The position numbers and the translations under genes were made by a program. From a virus: a DNA stretch of 62,476 nucleotides. Below are positions 1 to 62,476 of the stretch, in pieces; position 1 is the stretch's first letter; each line of letters opens with the position of its first letter. The stretch covers positions 1 to 62,476 of the IMG/VR virus record IMGVR_UViG_3300037189_004468, one strand, 5' to 3'. The notes below the pieces were generated by a model. The model was not told the origin of the DNA, ran no database searches, and was given only the letters and a program-made list of their open reading frames with translations.

Positions 1-87
1 TCAGTTCCTGTTACATCATAATAAGCATTAACTACATAGTTCTGCTCGTTTTCGATTGTCTGTGTGTAAAGGGTAGTTACTACCCAA
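1..87. repeat. Left copy of 87-bp terminal direct repeat
   Basis: The first 87 bases are identical to bases 62390-62476. The repeat lies inside a coding frame that reads through the join without interruption. This is best explained as the overlap left by assembling a circular (or circularly permuted) molecule. A true short terminal repeat of the virion DNA would look the same. Confidence 0.95.
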
Positions 88-101
88 CTGAAATTTGTCA
101 T
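1..101 (-). CDS. N-terminal part of a small virion protein split by the window ends
   Basis: The frame starts at ATG 99-101 (MTNFSWVVTTLYTQTIEN) and runs off base 1. Its continuation is 62158-62389, giving a 110-residue protein on the circle. The start lies 4 bases past the stop of the adhesin-like fibre gene, so the two are in tandem with this gene downstream. The sequence resembles a small family seen beside tail-fibre genes in marine and freshwater phages (a start like MTxFxW and a PLPW end). No enzymatic function is suggested; a structural role is inferred. Confidence 0.8.
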   Translation of the reverse strand, partial: MTNFSWVVTTLYTQTIENEQNYVVNAYYDVTGT

Positions 102-105
102 AATT

Positions 106-1782
106 TTATGCTAATAATATTTTTCTTGCTACTCCATTAATAATTACATTCCAAACGTTTGCAGATACGTTTACTTCAGCGGTTACTGCGCCTGCGTTTT
201 GAGCCGCACTACCTACTACAAATTGATTATTTGCGGTTGCGGTTGCTTGTCTACCTAAAATAACCGAAGAATTAAAACCTCCAGTACTTGAAAAAGCTCC
301 TATAATTGTATTACTAGAGCCACTAGCCGTCAATTGACAACCTAAAGCACAATTACTTGCAGATGTTGTAGCTCCAATGATTCCATCTCCAACAAATGTA
401 TTAAAAGAACCAGTAGTTATGACTGAGCCTGTAGTATTACCAATTAATGTATTATTTGTTGCTGTCGTAACTGCAACACCAGCTTGGAAACCTAAAGCCG
501 TATTTCCTGAACCTGTAGAATTTCTTAATGCTTGGTAACCCACAGCAACCAAACCCGTACCCGATGTATTTGATAATCCTGCCTGTGCGCCTACTGCCGT
601 ATTACTATCTGCGGTATTCCCTTGTAATGCTTGTGAACCTATCGCAACACAACTAAATTGACCCGTACCTAATTGTAACGCTAAATTACCAATTGCAGTA
701 TTACTTCCTCCTGTGATATTTGCTCCTAACGATAAATTGCCTAAAGCGGTATTATTTGCGCCTGTCGTTATTGCAACACCCGACTGATAGCCTACAGCTG
801 TATTGTTTGCGCCTGTAGATGCCGTTAACGCTTGATAACCGATTGCGGTGATTCCTGTGCCCGATGTGTTGGATAATGCTGCACTTGAACCTACTGCGGT
901 ATTGTTTGATGCAGTATTATTAAACAATGCTCCAAAACCTATTGATGTATTACTACTACCTACAGAATTAGACAATAAAGATTGGTAACCTAAAGAAACA
1001 TTGCTATTCCCCGATGTGTTATTTGTTGATGCCTGAAAACCTATTGCAGTATTGCTATTACCTGTACTCAATCTTAACGATTGATAACCTATTGCAGTAA
1101 TTCCTGTTCCACTTGTATTAGTTAAAGCAGCCTCATATCCAACAGCCGTATTATTTGAACCAGTATTGTTTTGCAAAGCCGTTCTACCTATTGCTACGTT
1201 ATTGTTTCCAATAATATTATTTTGCAAAGAACGACCTCCTAAAGCAATATTACCAGTTCCTGTAGTTGTAGATGTTGCAGATAAATAACCTACAGCCGTA
1301 TTACTTCCAGCAGTTGAAACTCTTAAAGCTTGGTAACCTACCGCAGTAGTTTCGGCTCCAGTTACGTTTAAAGCCAAAGTTTGAGATCCTATAGCAGTAT
1401 TACCGTCTGCGGTAGTATTTAATCTCAAAGCGTGTTTACCTACTGCCGTATTAAAACTTCCTGTATTTGATAATAATGCTTCATGTCCAAAAGCTGTATT
1501 ACTCCCACCGGTTAAATTTGAAGATAAAGCAGATAAACCAAAAGCAGCATTATCAGCGCCCGTTGTATTACTATCTAAAGCCCCTGCACCGAATGCAGTA
1601 TTTGATGTTATCGCTCCACCACCATAATTTGTTATATCTAAAGTAGATAACAAAATAGCTGAATCGTTTCCAGCTCCATCTGTTATTCTTTTTAAGGTAG
1701 TGGTAAGAGCTGTTGAGTCCGTGGTCTTTATTAAACCAGTATATGTGTCTTGCGGTTTTGTATTTATTAATGAAGTTCCCAT
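106..1782 (-). CDS. Adhesin-like tail fibre protein with tandem beta-roll repeats
   Basis: 558 residues, nearly all built from a tandem motif of 14-20 residues of the type SNTAVGxxAL with NTTG or NTSG spacers. This is the pattern of the YadA/Hia-type left-handed beta-roll head of trimeric adhesins. At least 20 copies are visible. The N-terminal ~45 residues (INTKPQDTYTGLIKTTDS) are non-repetitive and probably attach the fibre. The C-terminal ~60 residues (VILGRQATATANNQFVVG...) form a terminal cap with no peptidase S74-type chaperone. The gene lies 3 bases after a 47-residue gene and 4 bases before the small structural gene at the window join. A receptor-binding role at the virion surface is inferred; the repeats could change number by recombination. 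Confidence 0.8.
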   Translation of the reverse strand: MGTSLINTKPQDTYTGLIKTTDSTALTTTLKRITDGAGNDSAILLSTLDITNYGGGAITSNTAFGAGALDSNTTGADNAAFGLSALSSNLTGGSNTAFGHEALLSNTGSFNTAVGKHALRLNTTADGNTAIGSQTLALNVTGAETTAVGYQALRVSTAGSNTAVGYLSATSTTTGTGNIALGGRSLQNNIIGNNNVAIGRTALQNNTGSNNTAVGYEAALTNTSGTGITAIGYQSLRLSTGNSNTAIGFQASTNNTSGNSNVSLGYQSLLSNSVGSSNTSIGFGALFNNTASNNTAVGSSAALSNTSGTGITAIGYQALTASTGANNTAVGYQSGVAITTGANNTALGNLSLGANITGGSNTAIGNLALQLGTGQFSCVAIGSQALQGNTADSNTAVGAQAGLSNTSGTGLVAVGYQALRNSTGSGNTALGFQAGVAVTTATNNTLIGNTTGSVITTGSFNTFVGDGIIGATTSASNCALGCQLTASGSSNTIIGAFSSTGGFNSSVILGRQATATANNQFVVGSAAQNAGAVTAEVNVSANVWNVIINGVARKILLA

Positions 1783-1785
1783 TTT

Positions 1786-1929
1786 TTATAAGCAGTTATT
1801 CCAATTTGTATTTATATTGTTCCAATTTTGTGCATTGTATAAGTTCCAGTCAGTTATAGCAAAGCACAAGCCAGGGCCTCCACCTCCGCCAAGTATTGTT
1901 GCTATCTCAATGACGATACCAATAATCAT
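1786..1929 (-). CDS. Small glycine-rich protein, unknown
   Basis: 47 residues, start ATG at 1927-1929 (MIIGIVIEIATILGGGGG). The N-terminus is hydrophobic with a run of five glycines. The C-terminus is Asn/Trp-rich (NWNNINTNWNN). It fits exactly between two structural genes with 1 and 3 bases of spacing, which supports it as a real gene. It may be a tail-fibre accessory protein; no family was recognised. Confidence 0.6.
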   Translation of the reverse strand: MIIGIVIEIATILGGGGGPGLCFAITDWNLYNAQNWNNINTNWNNCL

Positions 1930-1930
1930 C

Positions 1931-2185
1931 TTACCAGATTGCTACAATATTTGATGCCGCTGTTCCGGTTGCAAACACTTGAAGTACTTGTACCGGCATA
2001 TATCCAACTGGATGATTAGCAAACAAAACATTATCACCACCAACTGTTTGAACAGTAATATTACCTGCGGTTCCAATGTATAGAACGCATCCATTACTGA
2101 TGCCATTCATTACTGAGGGAATTAATGCTGAATCTGATGGGGTCACAGCTGCTGCTCTGTACCCCTGAAGTTTTTGATATGCCAT
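1931..2185 (-). CDS. Small virion-associated beta protein
   Basis: 84 residues starting MAYQKLQGYRAAAVTPSDSA and ending in a Gly/Thr/Val-rich stretch. The opening MAYQKLQ...RAAAV...PSD is shared by small structural proteins encoded near fibre or head genes of many phages. It has its own promoter -7 (TATATTTG on the minus strand, 2195-2202). A head or fibre decoration role is inferred. Confidence 0.7.
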   Translation of the reverse strand: MAYQKLQGYRAAAVTPSDSALIPSVMNGISNGCVLYIGTAGNITVQTVGGDNVLFANHPVGYMPVQVLQVFATGTAASNIVAIW

Positions 2186-2194
2186 AATTTTCTA

Positions 2195-2202
2195 CAAATA
2201 TA
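2195..2202 (-). promoter_or_regulatory. Bacteroidota-type promoter -7 element (TATATTTG)
   Basis: Minus-strand TAnnTTTG match 10 bases upstream of the ATG at 2185. No clear -33 TTG was seen. Confidence 0.55.
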
Positions 2203-2214
2203 GTTATTTTTGGT

Positions 2215-2499
2215 TTAGCACTTCCATCTTTTTCTGGCCTGCCTTAATCTTGAATTAGGATCAGCAGCTGCCTTCGGGAAGTCTTTCATTTGCCCAGCAC
2301 TACGCGCACAGAATGACTTACGTCTTTTTGCGTCAGCACTGCCAGGCTTTACTTCACCCGTCACGGCGGTCTGAAGTTTTGAAGATGGGTTGGCTTTACG
2401 GTATGCCGCAACGCCTTTCGCTGTCATGCCGGCACCTTTACTTGTCGGCAAGTAGTTTGCACCTTTGCCCTTTGTTGTTTTAGGTATAGACTTTGCCAT
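2215..2499 (-). CDS. Small basic phage protein (DUF6321-like)
   Basis: 94 residues, rich in Lys/Arg/Gly/Ala. It carries the conserved blocks KGAGMTAKGVAAYRKANP, TAVTGEVKPGS, AKRRKSFCARSAGQM and ends RKRWKC. I recall this pattern as a widespread phage family of unknown function (DUF6321). The Cys residues in SFCARS and the terminal KC could bind metal or nucleic acid. It lies in a group of small basic genes in the late direction, so packaging or virion DNA association is plausible but not shown. Confidence 0.75.
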   Translation of the reverse strand: MAKSIPKTTKGKGANYLPTSKGAGMTAKGVAAYRKANPSSKLQTAVTGEVKPGSADAKRRKSFCARSAGQMKDFPKAAADPNSRLRQARKRWKC

Positions 2500-2500
2500 A

Positions 2501-2626
2501 TTATTTTCCTTGCCCTCTATATTTCTTATCAGGCTTATTGTTTTTGCTATGAACGCCAGGTCTACTAGCCTTCGATTTCAGAGTGAACTTCTTGCTCGAC
2601 TCCGTCTGCTTCTTTGGTTTCGCCAT
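2501..2626 (-). CDS. Small basic protein, 41 residues
   Basis: Start ATG 2624-2626 (MAKPKKQTESSKKFTLKSKA), with the motif ASRPGVHSKNNKP and the end YRGQGK. The RPGVHxK block recurs in small basic proteins of many phages. It overlaps the upstream 63-residue gene by 62 bases in another frame and ends 1 base before the next gene, which is tight late-operon packing. Function unknown. Confidence 0.65.
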   Translation of the reverse strand: MAKPKKQTESSKKFTLKSKASRPGVHSKNNKPDKKYRGQGK

Positions 2627-2756
2627 AAGGGAATAATTCGTTTAGTTTTTGTTGTCTTGCCTCACATCCGCAATCTTCGCCAACAACAGCCTTCACAACA
2701 GCCTTTACGCCTGTCGCTTCCATAATTGCTGCAATTGTATCGCCTAATCCGTGCAT
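2565..2756 (-). CDS. Small CGC-motif phage protein
   Basis: 63 residues from the ATG at 2754-2756 (MHGLGDTIAAIMEATGVKAV). It has the conserved block EDCGCEARQQKLNELFPY. Small phage proteins with GLGD...CGC.xR...LNxxFP are common; their role is unknown but the Cys pair suggests metal binding. The start is set by the promoter element at 2763-2770. A longer reading back to 2801 would run past that promoter. The last 62 bases overlap the next gene in another frame. Confidence 0.7.
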   Translation of the reverse strand: MHGLGDTIAAIMEATGVKAVVKAVVGEDCGCEARQQKLNELFPYGETKEADGVEQEVHSEIEG

Positions 2757-2762
2757 TTTATG

Positions 2763-2780
2763 CAAATATAAGTATCTTTG
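2763..2780. promoter_or_regulatory. Back-to-back pair of promoter -7 elements
   Basis: CAAATATA (minus-strand TATATTTG, 2763-2770) and plus-strand TATCTTTG (2773-2780) lie two bases apart and point away from each other. The minus element serves the small CGC-motif gene; the plus element serves the winged-helix gene whose ATG is at 2786, only 5 bases further on. The plus transcript would therefore be leaderless or nearly so. Confidence 0.6.
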
Positions 2781-2785
2781 TTGAT

Positions 2786-3298
2786 ATGAAAAAAACTGCA
2801 ATCAAACGATGTGAAAATAGAATTGAAAAACAAAAGATACGCGAAGCCAAGAACCATATCCCTGCCCCAATCGAACCTATTAAGTATAATTATTTAAAAT
2901 ATTGGAGACTTGTAAAGTACTGGGCACAAGTTGAAATGAGGCTAATGGAGACTGACGTGTATATGCTCTTGTACATTTACGCAGAGCGTCCCTTCACCAT
3001 GACATACTTCAAGACATATGACTCAACCTTCACGCATCAGCACTCAAGGTTTGACCGCTTCCTACGCGAAGGCTATATCGTTAAGTTCAGGCAAAACTAT
3101 AAAACTTACGGGACTCTCTACACCATCTCATTTAAAGGCAAGAAGATCTGCGATGACATCTATAAAATCTTAGAAGGCAAGAAGCACGTCCAAGTTGGTG
3201 GTAAGCAATACTATGTCAAGAAGGTCACGAATATCGCCCTTCGCAGAATGAAGAAAGACACTACGCCTGTAGAAGAACGACGACGTCCGCTTCTTTAA
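2786..3298 (+). CDS. Winged-helix (MarR-like) DNA-binding protein, antisense to the late genes
   Basis: 170 residues from ATG 2786 (MKKTAIKRCENRIEKQ). A basic N-terminus of ~35 residues is followed by a winged-helix-like region at about residues 60-140. Helices METDVYMLLYIYAE and THQHSRFDRFLREGYI are followed by a beta-wing YKTYGTLYTISFKGKKICDDIY. This resembles MarR-type regulators of one domain. It is the only convincing plus-strand gene inside the leftward late block. It has its own promoter and its 3' end overlaps the 3' end of groES by 38 bases on the opposite strand. It probably regulates phage or host transcription; the target is not visible. The start at 2786 is preferred over an upstream in-frame ATG at 2726 because of the promoter. 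Confidence 0.7.
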   Translation: MKKTAIKRCENRIEKQKIREAKNHIPAPIEPIKYNYLKYWRLVKYWAQVEMRLMETDVYMLLYIYAERPFTMTYFKTYDSTFTHQHSRFDRFLREGYIVKFRQNYKTYGTLYTISFKGKKICDDIYKILEGKKHVQVGGKQYYVKKVTNIALRRMKKDTTPVEERRRPLL

Positions 3299-3524
3299 TC
3301 ACACCATACACAACACCCTCAATGCGCACTTGATGCCCATTGCGCTTGTCAAAGTATATCATGTCACCCTCTTTCACTGCCACCACCTCGTTGCCAACAC
3401 TCACAACAGTGCCTTTGCCGTAGCGCATCTCGTCATTCTCGACATTTGTCAATAACAAACCAGAGGAGGTCTTAGCCTCCTCGATGATTTGATTGATGAT
3501 TATGTATTTATTTACAGCTCTCAT
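3261..3524 (-). CDS. groES: Phage co-chaperonin GroES
   Basis: 87 residues, slightly shorter than bacterial GroES (~95). The fold signature is visible: N-terminal strand KYIIINQI, mobile loop KTSSGLLLTN with the hydrophobic GLLL that binds GroEL, then GKGTVVSVGNEV, VKEGDMIYFDKRNG and a terminal strand VYGVIKEADVVVLL. It follows groEL with a 4-base overlap, the reverse of the usual bacterial groES-groEL order. It should cap the phage GroEL ring in the cytoplasm during folding of virion proteins. Its last 38 bases are antisense to the winged-helix gene. Confidence 0.93.
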   Translation of the reverse strand: MRAVNKYIIINQIIEEAKTSSGLLLTNVENDEMRYGKGTVVSVGNEVVAVKEGDMIYFDKRNGHQVRIEGVVYGVIKEADVVVLLQA

Positions 3525-5059
3525 TTAGCTCTCATGTTATAGATGGTACAATTGGTCCCTAAGATTGTCGTAGATACACTCACAGCGTTCTCTAAGGCAT
3601 TCTTTGTAACTTTTGAAGGGTCTATGACACCCATCTCCTTTAAATCGCCTGTAGAGGCTGTTTTGACATTGTATCCAAGGCCTGTTTGTGCGAAATGTTC
3701 TCTGATCACATCAGCATTGTCAGCGTTGATCCCTGCGTTCTCTAAAATTATGTAGAATGGAGCCACAATTGACGCTGCCATGATCTTTCTGGCAATACTA
3801 TGCTTGTCCTTGTTCCACATTTTCTCGACAAGTGACAGCAATGCGTACCCACCACCCGGTAGTATCCCCTCTTCAAGGGCTGCTTTGGTCGCGCACACCG
3901 CGTCATCGACTCTGTCTTTCTTCTCTTTTTGCTCAATATCACTGCTCGCACCCACATAAATGACAGCAACACCCCCTGCAAGGTTCGCAATTCGCTCTTC
4001 CTTGAACGCCAGGTCATCTGTTGTCATCCCTTTAATCTCATCAATACGTGCCTTCGCGCTTGCGCTGTCCTTTAGGATCACAACACTGGCATCTTTGCCA
4101 ACCACGACCTTATTTGCTTGTCCAAGGTCACTAATTGTCATCAATGAGAAGTCATCTCCCGTGTCATCAGTGATATACTTACCGCCTGTGGCAATCGCCA
4201 GGTCAGACATCAGCTCCTGCTTCTTGTATCCAAACTGTGGAGGCAAGATCACTGCAACCTTTAACACTCCCTTCATCTTGTTAAGATTTAATGAGTTAAG
4301 TGCATTCTCACCCATCTCAGAGATGATAAGTATGCTGCGGTTCTGTCTGTGCACCTCTGCCAGAATATGCTCGATGCTTTGTAATGACGAGATCTCTTGA
4401 TCAGAGATTAAGATGTACGGGTTATCTAGCACAGCTTCTTGTCTCTTCTCGTCTGTCACCATGTACTTACTTGAGTAGCCACGCTTGATTCGCATCCCGT
4501 TCACCACCTCAGAGTATGTCATGCTTGTCGATGAATTCTCAACAGTTACAGCGCCATCCTTGCCCACTTTAATGTACGCGTCAGCCACAATCTCTCCGAT
4601 CTCTTTATCGTTGTTTGCAGATATTGTCGCCACGTCAAGCAAGCTGTCGTTTGTTACCGGCACAGCCATGTCGCTCAGGTCTTTGATAATCTCTTTTGAT
4701 ACTGCCACAATGTCTCTTAGCACAGATGGATCTTTCTCAATCCCTTCAGCGGTGTACGCGTCGATGATGGCCTCTGCGAGCACTAGGGCCGTTGAAGTTC
4801 CGTCTCCCGATATTGTCGCTGTCTTCTCGCTAGCTTCCTTCATCATTGTAACCGCAAGGTTCTCGATTGGATCGTCTAGCACAATTGACTTGGCAACAGT
4901 GACACCGTCCTTCGTTACAACAATACCTCTGGTGTGATTCTCTGACTCAATTAGGACAGTCTGTCCCATTGGTCCTAATGTAGACTTGACTGCCTTCGCT
5001 ATTTTGCGAACGCCACTCATCAGTCTATCTTGGTTAAATTCAATTTCTTTTACAATCAT
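3521..5059 (-). CDS. groEL: Phage chaperonin GroEL
   Basis: 512 residues versus ~545 for bacterial GroEL. Equatorial-domain motifs are intact: KSTLGPMGQTVLIE, VTKDGVTVA, GDGTSTALVLAEAI (ATP-binding Asp, with Ser replacing the second Thr of GDGTTT), DDAVCATKAALEEG (catalytic Asp) and LPGGGYALL. The apical domain is divergent (residues ~185-370). The C-terminus ends ...CTIYNMRAK without the Gly-Gly-Met tail. A promoter element (TAAATTTG) lies at 5067-5074, 8 bases from the start. Phage-encoded GroEL is rare and is thought to fold phage structural or replication proteins independently of, or together with, host GroEL. Here it is made with its own GroES. Confidence 0.96.
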   Translation of the reverse strand: MIVKEIEFNQDRLMSGVRKIAKAVKSTLGPMGQTVLIESENHTRGIVVTKDGVTVAKSIVLDDPIENLAVTMMKEASEKTATISGDGTSTALVLAEAIIDAYTAEGIEKDPSVLRDIVAVSKEIIKDLSDMAVPVTNDSLLDVATISANNDKEIGEIVADAYIKVGKDGAVTVENSSTSMTYSEVVNGMRIKRGYSSKYMVTDEKRQEAVLDNPYILISDQEISSLQSIEHILAEVHRQNRSILIISEMGENALNSLNLNKMKGVLKVAVILPPQFGYKKQELMSDLAIATGGKYITDDTGDDFSLMTISDLGQANKVVVGKDASVVILKDSASAKARIDEIKGMTTDDLAFKEERIANLAGGVAVIYVGASSDIEQKEKKDRVDDAVCATKAALEEGILPGGGYALLSLVEKMWNKDKHSIARKIMAASIVAPFYIILENAGINADNADVIREHFAQTGLGYNVKTASTGDLKEMGVIDPSKVTKNALENAVSVSTTILGTNCTIYNMRAK

Positions 5060-5066
5060 TTTGTCG

Positions 5067-5074
5067 CAAATTTA
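5067..5074 (-). promoter_or_regulatory. Promoter -7 element before groEL (TAAATTTG)
   Basis: Minus-strand TAnnTTTG match 8 bases upstream of the groEL ATG. It implies that the chaperonin pair can be transcribed separately from the upstream lysis genes. Confidence 0.55.
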
Positions 5075-5126
5075 AACAAAAAATGCGACATATAGCCGCA
5101 TCTTTATAATTTTGTTTGTTTTTAGA

Positions 5127-5429
5127 TTAACGTTTTTTCTTATTCATTACTTGATTAAGCTTATACATCTGCTCTTCTTTAGAAGCTGGGATTTTAGTTC
5201 TTGCAATTTTTGCAACTTCTAATGCTCTTTTCTCAATCTGATTAGCTTGATAAATATCTTTATTTTTTGCTTCAGACATCATGATGTTTTTGTTTTTGTT
5301 TACATTAGCTTTCATTTCAGCAGGAGTTCTTCTCTCTAATTGGTTAGCTCTACTTAATGATAAACTGTTAATTGGCTCCGGAGTCGTACTCAACGGATAA
5401 TCTCTGCCTTTTGGTTTTGGTCCTGCCAT
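5127..5429 (-). CDS. Unknown charged helical protein
   Basis: 100 residues (MAGPKPKGRDYPLSTTPEP), rich in Lys, Asn, Glu and Ala and predicted to be mostly helical after residue 25. It has two similar segments (LSRANQLERRTPAEMKANV and YQANQIEKRALEVAKIART), suggesting an internal repeat around RANQLE/QANQIE. Promoter -7 TATATTTG at 5437-5444. Function unknown. Confidence 0.7.
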   Translation of the reverse strand: MAGPKPKGRDYPLSTTPEPINSLSLSRANQLERRTPAEMKANVNKNKNIMMSEAKNKDIYQANQIEKRALEVAKIARTKIPASKEEQMYKLNQVMNKKKR

Positions 5430-5436
5430 AATGGTA

Positions 5437-5444
5437 CAAATATA
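5437..5444 (-). promoter_or_regulatory. Promoter -7 element (TATATTTG)
   Basis: Minus-strand TAnnTTTG match 7 bases upstream of the ATG at 5429. It sits at the 3' edge of the 42-residue gene just upstream. Confidence 0.5.
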
Positions 5445-5445
5445 A

Positions 5446-5574
5446 TTATTTTATTTTTGGTTTTACTTTTGGTGCTTTGACGATTAGCTTCTTGATTAAT
5501 TGCTTGTTGGACTTCTGATCCTTCTTTATCATCTTGCCGTAGACTTTTCCGAGGGTATCTTTTGGTGCTTTCAT
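5446..5574 (-). CDS. Small basic protein, 42 residues
   Basis: Start ATG 5572-5574 overlaps the stop of the amidase gene (ATGA). The sequence MKAPKDTLGKVYGKMIKKDQ...APKVKPKIK is very Lys-rich. The stop-start overlap supports translational coupling to the amidase. Function unknown. Confidence 0.55.
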   Translation of the reverse strand: MKAPKDTLGKVYGKMIKKDQKSNKQLIKKLIVKAPKVKPKIK

Positions 5575-6197
5575 AAACTCTTTAACATCTCAATTAAACT
5601 AGGCTGAGGCCAGCAATCTGACTTGTCATTTCTAACACTCACGTGTGTGTACACACCCGGCTTGCCTTCTAAGGCATCCTTGCACACTGCCCACATCTTC
5701 TCGTTGTATGCGATTGGGATATTATACTTGTCGTTCCAAAGCAAGAGCAGCTGCTTAGTTGCCTCGATCTGCTTGTCAGTGTACTTGTGGTAATACTTGT
5801 ACCCCTTGAATGTCTCTGGTAGCTCCTCAACCTCGTTATTGGGCACGACACCGTTCACATAGTTGTAGAACTTGTCGCCCTTCTTGGTTAGGCCGCCCCA
5901 TGCGCATAGCTCAATGCCAATGCTCGAACGATCAAGATTTCGGTACGGCAGCTTGTTGTTCGCGAAGATCTGGTTCGTTAGCCCCAAATGGTATGCCCAC
6001 TTCGCGCTTGGGAACCCCTGCACGATCTGGCCATCTTGACCGATCACAACGCACGTCGCTACCGGTGTCGCATCTGCTTGCCAAAACTTGAACACATTCT
6101 CAGCGTTCGGGCCGCCAGCAGTATGATGCAAGTATATCTGCGTCTTTGGCGTTACCTCATTCTTGTAGTTCGTAAACTCAACTTGTTTGATTACCAT
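5571..6197 (-). CDS. Endolysin: N-acetylmuramoyl-L-alanine amidase (Amidase_2 type)
   Basis: 208 residues, a single catalytic domain of T7-lysozyme/PGRP fold. Zinc ligands are visible: His in YLHHTAGG (~residue 24), His in YTHVSVRNDKSDC (~residue 185) and Cys of KSDC, as in T7 lysozyme. Other conserved blocks are WAYHLG and SIGIELCAWGG. It cleaves the bond between muramic acid and the stem peptide in the host wall. There is no signal peptide, so it needs a holin; candidates are encoded near 61 kb in the same late direction. Promoter -7 TAACTTTG at 6202-6209 is only 5 bases from the ATG. Confidence 0.92.
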   Translation of the reverse strand: MVIKQVEFTNYKNEVTPKTQIYLHHTAGGPNAENVFKFWQADATPVATCVVIGQDGQIVQGFPSAKWAYHLGLTNQIFANNKLPYRNLDRSSIGIELCAWGGLTKKGDKFYNYVNGVVPNNEVEELPETFKGYKYYHKYTDKQIEATKQLLLLWNDKYNIPIAYNEKMWAVCKDALEGKPGVYTHVSVRNDKSDCWPQPSLIEMLKSL

Positions 6198-6198
6198 G

Positions 6199-6720
6199 TT
6201 ACAAAGTTACCCAAAAATATTCAAAGTCAATTAATGGTCTCTCCATCGCTCTGCGGTATAAGTACACATCTTTGTCAAGGCCTAAGGCCTTGCAAGCATT
6301 GGTGATGGTGTCGTATAGGTCTTGCGTGGCAATGTGACGTACCATGCGGACACGCTCTTTCTTCTTGCGTGGCTTCTTGAGGGCCTCGCGTTGGCTCTCG
6401 CTCATGGTGCGCTTGCCGCTTTTCCAGTCCTCTTGCATCATCTCTGAGGATGTCAGCCATCTTAAGTTGCTGGCATTGTTATTTCGCTTGTTCCCGTCAA
6501 TGTGCCTGACAAGCTTCTTGCCATCAGGGTTTGGGACAAACGCATCAGCAACCAACTTGTGAACCATAAATATCCTAGGCCTTCTGGCAACAGATAGCGT
6601 AATCTTTCTGCATCCGTCCGCAGATGGTTGATCCTTTAAAATCTTTTTGCCTCCGCCAATTAAACTCGTAATCGTTCCGGCATCACTAATCATGTAACGT
6701 TCAAATATAATTTTATTCAT
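6199..6720 (-). CDS. HNH homing-type endonuclease with C-terminal NUMOD-like region
   Basis: 173 residues from the ATG at 6718-6720 (MNKIIFERYMISDAG). The core VHKLVADAFVPNPDGKKLV, RHIDGNKRNNNASNLRWLT is the phage HNH pattern, with Arg where VNHxDG usually has Asn. After a basic linker (KKPRKKKERVR) the end has an IENR1/NUMOD1-like segment (ATQDLYDTITNACKALGLDKDVYLYRRAM) that would contact DNA. It is the first gene of the leftward block, next to the control region. It is probably a free-standing mobile gene. Confidence 0.85.
   Translation of the reverse strand: MNKIIFERYMISDAGTITSLIGGGKKILKDQPSADGCRKITLSVARRPRIFMVHKLVADAFVPNPDGKKLVRHIDGNKRNNNASNLRWLTSSEMMQEDWKSGKRTMSESQREALKKPRKKKERVRMVRHIATQDLYDTITNACKALGLDKDVYLYRRAMERPLIDFEYFWVTL
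6202..6209 (-). promoter_or_regulatory. Promoter -7 element before the amidase (TAACTTTG)
   Basis: Minus-strand TAnnTTTG match between the HNH gene and the amidase, overlapping the end of the HNH gene. The amidase ATG is 5 bases downstream, so the message would be nearly leaderless. Confidence 0.5.
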
Positions 6721-6724
6721 AATG

Positions 6725-6732
6725 CAAATATA
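6725..6732 (-). promoter_or_regulatory. Promoter -7 element, first leftward promoter (TATATTTG)
   Basis: Minus-strand match 5 bases upstream of the HNH ATG. It is the nearest leftward promoter to the divergent control region and fixes the HNH start at 6720 rather than 6747. Confidence 0.55.
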
Positions 6733-6749
6733 GGTACAATATACCATTT

Positions 6750-7058
6750 TTGTGTCGGTTTTTATTTTTTGGGGTCTCCCTTCTTTTATTTATACTTTAC
6801 TTTTAATATTTCTTTTTTAATTTTTTTTTAAAATATAAATTAACCAATGACACTGAAAATTATTAAGTTATTGATTATCAATAAAAGTAGTAGAGGCATT
6901 GTTTATGAATATCGACACAAAGTCGACACAGAATCGACACAAGATGTCGAAAATCGACACAAAGTGGGCTGTATTGTGTCGGTTTTGGGGTGAGGTGTGG
7001 TCATGCAGATAAAAAGAATTCATTGGAATGAACTCTTTTGTGTCGTTTTTTGTGTCGG
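6750..7058. repeat. Iteron array, motif TCGACACAA / TTGTGTCGG
   Basis: Direct-strand copies at 6912-6920, 6923-6930, 6934-6942 and 6954-6962. Reverse-strand copies at 6750-6758, 6974-6982, 7038-7045 and 7050-7058. The four direct copies are spaced 11, 11 and 20 bases apart, close to helical phasing. A half-copy TGTCGA lies at 6945. The same motif recurs upstream of the primase-helicase gene (19451-19612). Confidence 0.8.
6848..6884 (+). repeat. Left arm of inverted repeat flanking the control region
   Basis: TGACACTG (6848-6855) then, after 12 bases, the palindrome TTATTGATTATCAATAA (6868-6884). The arm at 7526-7550 carries the same two elements inverted. Confidence 0.7.
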
Positions 7059-7525
7059 GAATGTCAGGGCAATGTCAAAAATATGTCGTAAATTTTGAGG
7101 TGATGGGTATCCCCCCCAAACTGGGAGCCGGCCCGCGAAAGGAAAACGGATCCTAAATCGATGGGGGGGGTGCCGTTTCCAAAAATTCCTATCCGATTTT
7201 TTGCCTTTTTCCGTGGCGCTCGGTTGGGTTGGGGCGCCCGTCCCTTGCCGTCCGTTTTGCGCCCGTTTAATTGCGCCCGTTCCTTTGCCCGTTCCATTGG
7301 TATGGGGTGAACTTTTCTCGATCTGATTTGTTCCCCGTAAACAATACGAAAATATCGTACGTTTGATTTGGTATTGTTTGCCCGTTAATTCCCTGTACAA
7401 TCTTTGCGCGTTTATCAGGTAAATTCCCTGTACAATTTTAAGGCGTTTCACTTTGCGCCCTTGGGATAAACCCGTCCCATTCAAAAAAATATTTCAACTT
7501 TCTTTTTTTAATTCGATCCCGTAAC

Positions 7526-7550
7526 TTATTGATAATCAATAGCAGTGTCA
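7526..7550 (-). repeat. Right arm of inverted repeat flanking the control region
   Basis: TTATTGATAATCAATA (7526-7541) followed by CAGTGTCA (7543-7550). This is the reverse complement of the left arm except for the spacer length (1 versus 12 bases). Confidence 0.7.
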
Positions 7551-7598
7551 CAGAAATGTCATAAAATCAATTATTTTAATCTTTTTTCTTGCATTGTA

Positions 7599-7628
7599 TT
7601 GGTTATTCACAAATTATACATACCTTTG
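7599..7628 (+). promoter_or_regulatory. Main rightward early promoter
   Basis: TTG at 7599-7601, a 19-base spacer, then TACCTTTG at 7621-7628. This matches the Bacteroidota housekeeping sigma pattern TTG-N19-TAnnTTTG, the only clear -33/-7 pair I found. The first early gene starts 27 bases downstream. Confidence 0.75.
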
Positions 7629-7655
7629 TATTGTTCAATTAAGATATAAAACAAT

Positions 7656-8153
7656 ATGAAAGCCTACAAAGTAAGCGTGGACGCGTTGCGTCTAGACGAA
7701 AGAAGTGCGTACAATCCGCAAACTTGGAATTTAAACATTGATAGAATGTTAAAGTACAACGACGTAATTTTTTACAAAGTTGACAAAGGTAACGGATTTG
7801 AATACGACCGCCATTTTTGTGAATATACATTAAACGACGGGTTGAGATTATTCGCCTCATTCGATTATAGTTCTAGTATGACAAACGGCGGATTTTATCG
7901 CTTAGACATTGAAGGTATTACCAACGACGGAAAAACAATGAAAGATTTGTACAACTTAGTTAGCGAAGGCAATACAGAAGGACTCAAAGAACTTGCCGAC
8001 GAAATAGCAAACGCTACACTTTTCAACATATCATTCAATCCAATGTACAACGAAGCGGGCGAAAAGGTAGTAATTGCCACAACGCCAACGGCTCGTCAAT
8101 GGATGATTGAAAGAAGTACTAAGTTTAACATGACATTTACAAAGGGCTTTTAA
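7656..8153 (+). CDS. First early protein, unknown
   Basis: 165 residues (MKAYKVSVDALRLDERSAYN). It has aromatic and acidic content, no membrane segment and no motif I recognise. As the first gene behind the strong early promoter it is a candidate host-takeover protein, which is inference from position only. Its last codons lie inside the hairpin at 8141-8164. Confidence 0.8.
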   Translation: MKAYKVSVDALRLDERSAYNPQTWNLNIDRMLKYNDVIFYKVDKGNGFEYDRHFCEYTLNDGLRLFASFDYSSSMTNGGFYRLDIEGITNDGKTMKDLYNLVSEGNTEGLKELADEIANATLFNISFNPMYNEAGEKVVIATTPTARQWMIERSTKFNMTFTKGF

Positions 8154-8164
8154 TTAAGCCCTTT
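8141..8164 (+). terminator. Hairpin at end of first early gene
   Basis: AAAGGGCTT and AAGCCCTTT form a 9-bp stem with a 6-base loop, overlapping the stop codon at 8151-8153. It is not followed by a U-run, so it may be a weak terminator or an mRNA-end stabiliser that lets the first gene be expressed above the rest. Confidence 0.5.
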
Positions 8165-8202
8165 AATAACCCTAAAAAATATAACCAACAAAAAATAAAA
8201 CC

Positions 8203-8484
8203 ATGAACAACAATTTAATTTTACACGGACTTAATGAAAACATCGCTTATTGTGAAGCGATGGGGCTTTCTAATTGTTTCAACGCTTACGCAAATGAATG
8301 TAACGGCGAATATATCGAGGCAATCGGCTTCAATCCGAATTCGGGATATGTTTACATTTCACTAGGTAACGGCGTATCTATTTGCTCAAACATGGGGCAA
8401 CGTTGCGAATTTTTAGTAACAGACTTTGAAACGGGCGAAGAAACATTTTTTGACAATTACACACTAGCAATTAATAACTTATAA
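8203..8484 (+). CDS. Small acidic early protein, unknown
   Basis: 93 residues with five Cys and many Asn/Glu (MNNNLILHGLNENIAYCEAM). The A-rich leader is typical for Bacteroidota. No family recognised. It is followed after 1 base by the next gene. Confidence 0.75.
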   Translation: MNNNLILHGLNENIAYCEAMGLSNCFNAYANECNGEYIEAIGFNPNSGYVYISLGNGVSICSNMGQRCEFLVTDFETGEETFFDNYTLAINNL

Positions 8485-8485
8485 T

Positions 8486-8872
8486 ATGAAACGATATAAA
8501 TTAACAATCAAACATGACACGGGTAAGGTAAATATTTTTACCCGTGCAAATGACGAGCAACAAGCGATTGAGAAAGTTTGTAATTCTGAGGGATGCCCGA
8601 AAACTGCAATTATTAAAGTAACTCAATTATTTTGGTACGTTGCAATGACCGACAAGTTTATGAGTGGGTGGGGAATGGCTGACGGGTTAACAAATAAATT
8701 CATCATTGAGTGCGAGACGTTCGAGGATGCGCAAACAATTAAGCGCAACGCCTCGAAGCGAAGTGAGATGAAATATATTAATATCTCAATGGACGCGCCC
8801 AAATATTCAGGCAAAAAATATCTTTGCTCACATAAAAAGTTTAACGAATTGGGCATAATTTGGACATCATGA
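8486..8872 (+). CDS. Early protein, unknown
   Basis: 128 residues. The N-terminal half resembles a small alpha/beta domain (MKRYKLTIKHDTGKVNIFTR, then a helix DEQQAIEKVCNSEG). A similar opening (YxxTxxxxYExxF..A...A) occurs in the 105-residue protein at 9781, a pattern common in small phage host-interaction proteins. ATGA overlap with the next gene. Confidence 0.75.
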   Translation: MKRYKLTIKHDTGKVNIFTRANDEQQAIEKVCNSEGCPKTAIIKVTQLFWYVAMTDKFMSGWGMADGLTNKFIIECETFEDAQTIKRNASKRSEMKYINISMDAPKYSGKKYLCSHKKFNELGIIWTS

Positions 8873-8988
8873 CAACATTATTAATAGCAAATAGTTTACC
8901 AATCGTTTGGCTCTTAGCCTATCCAATCGGTACAATAATTTTCTACATAGTAGATACAAAAATAATTAACAAAAAAAGAAAACTATGA
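8869..8988 (+). CDS. Small single-pass membrane protein, 39 residues
   Basis: ATG at 8869 overlaps the preceding stop (ATGA), and its own stop overlaps the next start (ATGA at 8985-8988). The product MTTLLIANSLPIVWLLAYPI... has one membrane segment of about 25 residues and a basic tail (KIINKKRKL), predicting the C-terminus inside. Double stop-start overlap makes it a convincing gene. It may alter the host membrane early in infection. Confidence 0.7.
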   Translation: MTTLLIANSLPIVWLLAYPIGTIIFYIVDTKIINKKRKL

Positions 8989-9626
8989 ACACACAACAAA
9001 TAATTTACGGAATGTTAACCGAAAACACGGGCGCGCACTTTTTAGATAGTGGGGGCGCGTATGGTCGCAATCATGAGCGCAACAAATTAAAAACAATTGA
9101 AGACTTCGAACGTGAACCCGAACAAAGTTATATATATAATTACGGATATATTGAACGGCGCCTATCGGTCTTCCATTATCTCAGTCAATTATCAACGGAC
9201 GCGATATGCAAAGAGTTTAATCAATTGCCATGCAACGACCACGACGCAAACTGCGACGCAAACGGCATCAGCGCCGACCAATGGCAATGGTTAAATGATT
9301 TGGGCGACGTTGAAATTATTAATACATTCAACACCTATAACGGCGACTCAGATTTGAGCCAAATTTTACAAGGCTCTTGGATAACAATTAACGACGAACA
9401 ATACCTACTACTACAAATTCACGGGGGTTGCGACGCAAGGGGGGGTTATACTGACGCGAAACTTTTTCAAACTTGCGAAGAGTATTATATACACGAATAT
9501 TTGCGCGAATACGAAGACTCGTACGACATTAAAGAAAATTTAGAGTACGACTATATAGATGTAATCAGCGCCAAAACTGGCAAAAAAATGTCTAACAAAT
9601 GGCTACTAAACAAACTAAAATTATGA
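8985..9626 (+). CDS. Acidic early protein, unknown
   Basis: 213 residues, strongly acidic and Asn/Tyr-rich (for example DDLGDVEIINTFNTYNGDSD). It contains a His/Gly/Cys patch LLQIHGGCDARGGYTDAKLF that could bind metal. No known family recognised. ATGA overlaps at both ends place it in the early operon. Confidence 0.8.
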   Translation: MNTQQIIYGMLTENTGAHFLDSGGAYGRNHERNKLKTIEDFEREPEQSYIYNYGYIERRLSVFHYLSQLSTDAICKEFNQLPCNDHDANCDANGISADQWQWLNDLGDVEIINTFNTYNGDSDLSQILQGSWITINDEQYLLLQIHGGCDARGGYTDAKLFQTCEEYYIHEYLREYEDSYDIKENLEYDYIDVISAKTGKKMSNKWLLNKLKL

Positions 9627-9784
9627 GAAACGAACAAATAAACGACATGATTATGTCAATTGACTACGCTATTAATTTGATAGAATTAAACTATAATAGT
9701 GATATTGACGACAGGGAAATTATTGCACACAACTTACAACAATTAGACAACGCAATTGATGAACTAAAAAAACTAAAACTATGA
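9623..9784 (+). CDS. Small helical protein, unknown
   Basis: 53 residues from the ATG at 9623 that overlaps the upstream stop (MRNEQINDMIMSIDYAINLI). Predicted as two helices. A longer form from 9599 would overlap the previous gene by 28 bases and is less likely. Confidence 0.65.
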   Translation: MRNEQINDMIMSIDYAINLIELNYNSDIDDREIIAHNLQQLDNAIDELKKLKL

Positions 9785-10098
9785 GATACAATATAACAAT
9801 AACGCGCACTTATGAAACTGAATTTATCATAAGTGCCGACACCCTACAAGATGCCGAATATTGGGCTCAAAATAACGAGGATACAATCAACGAGGCGGAA
9901 CTTGACCAATGTAACATTGTCGAAACCGATGCCAAGATAATTGAAGGGGAGCCAAGCGAAAACGAACGCGAGGAAATACTTTACCTCATGAATAGAATTA
10001 AGCACCTTATAAGCGAATATAGACACGTGAGCGAATATATCCCACAACATTTAATTGACGAACTAAACAAATTGTACGACAAATATTATAACCTATGA
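9781..10098 (+). CDS. Small acidic protein, unknown
   Basis: 105 residues (MRYNITITRTYETEFIISAD, then TLQDAEYWAQNNEDTINEAE). A small beta-beta-alpha-beta N-terminal domain is followed by a helical tail. ATGA overlap at both ends. Confidence 0.75.
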   Translation: MRYNITITRTYETEFIISADTLQDAEYWAQNNEDTINEAELDQCNIVETDAKIIEGEPSENEREEILYLMNRIKHLISEYRHVSEYIPQHLIDELNKLYDKYYNL

Positions 10099-10406
10099 AC
10101 GACTTACAACAACTAGACAGAAACTACTTTTGGGTGGAACGCCCAACGGTAGTGCTCGCGGAACTACAAAAATATTTTGACCATGTCCAAGATGTAACGT
10201 ACATGAACGATAGCGCCCCATCACTTGAGATAAATGAGAGGTACTATTTATTCATGCCAACATCTACGCGCACAAACCACGACAACGAAGAGTACAATTA
10301 CTACATGATAGTGGAGAGTGAGAACTACGGGACGGACGCGCTGACAATTGAATGTGATACCTTAGACAAAGTAATTGACGAACTATATCAAATAATAGCA
10401 TTATGA
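10095..10406 (+). CDS. Small acidic protein, unknown
   Basis: 103 residues (MNDLQQLDRNYFWVERPTVV), acidic and Tyr-rich. ATGA overlap with both neighbours. No family recognised. Confidence 0.72.
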   Translation: MNDLQQLDRNYFWVERPTVVLAELQKYFDHVQDVTYMNDSAPSLEINERYYLFMPTSTRTNHDNEEYNYYMIVESENYGTDALTIECDTLDKVIDELYQIIAL

Positions 10407-10672
10407 AAAAATTAATAGTAAAAGACGCAATCGAGATAATTAAAAGTAAGAGATTTTTCTCTGCTGAATTCACAAAAAAGGACGGCACAACGCGTTATAT
10501 TTTTGGGAGATATGGTGTAAAAAAACACCTCAAACCAAACGCAAAGCCTCAAACATACAACCCCGCGGAACGTGGATACCTTACAATTTGGGATATGCAA
10601 ATAAAACAATACCGACTAATTAATACACAAACTTTAACAACGATAAACAACCAAACAATTTATGCTAACTAA
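10403..10672 (+). CDS. Small basic protein, unknown
   Basis: 89 residues, basic, with TKKDGTTRYIFGRYGVKKHL in the middle and YLTIWDMQIKQYRLINTQTL near the end. This layout is seen in small SH3-like phage proteins of unknown function and could bind nucleic acid. It ends 11 bases into the next gene. Confidence 0.7.
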   Translation: MKKLIVKDAIEIIKSKRFFSAEFTKKDGTTRYIFGRYGVKKHLKPNAKPQTYNPAERGYLTIWDMQIKQYRLINTQTLTTINNQTIYAN

Positions 10673-10898
10673 ACGCGAATATTTCGACAAATTAACAACG
10701 GGCGCAAAATTAGATTACCCCGACTTGATGGATCAGATAAACGACCTAATCGACGAGATGCTGAGCGAGACTGATAACCAACCAACGGACAACGACCTTT
10801 GGGATGCCGAGCAACAATTGAACGACCTAATTGAGCGCAACCCAAAATACACGCACAAAGCACCAATGCCAGAAACTTGGTACGAACAAAATTTATGA
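10662..10898 (+). CDS. Small acidic protein, unknown
   Basis: 78 residues (MLTKREYFDKLTTGAKLDYP), helical and acidic. It overlaps the previous gene by 11 bases and is the last of the first ATGA-linked group. Confidence 0.7.
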   Translation: MLTKREYFDKLTTGAKLDYPDLMDQINDLIDEMLSETDNQPTDNDLWDAEQQLNDLIERNPKYTHKAPMPETWYEQNL

Positions 10899-10954
10899 CA
10901 AAAAACTGACAAAACTATTTTTTTATTCCCAAAATACACACTAATATTGCACCC

Positions 10955-11314
10955 ATGATAAGATTAACAACCAACAACGGCCACGACCAAAAAATTATTG
11001 ACGCATTCAATAAGGTATCACATCAATTCAGCGACCCATATTTGTTGTCGCACATACTCACACATTGGGCTGATGACAGCGACATTGAGGGTATCACTAC
11101 ATTCCTAAACAACTTGTTGTCAGAAAATGATGACGACGATACAAAAAACTGCAGTATCACGGGTGAACCAATGACCGAGGGATGGGTTGCCAACGATGGC
11201 GAAATATACTTCAAGTACGAAAAAGATGCCCTTGCATGGTGTTTAGAAAACGAATACGAGAGTATCGAAGATGCCTACGAAAACGAGGCAATCTATTACA
11301 CTGAGTGGGAATAA
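10955..11314 (+). CDS. Acidic protein with a Cys/EPM motif, unknown
   Basis: 119 residues. The C-terminal half has NCSITGEPMTEGWVANDGEI and then helices dense in Glu/Tyr. The C-x5-M-x-EG-x8-YF arrangement looks like a small conserved domain but I cannot name it. A 56-base gap upstream separates it from the previous cluster. It is followed directly by the structured RNA. Confidence 0.75.
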   Translation: MIRLTTNNGHDQKIIDAFNKVSHQFSDPYLLSHILTHWADDSDIEGITTFLNNLLSENDDDDTKNCSITGEPMTEGWVANDGEIYFKYEKDALAWCLENEYESIEDAYENEAIYYTEWE

Positions 11315-11318
11315 TATA

Positions 11319-11575
11319 TTGCTCTAATGGGGTAACTCCCCATTAAAGCAACCAATAAAGTTCATTGACGTAAGGGGCGAATTAAGTGTAACAACTTAAT
11401 AGGTGGGTGCTAACAATCCGTTAGCATGAATTGACGAGGATTAGTCAATACCTACTGAAGGCGGGAATAAATGGTTGCGAGAGTCCCTCGCATTGAATGA
11501 GCGCGGAACAACTCAGCCAACCACACGACAAGCGCAGAGCGGTACTTCGGTGTACCCGTGTGGGCTAAACCTAAC
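11319..11575 (+). ncRNA. Unidentified multi-helix structured RNA
   Basis: About 255 bases with dense ordered pairing and no gene. Hairpin 11319-11351: TTGCT/AGCAA outside, AATGGGG/CCCCATT inside, loop TAACT. Then ATTAAGT/ACTTAAT, and a three-way junction closed by TAGGT/ACCTA that holds TGCTAAC/GTTAGCA and ATTGAC/GTCAAT. A second three-way junction is closed by TGGTT/AACCA and holds GCGAG/CTCGC and TGAG/CTCA. Last is CCACACG/CGTGTGG around GGTAC-TTCGGT-GTACC. Nearly every helix is perfect, which is unlikely by chance. It does not fit tRNA, tmRNA, RNase P or 6S as I know them. It could be a ribozyme, a cis regulator of the following genes or a trans-acting phage RNA. Confidence 0.7.
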
Positions 11576-11607
11576 ACTAAATTATAACAAACACACAACA
11601 CTAAAAT

Positions 11608-11838
11608 ATGAACCTATTTAGAATTAACACCACGGCATTTCACGAGGAAGATTTCACAATCTACACGGACTTAACAAAAGAACAAGTTACAACTATTGTA
11701 CAACCAATTGTCTATAGTGAACGATTTGGGGACGGGTCTTACAACAACGATGATTTGGTTAGCGCATTAAATAATGCATACCCAAACAACTACATCTCAC
11801 AACGATACTACAACGAACCCGAAATGATATCAATATGA
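11608..11838 (+). CDS. Small protein downstream of the structured RNA, unknown
   Basis: 76 residues (MNLFRINTTAFHEEDFTIYT). First gene after the RNA, 33 bases past its last helix. Acidic, Asn/Tyr-rich. ATGA overlap with the next gene. Confidence 0.7.
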   Translation: MNLFRINTTAFHEEDFTIYTDLTKEQVTTIVQPIVYSERFGDGSYNNDDLVSALNNAYPNNYISQRYYNEPEMISI

Positions 11839-12038
11839 ATATAACAATAAACATTTTGGAAGTTGCAAGTGAACTTGCACACCAAAGATTGGTTGAAGAC
11901 TGGGCATCAATTGGCAATAGTGGTACTCCACTATACAACGGAGAGAATTATTGTGAAGATGCTCAAGACATTTTTAACGATTACTACGACAATTATTATT
12001 TAATATTAGAAAGCGCAAATGAAACTAACAAACGATAA
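11835..12038 (+). CDS. Small acidic protein, unknown
   Basis: 67 residues (MNITINILEVASELAHQRLV). One helix then an acidic Tyr/Asp-rich tail (EDAQDIFNDYYDNYYLILES). It overlaps the next gene by 20 bases. Confidence 0.68.
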   Translation: MNITINILEVASELAHQRLVEDWASIGNSGTPLYNGENYCEDAQDIFNDYYDNYYLILESANETNKR

Positions 12039-12327
12039 CTTTGTATGGGACATTGTCCCAACGAATGAGGTAGCAGATGCCTACGCAAAAGGTGAAGTAT
12101 TTATCCTGCACGACGATGACACGGAGTCATTGTACACGGGCGAACCAATTGACGAGAACTTAACTTACGGCACTGAGGTCGGATGGCTTAAGGATATAGA
12201 CGACAGACAAATATTAACATTATTAGCAGTACGCAAGTACGGGCATCTAAAAGACCCTGACCTAATATGGCGATTTGTTGCGCTCTCAACCAACGGACTA
12301 ATTAACATGATCAAGAATGATGAGTGA
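12019..12327 (+). CDS. Acidic protein, unknown
   Basis: 102 residues (MKLTNDNFVWDIVPTNEVAD), Asp/Glu-rich N-terminal half and a helical C-terminus. No recognised domain. It overlaps both neighbours by 11-20 bases. Confidence 0.72.
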   Translation: MKLTNDNFVWDIVPTNEVADAYAKGEVFILHDDDTESLYTGEPIDENLTYGTEVGWLKDIDDRQILTLLAVRKYGHLKDPDLIWRFVALSTNGLINMIKNDE

Positions 12328-12598
12328 AGTCGTCTGCATTAAAACACATAGCCAAGGGATTGTCAAGGAGGGGGAGATTTACCCTCTTCTTGACACGAGG
12401 GCTGACTGCTCATGTGGTGCAACGATGTACGACATTGGAGCAACGAGCGAAGCCATATACCAAACGTGTTGGTGTGGCAAGGAGTCTATAAGAAAGAGTA
12501 AGACATGGTGGTTAGATAGCAGGTTGTTTGCCATCCCAAATTTGGAGGAAATATATGGAGAATTACATCTTGAAGAGGCACAGAATGGGACTCACTAA
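12317..12598 (+). CDS. Small Cys-rich, probably zinc-binding protein
   Basis: 93 residues. The four Cys in ADCSCGATMYD and YQTCWCGKE are arranged as two C-x-C pairs 20 residues apart, resembling a zinc ribbon. An N-terminal SH3/KOW-like strand run (VVCIKTHSQGIVKEGEIYPL) is seen in other phage proteins. DNA, RNA or protein binding is plausible. Confidence 0.7.
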   Translation: MMSEVVCIKTHSQGIVKEGEIYPLLDTRADCSCGATMYDIGATSEAIYQTCWCGKESIRKSKTWWLDSRLFAIPNLEEIYGELHLEEAQNGTH

Positions 12599-12860
12599 AA
12601 CCCTTGATGATGCCGCGCACGAGTTAAAAGATTTACTCGCATTGACCACGGGTAAGACAGTAAAAGATTGCAAAATGAGATTACAAGTAAAACAAATATT
12701 AAATAGTTATGACATGGGGTTCCACACGACCTTGTCCGATATGGTATCGGAGTTCATGCTGATCATCAATTTAACTGACAAAAAGAATTTAAACTACAAA
12801 GAATGCGAAGAATTATTTTTATCTTATTGCTCGGTATTGGGCAGACAAGGGCTCAAGTAG
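12585..12860 (+). CDS. Small helical protein, unknown
   Basis: 91 residues from the ATG at 12585 (MGLTKTLDDAAHELKDLLAL), chosen because AGAGG precedes it by 8 bases. In-frame starts at 12528 and 12555 would overlap the upstream gene more. All-helical; overlaps the next gene by 58 bases. Confidence 0.6.
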   Translation: MGLTKTLDDAAHELKDLLALTTGKTVKDCKMRLQVKQILNSYDMGFHTTLSDMVSEFMLIINLTDKKNLNYKECEELFLSYCSVLGRQGLK

Positions 12861-13111
12861 TTGAGAGTTTGGATAGTCAGCGTTTAACGTCGTTAGACAC
12901 GGCTATAGGTAAGGGATGGGTAACAAGTGTATACTTAAATGCTGGATACGACAAGGAGGGATTAGACTATATCCCTCCGATACAAGTGAAGAAACTCTCA
13001 AGGATGGGCGACTATTACATACGCTGTATGTTAGATGACTACTATTACTTTGAGGTAATAATTATTAATTTTAAACTAGAATATATATTTACAAACGACA
13101 AAAATGAATAA
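12803..13111 (+). CDS. Small secreted or periplasmic protein
   Basis: 102 residues. A classical signal peptide MRRIIFILLLGIGQTRAQ with an AxA-like cleavage site (TRA-Q) precedes a mature part of ~84 residues. No family recognised. An exported early protein could act in superinfection exclusion, but that is inference. It overlaps the previous gene by 58 bases. Confidence 0.7.
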   Translation: MRRIIFILLLGIGQTRAQVVESLDSQRLTSLDTAIGKGWVTSVYLNAGYDKEGLDYIPPIQVKKLSRMGDYYIRCMLDDYYYFEVIIINFKLEYIFTNDKNE

Positions 13112-13424
13112 CATGATAAAAGGCGATAAGATATTTATTGCAAAACTAGAGGCTGTCATCTACGAGTACACGGGCATAGATACAGAAGTAATCAAAAGTA
13201 AGACAAGAAAAACTGAGATTGTAACAATTAGATTCATCCAAGCATGGCTGATGAAGAAGTACACATTCATGTCATTGTGCAGTATTGGGAAGCACTTAGG
13301 TGGACGTGATCACTCAACCATCATTCATGTCCTTAAGACAATTGAGGATTGGTACGAGCAACCTAAGATGTTCGCACCAGAACTAAAGATGCTTGACGCA
13401 ATAGAGAGAGAGGTAAAGATATGA
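13104..13424 (+). CDS. DnaA domain IV-like DNA-binding protein
   Basis: 106 residues. Residues ~12-95 match the C-terminal DnaA-box-binding domain of DnaA: TGIDTEVIKSKTRKTEIVTI, then IRFIQAWLMKK, and the signature HLGGRDHSTIIHVLKTIED (DnaA GGRDHTTV). No AAA+ or lid domain is present, so it cannot hydrolyse ATP. Such solo domains may bind DnaA boxes on phage or host DNA, either loading replication proteins or blocking host initiation. A second, more divergent copy is encoded at 21983. Confidence 0.85.
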   Translation: MNNMIKGDKIFIAKLEAVIYEYTGIDTEVIKSKTRKTEIVTIRFIQAWLMKKYTFMSLCSIGKHLGGRDHSTIIHVLKTIEDWYEQPKMFAPELKMLDAIEREVKI

Positions 13425-13630
13425 GTAGTGTAGATGTTTTAGAAGACAAACTATACGAATGGTTAGACGGTAGAATATACCTGCCACCTATTTTTTTTGA
13501 ACAAGCCAAAGAGATGGAGGTTGCAGAAAAAGAAAATAGTTATGCAGAAGGATACGCTGAAGGCTATAAGAGAGCATTAGAATTAATTGAATGGATGATC
13601 AAAACTGAAATAAAAAGAACAAATGAGTAA
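13421..13630 (+). CDS. Small helical protein, unknown
   Basis: 69 residues (MSSVDVLEDKLYEWLDGRIY). An acidic helix with EGYAEGYKRALELIEWMIK near the end. The EGYxxGY pattern is common in small phage proteins of unknown role. ATGA overlap upstream. Confidence 0.68.
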   Translation: MSSVDVLEDKLYEWLDGRIYLPPIFFEQAKEMEVAEKENSYAEGYAEGYKRALELIEWMIKTEIKRTNE

Positions 13631-13799
13631 CGATAAACAACAAACGGCAGTAGAGTGGTTAAGTTTATTATTATCAATAATTTTCTTTTTGATTTTTGCT
13701 TACGACATGGAAAATGACAGAGATTTTTGGACGTGGATGTGGTTATTTAATGCTATGGTAAGTTATACGACATATCTAAAATTTAATTGGAACAAATGA
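13623..13799 (+). CDS. Small membrane protein, 58 residues
   Basis: ATG at 13623 overlaps the previous gene by 8 bases. The product has one clear membrane segment (VEWLSLLLSIIFFLIFAY) and a second Trp-rich hydrophobic stretch (FWTWMWLFNAMVSY). Unknown function in the host inner membrane. Confidence 0.65.
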   Translation: MSNDKQQTAVEWLSLLLSIIFFLIFAYDMENDRDFWTWMWLFNAMVSYTTYLKFNWNK

Positions 13800-13834
13800 G
13801 CAAATCAACAAAAAAACGAAACATACGGAGGTAA
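13796..13834 (+). other. Twelve-codon leader reading frame ending in the Shine-Dalgarno cassette
   Basis: ATG at 13796 overlaps the upstream stop and encodes a 12-residue basic peptide (MSKSTKKRNIRR). Its stop TAA lies 3 bases before the ATG at 13838. Its last codons are the GGAGG cassette itself. It may couple translation of the membrane protein gene to the gene at 13838; it may equally be an eroded gene end. Confidence 0.4.
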
Positions 13835-13840
13835 CAAATG
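13821..13840 (+). promoter_or_regulatory. Strong Shine-Dalgarno cassette, copy 1
   Basis: ACATACGGAGGTAACAAATG with GGAGG 6 bases from the start codon at 13838. Bacteroidota genes rarely use GGAGG. The same 20 bases recur at 14213-14232 and 17983-18002; a shorter form AAGGTAACAAATG ends at 18199. Confidence 0.8.
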
Positions 13841-14233
13841 AAAGAAAATGAATTAAGAATTGGAAATTGGGTCAGGCATTGTGCTGCTTGGTCTTATAGA
13901 CAAGATGCTGATGATTTTGAAGAGTTTAACTTTCAGTGGAAACTTGAAGATTTTTACGCCTTGTGTGAATGTACATTAGATATAGACAATGTAGAGTATA
14001 TTCCACTTACAGAAGAATGGTTGTTGAAGTTTGGGTTTGAAACTAGTGATTGGGATAATAATAGTACTTATAGAAAAATGATAGGTAATAATGATTATAC
14101 AATTGTTTTTGATGAGTATTCCAACACTATGGTTGGAGATATTTTAATTAAAGAAATTAAATACGTACACCAACTTCAAAACTTATATTTTGCACTAACT
14201 GGAGAGGAACTAACATACGGAGGTAACAAATGA
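13838..14233 (+). CDS. Conserved Bacteroidota phage protein of unknown function
   Basis: 131 residues. It starts with NELRIGNWV and ends IKYVHQLQNLYFALTGEEL, with LTEEWLLKFGFE in the middle. I recall this layout as a very common uncharacterised family in Bacteroidota phages and prophages. The last five residues (YGGNK) are encoded by the Shine-Dalgarno cassette of the next gene. ATGA overlap downstream. Confidence 0.8.
   Translation: MKENELRIGNWVRHCAAWSYRQDADDFEEFNFQWKLEDFYALCECTLDIDNVEYIPLTEEWLLKFGFETSDWDNNSTYRKMIGNNDYTIVFDEYSNTMVGDILIKEIKYVHQLQNLYFALTGEELTYGGNK
14213..14232 (+). promoter_or_regulatory. Strong Shine-Dalgarno cassette, copy 2
   Basis: Identical 20 bases to copy 1, lying inside the last codons of the 131-residue gene and driving the ATG at 14230. 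Confidence 0.8.
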
Positions 14234-14394
14234 AAACACTAGAGATAAGGGCAATCATATCGCCAATTAACGAACATGATCCACGAGCGATGAGGGTAGT
14301 ACACCCAGATGGTAAGGTGGAATTTAATGACTTTCAAGAAAACTTAAAAAAAGAAATCTATGCACGGAAGACCTACATTCAAAGGAAAAAATAG
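14230..14394 (+). CDS. Small protein, 54 residues
   Basis: ATG 14230 is preceded by the GGAGG cassette and overlaps the upstream stop. The product MKTLEIRAIISPINEHDPRA...TYIQRKK is basic at its C-terminus. Strong initiation signals make it a real gene despite its size. It overlaps the next gene by 35 bases. Confidence 0.7.
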   Translation: MKTLEIRAIISPINEHDPRAMRVVHPDGKVEFNDFQENLKKEIYARKTYIQRKK

Positions 14395-14686
14395 TATCTA
14401 CATTATTGACAACGGCTGCAAGGTAGAGAAGTTTGACAACGGCAAGGTTGTGATCTACAACACGCGAGTTGGTGGCGACTTCTATCAGAAGGTGCACCCA
14501 CGTTACTATGAGATGTATGAGAAGGAGGGATTTGATGTTATGTCCATCCAACTATCTATTGACACATTTAACATTATACTGGAAAAGAATCCAAACAATC
14601 AAGAAGCAATTCAAAAAATAAAAGACTATGAGAAAAAAATTAATTTCTATCGACCAAGAAACGATGGCAATCAAGAAAGTATTTGA
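14360..14686 (+). CDS. Small protein, unknown
   Basis: 108 residues (MHGRPTFKGKNSIYIIDNGC). The N-terminal half is beta-rich and basic, then a helix with TPR-like phrasing (FNIILEKNPNNQEAIQKIKD). No family recognised. Confidence 0.65.
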   Translation: MHGRPTFKGKNSIYIIDNGCKVEKFDNGKVVIYNTRVGGDFYQKVHPRYYEMYEKEGFDVMSIQLSIDTFNIILEKNPNNQEAIQKIKDYEKKINFYRPRNDGNQESI

Positions 14687-15137
14687 TTTGAGATTCCCAT
14701 TATGGACAAGCATTGCGCTTAATATTCTTGCAATCGGAATCATTGCGCTCATTTTACTTGAACCGCGCCTAGTTTTAACAAAATACAAAACGATGATAGT
14801 GGAGAAGCTAGTGGAGGACATTCCTTTGACCGACAGCGCAATCATCAGTGAGTTAACGCACCTGGGCTGTATGCAAGTGCCCGTGGCATTGGCGCAGTTT
14901 AAGATTGAGACGGGGCATTTCACGAGTCACATTTGCAAGGACAACAAGAACATTGCTGGCATAAGAACATCGAGATCTAAATTAGTCATCGGCATGAAGA
15001 ATGACCACTGCGCATATGCGACATACAGAGACTGCCTAAGAGACTATGTGGCGATACAGAACAGATACCTAACAAATATCAACCATCGTTACGCAGAGGA
15101 TCCAAATTACATCGCTAAACTAAAACAAATAAGATGA
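14628..15137 (+). CDS. Membrane-anchored glucosaminidase-like protein (GH73 type)
   Basis: 169 residues. A cytoplasmic N-terminus of ~28 residues and one membrane segment (SIALNILAIGIIALILL, ~30-46) precede a lysozyme-like domain. That domain shows VPVALAQFKIETGHFTSHIC and NKNIAGIR, matching the FlgJ/Bax-type glucosaminidase core with Glu of KIETGHF as the presumed catalytic acid, and a later CAYATYRDCLRDYVAIQ. It would face the periplasm and act on peptidoglycan. Its place in the early/middle operon, away from the late amidase, is unusual. Alternatives are a role in cell-wall remodelling or superinfection exclusion, or an inactive binder. Confidence 0.75.
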   Translation: MRKKLISIDQETMAIKKVFDLRFPLWTSIALNILAIGIIALILLEPRLVLTKYKTMIVEKLVEDIPLTDSAIISELTHLGCMQVPVALAQFKIETGHFTSHICKDNKNIAGIRTSRSKLVIGMKNDHCAYATYRDCLRDYVAIQNRYLTNINHRYAEDPNYIAKLKQIR

Positions 15138-15385
15138 CAGAAGAAGAAATTCGCAGAGCCATAGCGATATATGATCTGCGTAATAAAAAAGAAGACAAGT
15201 ATAAAAACGATTTGAGTTATTGGAAAACAAATGCAGAAGAAGACTACATAAAAACTCCAATTAGCGTTTTAAGGTACATTCACAATCTGGAAGAGAAAAT
15301 ATTAAGGGAAGACAATAGTAGTACATTTTGGATATGTCTAAACTTTGCTTGGATAGGTATAATAATTTTTGATTTAATATTTTAA
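15134..15385 (+). CDS. Small protein with C-terminal membrane anchor
   Basis: 83 residues. A charged helical N-terminal part (MTEEEIRRAIAIYDLRNKKE) is followed by a hydrophobic C-terminus STFWICLNFAWIGIIIFDLI. ATGA overlap with the glucosaminidase-like gene suggests a joint role at the membrane. Confidence 0.68.
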   Translation: MTEEEIRRAIAIYDLRNKKEDKYKNDLSYWKTNAEEDYIKTPISVLRYIHNLEEKILREDNSSTFWICLNFAWIGIIIFDLIF

Positions 15386-15390
15386 ATAAG

Positions 15391-15615
15391 ATGACAGCAG
15401 TAGACACACTATGGGACATGATCCCAAAAGATACTCAGAACTACATCGTTAAGCAATTCAACGGGCTTGAGAAAGCCAAAGAAATGGAGAATAAAGAAAA
15501 ATTAAGGTTGGCTCAATTTACATCATATATACATGAATTAGGTAAATCAAACTTTAATTATGCACTAATAACAAATGTAGAGATTTTAGAATTATACAAT
15601 GAAAGCGATCTTTAA
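15391..15615 (+). CDS. Small helical protein, unknown
   Basis: 74 residues (MTAVDTLWDMIPKDTQNYIV). The KDTQNYIVKQFNGLEKAKEME stretch looks like a helical pair. It overlaps the next gene by 17 bases. Confidence 0.65.
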   Translation: MTAVDTLWDMIPKDTQNYIVKQFNGLEKAKEMENKEKLRLAQFTSYIHELGKSNFNYALITNVEILELYNESDL

Positions 15616-16036
15616 ATTAAACAATGGGAATGGTGCTCTGCTCTGCAATTGTTGTTCGGGCATCATTAAGACGGGGATAGACTTCTCTGACTTTGAACGC
15701 GAGGCAATTCTCGGCAATCAAGAGATGGTTCCTCAGTTTTGTAAAGCGTGCCAAGACATTGTTGTAATGGCTATTGAAATGACACACGCATATGAGGTGA
15801 GAAACTACTTAGATGTATTTACAAGCAGCCAAGACTGGGGAGTGCGTAAGTGTAAGCAAGGCATTTCATTTCACTTATATAAGATAAAGGGCATGAAGGT
15901 GAAAGATATTGCGCACCACTTAAGAATTAATCAATCAACTGTATACAAGTATATTAAAAATTATCAAAAATTATTTGATGAAAACTTGTATTTCCGAAAC
16001 TTAGTTTTAAATTTGAAATCCGATGAAAGATACTAA
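15599..16036 (+). CDS. Zinc-finger and helix-turn-helix protein
   Basis: 145 residues. The N-terminal Cys pairs CNCCSG (~16-20) and FCKACQD (~50) form a probable zinc knuckle. The C-terminal half carries GMKVKDIAHHLRINQSTVYKYIKNYQ, a clear sigma-factor/resolvase-like helix-turn-helix. It is likely a DNA-binding regulator; the position suggests middle-gene control. Note the GIVKTG-FSDFE linker between the Cys pairs. Confidence 0.75.
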   Translation: MKAIFKLNNGNGALLCNCCSGIIKTGIDFSDFEREAILGNQEMVPQFCKACQDIVVMAIEMTHAYEVRNYLDVFTSSQDWGVRKCKQGISFHLYKIKGMKVKDIAHHLRINQSTVYKYIKNYQKLFDENLYFRNLVLNLKSDERY

Positions 16037-16352
16037 AGAAAAAATAACAGAAGTATGCAACGAAATTAAAGAATTGCTACTAGAAAAAAATAGAAAATAT
16101 GGAGATTCGGCACTTAATCCAATCCGTATTTTAAGTAAATCAGACTCAGTTGAACAATTAAAAGTCAGAATTGATGATAAATTAAATAGATTGAAAAATT
16201 TACAAGAAGATGAAACCGAAGATACAATAACTGATTTGATTGGTTATCTTATATTGCTTAAGATAAGTATAACAAAGCAAGAAATGGTTTTTTTTGAAAG
16301 TAAAAGTGGAGTTGGAATTACAGACGTGAGTTATTGGGGAGGCAAGTTATGA
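16023..16352 (+). CDS. Nucleotide modification-associated domain 1 protein (DUF1599-like)
   Basis: 109 residues. EIKELLLEKNRKYGDSALNP, QLKVRIDDKLNRLKN and EDETEDTITDLIGYLILLKI match the all-helical MazG-like DUF1599/Nmad1 family. That family occurs in phages with modified nucleotides, probably as a nucleotide pyrophosphatase-type partner. No modification enzyme was recognised in the genome, so a housekeeping nucleotide role is also possible. Confidence 0.75.
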   Translation: MKDTKEKITEVCNEIKELLLEKNRKYGDSALNPIRILSKSDSVEQLKVRIDDKLNRLKNLQEDETEDTITDLIGYLILLKISITKQEMVFFESKSGVGITDVSYWGGKL

Positions 16353-16507
16353 AAGTATTTCAGAACGAAACATTCACAATAATAAAGTACAAGGAACTAT
16401 ACCATGTCTTTTTTACTTGGGAATACACCCATGCATTATTTATTGACCATAGTATTTATAGTTGCTATTGGTTTATTTTTAAACAATACCTAAAAAATCT
16501 AATATGA
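16349..16507 (+). CDS. Small aromatic-rich protein, 52 residues
   Basis: ATG overlaps the DUF1599-like stop (ATGA) and its stop overlaps the next start (ATGA). MKVFQNETFTIIKYKELYHV...SCYWFIFKQYL is rich in Tyr/Phe/His. Double overlap supports a real gene. Function unknown. Confidence 0.6.
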   Translation: MKVFQNETFTIIKYKELYHVFFTWEYTHALFIDHSIYSCYWFIFKQYLKNLI

Positions 16508-17082
16508 ACACAACATTTGAAAAACTATCGAGCATTGACGTCACGAAGTACGTTGAAAAAAAACAAGGACAGAATTATTTGTCATGGGCTAACGCATGGA
16601 GACTTGCGTGTATCAATTGCCCGAACACAAGCAGAACCATTTACGAAAGCGAAGATGGTCGCAATTACTTTACTGATGGCAAGACTGCATGGGTGAAAGT
16701 TGGTGTGACTATTGACGGAGTTGAACACGTTGATCAGTTGCCAGTAATGAGTTTACGAAACAGCTCAATACCTGTTGATTCAATTACATCATTCGATGTG
16801 AACAAAGCGATTCAACGTAGCACGGTGAAGGCCTTAGCATTGCATGGCCTTGGGATCAACATCTATGCTGGGGAAGACTTTGAGGAGGCTGACACATCTA
16901 AGGACGATGGCAAGCAGACTCAGATCGTGTTAAACATTGGCGATGAGAATTGGACGAAGGCAATTGCATATGTGCAGGCTAACAGAAAACTTGGAGCTAA
17001 GAAGTTAATTGATCAGTTAGCTAAGAAGTATGTGATTGACGACGTGATAACCACGGAGATTCAAAAAGAAATCACGCAGTAA
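16504..17082 (+). CDS. Single-strand annealing protein (DUF1071 / Sak3-like)
   Basis: 192 residues. The core YLSWANAWRLACINCPNTSR, WVKVGVTIDGVEHVDQLPVM, SFDVNKAIQRSTVKALALHG and GLGINIYAGEDF is the DUF1071 family. That family has been placed among Rad52-like phage recombinases (Sak3). It should anneal complementary strands during phage recombination and replication. Exonuclease and SSB genes at 18197 and 19113 complete a recombination set. The C-terminal ~55 residues are a separate helical tail. Confidence 0.82.
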   Translation: MNTTFEKLSSIDVTKYVEKKQGQNYLSWANAWRLACINCPNTSRTIYESEDGRNYFTDGKTAWVKVGVTIDGVEHVDQLPVMSLRNSSIPVDSITSFDVNKAIQRSTVKALALHGLGINIYAGEDFEEADTSKDDGKQTQIVLNIGDENWTKAIAYVQANRKLGAKKLIDQLAKKYVIDDVITTEIQKEITQ

Positions 17083-17279
17083 TGACAAAGGATGATTGGG
17101 TTGCCTATAGACCACTACTGGCAACCCATACAACATTCGGTAAGTACGTCTCAAATGTAGACAAGAATTATTGTCTCGTGCAGTTTGATGGCGTAGCCAC
17201 CAAGTGCGAGAGCAAATCAGTAACTAAAATATACGAAAACAATCTAATTAAACAATTAAATGAAAAACACAAACATTAA
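17082..17279 (+). CDS. Small protein, unknown
   Basis: 65 residues (MTKDDWVAYRPLLATHTTFG). An SH3-like strand pattern GKYVSNVDKNYCLVQFDGVA is followed by a basic tail. Starts on the last base of the annealing-protein stop codon. Confidence 0.65.
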   Translation: MTKDDWVAYRPLLATHTTFGKYVSNVDKNYCLVQFDGVATKCESKSVTKIYENNLIKQLNEKHKH

Positions 17280-18003
17280 AGAGCAAATTGCTGATAGCAA
17301 TGGTGCTCACACAGAACAACCAATTATCAATCAATTAATTAATGAGTTCAGAGAATGGAATCGTCAATGGGATTTGAGTCAAACAACAATGACTATAGAT
17401 GAATTTAACGAATCATTAACTAAAAAATATCATGTATCTTTAAGCAATTCAAGTACTAATGGTATTCAAGATCCCGATATTCAAGGAACAATGAATTTAT
17501 CAAACAAAACATTATTGCCAGACAATGTCAACACACCTGAAGAATATCTAGAGTATATGAATGCTATTGGATATTGGGATTATGTTAAAAAGTTAGAAAA
17601 GTTTAAAGAACAAATGAGCAATGATAATTTTAAAAAGTCACCAATTCATGATAAGAACGCAATTATTCAAATGATGGATGAATTAGAGCCACAAGAAATG
17701 ATTGAATTGGTTGAATTTATCACGGTAAAATTAAAAGACAAAAAACAAACGGCATTAGAAAAGTTTATTGAAAAACTTGAAGAACTTGGAGATTTAAGAG
17801 ATTGCACATCAATTGGAGTGATTCAATTAAATATTTATAAAAACGAATACATTGAATTAAAAAGACAAGCCAAAGAAATGGAGAAGGAGCAACAAAAAAA
17901 TACATGGGAAGATAGTAGATTAGAAGATAAAGGCGACAACTATATTGGAAAACAAAAATCTTTTGAAGACTACTACAACGAAACATACGGAGGTAACAAA
18001 TGA
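17260..18003 (+). CDS. Coiled-coil protein, unknown
   Basis: 247 residues. The N-terminus is Asn/Gln-rich. The middle has PDNVNTPEEYLEYMNAIGYW and a helix block EPQEMIELVEFITVKLKD. The C-terminus is a Lys/Glu coiled coil ending FEDYYNETYGGNK. Similar C-termini occur in Bacteroidota phage proteins of unknown function. The last codons are the Shine-Dalgarno cassette of the following gene. Confidence 0.75.
   Translation: MKNTNIKEQIADSNGAHTEQPIINQLINEFREWNRQWDLSQTTMTIDEFNESLTKKYHVSLSNSSTNGIQDPDIQGTMNLSNKTLLPDNVNTPEEYLEYMNAIGYWDYVKKLEKFKEQMSNDNFKKSPIHDKNAIIQMMDELEPQEMIELVEFITVKLKDKKQTALEKFIEKLEELGDLRDCTSIGVIQLNIYKNEYIELKRQAKEMEKEQQKNTWEDSRLEDKGDNYIGKQKSFEDYYNETYGGNK
17983..18002 (+). promoter_or_regulatory. 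Strong Shine-Dalgarno cassette, copy 3
   Basis: Third exact copy of the 20-base cassette, inside the end of the 247-residue gene and driving the ATG at 18000. Confidence 0.8.
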
Positions 18004-18200
18004 TAACGTTTAAAGCAAAAATAAAAGATTCAAAAATTTGGTTTGACGGAACAAGTTTAATTAAACATGATGAAAACTATATTATCATGAAAGGTGATAT
18101 GGAATGGGTATCAAATACAAAATGGGATAGTGCAGATAATGACTGGGATGTCATTGATATAAGTACTTTGATTATAGAAACAAAAGAAGGTAACAAATGA
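18000..18200 (+). CDS. Small protein, unknown
   Basis: 66 residues (MITFKAKIKDSKIWFDGTSL), beta-rich with Trp/Asp repeats (WDSADNDWDVIDI). It ends TKEGNK, encoded by a decayed form of the cassette (AAGGTAACAAATG). ATGA overlap downstream. Confidence 0.68.
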   Translation: MITFKAKIKDSKIWFDGTSLIKHDENYIIMKGDMEWVSNTKWDSADNDWDVIDISTLIIETKEGNK

Positions 18201-18916
18201 ACCTAGAACTATTAAAGGATGACGCCAACTATTATGGCGAGATGGGAAAGCAATTCCTATCCAACTCAGATATTGATGCCTTGTTAAGGGATCCATCAAG
18301 TTTTAAAAAGAACAAAGAAAAGACTGTCGACATGGTAAAGGGGAGTTACTTCCATACCTTGTTGATAGAGAAGGATAAGATTGACAACTTTGAGATTGTA
18401 AATGCATCAAGTAGAACTACAAATATATACAAAGATGCGTGTGCGGATGGTGAAATAAGATTATTGTCAGCAGAGAGAGACATGATAGTGAAGATGGCAA
18501 AGGCAATATCAAGCAATATCATAACATACGACATGATTTATGATGACGTGATTGGCTACGAGGTTCCAATGGTCAAGGAAATCATGGGACTGATGTGGAA
18601 AGGGAAGGCTGACATTGTGAAACCTAGCATTGTTTACGATTTAAAGTCCACTACTAAATTAGATGATTTCATGTTCAGTACCAGGAAGTACAACTACGAC
18701 TCTCAGGCATGGCTCTATAATCAATTCTTTGGCAAGCCTATGGAGTTTATTGTGGTAGAAAAGGAAACTAACCGTGTTGCTATTTTTGATTGCTCTGAGG
18801 AGTTCTTAGACAGAGGCAGAGAAAAAGTATCAAGGGCAGTTGAGCAGTACAATAAATTCTTTGGTCCAAATAAAACTGAAGACATAAATGATTTTATTAT
18901 TAAACAAACATTATGA
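18197..18916 (+). CDS. PD-(D/E)XK exonuclease (RecE / Cas4-like)
   Basis: 239 residues. Motifs follow the phage exonuclease order: SNSDIDALLRDPSSF, VKGSYFHTLLIEKDKI (conserved G-x-x-x-H), MWKGKADIVKPSIVYDLKST (catalytic Asp, then D-L-K for the E-x-K motif), and YDSQAWLYNQFFGKPMEFIV (Q-x-x-x-Y). It should resect duplex ends to give single strands for the annealing protein encoded upstream. The D-x-K version of the active site is a known variant. Confidence 0.88.
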   Translation: MNLELLKDDANYYGEMGKQFLSNSDIDALLRDPSSFKKNKEKTVDMVKGSYFHTLLIEKDKIDNFEIVNASSRTTNIYKDACADGEIRLLSAERDMIVKMAKAISSNIITYDMIYDDVIGYEVPMVKEIMGLMWKGKADIVKPSIVYDLKSTTKLDDFMFSTRKYNYDSQAWLYNQFFGKPMEFIVVEKETNRVAIFDCSEEFLDRGREKVSRAVEQYNKFFGPNKTEDINDFIIKQTL

Positions 18917-19107
18917 CAAGAGAAGAAAAATTAACCATGTACGAGGGAGTACATGATGAGATATTTGGTCTATGGCCAGTATCGAAGGACGATGTGATGG
19001 ATGACAAAGAGTTAATTAGCCTCATCTACCATTACAACAAAGCATTACAAGAATTATCAGACTATCTTCAAGAAAAGATGGACGCATTAGAAACAACAGA
19101 AGAATAA
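18913..19107 (+). CDS. Small acidic protein, unknown
   Basis: 64 residues, acidic and helical (MTREEKLTMYEGVHDEIFGL...). It lies between the exonuclease and SSB genes with an ATGA overlap upstream, so it probably belongs to the recombination unit. Confidence 0.65.
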   Translation: MTREEKLTMYEGVHDEIFGLWPVSKDDVMDDKELISLIYHYNKALQELSDYLQEKMDALETTEE

Positions 19108-19112
19108 AACAT

Positions 19113-19409
19113 ATGGCACAATTAGTATCAGTATCAATCGACGTGACTAAGATCACAAAGAGCAAGTTAAAAGATGGTAAGTATTTAAACTTTACCGTAG
19201 CACTTAACAATGAAACAAACGAGTGGGGTAAGAACGCCAGCGTTTGGGAAGAACAATCTAAGGAAGAGCGTGAGGCAAAAGACAAGAAAAACTATCTTGG
19301 ATCAGGCAAAGTAGCATGGTCAGATGGTCAACTTGTCGAGCCACCTGCAAAAACCGACACAAGTAAACCCTCAAAAAAGAAGGAAGACTTGGACGAGTTG
19401 CTGTTCTAA
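19113..19409 (+). CDS. ssb: Single-stranded DNA-binding protein
   Basis: 98 residues. An OB-fold strand pattern (VSVSIDVTKITKSKLKDGKY, LNFTVALNNETNEWGKNASV) is followed by a Lys-rich linker and the acidic tip DLDELLF. The tip resembles the DDDIPF-type SSB tail that recruits partner proteins. It is shorter than bacterial SSB (~170). It probably coats single strands at the fork and during recombination. The gene is followed by the iteron-bearing leader of the primase-helicase. Confidence 0.78.
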   Translation: MAQLVSVSIDVTKITKSKLKDGKYLNFTVALNNETNEWGKNASVWEEQSKEEREAKDKKNYLGSGKVAWSDGQLVEPPAKTDTSKPSKKKEDLDELLF

Positions 19410-19613
19410 TCTAATCACCGACAGACACATAGCATCACTTAAGGTGGTGCTTGTGTCGAGTGTCGGAAAAAGTTGCCAATTTCAGTATATATTAATTTAT
19501 CTATTCTATTTTATTTTTATTTCATTTTAAAAATAAAAAAACGACACAAATGGGTTAAAAGAATTAAAAACAATAACTTAGCCTCTAAAAAATCGACATA
19601 AAACCGACACAAC
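19410..19613 (+). promoter_or_regulatory. Leader of primase-helicase with CGACACAA motifs
   Basis: 204 bases with motifs TTGTGTCGAGTGTCGG (19451-19466), ACGACACAAA (19541-19550), TCGACATAA (19593-19601) and CCGACACAA (19604-19612). They are the same type as in the divergent control region. A further TGACACAA lies within the first codons of the gene. A hairpin CATCACTTAAGGTGGTG-like element lies at about 19433-19449. Likely binding sites for one replication initiator or repressor. Confidence 0.65.
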
Positions 19614-21986
19614 ATGACACAAATCACAGTTTTTAGAAACATTAAAGACACGTCAACGCCTTTCTTTAGGCCGATTGACGGGATACTTGCCCGAATTAAG
19701 GAAGGCAAGAATAAAGACATTATAAAACGCATCAGAGAAGAGAAGAACAAAGATGTTCGCAATGTCCTTAAACAGGAGTTGCCAGCGATTTGTTTCTCAG
19801 GCACATTCAATACGCGAAACGATAAAGCACTTATCGATCACAGCGGATTCATTTGCCTTGACTTCGATGGGTTTGAAAAGCAACACGAGTTGATTGCTAA
19901 GAAACAAGAATTAATAAAAGATAAGTACACCTATAGCGTATTCATTTCTCCGTCAGGAGACGGCCTTAAATTGATTGTAAGGATCCCAAAGGATGCAGAC
20001 AACCACAAACACTATTTCAAGTCCTTAGAAGGCAAATATAACAGTCCTAACTTCGATATCAAGTGTAGTAACCTTTCACGAGTATGTTACGAGAGTTATG
20101 ATCCACTAATTTTTATTAACCCAAATAGTGCCGTGTGGATGGATATGTCGCAAGGCAAGTACGAGGAAATGATAACCAACGTCTCCAAGTCAACGATAAA
20201 GTTAAGCGACCAGAATGAAATCATCAGAAGGCTTAGGGTATGGTGGGATAAGAACTACGGCATGGTCGTAGGCGAGCGCAACAACAATGTGTTCATTCTG
20301 GCATCAAGATACAATAAGTTTGGTATCAATAAAGACTTGGCCATGTACGCTCTTAGTGAGTTTGCGCATGAGGGCTTCGAGATGCCTGAGATAAAAGTTA
20401 TCTGCGATAGCGCATACAAGAACAAAGATGAGCATAACACAAGGTTCTTTGAGGACATCGAGAAGGTTGATTCAATCAAGAAGCAACTTAAGGCTGGTGT
20501 ATCAAAAAAGGAGATCCGTCTTCAACTGAGGGAGTCAGACATTGAAGACGATGTAATAGATGCTACCATCAATAGCATTGAGGATGACTCCCACCATGTT
20601 GAGTTTTGGGAACGATCAGAGAAGGGTGTAATAAAATTATTGCATTATAAGTTCAAAGAGTTCTTGGAGGACAATGGATACTACAAGTATTCTCCTGAAG
20701 GGACAAAGAACTACATCTTTGTAAAGGTGACCAACAACTTAATCGACAACACAACAGAGGAAGAGATAAAAGATTTTATTCTTACTTACATTCTAAAATG
20801 TGGTGACATGGATGTATACAACTTCTTTGCGGACAAGACAAGGTTCTTCAAGGAAGACTTCTTGACCATGCTGTCTCACGTTGATGTTTACTTTATCTCA
20901 GACGAGAAAGACACCTCATATCTTTACTATAAGAATTGTGCCGTGAAGGCAACGTGCAAGGACATCACAATTGTTGACTACTTAGATTTGGGTGGCTATG
21001 TATGGAAGGATCAAGTTATTGACAGAGACTTTTTTATACAGCCAGTCGCAAATTGCGACTACAAAAGATTCATCAGCAACATCGCTGGCAATGAACCAGA
21101 TAGAATCATGTCAGTTGAGAGCACCATCGGTTACCTTCTCCATGGCTTCAAGAATGTTGGGTATTGCCCGGCAGTGATTATTAACGACGAGGTCATCTCC
21201 GATAACCCTGAAGGTGGAACGGGGAAGGGCTTGTTCGTGAATGCCATAAGCAAGATGAAGAAAATGGTCATCATCGATGGTAAGCAGTTTAGCTTTGAGA
21301 AATCATTCGCTTATCAGCTTGTCTCGGCAGACACACAGATACTGACATTTGATGACGTGAAGAAGCACTTTGACTTCGAGAGGTTGTTCAGTATTGTTAC
21401 TGAAGGGATTACACTTGAGAAGAAGAATAAGGACGCGATTAAGATACCATTCAGCAGGTCACCAAAAATTGTCATCACGACAAACTATGCAATTAAGGGG
21501 AAGGGTAACTCATTTGAGAGAAGGAAGTGGGAGCTTGAGTTTAAGAAACACTATAGCAAAGATTTCACACCTGAGGATGACTTCGGTAGATTGCTCTTCA
21601 GCGATTGGGATGAGGATGAGTGGCTGAGGTTTGACAACTACATGATATCAAATCTTAGGCTTTACTTATGCGAAGGATTTGTGAAGAGTGACTTCAAGAA
21701 TCTTAAGACGCGTAAGTTTATTGCTGAGACAGACCACAACTTCTGGGAGTGGGTGATCAATGATGGAACGATTGAAACAGAAACTAAATATTACAAACAA
21801 CAACTATATGATATGTTTGTCTCTGACAACCCTGACTTTGGGCCAAGGGCTAAGATGTCAATCTCAATGAATAAGTTTTATTCTTGGCTTGACGCGTATG
21901 GTCTTTACACGACTGGCATATTGCCAGAGAGTGGAAGGGATGGACGAGGTAGATGGATCATATATTATAAGCACAAACAATTATGA
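19614..21986 (+). CDS. Primase-helicase: VirE-N/BT4734 domain plus SF3-type ATPase
   Basis: 790 residues. The N-terminus (~1-190) is the VirE-N / BT4734-like domain common in Bacteroidota mobile elements, with SGFICLDFDGF and YSVFISPSGDGLKLIVRIP giving candidate metal-binding acids and a conserved SPSGxGxK block. The C-terminus is a D5-like ATPase: Walker A NPEGGTGKG (~530), Walker B QILTFDDV (~575), sensor PKIVITTNYAIKGKG (~620) and an arginine-finger region FERRKWELEF. Together they should prime and unwind the phage genome. Its leader carries iterons. No DNA polymerase is encoded, so host polymerase is presumably recruited. Confidence 0.88.
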   Translation: MTQITVFRNIKDTSTPFFRPIDGILARIKEGKNKDIIKRIREEKNKDVRNVLKQELPAICFSGTFNTRNDKALIDHSGFICLDFDGFEKQHELIAKKQELIKDKYTYSVFISPSGDGLKLIVRIPKDADNHKHYFKSLEGKYNSPNFDIKCSNLSRVCYESYDPLIFINPNSAVWMDMSQGKYEEMITNVSKSTIKLSDQNEIIRRLRVWWDKNYGMVVGERNNNVFILASRYNKFGINKDLAMYALSEFAHEGFEMPEIKVICDSAYKNKDEHNTRFFEDIEKVDSIKKQLKAGVSKKEIRLQLRESDIEDDVIDATINSIEDDSHHVEFWERSEKGVIKLLHYKFKEFLEDNGYYKYSPEGTKNYIFVKVTNNLIDNTTEEEIKDFILTYILKCGDMDVYNFFADKTRFFKEDFLTMLSHVDVYFISDEKDTSYLYYKNCAVKATCKDITIVDYLDLGGYVWKDQVIDRDFFIQPVANCDYKRFISNIAGNEPDRIMSVESTIGYLLHGFKNVGYCPAVIINDEVISDNPEGGTGKGLFVNAISKMKKMVIIDGKQFSFEKSFAYQLVSADTQILTFDDVKKHFDFERLFSIVTEGITLEKKNKDAIKIPFSRSPKIVITTNYAIKGKGNSFERRKWELEFKKHYSKDFTPEDDFGRLLFSDWDEDEWLRFDNYMISNLRLYLCEGFVKSDFKNLKTRKFIAETDHNFWEWVINDGTIETETKYYKQQLYDMFVSDNPDFGPRAKMSISMNKFYSWLDAYGLYTTGILPESGRDGRGRWIIYYKHKQL

Positions 21987-22264
21987 ACATAGAAGAAATT
22001 ATTAAAGAGATTTGCGATGATCACGGAGTGAAACCAGAGCAAGTAATGTGCAAGACAAGTATGCACGAGTTGGCGGCAATTAAGGCCGTAATCGCTTATG
22101 TATTATACTGGTATGTTAAGATGACTAAGTATGAGATTGCTGACATGATGCACGTGCATCATTACACGATCTGGAGGTACAAAGAGATTGTCGAGCGACG
22201 TGTAAGACACGAGAAACCACTTGAGAAAAAGTTATTAAGGTATGTATTTAAGGATAAAATATGA
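21983..22264 (+). CDS. Second DnaA domain IV-like protein
   Basis: 93 residues with the DnaA C-terminal layout: VKPEQVMCKTSMHELAAIKA, then AVIAYVLYWYVKMTKYEIAD and MMHVHHYTIWRYKEIVERR in place of GGRDHTTV. The basic helix is diverged (HVHHYTI), so box specificity may differ from the protein at 13104. Translationally coupled to the primase-helicase by ATGA, which suggests a role in loading or targeting the helicase. Confidence 0.75.
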   Translation: MNIEEIIKEICDDHGVKPEQVMCKTSMHELAAIKAVIAYVLYWYVKMTKYEIADMMHVHHYTIWRYKEIVERRVRHEKPLEKKLLRYVFKDKI

Positions 22265-22431
22265 CAGAGAAAGAAGCAATAATCATCCTGGCATATTACA
22301 ACGACTGGCGAACGGGTGAAGACATCCCAATGCAAAAACCAGCTGTAATCACAGAAGCAATTAAAGTAATTATACAAAAATTTAAAGAAAGAAATTATGT
22401 TCACGAAATCGTGAACGAACAAAAATTATGA
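22261..22431 (+). CDS. Small protein, 56 residues
   Basis: ATG overlaps the preceding stop and its stop overlaps the next start (ATGA both ends). MTEKEAIIILAYYNDWRTGE...ITEAIKVIIQKFKERNYVH is a short two-helix protein. I recall the pattern EAIxxLxxYxxWRRG-(x)-P-xxxTxAID as common in phages. Function unknown. Confidence 0.68.
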   Translation: MTEKEAIIILAYYNDWRTGEDIPMQKPAVITEAIKVIIQKFKERNYVHEIVNEQKL

Positions 22432-22688
22432 ACAACAAACCAAAATTAGAAAAGTGCTCATTCTCATTTGGGCAAGAAGGTAATACTAATGGCTCAACAG
22501 ATACTTATGAAGAATTAACTATTGAATGCGAGTCTTCACTTGGTATAGATAACGATGAAGGTTGTTATTACGTTTTGAAAACAAATGGTTGGAGTATAGA
22601 TAATGTAAATGACTTGCAAGAGTTATTCGATAGGATTAGTAAATGCATTTATGATTCAACTAAGGGATTACCAGAAGCAAATAGCTGA
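22428..22688 (+). CDS. Small protein, unknown
   Basis: 86 residues (MNNKPKLEKCSFSFGQEGNT), acidic, with ECESSLGIDNDEGCYYVLKT and a terminal helix ending EANS. It overlaps the start of the helicase gene by 38 bases. Confidence 0.68.
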   Translation: MNNKPKLEKCSFSFGQEGNTNGSTDTYEELTIECESSLGIDNDEGCYYVLKTNGWSIDNVNDLQELFDRISKCIYDSTKGLPEANS

Positions 22689-23931
22689 TCAGGCCACTGC
22701 AATATTGCAGTCAAGTCAATTCGTATACCTGGCCCTTGAGGTTCGCACGGGTAAGACACTGACATCATTACAGATAGCCTCACAAGTTGGGGCCACATCT
22801 GTCCTGTTTGTTACAAAGAAAAAAGCCATTGGATCTATACAAAGCGACTACGACAAGTTGGCTCCGAGGTATAGCCTTGAGATTGTAAACTATGAGAGCC
22901 TTCACAAGATAAATATGTCAAGTTTATCGCTCATAATACTTGACGAAGCGCACTGCTTTGGGAAGTTTCCGAAGCCAAGCAAACGGGCAAAGGATGTGAA
23001 GGCCATTATTGACAAGCACAGATGCAAGGCCGTCTATTTGTCAGGCACACCATCTCCTGAGTCATACTCACAGATGTACCATCAAATGTGGGTGCTTGGA
23101 TCTGCGTCACCATTTGCTGCGTACACGAACTTCTACAAGTGGGCCAAAGATTATGTGGACATAAAGCAGCGCAAGATTAATAGCTTGTTCATCAATGATT
23201 ACTCACACGGAATACAAGAGAAGATCGACGCAAGAATGAAGCCGTACATTATCTCATTCACACAGAAAGAGGCAGGCTTTGAGTCAAGTGTTGAGGAAGA
23301 AATTCTCAGGGTTGATATGCCAGAGATTGTAAGTAAGTTATGCGATGACCTTGTCAGAGACAGAGTGATTGAAGGCAAGAAAGAAATTATCCTTGCAGAC
23401 ACTGGAGCCAAGCTGATGCAGAAGCTTCATCAATTATGCTCTGGCACAATAATATTTGAGTCAGGTGCGTCAATGATTGTGAGCGACTTTAAGGCAAAGT
23501 TTATACGTGAGAGGTTTGCCGGAAAACGAATAGCGATATTCTATAAGTTTAAGGCAGAGCTAATGGCGATAGAGCTAGCGTTTGGTGATAGTGTAACGAC
23601 AGATTTAGCCACGTTTCAAAATGGGCTTTGTGACAATTTTGCTATACAAATTGTTACGGGAAGGGAAGGAATTAACTTGAGCGTTGCTGATCACATTGTG
23701 TTTTACAACATTGACTTTAGCGCAACGAGTTATTTTCAGGCAAAGGATAGGATGACAACCAAGGATAGGATGCACAACAAAGTTTACTGGGTATTCACAA
23801 AGGGTGGCATAGAGGAGAAGATTTATAAGGTGGTGCAAAAAAAGAAAAATTTTACAATTTCTCATTTCAAATATTCATACAAACTATTATCTTTGCAGAC
23901 CCATGTTAACCGAACAACAGGTACAAACTAA
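22651..23931 (+). CDS. SNF2-type DNA helicase / ATPase
   Basis: 426 residues from the ATG at 22651 (MIQLRDYQKQIADQATAILQ), where the usual LRxYQ Q-motif begins. Motif I is LEVRTGKT, motif II DEAH, motif III SGTPSPES, motif V VTGREGINLSVADHI and motif VI SYFQAKDRMTTKDRMHNKVY (Q-x-x-D-R-x-x-x-x-x-R of SNF2-like proteins). Probably remodels forks or recombination intermediates. The end of the gene contains a promoter element for the VRR-NUC gene, and its last 29 bases overlap that gene. Confidence 0.87.
   Translation: MIQLRDYQKQIADQATAILQSSQFVYLALEVRTGKTLTSLQIASQVGATSVLFVTKKKAIGSIQSDYDKLAPRYSLEIVNYESLHKINMSSLSLIILDEAHCFGKFPKPSKRAKDVKAIIDKHRCKAVYLSGTPSPESYSQMYHQMWVLGSASPFAAYTNFYKWAKDYVDIKQRKINSLFINDYSHGIQEKIDARMKPYIISFTQKEAGFESSVEEEILRVDMPEIVSKLCDDLVRDRVIEGKKEIILADTGAKLMQKLHQLCSGTIIFESGASMIVSDFKAKFIRERFAGKRIAIFYKFKAELMAIELAFGDSVTTDLATFQNGLCDNFAIQIVTGREGINLSVADHIVFYNIDFSATSYFQAKDRMTTKDRMHNKVYWVFTKGGIEEKIYKVVQKKKNFTISHFKYSYKLLSLQTHVNRTTGTN
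23888..23895 (+). promoter_or_regulatory. Promoter -7 element (TATCTTTG) inside the helicase gene end
   Basis: TAnnTTTG match 7 bases before the ATG at 23903. It could drive the VRR-NUC, MazG-like and ribonucleotide reductase genes as a separate unit. Confidence 0.5.
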
Positions 23932-24151
23932 GAAGATCAAAGAGTTAGAGGCTGAAGGATATTACGTATTAAAATTAGTTAAGACTAACAAAAACGGAAT
24001 TCCCGATTTATTAGCACTACACCCAGAGAAAGGGATCCTCTTCTGCGAGGTAAAGAGAGCAGATGGTAAGTTATCACCACTACAAGAATACAGAATAAAA
24101 GAACTAAAAGAAAAAGGATTTAAAACAGAAGTACACTATGGAACAAAATAA
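23903..24151 (+). CDS. VRR-NUC domain nuclease
   Basis: 82 residues, a minimal VRR-NUC fold. Catalytic pattern: NGIPDLLALHPEKGILFCEV with Asp of PDL and E-V-K of CEVKRADGKLSPLQ, then a conserved Gln. Small phage VRR-NUC proteins are thought to cut branched or flap DNA and often sit next to helicases, as here. It overlaps the MazG-like gene by 14 bases. Confidence 0.88.
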   Translation: MLTEQQVQTKKIKELEAEGYYVLKLVKTNKNGIPDLLALHPEKGILFCEVKRADGKLSPLQEYRIKELKEKGFKTEVHYGTK

Positions 24152-24554
24152 AACAATCAACACGCTAATTAAATTAGCACACGAGAAGGCCAAGAATGGC
24201 GGATGGTGGGACGAAAAACGCAATGTCCCTGAATTATTAATGCTGATTGTCAGCGAGTTATCTGAAGGTCTCGAAGCTTTACGCACCAATCATTATGCAA
24301 ATAGGTCAATTACAACTGACTTATATAATGACCTTATTGTAAACTCGCATGACGAAGAGTTCATCTTAAATGAAGAACAATGGAAGAATTCATTTGAGAA
24401 CAACGTCAAGAATACTTTCGAAGATGAAATGGCAGACGTTGCTATCAGACTATTTGATTTGTGTGGAGGTCTTAACGTAGATCTTGAGAAGCACATCGAC
24501 CTTAAAATGAAGTACAACTCTATGCGTGGCTACAAACACGGTAAAAAATTCTAA
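24138..24554 (+). CDS. MazG-like nucleotide pyrophosphohydrolase
   Basis: 138 residues, all-helical. Metal-binding motifs are LIVSELSEGLEALR (E-x-x-E) and FEDEMADVAIRLFDLCG (E-x-x-D), as in MazG / dUTPase-2-type enzymes. It should hydrolyse nucleoside triphosphates to monophosphates, cleaning or shaping the nucleotide pool. It lies directly upstream of ribonucleotide reductase. Confidence 0.8.
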   Translation: MEQNKTINTLIKLAHEKAKNGGWWDEKRNVPELLMLIVSELSEGLEALRTNHYANRSITTDLYNDLIVNSHDEEFILNEEQWKNSFENNVKNTFEDEMADVAIRLFDLCGGLNVDLEKHIDLKMKYNSMRGYKHGKKF

Positions 24555-24563
24555 CAACAAAAA

Positions 24564-26270
24564 ATGGAAAACAAAAACATATTTAGAACAGAAATAGCAC
24601 AGACTATTTTCAACAACAAGTACAAGCATGAAGGCGCAGAAACATGGGAAGAATTAGCTAAAACTTTAGTTAATGATGTTTGTCAGTCATTTATTAATGA
24701 TGAAGAGAAATCAGAATTAATTAAAATGATTACAAATATGGAATTCATTCCAGGAGGTAGATACATTTATTATGCCGGAAGACCAAATAAATACTTCAAT
24801 AACTGCTACTTATTAAGAAGCGAAAAGGATTCAAGAGAAGATTGGGCTAACCTGTCTTGGAAGGGACAGTCTTGCCTTATGACTGGCGGAGGAATAGGTA
24901 ATGATTATAGCGTGTATAGAGCTGAAGGTGAGCCAATTAAAAAAACAGGTGGTGTAGCAAGTGGTCCAATATCAGCAATGAACATGATGAATGAAATCGG
25001 GAGAAATGTTATGCAGGGCGGATCTAGAAGATCAGCTATTTATGCAAGTTTAAATTGGAGACATGGGGATGCTGTTAAGTTTTTAAAAGCAAAAGATTGG
25101 CATAACATGGTGGTTACTGGAACAGGTGGCAAAACAATCGCTGATTTAAAAGAAGCTGACTTTAATTATCCTGCTCCATTAGATATGACTAATATTAGCC
25201 TTAATTATGACAATAAATTCTTAGAAGAGGTATTGGTTAATCCTGAAGAAGCTTGGAAAAACAAAGAAAAAAATCCAGAATTGACAGGCAATGTTCCTGA
25301 AACTTTTTATCAAAATGTTTTGCAGGCATTAAAAACTGGAGAACCAGGTATGTCTTTTAATTTCTACAAACAAGAAAACGAAACATTAAGAAATGCTTGT
25401 ACTGAGGTTACATCTGAAGACGATAGTGATGTATGTAATCTTGGTTCTGTGAATATGTCAAGAATTGAATCTATTGAAAGATTCAAAGAAGTTGTTGAAC
25501 TTGGTACTAAGTTTCTTTTATGCGGAACACTTAGAGCTCACTTGCCTTATGACAAAGTTAGAGAAACTCGTGAAAAAAATAGAAGACTTGGTTTAGGATT
25601 AATGGGTGTTCATGAATGGTTACTAAAAAGAAAATATAGATATGAGGTTACACCAGAAATGCATGAATGGTTAAGTGTTTATAAAGAATCATCTACTAAA
25701 ATAGGTACAGATTTAGCGAAAAAGTTAGACATTTCTATTCCAGTTGCATTTAGGGCTATTGCTCCAACGGGAACCATTGGTATGCTTGCTTCAACAACAA
25801 CTGGTATTGAACCATTGTTTGCTGTTGCATATAAGAGAAGATATTTAAAAGGATCCAACAAATGGCATTACCAATATGTAGTTGATGGAACAGCTAAAAC
25901 ATTAATTGAAACTCATGGTTTAAATCCGGCAGATATTGAAAGCGCTGTTGATTTAGAAAAAGATTACGAGAGAAGAATTAAATTTCAGGCAGACGTACAA
26001 GACTATGTAGATATGGCTATATCAAGTACTTTGAATATGAGCAATTGGGGTTCAGAACATAATAATGAAGAGATGGCTATGGACTTTGCTAAAACATTAG
26101 CTAAGTATGCTCATAGATTAAGAGGGTTCACTTGTTATCCATCTGGATCAAGAGGTGGACAGCCATTAACTAGTGTTCCTTACGATGTAGCAATTAAACA
26201 CAAAGGCGTTGAATTTACCGAACATGATATATGTGATATATCTGGACATGGTGGATCTTGCGGAATATAA
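24564..26270 (+). CDS. nrdJ: Ribonucleotide reductase, cobalamin-dependent class II type
   Basis: 568 residues, short for the family. Seen: first redox Cys in FNNCYLL (C81), catalytic-site block NACTEV (Asn, Cys, Glu at ~277-281) and CNLGSVNMSRIE with the partner Cys (~291), the phosphate loop APTGTIGMLASTTTGIEPLF and a C-terminal Cys pair in CDISGHGGSCGI. NPCxE of most enzymes is NACTE here. No small subunit (NrdB), NrdG activase or glycyl-radical tail is encoded nearby, which favours class II using adenosylcobalamin. It converts ribonucleotides to deoxyribonucleotides for phage DNA synthesis. Confidence 0.88.
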   Translation: MENKNIFRTEIAQTIFNNKYKHEGAETWEELAKTLVNDVCQSFINDEEKSELIKMITNMEFIPGGRYIYYAGRPNKYFNNCYLLRSEKDSREDWANLSWKGQSCLMTGGGIGNDYSVYRAEGEPIKKTGGVASGPISAMNMMNEIGRNVMQGGSRRSAIYASLNWRHGDAVKFLKAKDWHNMVVTGTGGKTIADLKEADFNYPAPLDMTNISLNYDNKFLEEVLVNPEEAWKNKEKNPELTGNVPETFYQNVLQALKTGEPGMSFNFYKQENETLRNACTEVTSEDDSDVCNLGSVNMSRIESIERFKEVVELGTKFLLCGTLRAHLPYDKVRETREKNRRLGLGLMGVHEWLLKRKYRYEVTPEMHEWLSVYKESSTKIGTDLAKKLDISIPVAFRAIAPTGTIGMLASTTTGIEPLFAVAYKRRYLKGSNKWHYQYVVDGTAKTLIETHGLNPADIESAVDLEKDYERRIKFQADVQDYVDMAISSTLNMSNWGSEHNNEEMAMDFAKTLAKYAHRLRGFTCYPSGSRGGQPLTSVPYDVAIKHKGVEFTEHDICDISGHGGSCGI

Positions 26271-26275
26271 ATAAT

Positions 26276-26710
26276 ATGAGAAAAAAAGAAACAACAAAAG
26301 CTCCCAAGGTAGAGGAATCTGCCTTGGTTGAGGAAACAACCATTGAAAAACTATTAGAAGAAATTATCACAGAAGAATCTCCTGATGTAGAAGAAACAAT
26401 TGCAGAGGAATCTGCCTTGGTTGAGGAAACAACTATTGAACAATTTGAGGGTGCTATTGAGGGTGCTATTGAGGGTGCTATCTACGTTCCTACATTGTCA
26501 AACATTCAAAAGCAATGTGGTTTAACAGTAGAAAACTTTTCATCTATGGAATACTCTCCTTCAGTTGAATTGAAGCTTATGTTTGCAGACATCATGGAGA
26601 CAATGCACAACTACCATATGTCATGCGAAAGTAAAAATCAAGCAAGATATAACGATATTATGAATCATATTGTTACTTCTTGCGAATTAGTTAATACCTT
26701 TGTAAGGTAA
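26276..26710 (+). CDS. Acidic repeat protein, unknown
   Basis: 144 residues from the ATG at 26276 (MRKKETTKAPKVEESALVEE). The N-terminal ~65 residues are Glu-rich repeats: EESALVEETTIE twice and EGAI three times. The C-terminal ~75 residues are a globular helical domain (CGLTVENFSSMEYSPSVELK, MFADIMETMHNYHMS). A repetitive acidic arm on a small domain suggests a protein- or DNA-mimic interaction, but the function is unknown. Confidence 0.72.
   Translation: MRKKETTKAPKVEESALVEETTIEKLLEEIITEESPDVEETIAEESALVEETTIEQFEGAIEGAIEGAIYVPTLSNIQKQCGLTVENFSSMEYSPSVELKLMFADIMETMHNYHMSCESKNQARYNDIMNHIVTSCELVNTFVR
26311..26440 (+). repeat. 37-base direct repeat inside the acidic repeat gene
   Basis: Copies at 26311-26347 and 26404-26440 differ by one base (C to T). 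A separate GAGGGTGCTATT triplet repeat follows at 26445-26481. Near-identity at DNA level points to recent duplication. Confidence 0.8.
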
Positions 26711-26908
26711 ATGTTAGAATTCAAAAAGCCAGTACCAGTAGTCGTAGAAGGAGACAAAGATGGATACGCATTGTATGCCAGCAACTCAGGAATGCTTGAG
26801 AATGATGTGTGGTGTGTAGTTCTTTGTGACGGTGGATATGTAAGACATTATAACACCGATCAAATCCGGATATACTTCAATGCTACTTTTGATATAACAA
26901 AAAAATAA
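26711..26908 (+). CDS. Small SH3-like protein, unknown
   Basis: 65 residues (MLEFKKPVPVVVEGDKDGYA). A beta-rich pattern VWCVVLCDGGYVRHYNTDQI is typical of small phage proteins with an SH3-like barrel. It starts on the base after the stop of the acidic repeat gene and precedes the tRNA-like region. Confidence 0.7.
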   Translation: MLEFKKPVPVVVEGDKDGYALYASNSGMLENDVWCVVLCDGGYVRHYNTDQIRIYFNATFDITKK

Positions 26909-27030
26909 TCAGCCCCGTTGGCCAGGGGATCGTAAAATACAGATCGGCATCTTAACAATGCCCAAGACATCTGTTCTCATCGTATAGGAGATAGGGTTAG
27001 CCTTCCCGACATCGTTCAAAAAGGCAAACA

Positions 27031-27117
27031 TAGTCAGGTGGCGGAATGGTAACGCAAAGTAAGATGGGTAAGAAACTACTCAGTTCACTTCATACAGGTT
27101 CGAGTCCTGTCCGACTA
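27031..27117 (+). tRNA. tRNA-like unit A, anticodon unassigned
   Basis: The acceptor strands TAGTCAG (27031-27037) and CCGACTA (27111-27117) pair with one mismatch. A Leu/Ser-like D-arm GTGGCGGAATGGTAACGC follows, then a perfect T-arm ACAGG-TTCGAGT-CCTGT. Length 87 fits a long-variable-arm tRNA, but no 5-bp stem with a 7-base loop could be drawn for the anticodon arm. It may be degenerate or hold an insertion. No CCA is encoded. Confidence 0.5.
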
Positions 27118-27261
27118 CACCGGTAATGGGAAGGGAGCCCACGTTAAACTAAACCGTTGGAGGCTGTCGAGCCTTATGGATCGGTGTACCTAGATGTAAA
27201 ATTGGTGCTATTGGTCTCTGAAGAACAGGGAACACGGGTAACTGCAAGATAAGTTACAACC

Positions 27262-27368
27262 CCATCGTGGCGGAAGGTTAGGGATATCCCTGACGTGGTA
27301 GACGCTATTAATTAACACTTAGTGTTAGTAAGAAATATACAAAGTACAGGTTCGAGTCCTGTCGATGG
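27262..27368 (+). tRNA. tRNA-like unit B with inserted D-loop hairpin
   Basis: Acceptor strands CCATCG (27262-27267) and CGATGG (27363-27368) pair perfectly, and the T-arm ACAGG-TTCGAGT-CCTGT is identical to unit A. The D-arm GTGGCGGAA...TGGTAGACGC is split by about 20 bases that form their own hairpin TTAGGG-ATAT-CCCTGA. A possible anticodon arm is ATTAA-TTAACAC-TTAGT, but it overlaps an alternative hairpin AACAC-TTA-GTGTT. At 107 bases it is too long for a normal tRNA. Confidence 0.45.
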
Positions 27369-27375
27369 TGGCAAA

Positions 27376-27786
27376 ATGATTATAAGAATAGAAAATATTG
27401 AATGTCGTTTAGTTTGTGAACAATGCGAGATTGTTAAGTGGTTTCCTAATACGTACTACGGTTCTGAGGCCCAATTAGAATCAGAGGGATATAAAAGAAT
27501 TGAACACGAGAATGGTGGATTTTCTTACAAAAGAGGATTTCATAACATTCATGGATCTTGCTTTCAAGGTAAAGAGAGTTGTTGTGTGATTGCTTTTATT
27601 GATGATGACTCAGATGAGGGCTTAGAAATAAGACCAGTTGGAGCCAGACTACTTAATTTGAGCAAAGAGGAAAGGGATATCTTCTTTGATGTCTATAAGT
27701 ACGTAAACGATAGAGCTTTAAATGACAAGGGAATAACAGAGGGGCATCAATGTCCCTCTGTAAACACAATGTCAGTTCAAACCTGA
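27376..27786 (+). CDS. Cys-rich protein, unknown
   Basis: 136 residues from the ATG at 27376 (MIIRIENIECRLVCEQCEIV), placed just after tRNA-like unit B; a longer frame from 27322 would run through that RNA. Cys pairs VCEQC, GSCFQ and ESCCV suggest metal binding. Composition is otherwise ordinary. No family recognised. Confidence 0.65.
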   Translation: MIIRIENIECRLVCEQCEIVKWFPNTYYGSEAQLESEGYKRIEHENGGFSYKRGFHNIHGSCFQGKESCCVIAFIDDDSDEGLEIRPVGARLLNLSKEERDIFFDVYKYVNDRALNDKGITEGHQCPSVNTMSVQT

Positions 27787-27796
27787 CAAATGAACT

Positions 27797-28045
27797 ATGA
27801 AAAGAGAATTATTAAATAGGGATGGGTCTCCAATGAGGGAATATCATTCTCCATTAATAGAAGAATTACTTAACGAAATGAAAAAAAGAACATTAATTAT
27901 TTACAACACGAAAGAAACAACGGAAGAAGAAGCAAAGCATCTATTAGAGATTTTAAATTGCGATGATTCTACTTTATGGGATAACGCAGACCATTGCGGA
28001 GTTCAGATAATTGAAGTGCCATTAGAGAACGGACGTAAAAAATGA
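27797..28045 (+). CDS. Small protein, unknown
   Basis: 82 residues (MKRELLNRDGSPMREYHSPL) with helix ETTEEEAKHLLEILNCDDST and a beta end. ATGA overlap with the small membrane protein that follows. Confidence 0.65.
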   Translation: MKRELLNRDGSPMREYHSPLIEELLNEMKKRTLIIYNTKETTEEEAKHLLEILNCDDSTLWDNADHCGVQIIEVPLENGRKK

Positions 28046-28176
28046 TTGACAAAGAAGTAATACCTTATTATATATTATTGAGTATATTAGTAATTTTTGC
28101 AGCGTATAATGGATGGGCTATGAAAGTTAGACATAATACTACACCAGCATTTTATTATCATCAATTTTTAGTATAA
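28042..28176 (+). CDS. Small membrane protein, 44 residues
   Basis: ATG overlaps the upstream stop. One membrane segment (VIPYYILLSILVIFAAYNGW) is followed by a basic then aromatic tail (MKVRHNTTPAFYYHQF). Unknown role. Confidence 0.6.
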   Translation: MIDKEVIPYYILLSILVIFAAYNGWAMKVRHNTTPAFYYHQFLV

Positions 28177-28186
28177 CAATAACACT

Positions 28187-28411
28187 ATGAAAGCAATATT
28201 AGAATTCAATTTACCAGAGGACCAAATAGATTTTGAAGATGCTGTCAATGGACAGAGATGGTCTATCGCAATGTGGGAACTAGATCAATGGCTTCGGTCT
28301 CAGACTAAACATCCTCCAGAAGGAATGTCAGATGATACATGGAAGGCATTAGATGATACTAGAGAGAAACTATATGAGATACTAAATGAGAATGCTCTTA
28401 AGATTAGATAG
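28187..28411 (+). CDS. Small protein, conserved phage family
   Basis: 74 residues (MKAILEFNLPEDQIDFEDAV). The layout KAILEFNLPED...F..A..G..W...LWELDQWLRS...K and a terminal helix REKLYEILNENALKI is a widespread small phage family of unknown function. Confidence 0.75.
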   Translation: MKAILEFNLPEDQIDFEDAVNGQRWSIAMWELDQWLRSQTKHPPEGMSDDTWKALDDTREKLYEILNENALKIR

Positions 28412-28425
28412 TAAACCTATAGTCT

Positions 28426-28433
28426 TATATTTG
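28426..28433 (+). promoter_or_regulatory. Promoter -7 element (TATATTTG) before the GIY-YIG gene
   Basis: TAnnTTTG match 68 bases upstream of the GIY-YIG ATG, followed by a small hairpin TTGTGA-TTTT-TCACAA (about 28438-28453). It suggests the nuclease gene is separately transcribed, as mobile genes often are. Confidence 0.45.
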
Positions 28434-28500
28434 ATTTTTGTGATTTTTTCACAATAAGGTGCACTATAAGGCACAAATTAGCATATTAAAAACAAAATAA

Positions 28501-29199
28501 ATGAAAAATATATACAAAAACTACATTTATGGTCTTAGGGACCCAAGGAACGACACATATAGATATATAGGAAAAACATCTATTGGGGACGATAGACCAT
28601 TAGTTCATCTTAAAGAATCACACAATAGCAGTGTAAATGAATGGATATCTGAATTAAACAAACAAGGGCTTGAGCCATTTGTAGACATAATAGAAAAAGT
28701 TGATGACATAAATGATTTGTCAGACAGAGAAAGATTTTATATAACATATTATTCTAACACCCAAGGTATGCTTTTAAATGGAAACAGAGATGAATATAAT
28801 TCAATAAACTCTCCATCAACAGCAACAAAAGAGCAGATAAATACAACATATTTATGTATGTTAAATATGGAAGAAGTGTATAAAATATTAAAAATAAGCA
28901 CAAACTTCACAGATGGGTTGCTTGGGTATATGTTTGGTGTTAGCAGAAAAACTATATCTAATTTAAAAAAATCAAACACAGAAACAATGTTTTTAACATA
29001 TTTGAAATTGATTTTTTTTGCTAATATTGGAATTGATGGATTTTATGATTTTTATTATTCAAAGTCAAATGAATTCAAAGGGGATTACCCAGATACTAAA
29101 AATGATTTTATAAATAGGTGTTTAATGGATTATGATTTTTGCAAGTATTGGTTTAATAAATGCTTTAAAGAAAAAAGTTTATTAAATAAAACGAAATAA
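28501..29199 (+). CDS. GIY-YIG family endonuclease
   Basis: 232 residues. The N-terminal nuclease domain (~5-90) shows YIYGLRDPRNDTYRYIGKTS (GIY as IYG, YIG intact), a following Arg/His in RPLVHLKES, VNEWISELNKQGLEPFVDII and a late Glu in DRERFYITYY. The C-terminal part (~115-232) is Asn/Ser/Lys-rich with a helix-turn-helix-like MFGVSRKTISNLKKS that may bind DNA. The gene is AT-richer than its neighbours and flanked by long intergenic spaces, consistent with a mobile homing-type gene. Confidence 0.85.
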   Translation: MKNIYKNYIYGLRDPRNDTYRYIGKTSIGDDRPLVHLKESHNSSVNEWISELNKQGLEPFVDIIEKVDDINDLSDRERFYITYYSNTQGMLLNGNRDEYNSINSPSTATKEQINTTYLCMLNMEEVYKILKISTNFTDGLLGYMFGVSRKTISNLKKSNTETMFLTYLKLIFFANIGIDGFYDFYYSKSNEFKGDYPDTKNDFINRCLMDYDFCKYWFNKCFKEKSLLNKTK

Positions 29200-29315
29200 A
29201 TCATATTATATAATGATGTATAAATCATACATTAATGACAAGTTATGGCAATAATGCATGAATTTTGCTACATAAGCCATACACCTTATATTGAGGTATT
29301 ATAAGTCAGTAAGCT

Positions 29316-29343
29316 AATATCGCGGATCGCGATTCGCGATATT
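29316..29343. repeat. 28-base near-perfect palindrome
   Basis: Arms AATATCGCG and CGCGATATT flank GATCGCGATT. The whole is its own reverse complement except for one base pair near the middle. The GC core in an AT-rich flank suggests an operator for a dimeric protein or a resolution/cleavage site. No terminator-type U-run matches it on the + strand beyond a short TTTT. Confidence 0.75.
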
Positions 29344-29422
29344 TTTCCATAAAGAGTAATATATTAAACAATAAGTCGGATTTTAGTCGACTAAGAGCAA
29401 TATATTCAACATTTTTTTCCAC

Positions 29423-29430
29423 TATCTTTG
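29423..29430 (+). promoter_or_regulatory. Promoter -7 element (TATCTTTG)
   Basis: TAnnTTTG match 7 bases upstream of the ATG at 29438; a short leader is implied. The palindrome lies 80 bases upstream. Confidence 0.55.
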
Positions 29431-29437
29431 TAGTATT

Positions 29438-29779
29438 ATGACGCCTAATAAATTTATCGGAACATTGTTCCAGTCTCGTGACGCAATGCATCTTGCACAT
29501 TTAGACACTAATTCATTTGCCCAGCATATGGCACTTGGTGAGTACTACGATGGTATTCTTGATTTTACAGATTCGTTCACAGAAAAATATTTTGGAGCCA
29601 ATGGTAGAATTCCTATTGACATTCCGGCATCTAAAAAGGAAGAGCCAAGAGAACACCTTAAAGGTATTGGCAAAATGATTGAAGCTGAGATGAATAACTA
29701 CTCTCCTGATCTTCAGAACATCTTGCAAGATATGTTAGGATTGGTTAATGAAACATTGTATAAGCTCACGCTTATGTAA
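29438..29779 (+). CDS. Dps/ferritin-like helical protein (DUF5856-like)
   Basis: 113 residues. SRDAMHLAHLDTNSFAQHMA and ALGEYYDGILDFTDSFTEKY have the spacing of Dps-type helices A and B (H-x-x-H-L-x-T-x-S, then A-L-x-x-x-Y-x-x-x-x-D). This matches a small phage family related to ferritin-like proteins. Only part of the ferroxidase ligands is visible, so DNA protection or metal binding is a suggestion, not a demonstration. It has its own promoter. Confidence 0.7.
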   Translation: MTPNKFIGTLFQSRDAMHLAHLDTNSFAQHMALGEYYDGILDFTDSFTEKYFGANGRIPIDIPASKKEEPREHLKGIGKMIEAEMNNYSPDLQNILQDMLGLVNETLYKLTLM

Positions 29780-29819
29780 TTGTTGATAACTATCTTGAAC
29801 AATTATTATTAAATAGTTA

Positions 29820-29827
29820 TAACTTTG
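29820..29827 (+). promoter_or_regulatory. Promoter -7 element (TAACTTTG)
   Basis: TAnnTTTG match with a TTG 22 bases upstream (29795-29797), slightly longer than the usual 19-20. It begins a leader that runs into the terminator at 29877. Confidence 0.55.
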
Positions 29828-29876
29828 TGAATATACTTGTGTTGGTTCATAGTGTATATTTTTAGGGTTACTTAAT

Positions 29877-29907
29877 GGGGCCAAGAAATTGGTCCCTTCT
29901 TTTTTTA
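29877..29907 (+). terminator. Rho-independent terminator or attenuator in a gene leader
   Basis: GGGGCCAA-GAAA-TTGGTCCC forms an 8-bp stem with a GAAA tetraloop, followed by TTCTTTTTTT. It ends 6 bases before the ATG at 29913, about 50 bases after the promoter element. The leader would be a ~75-base RNA if termination is efficient. Confidence 0.8.
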
Positions 29908-29912
29908 AACAA

Positions 29913-30086
29913 ATGGGACAAATCGAATACGTTAATCAGGAAATAAATAATTTGCACAGTTTATTAACTGACTTATATGAGTCCATGATGGACAATGAAT
30001 ACAATGAAACAGTTACAATCTGTAACCAGTTGATTGATCAATTGAAAGAAATCAAATTAAATTATACTGATGAAACCTTATTATGA
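29913..30086 (+). CDS. Small helical protein, unknown
   Basis: 57 residues from the ATG at 29913 (MGQIEYVNQEINNLHSLLTD), a coiled helical pair. Its start lies just after the terminator hairpin, so expression depends on read-through. It overlaps the phosphoesterase gene by 17 bases. Confidence 0.65.
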   Translation: MGQIEYVNQEINNLHSLLTDLYESMMDNEYNETVTICNQLIDQLKEIKLNYTDETLL

Positions 30087-31185
30087 AAGAGCCACTGAAT
30101 TATATAATGAAGGGCTTACAAGTGCGACACAAATCGCAAGACAGATACTTAAAGAAGGGATAACAAGCGAACCATTTGACAAAGTAAGAAGAAACATTTC
30201 TTACCAAATTGTAGAGAAGGACCACCTTCTTTCTAAGGAATGCAATTCTCTTGGCATCCCACTTGAAAATGTAAAACATTACTGGCATAAAGGTAAGCAC
30301 TTCTCAATTAATGTCGGAAAAAACAAGCCGTTAGACTACAACGATATCAAAGAGTCAATCGTTGAGGAGATGCGCACCTACGCACCAGTCTACCCAAACA
30401 TCCAAAGAATACATGATAGTGAAGGATACCTGCTGGTCATCGACCCGGCTGACGTTCACATCGGGAAGCTCGCGAGCTCATTTGAGACAGGCGAGGAATA
30501 CAACAATCAGATTGCTGTTGCCAGAGTAAAAGAAGGTGTGCAGGGCATATTAAATAAGTGTGCAGGGTTTAAGCTTGACAAGATCTTATTCATTGGCGGC
30601 AACGACATATTACACATTGACACGCCTAAGCGCACAACAACTGCCGGCACATCACAAGATACTGATGGGATGTGGTATGACAACTTCTTGATTGCCAAAG
30701 CATTATACATTGAGGTGCTTGAGATGCTTGTGAGCGTTGCTGACGTGCACTTTACGTTCAATCCGTCTAACCATGACTATACCAATGGGTTCTTCTTGGC
30801 TGACGTGATACAAAGCTGGTTTAGAAACTGCGACAACATCACATTTGATTGCTCGATAGCACATCGCAAGTACTATAGATACCATAATAATCTTATTGGT
30901 ACCACGCATGGCGATGGCGCAAAGAATGCTGACCTGCCGTTATTGATGGCTCATGAGGATCCTCAAGGATGGGCAATTTGTAAGCATAGATATATTTATA
31001 CACACCACGTACACCATAAGACCTCTAAAGACTATATTGGTGTCACTGTAGAGAGTTTACGCTCTCCGTCAGGAACAGACAGCTGGCACAGCCGTAATGG
31101 CTACACAGGAGCCCCCAAGGCTATTGAGGGCTTCCTGCATTGCAAACGCAATGGCCAAATAGCGAGAATCACTCACTTATTTTGA
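30070..31185 (+). CDS. Calcineurin-like metallophosphoesterase
   Basis: 371 residues. The N-terminal ~60 residues resemble a helix-turn-helix (YNEGLTSATQIARQILKEGI). The catalytic domain shows the full metal-ligand order: DPADVHIG (D-x-H), FIGGNDILH (G-x-N-D), NPSNHDYTN (N-H-D), TTHGDGAKNADL and YIYTHHVHHKT (final His pair). Such phage enzymes are putative DNA repair or branched-DNA nucleases or protein phosphatases. It is the last rightward gene; its stop codon lies inside the stop of the leftward 2219-residue gene. Confidence 0.85.
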   Translation: MKPYYERATELYNEGLTSATQIARQILKEGITSEPFDKVRRNISYQIVEKDHLLSKECNSLGIPLENVKHYWHKGKHFSINVGKNKPLDYNDIKESIVEEMRTYAPVYPNIQRIHDSEGYLLVIDPADVHIGKLASSFETGEEYNNQIAVARVKEGVQGILNKCAGFKLDKILFIGGNDILHIDTPKRTTTAGTSQDTDGMWYDNFLIAKALYIEVLEMLVSVADVHFTFNPSNHDYTNGFFLADVIQSWFRNCDNITFDCSIAHRKYYRYHNNLIGTTHGDGAKNADLPLLMAHEDPQGWAICKHRYIYTHHVHHKTSKDYIGVTVESLRSPSGTDSWHSRNGYTGAPKAIEGFLHCKRNGQIARITHLF

Positions 31186-34100
31186 TTTTTCCATTTCCTT
31201 CTCTGTAAGGGCTCTCTTCTGTGCAATTTGCATTAAGTTATTTGCGATAGCATTTAATTCTGCTGGCATAAAACCTATGTTGTATAATGCTGGAATTGCT
31301 GCCCATTCTTTCAATACTTTTTGATCTTCTGGCAATAAGTACTTTGTTATTTTTTTACCACCATATGATTCCTTTTCAAATTTTCCAGTCAAAGCTGTTT
31401 TTTCATATTCGCTTGATTGAATAATTTTCGCAATAGCAATACCAGCTGTTCCCATCAAATCTGTTTCATCAATATTATCAGAACTATAAAACTGAATAGG
31501 TTCTTCGGCCATTGGTGACTTATATTTTTCTGGTAATTCCCAACCTTCTTTTTGATATTTTTTTATTTCTTCTTTTTGCTTCTCAGTATATTCTTCTTTG
31601 CCTTCGTTTTTATAACCATAATATTTATCTAAAGCAAAGTTTCCAATATCAAGAATTTTACTATTTGATATTGGTAATGGCGAAAGCAAATCAGTTGCAA
31701 TAGTTCCTGAAGCATTTGTCATAATTCTTTTGAATTTCTTTTTCTTTTCTTCTTCTTTATCTTCTCCTCCAAGCCCCATAAGGGACAATGACAAATTATA
31801 TAATAAATATGCTTTTGCTCCATTGATTGATAAAAATGATCCCATTTCAACCATAAGGCCAGCCAATGATAATGCTGCTGCTTTTTTGTCTTCTGCTGTT
31901 GATTGTTTTCTTGCTGCAAGCGTAATAATATCTGACTGCATTCTTGCCTTTTGGTTCATATTGAAAACTGCCAATGGGAACGCAATCATTCTAATAGCTT
32001 GATGCAAAGGATCTCTTGATGTAAATAAGTTGCCCATTTGATTTGGGTTTGATGGAGACTGCTGTCTATCAACCATTTGCTGAGCATATCTTAATGCATC
32101 TTTATTTGGGTTTTTAGCTTCTTCATTCCAATCTACTTGATATACTCTTTTACCTATTCTTTGTGCATAATATGCAATGAAAGACATTTTTGCAATTCCA
32201 ACATCTGGTTTTGATAACACATAAGATAATCCTTTTTTAGGCAATTTGCTAATATAAGATATTGTTCTCAATCCTTTGTTCTTTGATGCATCCTCAATTA
32301 TTTTATTTTCATTACTTAATGATATTGAAGATTCTGCACCTCTATTTGCCACAGCCATGCCTGAAGAATTAATAAACTTTTTCATTGCTTTATTTAAAAA
32401 CATAAGCCTAAATCCAGAGTTTATCAATGTATTTAAGGCAACTGGGGCTGTTTGAGAAATAGGTTGACCAATACTAAGCAAGGCTCTTGTCGTACCAATA
32501 GCTGAAGCTACTTTTAATAGTTTTACAGCTTTTTCATAGTCAGATTTACTTATCATTGACTTTCCTCTTTCAACAGCAACTAATGTATTAATTCTAGATT
32601 TTAATAGTTGCATATCTTCTTCTGGACCAAGTTTCATAAATGAAGGTGAATTTATAAATCCTTCAAGCTGTCTAATTGGAGCTGCTGTTTTTACATCAAC
32701 TAATGCAGCCCTAAATGCATTTGCCTGATTAATATCAAAATCAAAACTTAAAACTCTATTTTTAGGAAGAGTTTTTACTTTCTTTGTTTTAATTAATGAT
32801 CCAGATTTAGACTTTACAGTATAATCTCCAGTAGTCATCCTATAAGCCGAAACATTGTCTGATAAGCTTACATCTTCTTTTTCTTTACTCGGATCTGCTT
32901 TTTTGTAAGTTTTAGATGTAAAGTTTGCATCTCTTCCAAGATCATCATTGTAAACATTTTTAGATACTTCTTCAAAATCTGAATAATGATTATCCCAATT
33001 ATTAATCCACCACAAAACAGCATCTCTATTTGTTTTGCTAGTATTATCAATGACTTCTTGTCCATTTTTTGCATCTTTAATTAATTTATCAAATACTTTC
33101 TGAGCTAATTCTCCTTTTTTAACTTTTTTATTATTTTTAGAGTTTAGCATTACATCTATAGATTGCTGTATAAGTGTTTTTTGATCTTCAAAATAATCTT
33201 CATCACCATTATCTCTAAACAACAATGCAGCAATTCCTCTTTCGTAATTATTTTCTAATGTAAAGAATTCTTTTTCTTTTCCAAATTTTTCTACATACGC
33301 ATCAATAGCTTCGTCAGCCATTGTGTTCGCTCTATTTACACCCTCTTCAAAATCATATATGCCAGAAACGCTTGAAACAGCTCTATCTTTAGATTGACCA
33401 ACAAACATAGTTTCTAAAAGTTTATGTATTTGCCAAGCCTGAGCAGCCATATAATTTGCAAATTCTGTAGAAAAATAAAGCCTTAATGATCTTGATTTCA
33501 CTCCTTTTTCCTCAAGTTCTTTAGCGGCCTCTGCTCCTATTGCTTTATTCACAAGACCCTCCATTCCCTCTGTAATATAATTATTTATGAAGTTATCTAA
33601 TCTTTCTACAGCAAGCTTTGCTTCTTTGTTCGATAACACACTTAGGTCTAATTCTAAGAACTTTTTAATTATACTCTTTTGTGCTTCAGTTAAATCAACT
33701 TTCTCTCCTGTTATTGGGTCTTCTCCAGTCTCAAGTATTTGTTTGGCAACATCTTTAATATCATCAAATATTTCTGCAAGTGTTTTTACAACTTCTTCGT
33801 CTTGTTGCTCTTCATTTTCAGATATGTCAATATTTTTAATTGCTTCAAGCATTTCTTTCTCGGTCATGTTGTCAGAAAGAATTCCGGCATCAAATAATTC
33901 TTGATACTTTTCTTTCATCTCATCCATTCTCTTCTGATTCTGCTGTTCAATTTGCGCTGCACTATATTTATTTACAGCTTCAATATCGGCAGGTGTTTTT
34001 AATTTGGCATTAGAAGCAACAGACATTAATACTTCCTTAGCCTTGTCTAAGTATTCATCTATGTTGTCTACATCTCTTGGATTGACAAGCAAGAAGTTCT

Positions 34101-37100
34101 TAGCCATGTTTCTGTTGCTTGGCTGAACGTCTGCATTTTTAATACTTTTTGCTATTCTCTTTGCTATTTTTTGTGCTTCTGATACTTTTTCAGCATATTC
34201 GGCATCGTTAAATACCTTAATCATTCTGTCAACGAATCTGCTAACAGCAAGTGGGTTTTGAACATTTAATCTTGAAGCCGCTTTTAATAGAGATGTCAAT
34301 TGTTTAGTTGATATCTTTCCCTTTTTTTGTAAATCTTTTAATTCATTCATAATTGAATTCCTTAATTCATTTACATATTTAACAGCACCTTTTGCAGCTT
34401 TTGCTTGTAGCTTAATTTGCTCTTTTAATGCAACTGCTTCATTTACAGTTACCTTTGTAATGTCCTTTATCTTGCCAAGAATTTTATTTACAGATGGTGC
34501 TTTCTTAAGTTTTTCTCCAAGCTCTGTGCGTAGTTCACGCTCCATTTCTTCTCTTTGAATATCGTCGGCCTTCTCGTATGCAAATGTTTTCTTTAAAGTA
34601 CTAATAGCATTCTCTCTCGCTTCTGCAAATGTTTTTTGACCACGCTTTCTTGTCTTCTCAAAAGTGTCAAGAGACTTTTGTTTAGCCTCAACACCGCCTT
34701 CAACCTGATCAAACGCTGACTTCTTTTTAGCTTCTTCTTCAATTGTAGGCTCAGCTGTTACTCCTTCAGCTTTTTGTTCTGGTACTCTTGTGCCCTCTTC
34801 TTCTATTGATGGAGCCTTGGCTTCTTGTACTCTTGATTTAGCTTTTTCAATTTGATCATTGTATTTTTTATCTATTTCAATTAAAGCCAAATCTCTTTCT
34901 TCAATTTGTTTTTTATTTTCTTGGTATCCTGGATCGCTTTCATCCAGAACAATAGGCATTAATTTATTTAATCCTTTTTGTTCAATTTCATTTTGTTTGT
35001 TTTCTTCTATTATTTTTATTTCTTTTTCAAGCTCTTTGTTGCTTTCTTCGGCAACGACTTGAGGTTTTGATTCGGGAACTCCTTGCTCCACTTCTTGGCT
35101 AACTCCGGTTTCTGGCTGTACAGGTACTTGACCTGAGCCTTGCTCTTGAATGGCATATAAATTTTCTAATAAGTTTTTATAATAATTTGTTGAACTTTCA
35201 AATTCAGCATCTTTTGATAATTCTGAAATCTTTTGTTTTAAATATTCTTCAGGATTGGTGGTTAAAAGATTTAATTCATCTTCTAAAACTTTTATGTATT
35301 TATTGTTTTTTTTATTTTTGTTGTTTTTTTTCTCAAACTCTATGTCATTTTTAAGACTATCTGCTAATTCATTTATCTTAACTTGACTCTCTTCTTTTAT
35401 TACTGGCTTTTGTTTAACTTCCTCTTGAATAGGTTCGTTTACCTCTTCTTCTTGAGTAGCATTTGATATGTTTGTTAATTCAACATCTATTTGTTTTATT
35501 CTTTCTCTTGGCTTAGCAGTAAGATTTGGATCCTTGCCTTCTATTTGAGAAGCAAGTTTTCTTTTCTCTGCAATCAAATCATATGCTTTTCTTTGATTCT
35601 CTACACTGATGTTCTCTGGCATTTGACTAACAATAGCGTTAGCCTCATTGAATGATGTCAATAAACTTTGAGCCTTCTCTTGTGTTATTTCGCCTTTAGC
35701 TATCTTTGTTTTTAAGTCAGCAACAAAAGACGCTTTAGTTGCCTTGTCATTAATAATTGTTTTGGCTAACTTAAATGTTTGGTTGTCAAGCATTTTTCCA
35801 AGAGTGTATTGAGCTGTGTTGGTAGCTATGTTTACAACTCCCGCCATCCACATACCACCCAATGCTTCCATCTCGGCATCTTCCCATACTTTACCTAATA
35901 ACTCTTTAGTCGTATTTGGGTTTTTGAATATTTGTTTTTCTTTTGCAATGTTGTACAACTCATTTGAAGCCATTTCAGATGCACTTTGTAATGCGCCAGT
36001 CTCTCCCTCAGCAATCATTGCTCCAGCAGTATTTAATGTACCTTTTATTGCTAAGTTATTAATCTCTGTATTTAATATTCTATTCAGACCATTGATGCCT
36101 GATTTAGGAGCCCACTTAGCCATGGACTTTAACAACAATGAATTTGCTAACCCTGCTTTAGAAAATGCTTGCGTAATACCCACATTCTCTAACTTAGCTT
36201 CTACAAATGAATTCAATCCAGACAAGATAAACTTTTCTTCTTTTGGAACATTTTTCATTTCTGGATTATTGTCATACTCTTCCATCCTTCTGCCAATACC
36301 TTGCAAAGTCATGCCAGCAACGAATCCACCAGGAATAGTAAACGCAGGGAACATCTCCGGCACAGAAAATAAAGCAGATCTTATTTTTTTGTTTGGATCA
36401 TTTTTATACTCTTCAGTCGTAGATGATAATTTTAGTTCATTGAATTTATCAGTAAGCCATTTATTTGCATCTTTTTCATATTGTGTTTTTTGAGCGTCAT
36501 TTGTCAAGCCCATTGTAAGAATATCTGTTCCTTCTAGTGCAGCATATACAGCACCAGAAGCCAATGATTTTGAACCACTTAATAATGAATTATATAATGC
36601 ACCAAAAATATTTCCCTCTTCTTTTAATAACTTAACATTCTGAGCTGCAAGAGATTTAGTTCCGGCATCAGCAAGAGAAAACACGGTCTTTGCATGATTC
36701 TTTTGATTTTCAAACTCTTTGCTTTTCTCATTGTATCTTAATTGAATATCATCTGCTTTTGCTTTTAACTCAGGAGTCATACCTTGAGTTGAAACAATTG
36801 CAGCAATAGCTTCGGCTTCTTTGTTGATATCATCAATTTCTTTTTTGATATCATTCATTGTATTTGAAGAATATTGTAGTTGCTCGTTTACGAACTTTAA
36901 GCTTTTATCTACATTCTCTTTTGTATAAAGTCTTTTGAATTTATTTTCATCTTCAGGAGATACGCCATTCTCGGCCATTGATAAAAATTGAGTTGGAGTT
37001 AATTCTTTTTTATTAACGCCACCACTATTTCTAAACAAAAACTCTTGTAACTTTTCTTTTTCTTTTTTAGCAGCAAGTTCATTTCTGTAAATCATTACAG

Positions 37101-37836
37101 GCATTTGCTCACCATTATCTGCGATAGCTGTAATTTGTCCTTCAAAATTACTGGCAATAGGATTATCTGTCTTCTCAAAACGAACACCTAACGATCCAAA
37201 TTCTTTGTTAAACTCGCTTACTTTCTCGTCTACATTTAAATTTCCAGGCTGAACTAATTGACTGACATCAACATATGCTTTGCCTTTTATTGCTTTATCT
37301 ACTTCTTGATCTGGTATTCTATCTCTTGTTGGAAACTTGACTGCTGGCTGTTGTGGAACAGGAGCTGCTTTAATAAATTTATTAGCAGTCTGTAGGTCTT
37401 CGTTAAGTAATGGATCAGAGGCAATGGTTGGATTGCTGGCACGCAATTGCTCAAGTTGTGATTGAGCATTCTTTATCCCTACTGCATCATTCTTTTGCGC
37501 AGCCTCTTGTAAAGAACGGGTTAAGGCTTGGTGTGCTTGCCAGTCCCTAGACTCAATACCTTTATTATACGCTGACGGATTCCTTGGAGATGCCGATAAA
37601 CCAATTGGCTGATCCGAAGACGAAACAGATGCCCCAACGTCTTTTTTTTTTACGTCAGAGAAATACTTACTTTTAAAAGTATTTATGTCGTTTGTATATA
37701 ATTCTTGCTCGCTGAGTTTTTTATACAATTCATTTTGGCCTTCTTCATTTCCATATTTAGCAACAAAATCATTGTAGCTATTTGTGTATAATTGCTCGCT
37801 ATATAGCTTGTCGTATAATTCTTTTGATCCTGGCAT
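31177..37836 (-). CDS. Giant internal virion protein (ejected/cargo type)
   Basis: 2219 residues, the largest protein of the genome. Two copies of LYxKLxxxxLYTNxxxxFxxKYG open it (~6-60). Long Glu/Lys coiled coils fill ~300-400 and ~850-1400. Hydrophobic segments occur near ~410-440, ~500-530 (MFPAFTIPGGFVAGMTLQGI) and ~2010-2050 (AALSLAGLMVEMGSFLSING). A C-terminal Ala/Met-rich part ends in a basic helix. This is the build of podovirus internal/ejected proteins and crAss-like cargo proteins, which enter the cell with the DNA and form a channel or carry enzymes. The sequence DFDI near ~1700 recalls the crAss RNA polymerase motif but lacks its third Asp. It is the last late gene. Confidence 0.75.
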   Translation of the reverse strand: MPGSKELYDKLYSEQLYTNSYNDFVAKYGNEEGQNELYKKLSEQELYTNDINTFKSKYFSDVKKKDVGASVSSSDQPIGLSASPRNPSAYNKGIESRDWQAHQALTRSLQEAAQKNDAVGIKNAQSQLEQLRASNPTIASDPLLNEDLQTANKFIKAAPVPQQPAVKFPTRDRIPDQEVDKAIKGKAYVDVSQLVQPGNLNVDEKVSEFNKEFGSLGVRFEKTDNPIASNFEGQITAIADNGEQMPVMIYRNELAAKKEKEKLQEFLFRNSGGVNKKELTPTQFLSMAENGVSPEDENKFKRLYTKENVDKSLKFVNEQLQYSSNTMNDIKKEIDDINKEAEAIAAIVSTQGMTPELKAKADDIQLRYNEKSKEFENQKNHAKTVFSLADAGTKSLAAQNVKLLKEEGNIFGALYNSLLSGSKSLASGAVYAALEGTDILTMGLTNDAQKTQYEKDANKWLTDKFNELKLSSTTEEYKNDPNKKIRSALFSVPEMFPAFTIPGGFVAGMTLQGIGRRMEEYDNNPEMKNVPKEEKFILSGLNSFVEAKLENVGITQAFSKAGLANSLLLKSMAKWAPKSGINGLNRILNTEINNLAIKGTLNTAGAMIAEGETGALQSASEMASNELYNIAKEKQIFKNPNTTKELLGKVWEDAEMEALGGMWMAGVVNIATNTAQYTLGKMLDNQTFKLAKTIINDKATKASFVADLKTKIAKGEITQEKAQSLLTSFNEANAIVSQMPENISVENQRKAYDLIAEKRKLASQIEGKDPNLTAKPRERIKQIDVELTNISNATQEEEVNEPIQEEVKQKPVIKEESQVKINELADSLKNDIEFEKKNNKNKKNNKYIKVLEDELNLLTTNPEEYLKQKISELSKDAEFESSTNYYKNLLENLYAIQEQGSGQVPVQPETGVSQEVEQGVPESKPQVVAEESNKELEKEIKIIEENKQNEIEQKGLNKLMPIVLDESDPGYQENKKQIEERDLALIEIDKKYNDQIEKAKSRVQEAKAPSIEEEGTRVPEQKAEGVTAEPTIEEEAKKKSAFDQVEGGVEAKQKSLDTFEKTRKRGQKTFAEARENAISTLKKTFAYEKADDIQREEMERELRTELGEKLKKAPSVNKILGKIKDITKVTVNEAVALKEQIKLQAKAAKGAVKYVNELRNSIMNELKDLQKKGKISTKQLTSLLKAASRLNVQNPLAVSRFVDRMIKVFNDAEYAEKVSEAQKIAKRIAKSIKNADVQPSNRNMAKNFLLVNPRDVDNIDEYLDKAKEVLMSVASNAKLKTPADIEAVNKYSAAQIEQQNQKRMDEMKEKYQELFDAGILSDNMTEKEMLEAIKNIDISENEEQQDEEVVKTLAEIFDDIKDVAKQILETGEDPITGEKVDLTEAQKSIIKKFLELDLSVLSNKEAKLAVERLDNFINNYITEGMEGLVNKAIGAEAAKELEEKGVKSRSLRLYFSTEFANYMAAQAWQIHKLLETMFVGQSKDRAVSSVSGIYDFEEGVNRANTMADEAIDAYVEKFGKEKEFFTLENNYERGIAALLFRDNGDEDYFEDQKTLIQQSIDVMLNSKNNKKVKKGELAQKVFDKLIKDAKNGQEVIDNTSKTNRDAVLWWINNWDNHYSDFEEVSKNVYNDDLGRDANFTSKTYKKADPSKEKEDVSLSDNVSAYRMTTGDYTVKSKSGSLIKTKKVKTLPKNRVLSFDFDINQANAFRAALVDVKTAAPIRQLEGFINSPSFMKLGPEEDMQLLKSRINTLVAVERGKSMISKSDYEKAVKLLKVASAIGTTRALLSIGQPISQTAPVALNTLINSGFRLMFLNKAMKKFINSSGMAVANRGAESSISLSNENKIIEDASKNKGLRTISYISKLPKKGLSYVLSKPDVGIAKMSFIAYYAQRIGKRVYQVDWNEEAKNPNKDALRYAQQMVDRQQSPSNPNQMGNLFTSRDPLHQAIRMIAFPLAVFNMNQKARMQSDIITLAARKQSTAEDKKAAALSLAGLMVEMGSFLSINGAKAYLLYNLSLSLMGLGGEDKEEEKKKKFKRIMTNASGTIATDLLSPLPISNSKILDIGNFALDKYYGYKNEGKEEYTEKQKEEIKKYQKEGWELPEKYKSPMAEEPIQFYSSDNIDETDLMGTAGIAIAKIIQSSEYEKTALTGKFEKESYGGKKITKYLLPEDQKVLKEWAAIPALYNIGFMPAELNAIANNLMQIAQKRALTEKEMEKSK

Positions 37837-37837
37837 T

Positions 37838-39349
37838 TTAATTTAATATTCCTTTTTTACTTTGTTGATTATTATACCTAATTGGAGTAAAATCTGGGTA
37901 TGCTACTTTTGCTCCTGGTTTTTGATTTGCAAATAAATTAGCTGTGTTATAAAAATCTTCACCAGTTCCAGCATCTATATTAACTCTTTCCATTTCTATT
38001 TGTTTTGTTTTTGAGTTTCTAATTAAATTACCTTCAGTGTCTTTTTTCGGTTTACTTATTTCCCAATATCTTTTACCATTTTTCTCAATTAAATTAGTAA
38101 CTCTAAATCCATCATATCCAGCTATAACATCTTTTACTGGAGCATCTAACACTAATCCAATTGCTTGGTTTCTTGTTTTTGGATTGTCCATAGCTCTAAG
38201 TTGCTCTAACCTCCTATTAGCAATCTCTTCTCCTTCTTGATCTTTTCTTATTTCTTTTCTTTCAGAAGCGGTCATTTGAGTAACCTTTTCCGGCTTTTCT
38301 ACCTTATAATCAATTTGAGATTCAATTACATCATTCACAATTGATTTAGCTTTAGCCATTTGCTCTTCACTTAACTTCGGTGTAAAGATACCATTCTCAT
38401 CTCTTACAAGCAAAATTGTTTTGTCACGTTGAGAAGATAAAGTATTAATTTCTTTTTGTATTGCCTTCTTGTCTGCCTCAGATTTCACAGATTCCCTTTG
38501 TGCAGAAAGCTTGTCAATCTGGCTATTAATTGCCTGAATTTCTTTAGCATTGTTTGTGAAAGAATACTTCTCGTCAGTATTGTCAGCTAATACACTTGCA
38601 GCCTTTCTTGGGTTATTTGTGATTGCATCAATAATCTCTGGCTTGGTTTTGCTATTAAACTTACCTCTGATTGCCTGAGAGATAACGTATCTACCATTAA
38701 CCATTCTTGCCTCTGATCCTAAGTTCTTAACATATGCATTTACTTCATTAGACACATTAACCTTGTCTACGTTCTGATTCAATCCGGCATTTATAGTTTG
38801 AACATCATATAAATCAGCGTCACCTACAACTTTGCCAGTCGCTGGGTCAACTTTAGCAATATACATTCTACCATCTTTAGGATTGATAAATGTAGTCTTA
38901 CCTTTCAAGTTAAGTAAGTCAGCTGTCATTTGTCTTTGATATAATTCTTGACCGGCAGCTTTACCTTCCTCAACTCTCTTTAATCCTTCCTCGTAATTTG
39001 CATCGTATTGCTTAGTCAAGTCAGCAAGCCTTGACCAGCCATCTCTCGTGGTTGATACAATTCTTGAGTACTCGCTTGGAGTAATCATTCCTCTTTTAAG
39101 CAATTGGTTTTGCTCATACAAAGAATTTCTTACATTGTTTGCGCCATCCATTACAAACTGATTGAACGTAGGAGACTTAGATCCTTGATACTTGTCTACG
39201 ATAGATACTACGTCAGAGTATTGTTTATCTAACTCAACTTTTTTCGCTTCTCTATCTTCTTCTACTTTGCCAAGTTTCTCTAATATGTTCTGCGTTATAT
39301 TGCCCCAATCAATTGGGTTCGTGGCTTGATACTGTGAATATTCTGCCAT
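37838..39349 (-). CDS. Internal virion protein, coiled-coil
   Basis: 503 residues (MAEYSQYQATNPIDWGNITQ). Helical coiled coil in the first ~150 residues and at ~270-330 (INSQIDKLSAQRESVKSEAD), with a mixed region between. It lies one base upstream of the giant protein and just after the Ala/Gln-rich protein, matching the order of podovirus ejection proteins. It probably forms part of the internal core or the DNA-ejection tunnel. Confidence 0.7.
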   Translation of the reverse strand: MAEYSQYQATNPIDWGNITQNILEKLGKVEEDREAKKVELDKQYSDVVSIVDKYQGSKSPTFNQFVMDGANNVRNSLYEQNQLLKRGMITPSEYSRIVSTTRDGWSRLADLTKQYDANYEEGLKRVEEGKAAGQELYQRQMTADLLNLKGKTTFINPKDGRMYIAKVDPATGKVVGDADLYDVQTINAGLNQNVDKVNVSNEVNAYVKNLGSEARMVNGRYVISQAIRGKFNSKTKPEIIDAITNNPRKAASVLADNTDEKYSFTNNAKEIQAINSQIDKLSAQRESVKSEADKKAIQKEINTLSSQRDKTILLVRDENGIFTPKLSEEQMAKAKSIVNDVIESQIDYKVEKPEKVTQMTASERKEIRKDQEGEEIANRRLEQLRAMDNPKTRNQAIGLVLDAPVKDVIAGYDGFRVTNLIEKNGKRYWEISKPKKDTEGNLIRNSKTKQIEMERVNIDAGTGEDFYNTANLFANQKPGAKVAYPDFTPIRYNNQQSKKGILN

Positions 39350-39351
39350 AA

Positions 39352-40128
39352 TTATTTAGCTAATGGATTATATGGGCCAAACAAATCATTATCATATATA
39401 TTTTGATATGGATTAGCATATGGGCTAACTGACTGACCAATATTTGGATTCATTTGAAATTGAGCTAAAGGATTATATTGTGAATTCTCCCATGCTTTTG
39501 CTTGAATGTTTGAATTAGGCAATACAATTCCAGTAGATGTAGATAACTTGCTGTCTTTGTTTGTGCTTTCTTCTTGCTTTTCATACAATGGCTTTCCCTT
39601 CTCATATTGAACAGCTAATGCGCCAATAGTTCCGGCAGCACCAGTAAGGCCAGCGTTAATATTTGCCTGACCTTGTGCTCTTGCCATTTGAGCTCCTTGT
39701 AATTGAGATGTTAAGAAGTCATTTTGTTGTGCAACCTTACGAGCCTGCATTGCTTGCTCTTGTTGTGCAACAAATGTATCTCTTTCATATTTAGCCTGAT
39801 CAAGTTGAGCAGCCAATTGTAAGTCTTGTGCAGTACCTTGCTGTCCAACACCTGGCAAGCCACCTAATACAGCAGCAGCTCCAGCACCTTGCAATGCTTG
39901 CACCTGGTTCGCTGTTCTTTGAGCGCCTGATTGTTGCGCTAACTGATAACCAAGTTGTGGCACTTGTACGCCAGCAACTCTGTTTTGTTCAGCCAACATT
40001 TTTTGTTGTGCTCCAATATCAGCAGCTGACTTAGCAGCAGCCTTCTCTTGTTGTACTCCTTCGTATGTTTGATATGCGTTAAGAGCCAATCCAGCTCCTG
40101 CAACCAATGTAGATGTTAATGCAGCCAT
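39352..40128 (-). CDS. Ala/Gln-rich internal virion protein
   Basis: 258 residues. The N-terminus is a hydrophobic Ala/Gly helix (MAALTSTLVAGAGLALNAYQ), then ~150 residues rich in Ala, Gln and Gly (for example GQANINAGLTGAAGTIGALA), then an Asn/Pro/Tyr-rich tail. T7 gp14-like and other small podovirus ejection proteins have this composition. Likely to enter the host envelope with the two larger proteins downstream. Confidence 0.7.
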   Translation of the reverse strand: MAALTSTLVAGAGLALNAYQTYEGVQQEKAAAKSAADIGAQQKMLAEQNRVAGVQVPQLGYQLAQQSGAQRTANQVQALQGAGAAAVLGGLPGVGQQGTAQDLQLAAQLDQAKYERDTFVAQQEQAMQARKVAQQNDFLTSQLQGAQMARAQGQANINAGLTGAAGTIGALAVQYEKGKPLYEKQEESTNKDSKLSTSTGIVLPNSNIQAKAWENSQYNPLAQFQMNPNIGQSVSPYANPYQNIYDNDLFGPYNPLAK

Positions 40129-40131
40129 GTC

Positions 40132-40542
40132 TTATTGTTTTATAAATACTAATTCTGTGCATCCTGTAGAACCCTCCAGGAAGCCAAATTCTTTCATGCT
40201 TTTTATCAATGATGGGTTCTTCATTGACGAGTAGATATATGTTTTGCCAGATAAGAATGACATTGCTTTCGCAACCTCAATCATATAAGCTAACGCATTC
40301 TTCCTCAATACTTTATCTTTTACCTCAAAGTTACTAACGATAAACTCTAACCAGCAAATCTTTGAGTTTGTCATGTACAAAAAGCAGGCACAGATATCTA
40401 CGCCATCTTTTGAAACCATAACTCCTTCTAAATTAAAAGGTAAGAAATCTCTCGCAGGGGCATCCCATCTCCAATCTTTCCACCATTTCTTTAAAATGTT
40501 CTCGTAATCAGATTCTGAAATGACTCTTGTTTCAAACTTCAT
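40132..40542 (-). CDS. GNAT-fold acetyltransferase-like protein
   Basis: 136 residues. The pattern ESDYENILKKWWKDWRWDAP, VSKDGVDICACFLYMTNSKI, WLEFIVSNFEVKDKVLRKNA (V-strand then helix) and IYSSMKNPSLIKSMKEFGFL fits the GNAT fold, with the final strand in CTELVFIK. The usual Q/R-x-x-G-x-G/A loop is poorly conserved. Similar genes lie among structural genes of other podoviruses, role unknown. Promoter -7 TATCTTTG at 40550-40557. Confidence 0.7.
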   Translation of the reverse strand: MKFETRVISESDYENILKKWWKDWRWDAPARDFLPFNLEGVMVSKDGVDICACFLYMTNSKICWLEFIVSNFEVKDKVLRKNALAYMIEVAKAMSFLSGKTYIYSSMKNPSLIKSMKEFGFLEGSTGCTELVFIKQ

Positions 40543-40549
40543 ATTAATG

Positions 40550-40557
40550 CAAAGATA
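40550..40557 (-). promoter_or_regulatory. Promoter -7 element (TATCTTTG)
   Basis: Minus-strand TAnnTTTG match 8 bases upstream of the GNAT-like start. It would drive the internal virion protein genes as a sub-operon. Confidence 0.55.
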
Positions 40558-40562
40558 CTAAA

Positions 40563-41357
40563 TTAAGGGTAACTTTTAAATACCTCTGAAGATACTTGGA
40601 AAACTTCTACAGAATCAGTGTTTGTGCTATCCAATTGCACGTCCATATAGTATCCTCTCAATCCAAAAGATTCTGATACTGAATTCTTTACGGACAAAAT
40701 AAAGTCTCCTACAATCGGTGCAACAAGTGTTCCGGATGCGTCAGCGATAATTCGTATAACCGTCCTGTTTGTTACAGGGTTATATGTCTTTGTAGATGCC
40801 ATACCACACTTTGCTTTTGCGGCTAGCGATCCATTGATTCTATAAATGATGTCACCGCTAAATCTCCCAGGGCTATTTAGATTGACATTATCTCCAACCT
40901 TTCCGGCAAATGTAATGTCTACAAAGCCAGCGCCAGAAGAAACAAGCAAAACTTCAGATACTCCTTGAGCCGATAAGTACACTGTATTCGACTCATTGTC
41001 CTCTCTACGGATATATGCAAACCACATCCCTTCCTTTCTTGTAAAGTTGTCATTGTTGATGTTGCCAGATCCAAGGTTAGATAAAACTTGGGCTCCCCAG
41101 CTATCGCTTGCCTCAAGATGCAATGTCTTAAACATTTTCTGTTCGTCAGGCGCATCGTTGAATATTGTTCTTACAGAAGAGTTGTATTGCGTTCCATAAA
41201 AGTTATTATGTACTGAATTAGTATTGTGCTTCCATATCTCGCCATTAACGAACGTGTAGAAGTTGTTATTCATATTTGCCATCCAATCAGGAAAGTAAGA
41301 ATGAAATGATGTCCATCCAGTCAAGACGGGAGAGTATGTTAATGTATAGTTCGCCAT
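40563..41357 (-). CDS. Putative tail or spike structural protein
   Basis: 264 residues, beta-rich. The N-terminus YTLTYSPVLTGWTSFHSYFP, DWMANMNNNFYTFVNGEIWK and HNNFYGTQYNSSVRTIFND is a pattern found in structural proteins of several Bacteroidota podoviruses and cyanophages. The C-terminal ~100 residues are Gly/Asp/Val strands. A virion role is inferred from this and from its place between the tail protein and ejection proteins. Promoter -7 TAAATTTG at 41363-41370 lies inside the glycosyltransferase gene end. Confidence 0.7.
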   Translation of the reverse strand: MANYTLTYSPVLTGWTSFHSYFPDWMANMNNNFYTFVNGEIWKHNTNSVHNNFYGTQYNSSVRTIFNDAPDEQKMFKTLHLEASDSWGAQVLSNLGSGNINNDNFTRKEGMWFAYIRREDNESNTVYLSAQGVSEVLLVSSGAGFVDITFAGKVGDNVNLNSPGRFSGDIIYRINGSLAAKAKCGMASTKTYNPVTNRTVIRIIADASGTLVAPIVGDFILSVKNSVSESFGLRGYYMDVQLDSTNTDSVEVFQVSSEVFKSYP

Positions 41358-42298
41358 TACTGCAAATTTAATCTTTTTTTGGCGGAGTTCTCAATCCACT
41401 TCCAATATAAGTAAGAACACCTGTTTGGATCTAATCCTTTTATATCCAATCCGATTGGATCTACGTTGACATATTTGCCCTTTACAAACATACCAGTGCT
41501 GTCATCTATGGCTCCGGCATTATGATAAAGGCTAACTTTGTCCCACCTTGGTGCGCCACACGTCGCCCATGCGAAGTCAAACTCTGGCACAACTTTAGTC
41601 TCGATGCCTCGCTTCCATAAGCACCATAGCTCGGCCCACATACTGGCACACCATATCTGCACACCGTAAGGGTCACCGTCATTCTTCTTGTCTTTTAGTT
41701 CTCCAAGGCCGAAGTACAGTGCATTGCTAATATCCTCAACCTCTTGCCAGTAATCAGCGTCAACGCCTTTCAGTAGTTTCTGTGCACCACCGCTCATCAT
41801 TTCGTTGGCTTCAACAATATGATGGTCAATGCCAGCCAAATCGCACATCTTTAAGAATACGTCTTCGCCCTTGCTTTTGATATACTTTGCACCAATATAA
41901 CTTATCGTATCGGATAAATAGCAGATATTATCGTATCTATGCGTATCAAAATTCATCGGCCTTGTAAATAAGAAGTCACAATCGTGATAAAAGATGGCAC
42001 AATTCTTTGGAAATTTGTGACATACTTTCTTTAATATGTGCGGCTGAATGGATGGCGCATAGCCTTTATTCTCTCTCGTGTCCTCTGCGTAAATGAAATT
42101 AACTTTTGGATACATTCTCTGGCATCTCAACCAAGATGCTGGCAAATCATTGTCTATGGCTGCGACAACGTAAATATCCTTCTCATCTATTCCCATAGAT
42201 GTAAAGTTATTTAAGTAAACCTCAACCTGCCAGGCATAATAGTCCGTGGCAGGTTGGGCTGAGAGATAGATTAAGGGCAATCTAGTGCTGATATCCAT
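41357..42298 (-). CDS. GT-A type glycosyltransferase-like protein
   Basis: 313 residues from the ATG at 42298 (MDISTRLPLIYLSAQPATDY). A start at 42355 would overlap the upstream gene by 85 bases and is less likely. Nucleotide-sugar features: VVAAIDNDLP, KNCAIFYHDCDFLFTRPMNF with D-C-D as the metal-binding DxD, and a late GAPRWDKVSLYHNAG with His. Large Trp content (MWAELWCLWKRG). It may glycosylate a tail or capsid protein, or host surface sugars. Its overlap with the long Thr/Ser-rich tail protein makes that protein a candidate substrate. Confidence 0.75.
   Translation of the reverse strand: MDISTRLPLIYLSAQPATDYYAWQVEVYLNNFTSMGIDEKDIYVVAAIDNDLPASWLRCQRMYPKVNFIYAEDTRENKGYAPSIQPHILKKVCHKFPKNCAIFYHDCDFLFTRPMNFDTHRYDNICYLSDTISYIGAKYIKSKGEDVFLKMCDLAGIDHHIVEANEMMSGGAQKLLKGVDADYWQEVEDISNALYFGLGELKDKKNDGDPYGVQIWCASMWAELWCLWKRGIETKVVPEFDFAWATCGAPRWDKVSLYHNAGAIDDSTGMFVKGKYVNVDPIGLDIKGLDPNRCSYLYWKWIENSAKKRLNLQ
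41363..41370 (-). promoter_or_regulatory. Promoter -7 element (TAAATTTG)
   Basis: Minus-strand TAnnTTTG match 6 bases upstream of the ATG at 41357. Confidence 0.45.
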
Positions 42299-45200
42299 TG
42301 TGTGCCGTCCCACTGAAAGGTTGCGAATACTCCACCTAAGTCTCTCTTGTACCATCCAGCAGGCGCAAGTACTGTTCCGCCAGCATTGGTGTATAAAGAT
42401 CCTGTAGAGCCAAAGTTATTGGTGTAGTAGTATCCAGTGAATGCGCTTGACGCACATGATGCTCCAGACGTTAATCCAAACGCTAAGCTTACATTGTAAA
42501 CAGGAGGCGCTGTTGTTGTGGTAGTTGTTGTACTTGTTGTTGTACTTGTCGTTGTACTCGTGGTTGTACTTGTTGTTGTACTCGTGGTTGTGGTAGTTGT
42601 AGCGCAGTTATACTTTGCAAGAACTAATCCTGTAATAGATATCTGCAAGGCATAAGTATTTGCGCCTTCATTTACATAGTACCACTTATTCAATCCATTA
42701 AATACAATTGTACCTATTGAGTTGGTATAGATAAAGTCTCCAAGTGCAGGATATGCGCTAGCTCCGTTATGGTAGAACGTAGTTGAGTTTACACCTAAAG
42801 AACAAGAACTATACTGAGTGCTATATCCCGTTGGATCCATAAGGTATCCAGTAAAGGTAGGCGTAGTCGTTGTTGTGGTTGTTGTCGTAGATGTAGTCGT
42901 TGTTGTACCAATACACGTTGCGCAGTTTGCGTAAAGAACTCTTGGATTAGGAATTAAATACCCATAAGGCTGAGCAGATACCGTGCCAGTAATTGTCCAG
43001 CAGTTGCCATCAGATGACTTCAATACATTACCTACTGAAATTGCTTGAGCATAAGTATCTAACAATACGTCATTGTATGTTGTACCACACAATGTTGCGC
43101 TGTAATAATTGCCTGCTGGCAAAGTAGTTGTGGTCGTTGTGGTTCCGCAATTAAATACGTCAACTACATTTCCAAGGTTGTCAACCTTGATTGCTTGTCC
43201 GTTATTTATTAAGTACCAATTATTACCACCTACTAAAGGTGTAGCGCCATTTTGATCTTCATAAACAATGTCATCAACCATTGGAAATACTGTGTATCCA
43301 TTTGAGTACATAGTGACAAATGTAGGCACAGCAATCGCGCAGCATAATGACGCACTCACTTGATTATGAACCTTGTCCACTTGGATAGGTACATAGTTTA
43401 CAGGTTGACTATTGACAGTAATTGTAAATGTGTTTGGTATACTTGTTCCTACACAGTTAGTTGCAGTCACAGTTAAGTTGTATTGCCCGAATCCAGACGC
43501 TGTTCCGGAAATCAATCCCGTTGAAGTGTCAAGAGTTAAGCCTGCTGGCATACTATTAGTTTGACAAGGTCCTACTAATGAGAATGTTACATCTGATCCA
43601 GTGACAACTGATATTGTGCCGGTAACATAGCATTTGTAAATAACCTGACCAACGTTAACCACAACATTCTCATACAATAATGTATTTGGGTTCTGTCCAG
43701 TAACAACACCACCAACTGTTCCTCCATCAATCGAATAGTTAGACGATGTGGTTGATACGGCAAAGCTTGTCGGGTTATTTGTTGCAGCTATCTTAATGCT
43801 TACATCGTTACCTTGGATGTATTCTACATTGCCTTGAATAACAACTGGCACAGCAACCTCAGTACATCCGCAAGCGGTTACCGATAGAACAACACCGAAG
43901 TTGTCAATGTTTAGCGCATAGCCAGATATATAATAATACTTACTGTCTCCGGCAAACAATGTTGTTCCACCAGCATCAGAATATATAATGTTCCCCTCAG
44001 AAGGTATGCTATTTTGTCCATTATAATATACAGTTGTGCTTGTACTTCCTCCGCACGCAAGTGCTGAAGTTGCATAAGGTGTTGTCCCCATTGCAATTGA
44101 CCTCAGTGTGGTTGCATAAGTCTGGAATGACCATGTTGTGCTAGCAATAGGAGAGTAAACATACAAGAAATAACTTCCTGTTGTTTGCTTAACTTGCGTC
44201 AAGAATCCTACTCCATTGTTTACCAATCCATTATAAGGAGAGCTTAAGTTTATATTGTCAACGCCCAATGCAACTAATGCATTATAGTTTGCTAAACTGT
44301 TTAGTCCAACATATCCACTATCATTTATTAGGTTGTTATTTGCGTCGTATAAAACAAACCTAGAAGCGCCAACACCTGCATTGTATTTCAACTGTACGTT
44401 ACCTACGCTTGAGCCATAGTTAAGCTCAATGATCTCAGGGTTCAACGTGCCAGAAGATGTAGACGATCCAACACTTGGAATGTTTACCTTGTTTCTATAG
44501 TCCCAAATCAAATATAAATTAGTACCATTCGCTGCATAGTTAAAGTTTGCATTGTAAAGCCCTGCACTATAAACTGGTGTAATCTCGGTAGACGCTGCAA
44601 TCAATGAATCTACGTTTGCAGGGTCATAGGTTGTATTTGTATCTAACGAATATACTTTGTTACCCAAACTTGGATTAAAGATCTTTATATTCGATCCTTG
44701 TGCATTTGTAGAGTCAGTGTAAGATGTAAGCGTTACGGTATCTCCTACTGCTGGAATATCACCTTGGCCAACAACACCAACATTTTGAGCGTACAATGAC
44801 AACCCAGTTGGCTGCATTACTACGTTTGAGTACAAGGCTCCCGAAGATCCTGAGCTTGTCCAGTTTACTCTTTGTTGTGTTTGTGAGCCACCTTGAGATA
44901 TCTGATCACCATTAGCAACCACAACTGTCTTAATAACAGCAGGCTTGTTAGATTGAGTCAGTATAACATCTTGAAATGTTCCACAAGCATTTACTCTTAT
45001 TCTTATAGATCTCGCAGCACCAGCGCCAATGTTTGATGTAAGCGTAACTTTAATAAGTTTGTTTCCCGTGCCGGCAACTTGAGAAAGTGTAGCCCATCCA
45101 GTTCCAAACCCATTGTCAATCAATGACACTGTCCAGTTCTGAGATGCCGTAATAATAAATGTGTCATATGTGCCGGCAGTTCCTTCGATAAAGAAAACTG

Positions 45201-48200
45201 TTTTGTTTACAGAGTATGTACACAAGTTTACAGTCTTCGTGTTGCTTGTCAATACATACACGGCATCATAAGGATCGTATACGCCAATCTTTTGTGTGTC
45301 GGGACCACTTGAGAACAAATCTCTAAACCAATCTCTCATCCCTTGAGAAGATATCTCAAACAATCCAGACTCATCAAGCTTCATTACTGTGCCTCTTCTG
45401 GCATCAGTAAAGAACATATCAGATCCCCACTTTGCAAAACTCTCAGGGTTCAAGCTAATACCATATTCTCCCATGAACGGCACGGGTGTACCAAGCACTT
45501 CAGGGATAGAAGCAATTGAGCCTCCGCCAACAGCATCGCTTAATAAGTTCTTCTCGTAAAGAACTTTAAATACTTTATTCTCTTGGAATACAATTAAGTC
45601 AGTATCTCTTGAATGCAGCTTTTGAATAGATCCGTATGCTCTGTCTAAGAACTTAAAGTTAGCTTTTGATAAGTTGAACTCATTCAATCTGTTGGTAGAT
45701 GTCTCAGACTGATATATTTGCGAGTATGTGATGCCAGAAATTGCATTGCTTTGCGCATAGCTATCAATATACGAGTTAACTCTTGGAGTATTGCCTAGAA
45801 TAGGTTGATTGAAATCATCTCTAACTCTATAACTTTCAACACCATTACCAAAAGAGAATGCATTAAAGTCATTAATCTGCAAAGTTGCAATACCATTTAA
45901 TACTTGTCCAGTATCTCCGGTAACAGTTGAGCTGTGAAGCTTTACGAGTCCGTTAGGCGTACTTACGCTTGTGATTGGGTATGTCGTTGGTATTTCATAG
46001 AATATCTCAGAATTATTATCTCTTCCAATTGTTTCAAGCACGATAGGATTTTGACCACCAGGTACATAAGTAATTTTAAATGTAATTATGTTTTCAGGGA
46101 TTGATGTTATTCCACCTCCATCTAATACACCTTTTTGACTGTTTACATCATATCCTTTTACAACCATGGAAACAGATCCAAGCACAACCCTAAAGAAAAC
46201 ATTAAATGGACCATGGTTTTTTCCACTTTCATCGTATTGTCTAAATTTGGTATAAATCTGGTCTTCATAAAACCACTCTTCAATGTTTACATAATTAGAA
46301 GAGGAAATAAATGTTTGTTCTGGCTGATCTGCTGCGCCTTGACTTTCAGATATATCTATCTTAATAACTTGTCCGGAAGTTATATTGTTTAATGGTAACG
46401 CTGCAAAACCACCATCTCTTTGAGCGGTTTGCCACGAAGTTGGGCCATTAAATGTATTAGAACCAAAACTTCTACAGTTAATTCTCCAAGAATCTCCTAT
46501 TGTATATCCTGTGTTTGATCCAAATATAATAAGACCAATCGCCTTACCTGATGCATCTTTTAAAAGATTGCCTTTCTTTAGGCCTACGCTATCTTTGTTT
46601 ACTACAATATTTGACTCAATAGGTTTAGATGTATTGGGAAATAAATAATAACTAAATTTGTTTGTAGCAGTCATTTTGACAATATATCTGGCATCATTAG
46701 CCCCTCCATAGTTAGGGATAGCCGTTAATTTATTATTGCCAGTACCATAAAATATTGGGGTTTCAATTCCAGAGTACTTATCGTAATAAGGCTTAACTAT
46801 ATTTGAACTCGTGTCTCTATTTTTTGCTGATCCAGTATCAGATATAATAATCTCAGAATTAGCTATCTTAGTAAATAAAGTTCCTTCAGATTTAATCTTA
46901 ATATAAAACCCTTCAGGTTGAGTTGTTGGAGGATTATTCAAGAAGTTAATCGCCTTCATATCTGCCTCAATAATCTTGTATCTCTCAGCAGAGCCAGTTG
47001 GCCCAGACTCGGTAGACTTAATTGTTAAGTAAGCATCTTTCTGAACTTTGTCAATATCAGATTTAGGTATTAAGAACCAAGTATATAATCCATCTTGAAA
47101 ATAATCAACCGGGAATACATTGTAATACTCTGATTTGTTTTGCTTTATGAAGAACCTATACTTCGTTGCAAAGCAAGGAGCATAATTCTTTACAGCAACT
47201 TTTAATAAGTTTTGCGCTGTAGATGCACTTGCTGGCACATGAACTGTATTACCATCAGAGGTAAGAACAGTTGTCATTCTGCCATAATCATCCAAGTACA
47301 CAATCCCTATCTCATAGTCCCTGTCACTTTTGAATGTTTTTCTTGGAACACCCTTAGTTACTACCGGTATAGAATTCAATTCAGCTTTAAGACTAACATT
47401 GATAGGCACTTGATTGCAATCAGCAATATCATAGAACTGAGTGTAATTACCATAAGATAGTCTGTTGCCAATATACTCTTGCGCTTTTGCTTTCAATGGT
47501 ACGTTGTCAAACAATCTTGTCAATTGATCTTCTGGCAATGCAGCGTAAGCCTTGTTATTCTGAAATGTAAACTTATTTGATAACGCTGTCGCCTTGGTTA
47601 TGTTCTCAATAATATTTGCCGTCAATGAATAGCTGTCCTTAAATATTAACTGAACCTCTTTTACATTGCTGTCTCCTAAGTCAAAAGTAATCTCAACGGT
47701 ATTGTTTGCATTGACCATAGACTTGTTACTACCTGTCCCATAATCATATGAGAACACCTTAGGGAAAAATGCAACGTCAGAGAATGGCGACAATGCACTA
47801 TATTCATTATCAAGGTACTTATATCTATAAGCAAATCTTATAAATCTCTCGCTGATATTATTCACGTCAGTGCCATCATTGCTCATTACAATTGTAGGCG
47901 CATTCAATGGAGGAGCTAAGATCACAGATATATCTTTGTCTGTGAATCCATCTAACGGATATGTTCTTGTTACATTTATTTTTCTTGGTGGGTTTAATCC
48001 ATCTGTCCAATATAATAAATTATCAACTAAGTTGACACCAGTAATTAAAAAGTTAGTACTAAACTTCAAGTATTCAACTGGAGCTCTACCAACACTTTCT
48101 ATTAATAATATATATGTCTCTCCTGTTCCGTTTGCGTTCTCATGGTATTTCACAACCATATTAAACACGCCCTTCACAAAGTAGTATATATTATTGTTTG

Positions 48201-48444
48201 CCTGATCAACATACGAACCAATGGTTGTGTATGTGCCTGGCAATGTTATACCCATGGCTAACGCAGCAGCCCTCAATCCAGACACTTGAGTGTTACCCAT
48301 TACATTCTGTACGGAACCAACACTTGTTGCGTCAGATGTACCTACACGGATGTTTCTGGCATCTCTATATTGACCATTAGGTATAAGCCTCTCATCGAGG
48401 TCTTTGTTCATTATGCCAGCGGCAAAGTTTCTTTTTAATTCCAT
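42271..48444 (-). CDS. Giant tail (muzzle/stabilisation-type) protein with BACON and Thr/Ser linkers
   Basis: 2057 residues. The N-terminus MELKRNFAAGIMNKDLDERL, PNGQYRDARNIRV is the signature of podovirus tail stabilisation/muzzle proteins, including crAss-like phages. It is followed by a beta-propeller-like region to ~1060. A BACON-type domain lies at ~1070-1165 (CTYSVNKTVFFIEGT, NWTVSLI, ILTQSNKP) and a He_PIG-like Ig domain near ~1615-1670. Four related ~60-90-residue modules occupy ~1460 to the end, each with NGxxxxPxxGDxIYxD, Tyr-rich middle and NCG or ACG end. Thr/Ser tracts (~1765, ~1860, ~1948-1976) link them. It builds the distal tail and probably touches the host surface or mucus-type glycans. 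Confidence 0.85.
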   Translation of the reverse strand: MELKRNFAAGIMNKDLDERLIPNGQYRDARNIRVGTSDATSVGSVQNVMGNTQVSGLRAAALAMGITLPGTYTTIGSYVDQANNNIYYFVKGVFNMVVKYHENANGTGETYILLIESVGRAPVEYLKFSTNFLITGVNLVDNLLYWTDGLNPPRKINVTRTYPLDGFTDKDISVILAPPLNAPTIVMSNDGTDVNNISERFIRFAYRYKYLDNEYSALSPFSDVAFFPKVFSYDYGTGSNKSMVNANNTVEITFDLGDSNVKEVQLIFKDSYSLTANIIENITKATALSNKFTFQNNKAYAALPEDQLTRLFDNVPLKAKAQEYIGNRLSYGNYTQFYDIADCNQVPINVSLKAELNSIPVVTKGVPRKTFKSDRDYEIGIVYLDDYGRMTTVLTSDGNTVHVPASASTAQNLLKVAVKNYAPCFATKYRFFIKQNKSEYYNVFPVDYFQDGLYTWFLIPKSDIDKVQKDAYLTIKSTESGPTGSAERYKIIEADMKAINFLNNPPTTQPEGFYIKIKSEGTLFTKIANSEIIISDTGSAKNRDTSSNIVKPYYDKYSGIETPIFYGTGNNKLTAIPNYGGANDARYIVKMTATNKFSYYLFPNTSKPIESNIVVNKDSVGLKKGNLLKDASGKAIGLIIFGSNTGYTIGDSWRINCRSFGSNTFNGPTSWQTAQRDGGFAALPLNNITSGQVIKIDISESQGAADQPEQTFISSSNYVNIEEWFYEDQIYTKFRQYDESGKNHGPFNVFFRVVLGSVSMVVKGYDVNSQKGVLDGGGITSIPENIITFKITYVPGGQNPIVLETIGRDNNSEIFYEIPTTYPITSVSTPNGLVKLHSSTVTGDTGQVLNGIATLQINDFNAFSFGNGVESYRVRDDFNQPILGNTPRVNSYIDSYAQSNAISGITYSQIYQSETSTNRLNEFNLSKANFKFLDRAYGSIQKLHSRDTDLIVFQENKVFKVLYEKNLLSDAVGGGSIASIPEVLGTPVPFMGEYGISLNPESFAKWGSDMFFTDARRGTVMKLDESGLFEISSQGMRDWFRDLFSSGPDTQKIGVYDPYDAVYVLTSNTKTVNLCTYSVNKTVFFIEGTAGTYDTFIITASQNWTVSLIDNGFGTGWATLSQVAGTGNKLIKVTLTSNIGAGAARSIRIRVNACGTFQDVILTQSNKPAVIKTVVVANGDQISQGGSQTQQRVNWTSSGSSGALYSNVVMQPTGLSLYAQNVGVVGQGDIPAVGDTVTLTSYTDSTNAQGSNIKIFNPSLGNKVYSLDTNTTYDPANVDSLIAASTEITPVYSAGLYNANFNYAANGTNLYLIWDYRNKVNIPSVGSSTSSGTLNPEIIELNYGSSVGNVQLKYNAGVGASRFVLYDANNNLINDSGYVGLNSLANYNALVALGVDNINLSSPYNGLVNNGVGFLTQVKQTTGSYFLYVYSPIASTTWSFQTYATTLRSIAMGTTPYATSALACGGSTSTTVYYNGQNSIPSEGNIIYSDAGGTTLFAGDSKYYYISGYALNIDNFGVVLSVTACGCTEVAVPVVIQGNVEYIQGNDVSIKIAATNNPTSFAVSTTSSNYSIDGGTVGGVVTGQNPNTLLYENVVVNVGQVIYKCYVTGTISVVTGSDVTFSLVGPCQTNSMPAGLTLDTSTGLISGTASGFGQYNLTVTATNCVGTSIPNTFTITVNSQPVNYVPIQVDKVHNQVSASLCCAIAVPTFVTMYSNGYTVFPMVDDIVYEDQNGATPLVGGNNWYLINNGQAIKVDNLGNVVDVFNCGTTTTTTTLPAGNYYSATLCGTTYNDVLLDTYAQAISVGNVLKSSDGNCWTITGTVSAQPYGYLIPNPRVLYANCATCIGTTTTTSTTTTTTTTTPTFTGYLMDPTGYSTQYSSCSLGVNSTTFYHNGASAYPALGDFIYTNSIGTIVFNGLNKWYYVNEGANTYALQISITGLVLAKYNCATTTTTTSTTTSTTTSTTTSTTTSTTTTTTTAPPVYNVSLAFGLTSGASCASSAFTGYYYTNNFGSTGSLYTNAGGTVLAPAGWYKRDLGGVFATFQWDGTQWISALDCP
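42517..42600 (-). repeat. Thr/Ser-coding microsatellite in the giant tail gene
   Basis: About 84 bases of GTTGTTGTACTTGTTGTTGTACTCGTG-like repeats encode about 28 residues of TTTS units. Smaller tracts lie near 42860-42905 and 43125-43145. Such tracts can change length by slippage, altering linker length. Confidence 0.75.
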
Positions 48445-48446
48445 AG

Positions 48447-49340
48447 TTATTTAATCCACTTATCTCTACCACGAAGAACCATTAATAATCTTCCTGGCTT
48501 AAGGTTACTCAATCTGATTTTAGCATTTCTTAGCATCGCTGACTTCTCTTCTCTTGCACGTCTTACAATATACTCCTGAACGCCAATTCTGTTGTTTAGA
48601 ATGCACCATTTAATGTAAGAGTATACAAACTCTTCAGCAAATTTGTGAACCTTTAATTGTGATGGGTCTGCGCTTTCAAGACCATCAGAGATATATTCAA
48701 GCACGATCAATCTGCCTGATACAGCTGATGAGAAGTTAATCACACCAGATGCTTTGTCAATTACAAACTTAGGGTTGACATTCGCTTCACTTGTCTCCAT
48801 ACCAAAGCGTCCGCCAATTCCATATCTAAAGTACCAGTATCCATCATAGAACCAGCCTTCTCTTCCGTAGTACCATCCATCAATGTAAGCAATCTCCATT
48901 GCTGTGTTCTTGATGCGCGAGATATCTAATTCAGATTGACCGGTGATAATGTTGCCATCTTGGTCATAGATGAAATCATCATTGTTATCTTGCAAATATG
49001 CGTTAGCATAGTTAACCGTTGTATTCTCAGTCAACTTGAACAATACGCCATTTGCTTCTAACGAAATTCTAATATAGTCAACATAGTCAGGAGGTAAGAT
49101 GAACTTCAAATCATCCTTAACCTTCATCTCAAGAACTTTCTTATTTCTTAATGCGTCATAGTTTAGCTCCTGCAATGCTCTCTTTGCGTGGAACAAAACA
49201 TTGTAACGCGTTGCATTGTCAATCAATTTGTCAGGCCCAACATACATAAGCATGAAGTTGTTGACAATATCAGCCAATGTTGTATTCTGCCCTTCACCCC
49301 AAAGGTTTGAGTCGTTGTAATATTCTTGGTTTGTTGACAT
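48447..49340 (-). CDS. Connector ring-like virion protein 2
   Basis: 297 residues (MSTNQEYYNDSNLWGEGQNT). TLADIVNNFMLMYVGPDKLI, a helix with LFHAKRALQELNYDAL and ILPPDYVDYIRISLEANGVL are features of crAss-like ring proteins that sit between portal and tail. A Tyr/Gly-rich insert (YIDGWYYGREGWFYDGYWYF) and a basic C-terminus follow. One-base overlap with the upstream ring-like gene. Confidence 0.75.
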   Translation of the reverse strand: MSTNQEYYNDSNLWGEGQNTTLADIVNNFMLMYVGPDKLIDNATRYNVLFHAKRALQELNYDALRNKKVLEMKVKDDLKFILPPDYVDYIRISLEANGVLFKLTENTTVNYANAYLQDNNDDFIYDQDGNIITGQSELDISRIKNTAMEIAYIDGWYYGREGWFYDGYWYFRYGIGGRFGMETSEANVNPKFVIDKASGVINFSSAVSGRLIVLEYISDGLESADPSQLKVHKFAEEFVYSYIKWCILNNRIGVQEYIVRRAREEKSAMLRNAKIRLSNLKPGRLLMVLRGRDKWIK

Positions 49341-50029
49341 TATTGTTGTTGTTGATTATTTTGTTCCTCAGCAGTTGCTACTGCAACAATCTCATTCTCT
49401 CTAATAGTAACACCAGCAAACTTCAATATCTTGATAATCAAGTCGTTCTGAAATATATCAGGCACTTCAAAGTCTTTATAATCTGGAGCCGCTTGGTCAA
49501 ACAATGGTGCTTGCGTTGCCGGATCGGTGTAGTATGTCCACTTAGGATCTAACGGGTATCTATTGTAAACAATTGACACGTTAGTCTGAATCGTTGATGG
49601 ATAGACAGTTATCGTTGTGCCAGCTTGTGAGTATGCCGGATAGTATGTTGTTGGAGCTGTGTGATTAGAAAACAAAAAGTAAGGCAATTTGTTTTTCTCA
49701 ATTCTCTCAACATCCTTTAAGCTATACAATACATTTGTTACGCTGTACAAGTCTGTAGGCAAATTGTATATGCCACCAGAATATGTTAATGCGGCACTAG
49801 TAGAAAACTTATCAATGCTTTCAGACAAAAGCTTAGCAATGTCTGAGCTGCCACTATACGATACCCCTGTATTCCTCTTAACAAGCCACTTGTTGTATTG
49901 ATAGAACATATCTTCAAATACCTCCAATTGTGCTTGTCTGGCAAATGCATTGAACTCATCAGGAGTAAGATATCCATTGTTATCCTTGTTAAGGAAGAAC
50001 ATTACGGTATTTCTTACGTTATTTATCAT
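49340..50029 (-). CDS. Connector ring-like virion protein 1
   Basis: 229 residues (MINNVRNTVMFFLNKDNNGY). NGYLTPDEFNAFARQAQLEV, FEDMFYQYNKWLVKRNTG and a C-terminal Asp/Pro/Tyr region ending in Gln repeats match the crAss-like ring/head-tail joining family. Located right after a strong terminator and promoter, so it starts a new late sub-operon with ring 2, the giant tail protein and the glycosyltransferase. Confidence 0.75.
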   Translation of the reverse strand: MINNVRNTVMFFLNKDNNGYLTPDEFNAFARQAQLEVFEDMFYQYNKWLVKRNTGVSYSGSSDIAKLLSESIDKFSTSAALTYSGGIYNLPTDLYSVTNVLYSLKDVERIEKNKLPYFLFSNHTAPTTYYPAYSQAGTTITVYPSTIQTNVSIVYNRYPLDPKWTYYTDPATQAPLFDQAAPDYKDFEVPDIFQNDLIIKILKFAGVTIRENEIVAVATAEEQNNQQQQ

Positions 50030-50036
50030 TGTATCG

Positions 50037-50044
50037 CAAAGATA
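50037..50044 (-). promoter_or_regulatory. Promoter -7 element (TATCTTTG) before ring-like genes
   Basis: Minus-strand TAnnTTTG match 8 bases upstream of the ATG at 50029 and directly after the terminator at 50047-50075. Confidence 0.6.
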
Positions 50045-50046
50045 AT

Positions 50047-50075
50047 AAAAAAATAGCAGGGACTTGCCCTGCTAC
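50047..50075 (-). terminator. Rho-independent terminator after the 97-residue protein gene
   Basis: TAGCAGGG and CCCTGCTA form an 8-bp stem with a 5-base loop; on the minus strand it is followed by seven U. It ends the unit that reads the small beta protein (50101-50394). Confidence 0.85.
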
Positions 50076-50100
50076 TTTAATGAATGAAAGAAAGAAAAAA

Positions 50101-50394
50101 TTAAGCGATTGCTACAGTAGTAACGCTGATACCGCTTGGTAAAGTAGGTGTAATGAACTGCAAAGGCGCAGAGTTTGGTTTGTTGATAGCGATGATTGCA
50201 TCAATGATTGCTTGAACTGTTGCAAAAGTTGCATTCGTTGTGTGAGTAATAGTAACGATGTCTGTAGACGCACTAGCAGCGGTGTACGCAATAGTAACGG
50301 TAGTATCAGAAGCTTTAGCTACTAAACCGATGTTGTCTAGGCCGATCAAAACCGTTCCGGTAGTCGATGCCTCAATTTTTAAAAATTTGCTCAT
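50101..50394 (-). CDS. Small beta-rich virion protein, candidate capsid decoration
   Basis: 97 residues from the ATG at 50394 (MSKFLKIEASTTGTVLIGLD), close after its own promoter element. Thr/Ala/Val-rich strands (TVTIAYTAASASTDIVTITH) with helix TFATVQAIIDAIIAIN are typical of small phage head proteins with the MSKFLK start. Its own promoter and terminator suggest high expression, as expected for a decoration protein. Confidence 0.7.
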   Translation of the reverse strand: MSKFLKIEASTTGTVLIGLDNIGLVAKASDTTVTIAYTAASASTDIVTITHTTNATFATVQAIIDAIIAINKPNSAPLQFITPTLPSGISVTTVAIA

Positions 50395-50403
50395 AGTTGT
50401 ATG

Positions 50404-50411
50404 CAAATATA
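50404..50411 (-). promoter_or_regulatory. Promoter -7 element (TATATTTG)
   Basis: Minus-strand TAnnTTTG match 9 bases upstream of the ATG at 50394, next to the end of the upstream gene. Confidence 0.6.
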
Positions 50412-50415
50412 ATAA

Positions 50416-51162
50416 TTATTCTTGACTAATTCTGTTAAGCATCTCTTCTGTCTCGATGCCTTCTTGAGTTTTGAAATATGCAGCGATTGCATTAATTGGA
50501 TCTTCACCCAAAGGAACGCTCATCATTTTGCGTTTGTTATCTTTCAAATTAAAGAATACATCTCTTTGTGAGTTTCTAAAGCTCAAATAAGACATCTCAA
50601 TATACTTTGCTGCTTTGTTGCGTAATTGCAAGTCAGAGTCGTCAATCATCTCTAAGAAGTCTTCTGGATTGTTTCTGGCATACACCATGATGTCTCTTCT
50701 GATTTCTTGCGATGTCATATTCTCTACGCGAGATCCGATCATCACACGCAATACTGCCATTGCTGTGTCAATGCTAATTTCTCTTGCTGCAATTTGTGCG
50801 TCAAGTTCAAAGTTCAAATACTCAAGTTTCTCACTTGCGTCTTTCTCTGGATCGAACTCTTCAAAAATATCTCCGTTAGATGGATGTAATGCTAGAAACT
50901 TTTGTAATACTGGGTTATTCTTTTGAACAACCAATACGCCATCTTCAAACACAATTGGCTCTAAGATGTAGTTACCATCCTGCTCGTCTTCAAATGGAGA
51001 CTTTTGGTTTCTGGCATATCTTAGTGCTCTGTTAGTGTTTGTCGCTTCATCGAAGTGTAATAAAGGGAAACGCTTGGTGTTGCGAGAAGGCAACATGAAT
51101 GATAATGGAGGTGCTGCGTCCTTCAGAACGTACACTCTGTCTTTGATTTCTGGTTTTTTCAT
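50416..51162 (-). CDS. Post-capsid protein of unknown function
   Basis: 248 residues (MKKPEIKDRVYVLKDAAPPL). An N-terminal beta part (LHFDEATNTNRALRYARNQK) precedes a long acidic helical part (DFLEMIDDSDLQLRNKAAKY). Genes of this type follow the major capsid gene in crAss-like phages; role unknown, possibly capsid assembly. Promoter -7 TATATTTG at 51183-51190. Confidence 0.75.
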   Translation of the reverse strand: MKKPEIKDRVYVLKDAAPPLSFMLPSRNTKRFPLLHFDEATNTNRALRYARNQKSPFEDEQDGNYILEPIVFEDGVLVVQKNNPVLQKFLALHPSNGDIFEEFDPEKDASEKLEYLNFELDAQIAAREISIDTAMAVLRVMIGSRVENMTSQEIRRDIMVYARNNPEDFLEMIDDSDLQLRNKAAKYIEMSYLSFRNSQRDVFFNLKDNKRKMMSVPLGEDPINAIAAYFKTQEGIETEEMLNRISQE

Positions 51163-51182
51163 TTGATTAAAATTTTACATTG

Positions 51183-51190
51183 CAAATATA
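51183..51190 (-). promoter_or_regulatory. Promoter -7 element (TATATTTG)
   Basis: Minus-strand TAnnTTTG match 21 bases upstream of the ATG at 51162, directly after the capsid-gene terminator. Confidence 0.6.
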
Positions 51191-51222
51191 AACAAAAAAA
51201 GTGGGGCTATTAACCCCACTTA
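51191..51222 (-). terminator. Rho-independent terminator after the major capsid gene
   Basis: AAGTGGGG and CCCCACTT form an 8-bp stem with a 7-base loop; on the minus strand it runs into TTTTTTTGTTT. It lies 24 bases past the capsid stop codon. Confidence 0.88.
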
Positions 51223-51245
51223 ATTTATTGATTTCTAATTACTTA

Positions 51246-52646
51246 TTAGTTACGGAACAAGAAGAAGTTGTTAGCTCCCAAGGTGCACAATGCACGCTCA
51301 GACAAGAAATGAACTTGCATAGCATCCAAGTCACTAGTAGTTGCACCACCAGCAGAACCAGTGATCCAAGTTTTGTAACGACGATCTTCAGTTTCGCTAG
51401 CTCTGTAACGAACGTGCAAGAATGGACGTTTAGCGTTCTTACCTAACACTTGATCATAAACGCTGGTAGAACCTGCTGGTACTAACACACCGTTTACAAC
51501 ACCACCATTAAGACCACCACGCAAAGTAGCATCGTTAAGGTATTTCCAGTCAGTTTTGTAGAACTCATAGCTACCACGTTTGAAGCCTTTGAAGCCCAAA
51601 GTTAATGCCATGTTCTCGTCATTGTCAAACAAACCAAAGCTTGTTCCACCTGCACCGTAGCTGTTTTGAGCAGCCAACATATCATCAATATCCAAAGAGA
51701 ATTGACGATTGATGAACAATGCGTTTTCTTGGATAGCTCCTTGTTTATCAAGACGTTGCAAGATAGCATCAAAGTCAGCTAATGCAGTTGGGTTTCCACC
51801 GCCCCACACGTTACCACGGCTATTAACAACGTAGAATAAACCTTCAGAACCTTTATTTCCAACGTCACCAGTAGCTGCGATAGCACCAGAGTTAGCTTCA
51901 GCAGGAACTGCTTCAACCATAGACATTTCCAAATAGTCATCAAAACGTAAACGAGTTTCGTGCTCTGATTTCAAATACCACAAGTAACCTGTAGCACCGT
52001 TCTCAGTAGTAACTTCTACCCATCCGATTTGAGCCATGTCAGAACCAGAAACTTCATATTTGTCTTTGATAATGATTGGGCTGTTAGAGAAGATATCATC
52101 TTGTCCTTCCAAAGAACCAGTCATACCATTAGAACCTTTTTTGAATTCAGAACCGTAAACAAATGCAGTAGATGCAGTTGATACAGGGATAGTTTGTCCA
52201 CCACCAGCATAGTATGCTACAGTGAAAGTCAAACCACTAACAGCAGTGATAATTGCTTTGTCACTTTGAGTTCCACCTGCATTTCTAGATAAGAATACAG
52301 TTTGACCAACTCTGAAGTTACAAGCAGTGATACCTGAGTCAGCTACAGTCCAAACAGCAGTGTCATCACCAGCAGCACCAGCTGAAGTACAGCTAGAATA
52401 CTTTGTGTGCAAACGACCTTGTTCAGCCCATTTGATTAAGTCGGAGTTACTTGGCATCTCTGCGCCGACCATACGCAAGAAAGATGCAATTGAACGATTA
52501 CCGTATCTTTCAAATTCTTTTTCGTAAGTATCAGGAAGATACTGGTTCAAGAAGTTGAAGTTGGTAATGTAGTTAGTAGGCAATGTTGCCTTTACTGATG
52601 AGGGGGTTAATGCGAAACCCGGACTCGATAATACTGAACCAGCCAT
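51246..52646 (-). CDS. Major capsid protein
   Basis: 466 residues. MAGSVLSSPGFALTPSSVKA, NYITNFNFLNQYLPDTYEKE and FERYGNRSIASFLRMVGAEM are the start pattern of crAss-like major capsid proteins. The rest is alternating beta and Gly-rich loops of the HK97-type fold, with a conserved end (FLHVRYRASETEDRRYKTWI). A very A/T-rich leader gives a Bacteroidota-type start without GGAGG. Own terminator downstream. Position after terminase, portal and scaffold fits. Confidence 0.9.
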   Translation of the reverse strand: MAGSVLSSPGFALTPSSVKATLPTNYITNFNFLNQYLPDTYEKEFERYGNRSIASFLRMVGAEMPSNSDLIKWAEQGRLHTKYSSCTSAGAAGDDTAVWTVADSGITACNFRVGQTVFLSRNAGGTQSDKAIITAVSGLTFTVAYYAGGGQTIPVSTASTAFVYGSEFKKGSNGMTGSLEGQDDIFSNSPIIIKDKYEVSGSDMAQIGWVEVTTENGATGYLWYLKSEHETRLRFDDYLEMSMVEAVPAEANSGAIAATGDVGNKGSEGLFYVVNSRGNVWGGGNPTALADFDAILQRLDKQGAIQENALFINRQFSLDIDDMLAAQNSYGAGGTSFGLFDNDENMALTLGFKGFKRGSYEFYKTDWKYLNDATLRGGLNGGVVNGVLVPAGSTSVYDQVLGKNAKRPFLHVRYRASETEDRRYKTWITGSAGGATTSDLDAMQVHFLSERALCTLGANNFFLFRN

Positions 52647-52671
52647 GTTTTTTTATTTTTTGTTTTTTTTT

Positions 52672-53772
52672 TTATTTTTTGTTGCTTTTTATAACTAATC
52701 TATTGCCGTGGTCGTTGTCAAGAGAAGTTACCTTAAATCCACCTTTGCCCATATTTTCTGGTACGGATCTTACACCTCCCATATCTATGTTCTTTGATTC
52801 CTTTGCAATTGTTTCTACTGCCTCAGCTTTTCCCTGATCGTAGAAATATTTTGCAAAGCCCTCCGGATTTCTGGCAACTGCTATCGCCCTATGATACGCA
52901 GCCGGATCTTTCATAAAACCTTTGTCATCTAAGAATGTCTTGATAAACTCGGTCAAATTAGATTGATCCTTCTTAATCGCTTCTGTCTCACCTGGTTTGT
53001 AAACAAATTCATTATCTCCAACTTTAAATCCAAAACCTTTGAATTCATTAGAGAATAACTCGTCAGTTTTCTTGGCGAAATATTCAGCTCTTTCTCTCTG
53101 CGCCTGTTCAACTTCTTTGGCACTCTGGGCATATTGCTTAAAAGCGGTGTACTGATCTTTTTCTTCATCCGGAATCCCAGCACCTCTTGACTCAAGAGGA
53201 ACTTTGTATTGGTCCTTCAGTTTGTTAAAGTAGTCCTTCGCTTTTGTAAGCTCTTGTTTGTGTGCTATTCGTTTCTTCTTAACATCCTTTTCATCGTCCA
53301 TGTCTTCATCGTACTTAAACTTGTTCTCAAGTTCAAATGCAACTTCCTCATCGTCAAGTTCTGGGTTGTTTTGCTTGTAATAATCGAACAGCAACTTATT
53401 TGGGTCTTCGTTATCAATGTCTCTATTTACTTTATAGAAGTCATTAATGCCTCGACCTGTTTCCTTTTTGAACTTTAAAAACGCTGAGACATCCTCTGGT
53501 AACTCTTCAGTTTGATTTCTCTCTTGAAGCAAGTCATCCAAAGTATTAATCTCTTTGTTATACCTATTCTTAATAAAGGACAGAACGTCATTCTCTTCAA
53601 GTTCCCTTGGCTGTGCTTCTGGCACAACGATGGGCTCTTCAATTCTAACAGGCTCTTCAACCTGTTCTACTGGGTGCTGTTCTTCGTGCTTGGCTAGTAA
53701 CTCCTGTTCGATTTCTTGAACAGATTTTTCTTCACCGAAACTCACAGCTTTTACTGATGTGAAATTCTCCAT
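52672..53772 (-). CDS. Scaffold-like protein
   Basis: 366 residues, very acidic and helical (for example QEIEQELLAKHEEQHPVEQV, ENKFKYDEDMDDEKDVKKKR). The C-terminal ~100 residues (FLDDKGFMKDPAAYHRAIAV, ARNPEGFAKYFYDQGKAEAV) resemble the scaffold or capsid-assembly proteins that precede the capsid gene. Basic C-terminus. Promoter -7 TATTTTTG at 53800-53807. Confidence 0.78.
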   Translation of the reverse strand: MENFTSVKAVSFGEEKSVQEIEQELLAKHEEQHPVEQVEEPVRIEEPIVVPEAQPRELEENDVLSFIKNRYNKEINTLDDLLQERNQTEELPEDVSAFLKFKKETGRGINDFYKVNRDIDNEDPNKLLFDYYKQNNPELDDEEVAFELENKFKYDEDMDDEKDVKKKRIAHKQELTKAKDYFNKLKDQYKVPLESRGAGIPDEEKDQYTAFKQYAQSAKEVEQAQRERAEYFAKKTDELFSNEFKGFGFKVGDNEFVYKPGETEAIKKDQSNLTEFIKTFLDDKGFMKDPAAYHRAIAVARNPEGFAKYFYDQGKAEAVETIAKESKNIDMGGVRSVPENMGKGGFKVTSLDNDHGNRLVIKSNKK

Positions 53773-53799
53773 ATATTTTATTTGATTAATTTTTCGCTA

Positions 53800-53807
53800 C
53801 AAAAATA
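53800..53807 (-). promoter_or_regulatory. Promoter -7 element (TATTTTTG) before the scaffold gene
   Basis: Minus-strand TAnnTTTG match 28 bases upstream of the ATG at 53772; it would drive scaffold and capsid genes up to the terminator at 51191-51222. Confidence 0.55.
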
Positions 53808-53814
53808 GTGATTT

Positions 53815-56247
53815 TTATTTTGGTTCAAATTGAGCCAAATCAAAACCATCTAAAGAGTCTTCGCTTGATTCAAAATCAATGGCTGGCAAGTCTTTCTTAC
53901 GCTGCTCAATTAACTTTGATTGGTGTGTGCTTTGTATATCAATACGCTTATCCTTCGCCATTTCCTTTTGCTCGTCAATTGTCTTAGCGGCATTCACCTC
54001 TAAGCCTTTCAACTGCATATTCATCTCAAACTCCATTTGCATTAACTGCATTTTAAGTTGAGCTTCTTGCTTCATCTTCTCGATCTCAAACGCTGACTCG
54101 GCTTGCTTTAATTGCGCCTTCGCTTGGAATTCTGCCTGAACCTTTTGCAAGTTAGCTTGTGCTGCTGCCTGAGAAGACTGGATGTTTGACTGCGTTTGCA
54201 TCTCCATCTTTTGTTTCTCACGGTCCATGTCTTGCTCTTGCTTCTTCCTGCGCTTTAACTTAAGAAGTTCATTTGCTAATTTAATATTGCGAATTTCACG
54301 AATATCAATAGCGTCTTCAAGATCAATCTGGTCACGTTGTAGCGACGCTTGGATGTTTGCCTCAAGCTGAGACTTCTCCTCTTCATCCGGAGATACTTCA
54401 ATAAAGATACCAAAATCATGTAAGTATAAGTCTTTTACGTCTTCTAATACACCAACATTGTACTTACCAATTTGGTTTATAAACTCTTCTTTGAATTCTG
54501 AATACTCAAGCACATCAGAGATACGGCAAGACAATGCCTCGGCTAACTTCTTAGTAATAAACAATGTTCCATCTAGGATATGTCTTGTTGCTGTGTTTGA
54601 ATTAAGTGCAGCTAACTTTTGTATACCAACCAATGATCTTGGATCAGGCATAGAGCCATCTCTCGCTTCGTTTAAGCCAGTCACGTCCCTAATCATACTC
54701 AAGTAATGGTTGTACGAATTAATCAATGCTGTGATCTTTCCTTGGCCGCTATTTGAGTTTAGCTCTTGAATTGGGATCTTACCTTGGTTGAACTCTCCAT
54801 CTTGATTATAAGAACGACCAATTACACTACCTGTTTGGAAGTATAACTTAAGCGCGTCCTCTGGATTGTAGTTTGCACCATTACCCAAGTCAACCTCATT
54901 CATACCATCGGCATCAATGTATACACCATCTGGCACAACTCTCGCAATAACTTGTTGTAGTTTAAGATGCGTAATTTGAATCAAATCAGCAAAAGTAATC
55001 ATACGTCTAACCAATGACTCAATAACGCCTTTGTACATTCTTGGGGCCATTGCGATATAGTTAGGCAAAGCATACTGCGTAGCAGACTTTGGTCTAACCA
55101 TGTTCTTACTGAGTTCCCACTTAAGCAAATAGCTTGAACCTAACACCATGATACCTTCGTACCATACGTCAATTCTCTTTTCTATTTTCTCAAATCTTTC
55201 GTCAGTCCCAGTTGGTGGGTTAAAGTTTTCATCCTTGCGAATGATACGAGTACCACCATTATCCAAAAACTTCTTCTTGTAGACAAATTTCTTATCGGTT
55301 TTATAATTGAAATATAATAATGTTACGACATCTCTGTCGAACAATGTGTTTCTGTATGGCCTAATAATGTTGTACTGCGTGAACCAGATACTACTTAATT
55401 TAGATATTTTGTCAAGCTCCTCCTTGGTAATGGTCGGGTCAATCTTAATCAACTCACCAATATGCACTTGCTTGATTTCTCCATAGTAGAAACAATCCTC
55501 AAATGTTGGAGACTCTGTGTATGAATAAACAACAGCAGCAGGATCAACGTACTCAACCCTAATGCCGGCTCCTGGTTGGAATGTATGCTTAACCATGCCG
55601 ATACCCAAGACAGTCATATCATAATCAACACGTCTTTTAATTTCTTGGTATCTATTTTGCTCAAGCAATGTGTCAATTGCAATCTCTTCAGCAATCTCAA
55701 TCGCAGGCTTGTAATTAAGCTGCATATGAAGATTAAGCTCCTGATCGTTCTCTGGCAAATCTTTAGGATTCGTATTGAAGGCATTGATACCAAATTGTTC
55801 TTGCGTTTGCACCAAGAAGTCTTTTGCTACCATATCCTTCTCGATCATCTCTTTGTAACCTGAACGCTTGCCAGCAGCTAACTCATCTTGAGCAAATGCC
55901 TTTACTGCGTACATTCTGTCAGACATACCGTTAACAACGATATCTACAAACTTAGGGATAATTGGAACTGGCTCCCAGTTAAGATTCAAGTAAGATAAGT
56001 CACCGTCAACGGCTAACTCATCCTTGTACTTTTGTACAGGCTGTTCACCACGAGCGTATAGTCTTAGCTTATGAAACTCAATCCATTGGTTATAGAAACG
56101 ACAAGAATTAGTATCTCTTCTAAACCATTCGTAAGAGATGGCTCGTCCCACTTTGATACCATATTCCTTGGACGCTTTTTCTGCATCAGTAGCCAGCTGA
56201 CTCGGAAATGATGTTGGGCTTATTAATTCTTGAGTTGTTTGATCCAT
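53815..56247 (-). CDS. Portal protein
   Basis: 810 residues. WIEFHKLRLYARGEQPVQKY, NWEPVPIIPKFVDIVVNGMS (clip and wing region), HTFQPGAGIRVEYVDPAAVV and LNEARDGSMPDPRSLVGIQK are the conserved blocks of crAss-like and related podovirus portals. The C-terminal ~130 residues are a Gln/Lys/Glu coiled coil (barrel-like) ending in an acidic tail. It forms the dodecameric DNA entry ring. One-base overlap with the terminase gene. Confidence 0.9.
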   Translation of the reverse strand: MDQTTQELISPTSFPSQLATDAEKASKEYGIKVGRAISYEWFRRDTNSCRFYNQWIEFHKLRLYARGEQPVQKYKDELAVDGDLSYLNLNWEPVPIIPKFVDIVVNGMSDRMYAVKAFAQDELAAGKRSGYKEMIEKDMVAKDFLVQTQEQFGINAFNTNPKDLPENDQELNLHMQLNYKPAIEIAEEIAIDTLLEQNRYQEIKRRVDYDMTVLGIGMVKHTFQPGAGIRVEYVDPAAVVYSYTESPTFEDCFYYGEIKQVHIGELIKIDPTITKEELDKISKLSSIWFTQYNIIRPYRNTLFDRDVVTLLYFNYKTDKKFVYKKKFLDNGGTRIIRKDENFNPPTGTDERFEKIEKRIDVWYEGIMVLGSSYLLKWELSKNMVRPKSATQYALPNYIAMAPRMYKGVIESLVRRMITFADLIQITHLKLQQVIARVVPDGVYIDADGMNEVDLGNGANYNPEDALKLYFQTGSVIGRSYNQDGEFNQGKIPIQELNSNSGQGKITALINSYNHYLSMIRDVTGLNEARDGSMPDPRSLVGIQKLAALNSNTATRHILDGTLFITKKLAEALSCRISDVLEYSEFKEEFINQIGKYNVGVLEDVKDLYLHDFGIFIEVSPDEEEKSQLEANIQASLQRDQIDLEDAIDIREIRNIKLANELLKLKRRKKQEQDMDREKQKMEMQTQSNIQSSQAAAQANLQKVQAEFQAKAQLKQAESAFEIEKMKQEAQLKMQLMQMEFEMNMQLKGLEVNAAKTIDEQKEMAKDKRIDIQSTHQSKLIEQRKKDLPAIDFESSEDSLDGFDLAQFEPK

Positions 56248-58460
56248 TATTTGTCTATTATCCTGCTATTATACCCTTCGTTCTGGTATCTCGCAAATTT
56301 AATGCTTATTTTTGATTCTTTTTTTTCTGGCACATATAAGTGCTTTTGGTTCGCCATTATCGCTAAACCACTGCTAATTGTTGCATCAAATTTAGTTCTA
56401 TTGTTGATATCAAACCTTGCCCAATCCTCAAGTGTTCTCGTGAAATACATCGATCCCATCTCGTCAGAGTCTCTGTACACATTCTCAAAGTCTATGCCAA
56501 CGTGCTTCTCAATGTACGTCTCAATAGCGGACGCGTGTGCTTGCTTTACGTCCTCAGATGAGTTAGGTATCCCACCAATCTCTTTCTCTGTCTTAGAGAG
56601 CTTGTGTGTGGGCTTATCTGGTCTATTCAGTGCAAAGTTTCTGTACCCTCTATTCTTGAAATGATATAGTAGCCTTGGCTTGTTATTCTCCACAAGCACC
56701 GGCATACCATAGAACACACACGCCATCAGTACCTCCTCAAAGAATATCTCTGCCGTCTGTGGCCTTGCCACGTACTCTAAGAAGAATTGGTTGCTTGGCG
56801 CATCCTCCATACTGAACTTCGTCATACCATGGAGCGATCCGTTAGAACCACCACCACCCACAACGCCTGAGATATCATAAGGGTCACATCCAAACGCACC
56901 AAGGTGCTCATTACCAGGATAGAACAAACTACCTCGCTTTATAAAGTTATTTCTTAAGTTCTCAGGTGGAACCCATGACACAAGGAACCGGCCTTTATTG
57001 TCTGGCGTCCAAACAACTTGGCTGTCCTTCACACCGTCCCTCCAATGAAAGTAGCCTCTTGTGAGAACCCTGTCCTTGATCAATGAGTCATTGTAGTCAA
57101 TTTGCTGGTAGATCTTCGTAAGATTAAACAAGGATGCCTTGCTCTCATCCCTGAACGCGTGCGACTCTGTGCGTGGAAACTGCCTGTAAAATTCGTTCAA
57201 TGAGTCTGAGTCACTCTTTAAGGAGGCAACCTCATTGTTCCAATACTCAATGACACCAATCTTAATCATTCTGCCATCAATACCTTTGATAGGCTTAGAT
57301 GGCGTGTCAAACACCGGGTGACCATATTCGTCAATATATCCTTCAAAGTTCCATTCCATTGGAATAAATAATGAATACAGGCCACTCTTTGTTTGCCCGT
57401 TCTCATTCTTCTTCCTTGGATCAGAGTCTTCGTATAATTTCTTAAAGTTAGAACCACCCTTATCAAGCGCATTCGATGTAGAACCCATCATACACTTACC
57501 AATGATCCGGCTACCCAAACGCAAACACGTCTTGGTTACACGCCAGTTGTTCTGTATGTTGTTAGGAGCAAGCCATTTACCGCTCTCATCCTGGATGAGC
57601 ATCCGTAATTTTTCTCCGTCATAACTATTATCACCTGTGTTCTTCCAGTCAATTGTGGTATTAAGACCCTCTAAGTGATCCTCCTCAGCTTTTGCAATAC
57701 TCTTTCTTGTGAACTTAGATGCCGGCACACGATACGCAAGCTCAGTCTTTGGTTTGTCCATACCATCTTGTATTGGCTTAAAAAAGAATGGATAGCTCAA
57801 CGATATATTCACGACCTTGTCTGTGAACATTTTCTTTGCATCATCTCCCGTCTTTGATAAGATACCAAACCTGGCATCCTTAGTAATTGTCGCTTGGTTG
57901 ACCATCTCAGAGCTACTCATGAATGAGAAACCTGAACGTCTATTCTTTAGATAGCACATACCAAAGCACCTGTCGTCAGCCTTGCAGGCCTCCCAGAATA
58001 TAAAGAATATCCTGTTACTCTCACGGAAATCAGGTAGACCAACGTCTATCTTACTCCACTGCAAGTACATATAATGTGTACCGGTGATATATGTCGGGAT
58101 GCTATTATTAATAAACCAGAATCCATTATCTCTACGATTGAACTCTTGATCTATGTAGTCATCCCATTTAGCTTTGAACTTATTGTCAGTCCTATCCCAA
58201 TCAAATATTGTCTTAATCCTTTGTAATTCTTTAGGATACTCAACAGCCTCCCAGTGATTGTTTCTATCCTCAACCTCCTCAGGCTTTGCTGGCAAGGCTA
58301 TGTTAACACCATTAATGTTATATATCTCACCGATGGTTCCATCTTTTGATATAATGACAACATCATATTTATCATTGTGGCCATACTTCCAACTATTTGC
58401 AAGGTTACCTTTCTCGATAACCTTCGCACTAATAATATCTTTCTCAATTGTGTATAGCAT
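56247..58460 (-). CDS. terL: Terminase large subunit
   Basis: 737 residues. The ATPase part has PTYITGTHYMYLQWSKIDVG, FFIFWEACKADDRCFGMCYL, KNRRSGFSFMSSSEMVNQAT (Walker-type basic loop) and AEEDHLEGLNTTIDWKNTGD. The nuclease part has FGCDPYDISGVVGGGGSNGS (first Asp pair), ACVFYGMPVLVENNKPRLLY (Glu) and a late acidic motif near ENVYRDSDEMGSMYF. It is the crAss-like/podovirus terminase that pumps DNA into the prohead through the portal encoded next. Confidence 0.9.
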   Translation of the reverse strand: MLYTIEKDIISAKVIEKGNLANSWKYGHNDKYDVVIISKDGTIGEIYNINGVNIALPAKPEEVEDRNNHWEAVEYPKELQRIKTIFDWDRTDNKFKAKWDDYIDQEFNRRDNGFWFINNSIPTYITGTHYMYLQWSKIDVGLPDFRESNRIFFIFWEACKADDRCFGMCYLKNRRSGFSFMSSSEMVNQATITKDARFGILSKTGDDAKKMFTDKVVNISLSYPFFFKPIQDGMDKPKTELAYRVPASKFTRKSIAKAEEDHLEGLNTTIDWKNTGDNSYDGEKLRMLIQDESGKWLAPNNIQNNWRVTKTCLRLGSRIIGKCMMGSTSNALDKGGSNFKKLYEDSDPRKKNENGQTKSGLYSLFIPMEWNFEGYIDEYGHPVFDTPSKPIKGIDGRMIKIGVIEYWNNEVASLKSDSDSLNEFYRQFPRTESHAFRDESKASLFNLTKIYQQIDYNDSLIKDRVLTRGYFHWRDGVKDSQVVWTPDNKGRFLVSWVPPENLRNNFIKRGSLFYPGNEHLGAFGCDPYDISGVVGGGGSNGSLHGMTKFSMEDAPSNQFFLEYVARPQTAEIFFEEVLMACVFYGMPVLVENNKPRLLYHFKNRGYRNFALNRPDKPTHKLSKTEKEIGGIPNSSEDVKQAHASAIETYIEKHVGIDFENVYRDSDEMGSMYFTRTLEDWARFDINNRTKFDATISSGLAIMANQKHLYVPEKKESKISIKFARYQNEGYNSRIIDK

Positions 58461-58729
58461 TATTTGCCCCTTCTCTCAGCGAAGCCACCTTTTTTCTCTT
58501 GAATTTGTACGTTGCCCGTGATCATGTTGCGCTCTTCTTCTATCCTTGATAGGATCTCGAACGCATCAAAGATAGCCAACTTCTTGGTTGCTGCTGCATT
58601 TTTTAATTTGTCAGCAGACACATCACCCTCATCACCTGTTAAGATTTGCTCTTCAGCAACCTTAATAAGCTCCTTGATAGCCATCTCGCCTGCCTTGATT
58701 ATTTTTAATTTATATTCTTCAGTTGTCAT
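58460..58729 (-). CDS. Small protein upstream of terminase; candidate small terminase
   Basis: 89 residues from the ATG at 58729 (MTTEEYKLKIIKAGEMAIKE). A helical core LKNAAATKKLAIFDAFEILS, RIEEERNMITG and a basic Gly-rich end fit the short proteins encoded just upstream of terL in crAss-like phages. Position and charge allow a DNA-recognition (TerS) role, not proven. One-base overlap with terL. Confidence 0.65.
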   Translation of the reverse strand: MTTEEYKLKIIKAGEMAIKELIKVAEEQILTGDEGDVSADKLKNAAATKKLAIFDAFEILSRIEEERNMITGNVQIQEKKGGFAERRGK

Positions 58730-59277
58730 AATACAATGCAAATATTTTTCTCAAACATTCTGTACAGTTTTTTTCCGTCAATATCAAACCTGTACTCTGC
58801 GTCAGGCTGATACGACACCAATGTGCCAGCAGGCATATCCATGGTATCACTAACGTATACAAGCTTGCCAATCAATGGCTGCTCTACACCAACCTCAAAT
58901 ACAGACAAGTCCTTTTGCTTCTCAATTGGCTCCACAAAGCAATAAGGCGAGTGGGCCATCCAATACCCACCAGGTTTTCTGTATAGGAAGAATTGATCAA
59001 AATCTACAATGTATAAATTGTCTTTAAGGTGCGCCATTGACTTGCGCTCCTTTCCCTTCATATCGTAATAGCTTCTAAATACATTATGATGAACCACAAG
59101 CTCATCTCCTGCCTCAATTGGACCATCATAGCCAATTGGCGTATTAATTACTGTAGCGAACCTATTGGTGGCCTTATGGTCTTCTTTTGATGTGCTAATA
59201 ATTAGCCCACTCTCCCTAACATTGTCGTAAGATTTACCACCAACCGGTTCTACAATAAAGTAGAACGGGGATCTCAT
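58726..59277 (-). CDS. Double GroES-like protein
   Basis: 183 residues of two GroES-like halves. Half 1 (~1-95): FYFIVEPVGG, RESGLIISTSKEDH with a hydrophobic GLII like the mobile loop, ATVINTPIGYDGPIEAGDEL, VVHHNVFRSYYDMKGKER and LYIVDFDQFFLYR. Half 2 (~105-183): PYCFVEPIEKQK, QPLIGKLVYVSDTMDMPAGT, LVSYQPDAEYRFDIDGKKLY and MFEKNICIVL, but no GIxL-type loop. Each half keeps the strand order of a co-chaperonin monomer. It may cap the phage or host GroEL asymmetrically or serve as a virion assembly factor. Coupled by ATGA to the small terminase candidate. Confidence 0.75.
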   Translation of the reverse strand: MRSPFYFIVEPVGGKSYDNVRESGLIISTSKEDHKATNRFATVINTPIGYDGPIEAGDELVVHHNVFRSYYDMKGKERKSMAHLKDNLYIVDFDQFFLYRKPGGYWMAHSPYCFVEPIEKQKDLSVFEVGVEQPLIGKLVYVSDTMDMPAGTLVSYQPDAEYRFDIDGKKLYRMFEKNICIVL

Positions 59278-59498
59278 TATAAAAAGTCTATATTAAATTC
59301 AATTGATATAGGCATACTATATGTGAACTTCTTCCACATTAATACTTCTTTATCTCTTTCGATGTATATTAAAATAGCCCCATCATTCGTTGATAAAATT
59401 TGATGAATGACATAGCTACCGTTAAGAACTGGCTGACCTACAACGTAGTTCATTGCGTTCTTGTAGTCAGTACCAACTGCTATCTTTCTAATTATCAT
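59277..59498 (-). CDS. Small protein, unknown
   Basis: 73 residues from the ATG at 59498, which overlaps the upstream stop by 4 bases (MIIRKIAVGTDYKNAMNYVV). Beta-rich with GQPVLNGSYVIHQI and RDKEVLMWKKF. A longer frame back to 59561 would overlap the previous gene heavily. Function unknown. Confidence 0.68.
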   Translation of the reverse strand: MIIRKIAVGTDYKNAMNYVVGQPVLNGSYVIHQILSTNDGAILIYIERDKEVLMWKKFTYSMPISIEFNIDFL

Positions 59499-59749
59499 AT
59501 AACAAGCACCCATCCGGATGTCTTTTTGATATACAGGTTCTCTGTGTCTGCTTGGAAACACAAAGCGCCTGGGCTAACAGTTAACGCAGTTCTTGCAGCA
59601 GCATTCGCTACACTAAATGTATTTTTGTACACATAGTCTTTTAGCACAGACAACTGAACATTTATTGTAGATAAATCAGCATTTGAACCTAGCAATATTT
59701 CTGTGCCTGTTAAATCTGTATCTTTTGTATAACTTGATATTTTAGCCAT
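59495..59749 (-). CDS. Small fibre-like protein, unknown
   Basis: 84 residues (MAKISSYTKDTDLTGTEILL). The DTDLTGTEILLGSNAD start and the end ALCFQADTENLYIKKTSGWV match short proteins resembling pieces of tail fibres or baseplate hubs in several phages. It overlaps the next gene by 4 and the previous by 8 bases. Confidence 0.68.
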   Translation of the reverse strand: MAKISSYTKDTDLTGTEILLGSNADLSTINVQLSVLKDYVYKNTFSVANAAARTALTVSPGALCFQADTENLYIKKTSGWVLVI

Positions 59750-60005
59750 TTTTGTATTCTCCTGTTTGTAAGTTTACTGTGATGTTGCCATACTCTTCTG
59801 ACAACTCATGCTGAAACGATTGTAGGTCCTTTGCAACACCTTCAATTCTCTCAATAAATTCTTTCTTTGCTACTTCCGCACTTTCCATCTGAGCTTTTGC
59901 TCTTGAGATTTGGATTTCTACGTCTGCAATTGAGTCCTTTAAATATCGTAAATCACGATTTAAAGCAACTAACTTTTCTAATTGGTCTTCTTTAATTTTA
60001 TTCAT
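59742..60005 (-). CDS. Small coiled-coil protein
   Basis: 87 residues, a single long coiled coil (LEKLVALNRDLRYLKDSIAD, AQMESAEVAKKEFIERIEGV) with a short beta tail. Typical of small phage structural spacers. Function unknown. Confidence 0.68.
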   Translation of the reverse strand: MNKIKEDQLEKLVALNRDLRYLKDSIADVEIQISRAKAQMESAEVAKKEFIERIEGVAKDLQSFQHELSEEYGNITVNLQTGEYKNG

Positions 60006-60397
60006 TTTAATAATTTATATAGTATGATTGCTAAGATAACCAACAGTACAAGGGGAAGACCCTTATACAGATACTTGCTATCTTGATATTCAATTACTTT
60101 GTATGGCACTCTGTCATGCGTCACAACTCTTATTGTGTCTGGCTTCACCGTTGCCTTAAAGTATATTTTCTTTTCTTTAACGATGAACTTCAGCTTTAAT
60201 ACTGTGTCCTCGTATGTCATTGTGTCTGTGATGTAAAAACTATCGGTGTGGTTATACTCCTCAGTTATTACCGTTGTATCATGCACAATAACTTTTTCTT
60301 TATTGAATAGTGTTGAATCCTTCTTAAGCGCACGGTTTAAGTGCCACTCAGCGGAGCATGATGTAAGTAATAATATGAGGAGTAATGACCTTAGCAC
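60002..60397 (-). CDS. Lipoprotein with C-terminal membrane segment; spanin candidate
   Basis: 131 residues from a GTG start at 60395-60397. Lipobox LLLILLLTSCSAEW gives an N-terminal lipidated Cys at ~14. The middle is beta/charged (HDTTVITEEYNHTDSFYITD). The C-terminus has one membrane helix (LPLVLLVILAIILYKLLK). Outer-membrane lipid anchor plus inner-membrane helix is the layout of a unimolecular spanin that fuses the membranes at lysis. It lies among other membrane genes near the lysis set. Confidence 0.72.
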   Translation of the reverse strand: MLRSLLLILLLTSCSAEWHLNRALKKDSTLFNKEKVIVHDTTVITEEYNHTDSFYITDTMTYEDTVLKLKFIVKEKKIYFKATVKPDTIRVVTHDRVPYKVIEYQDSKYLYKGLPLVLLVILAIILYKLLK

Positions 60398-60501
60398 TTC
60401 TTTGAGTTCTTTGCAACAGGGTTGTTTGTTGTTCCTGGCTTCGCCTTAGATGTCATCTTTTTAGGTGCTGCCGGTTTGGTGTTTTTAATAGTAATAGCCA
60501 T
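60391..60501 (-). CDS. Small basic protein, 36 residues
   Basis: Start ATG 60499-60501 (MAITIKNTKPAAPKKMTSKA), then KPGTTNNPVAKNSKKC. Lys/Pro/Ala-rich, extended. Its stop overlaps the spanin candidate start by 7 bases. Small basic proteins of this kind occur beside similar genes in other phages; role unknown. Confidence 0.58.
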   Translation of the reverse strand: MAITIKNTKPAAPKKMTSKAKPGTTNNPVAKNSKKC

Positions 60502-60503
60502 AA

Positions 60504-60695
60504 TTATTTTTTTGCTGCGTTTTTAAACATCATTTTAGCTGCGGTAGCTTTACCTACTGCGACAGCCTTCTTAGCAGGCATACCTTTTTTCTCATAGCTT
60601 TTAGCTACGCTCTCAGCCATAGGTGCAAAGTTTTTACCCTTCTTCCCGATGTCTTTACCAGCAACGGCTTTCTTTACGATTGTAGATTTTTTCAT
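60504..60695 (-). CDS. Small histone-like basic protein
   Basis: 63 residues rich in Lys/Ala (MKKSTIVKKAVAGKDIGKKG). The block GKDIGKKGKNFAPMAESVAK, SYEKKGMPAKKAVAVGKATA is widely repeated in phages as a small basic protein near structural genes. It may bind DNA or the capsid interior. Promoter -7 TATCTTTG at 60704-60711. Confidence 0.72.
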   Translation of the reverse strand: MKKSTIVKKAVAGKDIGKKGKNFAPMAESVAKSYEKKGMPAKKAVAVGKATAAKMMFKNAAKK

Positions 60696-60703
60696 ATTGT
60701 TTT

Positions 60704-60711
60704 CAAAGATA
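60704..60711 (-). promoter_or_regulatory. Promoter -7 element (TATCTTTG)
   Basis: Minus-strand TAnnTTTG match 9 bases upstream of the ATG at 60695. Confidence 0.55.
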
Positions 60712-60722
60712 GTTATTTTTCG

Positions 60723-60920
60723 TTAATCCACACTAGTAATAATGCCATTTGTAATACGCAAGTTTTGTTGGCCAGGAGGATTTGTTAGTACGGTGAATGT
60801 GCCAGTGTACCCCGTAGGTACGCTATCTATCAGCCTATGAAGCGTCTTTAGTATCCAGTCAATCGACATTGGTACGCTGACACTATACTCGTTGTAATTT
60901 TTAGGTGGCCTTAAGATCAT
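60723..60920 (-). CDS. Small protein, unknown
   Basis: 65 residues (MILRPPKNYNEYSVSVPMSI), beta-rich with YTGTFTVLTNPPGQQNLRIT, the style of small phage structural proteins. Promoter -7 TATCTTTG at 60925-60932. Confidence 0.65.
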   Translation of the reverse strand: MILRPPKNYNEYSVSVPMSIDWILKTLHRLIDSVPTGYTGTFTVLTNPPGQQNLRITNGIITSVD

Positions 60921-60924
60921 AGCA

Positions 60925-60932
60925 CAAAGATA
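60925..60932 (-). promoter_or_regulatory. Promoter -7 element (TATCTTTG)
   Basis: Minus-strand TAnnTTTG match 5 bases upstream of the ATG at 60920, between two small genes. Confidence 0.5.
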
Positions 60933-61208
60933 CTACTTCTTTGTGGAACGTCCACTACTGCCGTTGCGAGCTCTGTTCGTTTTTGACTTCTCAATCACAA
61001 CGGACCCATCCTTCTTGTGGCTTAGATCAACGCCTTTCGCTGCTCTCTTGCCATAGATGCCACGTTGGTGCGCTTCTTTATTGAGCTCTTCACGATACTT
61101 CACGCGTGCAGGTGATGCCTGATACGCTTTGTCGTATGAGTAATCTCTGCCAGTAGCTTTGTTGCTGCCCGGCCTATTATTCTTCGCTACTATTTTGTTC
61201 TTTGGCAT
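60933..61208 (-). CDS. Small basic, degenerate HNH-like protein
   Basis: 91 residues (MPKNKIVAKNNRPGSNKATG). The middle YDKAYQASPARVKYREELNK, EAHQRGIYGKRAAKGVDLSH and KTNRARNGSSGR has the spacing of small phage HNH-derived proteins (Y-x-x-S-P-x6-R...N-x-x-x-x-x-x-G...D/H...SK-x-x-NR). The central His of HNH is only partly kept, so it may bind DNA without cutting. Basic charge throughout. It overlaps the holin-like gene by 32 bases. Confidence 0.68.
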   Translation of the reverse strand: MPKNKIVAKNNRPGSNKATGRDYSYDKAYQASPARVKYREELNKEAHQRGIYGKRAAKGVDLSHKKDGSVVIEKSKTNRARNGSSGRSTKK

Positions 61209-61398
61209 TTGGTTTAAACTTTTCTGCTACGGTTCCAATACCGTATGCGATAGATATGTATTCTACGGCCTCAATTGCCTTTTCGTCTTTATGTATGAAC
61301 ATATATGCAATTAAGGATATAAACCCAATTGCTCCAAGCACTCTCTTATGAGAGGCCCCTTCGCTTGAAGAGAACATATCTACAAAGAACTTTTTCAT
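61177..61398 (-). CDS. Holin-like two-helix membrane protein
   Basis: 73 residues. Two hydrophobic segments (VLGAIGFISLIAYMFI and AVEYISIAYGIGTVA) are separated by a charged turn (HKDEKA), with a charged C-terminal tail (KFKPNAKEQNSSEE). Length and topology match class II holins of Bacteroidota phages. It would form membrane lesions that release the amidase encoded at 5571-6197. Confidence 0.75.
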   Translation of the reverse strand: MKKFFVDMFSSSEGASHKRVLGAIGFISLIAYMFIHKDEKAIEAVEYISIAYGIGTVAEKFKPNAKEQNSSEE

Positions 61399-61730
61399 TG
61401 CATTATCTCTGATTGTGCACTCGTGATTTTCATCAATAAACCGCCCTCAACTCTCTTTGCTTCGCGCCCATTGTTCAATATAATAATTGTTGGAACGGTC
61501 TTAACTTTCATTTTATCTTTTAGCTCTGGAAACTTATCCAATGATAAGAAGCAATAGCTTACGCCACTTACTTGTCTCCATTGATAGCTATTTTGTTTGT
61601 TCCATTCATAGTTTAACTGGACAACAACTTTCCCTTTGTTGATATCTGGTAATCCTTGCTCAGGTTTTGAAAAACTAATCCAAAGAAGCAATATTGGCAA
61701 GGATATGAATATGGCTAAAAACTTTTTCAT
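61395..61730 (-). CDS. Exported thioredoxin-fold protein without CxxC
   Basis: 111 residues. An N-terminal signal anchor (KKFLAIFISLPILLLWISFS) is followed by a thioredoxin-like core: GKVVVQLNYEW, SGVSYCFLSLDKFPELKDKM, VKTVPTIIILNNGREAKRVE (with the cis-Pro). The redox CxxC is replaced by NKQNSY, so it is not a disulfide reductase. It faces the periplasm and may be a binding or chaperone domain. ATGA overlap with the holin-like gene. Confidence 0.75.
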   Translation of the reverse strand: MKKFLAIFISLPILLLWISFSKPEQGLPDINKGKVVVQLNYEWNKQNSYQWRQVSGVSYCFLSLDKFPELKDKMKVKTVPTIIILNNGREAKRVEGGLLMKITSAQSEIMQ

Positions 61731-61999
61731 CTCATTAATCGTTCTTCCATTTTTTCAAGTCTCATATCGATTTTTTCAACCTTCTTATCAATATTGTCAA
61801 CTGTCGTTCTCAATAGTTGATCTTTTAATTGATACTCTTCTGCTGATACTGCCGGCTTTGGTAAGTTCTTCGCCTCTTCAATGTCAGATGAGAGCTTATA
61901 GTAAACCCCCATAAGAGATGCTAAACCACATACAATAACTACCAGAAACTCAAGCGTAAGAGTGAATTTCGTGTTTTTATTAACCTCAAGACTTTCCAT
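61727..61999 (-). CDS. Membrane coiled-coil protein, lysis candidate
   Basis: 90 residues. A short cytoplasmic N-terminus, one membrane segment (LTLEFLVVIVCGLASLMGVY) and a C-terminal coiled coil (DNIDKKVEKIDMRLEKMEER). The layout resembles i-spanins or small holin-associated proteins. ATGA overlap with the thioredoxin-fold gene supports one membrane-gene operon. Confidence 0.7.
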   Translation of the reverse strand: MESLEVNKNTKFTLTLEFLVVIVCGLASLMGVYYKLSSDIEEAKNLPKPAVSAEEYQLKDQLLRTTVDNIDKKVEKIDMRLEKMEERLMR

Positions 62000-62151
62000 T
62001 ATTCTTCAGTAACTTCACCAATAATTGGTTGTTCGTTAATTGTTTCCAATGCTTTTACAATGTTTGTAACTTCAATAAGATTGAAGCAACCTTTAGAGAT
62101 AGCAATATTTAATGCTTCTGAAATGATTTGTTTTGCTGTATTTGTTTCCAT
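61999..62151 (-). CDS. Small protein, 50 residues
   Basis: Start ATG 62149-62151 (METNTAKQIISEALNIAISK), stop sharing its last base with the next ATG. Helical with GCFNLIEVTNIVKALETINE and an acidic end. Similar small proteins lie after fibre genes in related phages; function unknown. Confidence 0.65.
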   Translation of the reverse strand: METNTAKQIISEALNIAISKGCFNLIEVTNIVKALETINEQPIIGEVTEE

Positions 62152-62157
62152 GATTTT

Positions 62158-62476
62158 TTAGTTTAATGTCCAAGGTAAAGGTGTGTTTTCTGGAGATACT
62201 GGAGGATTGATTTGTGAATCAATTTGACCTTGAATACAAGCCTCAATATTGCTAACGCCATCTACTCCTAATTCGCTTTTAATCCAACCAACAACGATGT
62301 CGTTTGTTAGGTTTTCATAAGGAATAAAAGGAGATACAGAAGCGGTTGAAAATTGCGCTACATTGCTTAAAGATGACACATAAGCACCATCAGTTCCTGT
62401 TACATCATAATAAGCATTAACTACATAGTTCTGCTCGTTTTCGATTGTCTGTGTGTAAAGGGTAGTTACTACCCAA
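62158..62476 (-). CDS. Main part of the small virion protein split by the window ends
   Basis: Stop at 62158. The frame is open to the last base and continues at base 88-101 of the left end, where its ATG lies; full length is 110 residues. The C-terminal block VVGWIKSELGVDGVSNIEAC, IQGQIDSQINPP and TPLPW is a conserved small phage structural family (DUF7936-like by my recollection). A GTG-started 73-residue reading inside this window is an artefact of the cut. Confidence 0.82.
   Translation of the reverse strand, partial: WVVTTLYTQTIENEQNYVVNAYYDVTGTDGAYVSSLSNVAQFSTASVSPFIPYENLTNDIVVGWIKSELGVDGVSNIEACIQGQIDSQINPPVSPENTPLPWTLN
62390..62476. repeat. Right copy of 87-bp terminal direct repeat
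   Basis: Exact copy of bases 1-87. Joining the two copies gives a circle of about 62,389 bp and restores one intact gene with its start near base 101 of the left end. Confidence 0.95.

What the first reader, a model, noticed from the sequence alone, without database searches (positions are those of the whole stretch)
11319..11575. Unknown structured RNA in the early operon
Nine or more perfect helices including two three-way junctions fit within about 255 bases between two gene clusters. I cannot assign it to a known family. Its position suggests it is transcribed with the early operon.
Basis: seen in the sequence. Interest (0 to 1): 0.7.

Follow-up and report, generated by a model that had tools for sequence, protein, structure and literature searches.

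The report
New structured RNA in lake phages
A phage that probably infects Flavobacteria-like bacteria carries, between two small early genes, a roughly 245-base RNA whose folded shape is kept by evolution in the three known relatives that hold this region and matches no catalogued RNA family; what it does is unknown.

Summary
Window 11319-11563 (+) is a non-coding, strongly folded element. Three other phage contigs carry it, at 92.7-96.3% identity. Neighbouring genes keep only 72-77% of fourfold-degenerate sites in the same comparisons, so the element is under selection. Variation is structure-preserving: 4 pairs change on both sides (about 0.6 expected, P about 0.002), 3 change by G-C/G-U swaps, and 267 of 268 pair cells stay paired. 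One three-way junction (P3/P4/P5) is solid; the second (P6/P7/P8) competes with a better helix and is unproven. Rfam 15 gives nothing, even at E<=10. The distribution is narrow: one lineage of podoviruses related to Cellulophaga Callevirus and Flavobacterium Elemovirus. It lies inside a co-directional early gene run, not between gene clusters. It follows an early ORF whose homologue in Cellulophaga phage phi38:1 is followed, 8 bases on, by a tRNA gene. The downstream gene differs between relatives, which argues against a leader for one gene. Best reading: a new, lineage-specific phage RNA cut from the early transcript and acting in trans. Function is inferred, not shown.

The parts
11319..11565 (+). 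Whole structured RNA element, about 245 nt
   Evidence: Aligns end to end with L049:5069-5322, L001:747-1000 and L050:2020-2273 at 92.7-96.3% identity; 99.6% of pair cells kept
11319..11351 (+). P1, 5' hairpin (13 pairs with one conserved C/A mismatch)
   Evidence: Two compensatory pair changes, U-A to G-C and G-C to A-U
11381..11400 (+). P2 hairpin, 7 pairs, loop GUAACA
   Evidence: Invariant in four sequences: says nothing for or against
11402..11456 (+). Three-way junction: P3 (11402-11408 with 11450-11456), P4 (11409-11414 with 11420-11425), P5 (11430-11435 with 11444-11449)
   Evidence: P3 register supported by a G-U to G-C change; the alternative register is broken in L001
11438..11486 (+). 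Loop-loop pseudoknot: P5 loop GGAUU/GGACU (11438-11442) with P7 loop AGUCC (11482-11486)
   Evidence: U-G to C-G change in two of four sequences keeps all five pairs
11477..11491 (+). P7 hairpin GCGAG-AGUCC-CUCGC
   Evidence: Compensatory G-C to A-U change in L050
11498..11515 (+). P8, weak 4-pair hairpin UGAG/CUCA
   Evidence: Invariant; unproven
11521..11563 (+). P9 (11521-11527 with 11557-11563) capped by P10 (11541-11545 with 11552-11556)
   Evidence: P9: C-G to U-G change. P10: G-C to A-U compensatory change in L049 but an A/C mismatch in L050
11472..11523 (+). Contested helix P6 UGGUU/AACCA (11472-11476 with 11519-11523); UGGUU can instead pair with AACCA at 11350-11354
   Evidence: Invariant, mutually exclusive with full-length P9 and with the base of P1
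10955..11314 (+). Upstream early ORF, 119 aa, conserved C-terminal domain (CxITGExMTEGWVANDG...YWTEWE)
   Evidence: Present before the RNA in all four phages; homologue in Cellulophaga phi38:1 is followed by tRNA-Glu
10898..10954 (+). Conserved promoter-like stretch before the upstream ORF (CTATTTTTTTATTC...ACTAATATTGCAC)
   Evidence: 87-89% identical in L049 and L050; the same motif is also visible in L001; promoter function inferred

Best explanation
The element is a discrete non-coding RNA gene of a lineage of Bacteroidota podoviruses. It is transcribed with the early genes from a promoter before ORF 10955-11314. It is then probably cut out of, or protected within, the early transcript, as the tRNA in the same place in Cellulophaga phages must be. 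It folds into a 5' hairpin, a three-way junction tied to a downstream hairpin by a loop-loop pseudoknot, and a 3' hairpin. The free RNA most likely acts in trans during early infection by binding a host or phage protein or RNA. Shown: homology, non-coding status, selection, structure, conserved gene context. Inferred: transcription, processing, trans action, and partner (unknown).
For: Members in three other contigs. Element 95.9% identical between window and L049 while fourfold sites of neighbouring genes are 77.2% identical; 95.1% against 71.9% for L001. Four two-sided compensatory pairs and three G-U swaps, P about 0.002 for co-location of variable columns. No coding frame. The gene directly downstream differs between members: in L001 and L050 other DNA separates the RNA from the 30-nt leader that follows it in the window, and in L001 that DNA begins a different ORF. 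A block of the upstream ORF's C-terminal part plus the RNA is shared, ending at the RNA's 3' end in L001 and L050. In phi38:1 the homologous ORF is followed 8 bases later by a tRNA gene, so RNA genes do sit there. Pairing is kept better on the + strand (267 of 268 cells) than on the - strand (258).
Against: Only four sequences, all within about 7% of each other, so most helices never vary and are untested. No RNA-seq. No intrinsic terminator or own promoter was recognised, so a separate transcript is not demonstrated. All four share the same upstream ORF, so a 3'-end role for that mRNA is not excluded.
Confidence: 0.5

Rival explanations
1. Cis-acting element of the early mRNA: a structured spacer that stabilises the upstream ORF's 3' end, is an endonuclease site, or sets the translation of the next gene.
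For: No terminator or own promoter. The same upstream ORF precedes it in all four phages. The repeated AACCA and AUUGAC segments could allow alternative pairings, as in a switch.
Against: The downstream gene differs between members. The upstream domain also occurs without the RNA in L248, and phi38:1 has a tRNA there instead. A pseudoknotted fold of this size is more than a stabiliser needs (inference).
Confidence: 0.3
2. A DNA-level element, such as a replication origin or single-strand initiation site, whose hairpins form in DNA.
For: The cumulative GC-skew minimum lies within about 1 kb of the element in both the window and G001. The reverse strand folds equally well.
Against: Skew at fourfold sites hardly changes and the third-position shift sits about 750 bp downstream, so the skew pattern looks like codon usage of a gene block. 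Three one-sided changes and an invariant G-U keep pairing only as RNA of the + strand, against one the other way.
Confidence: 0.1
3. A degenerate or highly divergent member of a known RNA class (tmRNA, tRNA-like, group I intron, or phage ornate RNA such as GOLLD/ROOL) that Rfam models miss.
For: Related Cellulophaga phages do carry a tmRNA and tRNAs in the same genome area.
Against: No hit at E<=10 with lax filters against 4227 families. No T-arm-like GGUUCGA sequence in the element. Only about 245 nt against more than 800 nt for many GOLLD members (PMC12286853). Not inserted in a gene.
Confidence: 0.08

Closest known systems
GOLLD and ROOL RNAs of phages and prophages (PMC12286853)
   Same: Phage-encoded, elaborate, pseudoknotted, function unknown, often near tRNA genes
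   Different: Much larger, homo-oligomeric nanocages, with Rfam models that do not match here; oligomerisation here untested
tRNA-Glu gene behind gp051 of Cellulophaga phage phi38:1 (Callevirus)
   Same: Same place, directly after the homologous early ORF
   Different: An ordinary 72-nt tRNA; the window element has no tRNA features
tmRNA of Cellulophaga phages phi38:1 and Calle_1 (RF00023)
   Same: Large structured RNA of a related phage's genome
   Different: No covariance-model match and no tRNA-like domain in the window element

Membership tests
Any Rfam 15 family (4227 models) | Covariance-model score at or near the gathering threshold | tested here: not met
   None at gathering threshold; none at E<=10 for 11250-11650
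GOLLD / ROOL | Match to the family covariance model | tested here: not met
   length about 245 nt against more than 800 nt for many GOLLD members
GOLLD / ROOL | Homo-oligomeric cage | not testable with these tools
   Needs native gel or cryo-EM
tmRNA / tRNA | tRNA-like domain with T-arm and acceptor stem | tested here: not met
   ARAGORN none; Rfam none; no GGUUCGA motif in the sequence
Riboswitch or leader of one gene | Conserved association with the same downstream gene | tested here: not met
   The gene directly downstream differs in L001, and the next leader is displaced in L050
Intrinsic terminator | GC hairpin followed by a T run on the + strand | tested here: not met
   No + strand terminator-like site in 10850-11900
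Trans-acting phage ncRNA | Stable separate transcript | not testable with these tools
   No expression data

The most novel reading that the evidence does not exclude
A new RNA family: a compact, pseudoknotted early-phage RNA that works in trans, for example as a decoy or inhibitor of a host defence or RNA-processing factor, taking the place of a tRNA gene in related phages.
Probability: 0.35. Interest if true: 0.75.

Novelty: new variant of a known kind. Interest (0 to 1): 0.5.

Why it matters
Few phage non-coding RNAs outside tRNAs and tmRNA have a covariation-supported structure. This one is short, well delimited, early-placed and under strong selection, so it can be tested by probing, pull-down and deletion. 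It gives a ready covariance model with which to look for relatives in lake viromes.

Tried and rejected
Helix 11360-11366 with 11495-11501 region in the minimum-energy fold: broken in L049 and competes with covarying P7. Origin-of-replication reading from GC skew: weakened by fourfold-site analysis. Covariance-model search in 73 loci carrying Sak relatives found nothing credible, and in 41 whole virus records only the known member G001/L049. Loci fetched by short DNA patterns gave only weak local matches. One weak hit in 395 Bacteroidia genomes (L257, 19 bits, core missing) is judged chance, since about 4 would be expected at E<=0.01 over 395 genomes. MW202828.1, phi38:1, Calle_1 and Elemovirus stretches: no member; the unannotated 590-nt gap of MW202828.1 is not unusually structured. 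L262 matched a pattern but not the model. Antisense matches to the phage's own genome: only 11-mers, judged chance. BLAST of phages and plasmids: none.

Full report
What is there. The window is a virus record of 62,476 bases. Its terminase is 69.8% identical to that of an uncultured podovirus (MW202828.1) and under 60% to Flavobacterium Elemovirus and other flavobacterial phages, with Cellulophaga phages also among the matches. The finding lies in a run of small early genes on the + strand, between ORF 10955-11314 and ORF 11608-11838. It is therefore inside one co-directional gene run rather than between two clusters.

Is it more than chance? The stretch folds better than 200 dinucleotide shuffles (z -3.7), but so does its complement (z -4.2). 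After allowing for GC content it is only about the sixth most stable of 1038 sampled stretches of the window. Energy alone is thus weak evidence. The comparison with relatives is what decides.

Relatives. Exact-pattern scans and a search with the nearby Sak annealing protein found the element in three other contigs: L049 (63.6 kb), L001 and L028/L050. Patterns placed in other parts of the RNA returned the same three, so the collection probably holds no other close member. The four copies are 92.7-96.3% identical. Fourfold-degenerate sites of neighbouring genes are only 77.2% (L049) and 71.9% (L001) identical. All frames contain stops in every member. This is purifying selection on a non-coding sequence.

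Structure. In window coordinates: P1 11319-11351; P2 11381-11400; P3 11402-11408/11450-11456 enclosing P4 11409-11425 and P5 11430-11449 (three-way junction with no spare bases at two of its three corners); P7 11477-11491; P8 11498-11515; P9 11521-11527/11557-11563 with P10 11541-11556. The P5 loop GGAUU or GGACU pairs with the P7 loop AGUCC in all four. Of 24 variable columns, 11 lie in pairs. Four pairs change on both sides (two in P1, one in P7, one in P10) where 0.6 are expected by random placement (P 0.0016), and three change by G-C/G-U swaps. A single cell, P10 in L050, is broken. Sliding the partners by one to three columns drops pairing to under 40%. The structure was chosen partly from the window's own fold, so the percentage paired is biased upward; the two-sided changes are not. 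P2, P4, P5 and P8 never vary and remain untested.

Across all four sequences the version with full P9 is about 6 kcal/mol better. UGGUU can also pair with a second AACCA at 11350-11354. Whether this is a switch or coincidence is open.

Context. A 62-66 base promoter-like stretch before ORF 10955 is shared by the relatives. The shared block with L001 and L050 begins inside that ORF and ends at the RNA's 3' end. Behind the RNA, the window and L049 go straight to the MNLFRINTTAF gene; in L001 a different ORF comes first, and in L050 the shared 30-nt leader of that gene is likewise displaced by about 230 bases. The upstream ORF's C-terminal domain also exists without the RNA in L248. In Cellulophaga phi38:1 its homologue (42.9% identical over 56 residues, E 1e-5) is followed after 8 bases by tRNA-Glu. 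RNA genes therefore do occupy this place in related phages.

Reading. The evidence fits a discrete RNA gene carried in the early operon best, and a single-gene leader worst. That it is processed and acts in trans is inference. A cis role for the upstream mRNA is the main rival. A DNA-level origin is weakened because the GC-skew change is largely codon usage and because pairing is better kept on the + strand as RNA (267 against 258 cells).

Known families. Nothing in Rfam 15 matches at E<=10. The nearest kind is the phage ornate RNAs GOLLD and ROOL, which are larger and also of unknown function (PMC12286853). No literature on an RNA in this phage group was found in the searches made; the library is not complete. 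The result is a new RNA family by sequence and structure, of a kind already known to exist, with a narrow distribution.

Noticed in passing
window 26909-27370: A second non-coding stretch of about 400 bases, GC 47%, with two tRNA-like domains (Rfam tRNA 30.8 and 30.0 bits, just above gathering when searched alone; missed by ARAGORN). In G001 the flanking sequence is nearly identical but the anticodon-arm regions differ strongly, and ARAGORN reads one as a tRNA with a four-base anticodon ttga. Looks like swapped tRNA inserts in a conserved RNA frame.
   Followed up: partly
window 27322-27786: The predicted ORF starting here begins inside the 3' half of the second tRNA-like domain, so its listed start is probably wrong.
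   Followed up: no
window 7650-12300: The left early gene block has C-ending codon preference and near-zero or negative GC skew despite + strand genes; the cumulative GC-skew minimum falls within it, also in G001.
   Followed up: partly
window 11318-11352, - strand: The complement of P1 resembles an intrinsic terminator for the - strand, though no - strand gene is apparent nearby.
   Followed up: no
window 3261-5059, - strand: Phage-encoded GroES/GroEL-like pair, judged from the sequences and from annotated GroEL/GroES genes in MW202828.1 and an Elemovirus.
   Followed up: no
L263:8748-9109: Cellulophaga phage phi38:1 has a tmRNA (87.6 bits) that is not among the record's listed features for that stretch; Calle_1 has one annotated at a nearly overlapping position.
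   Followed up: no
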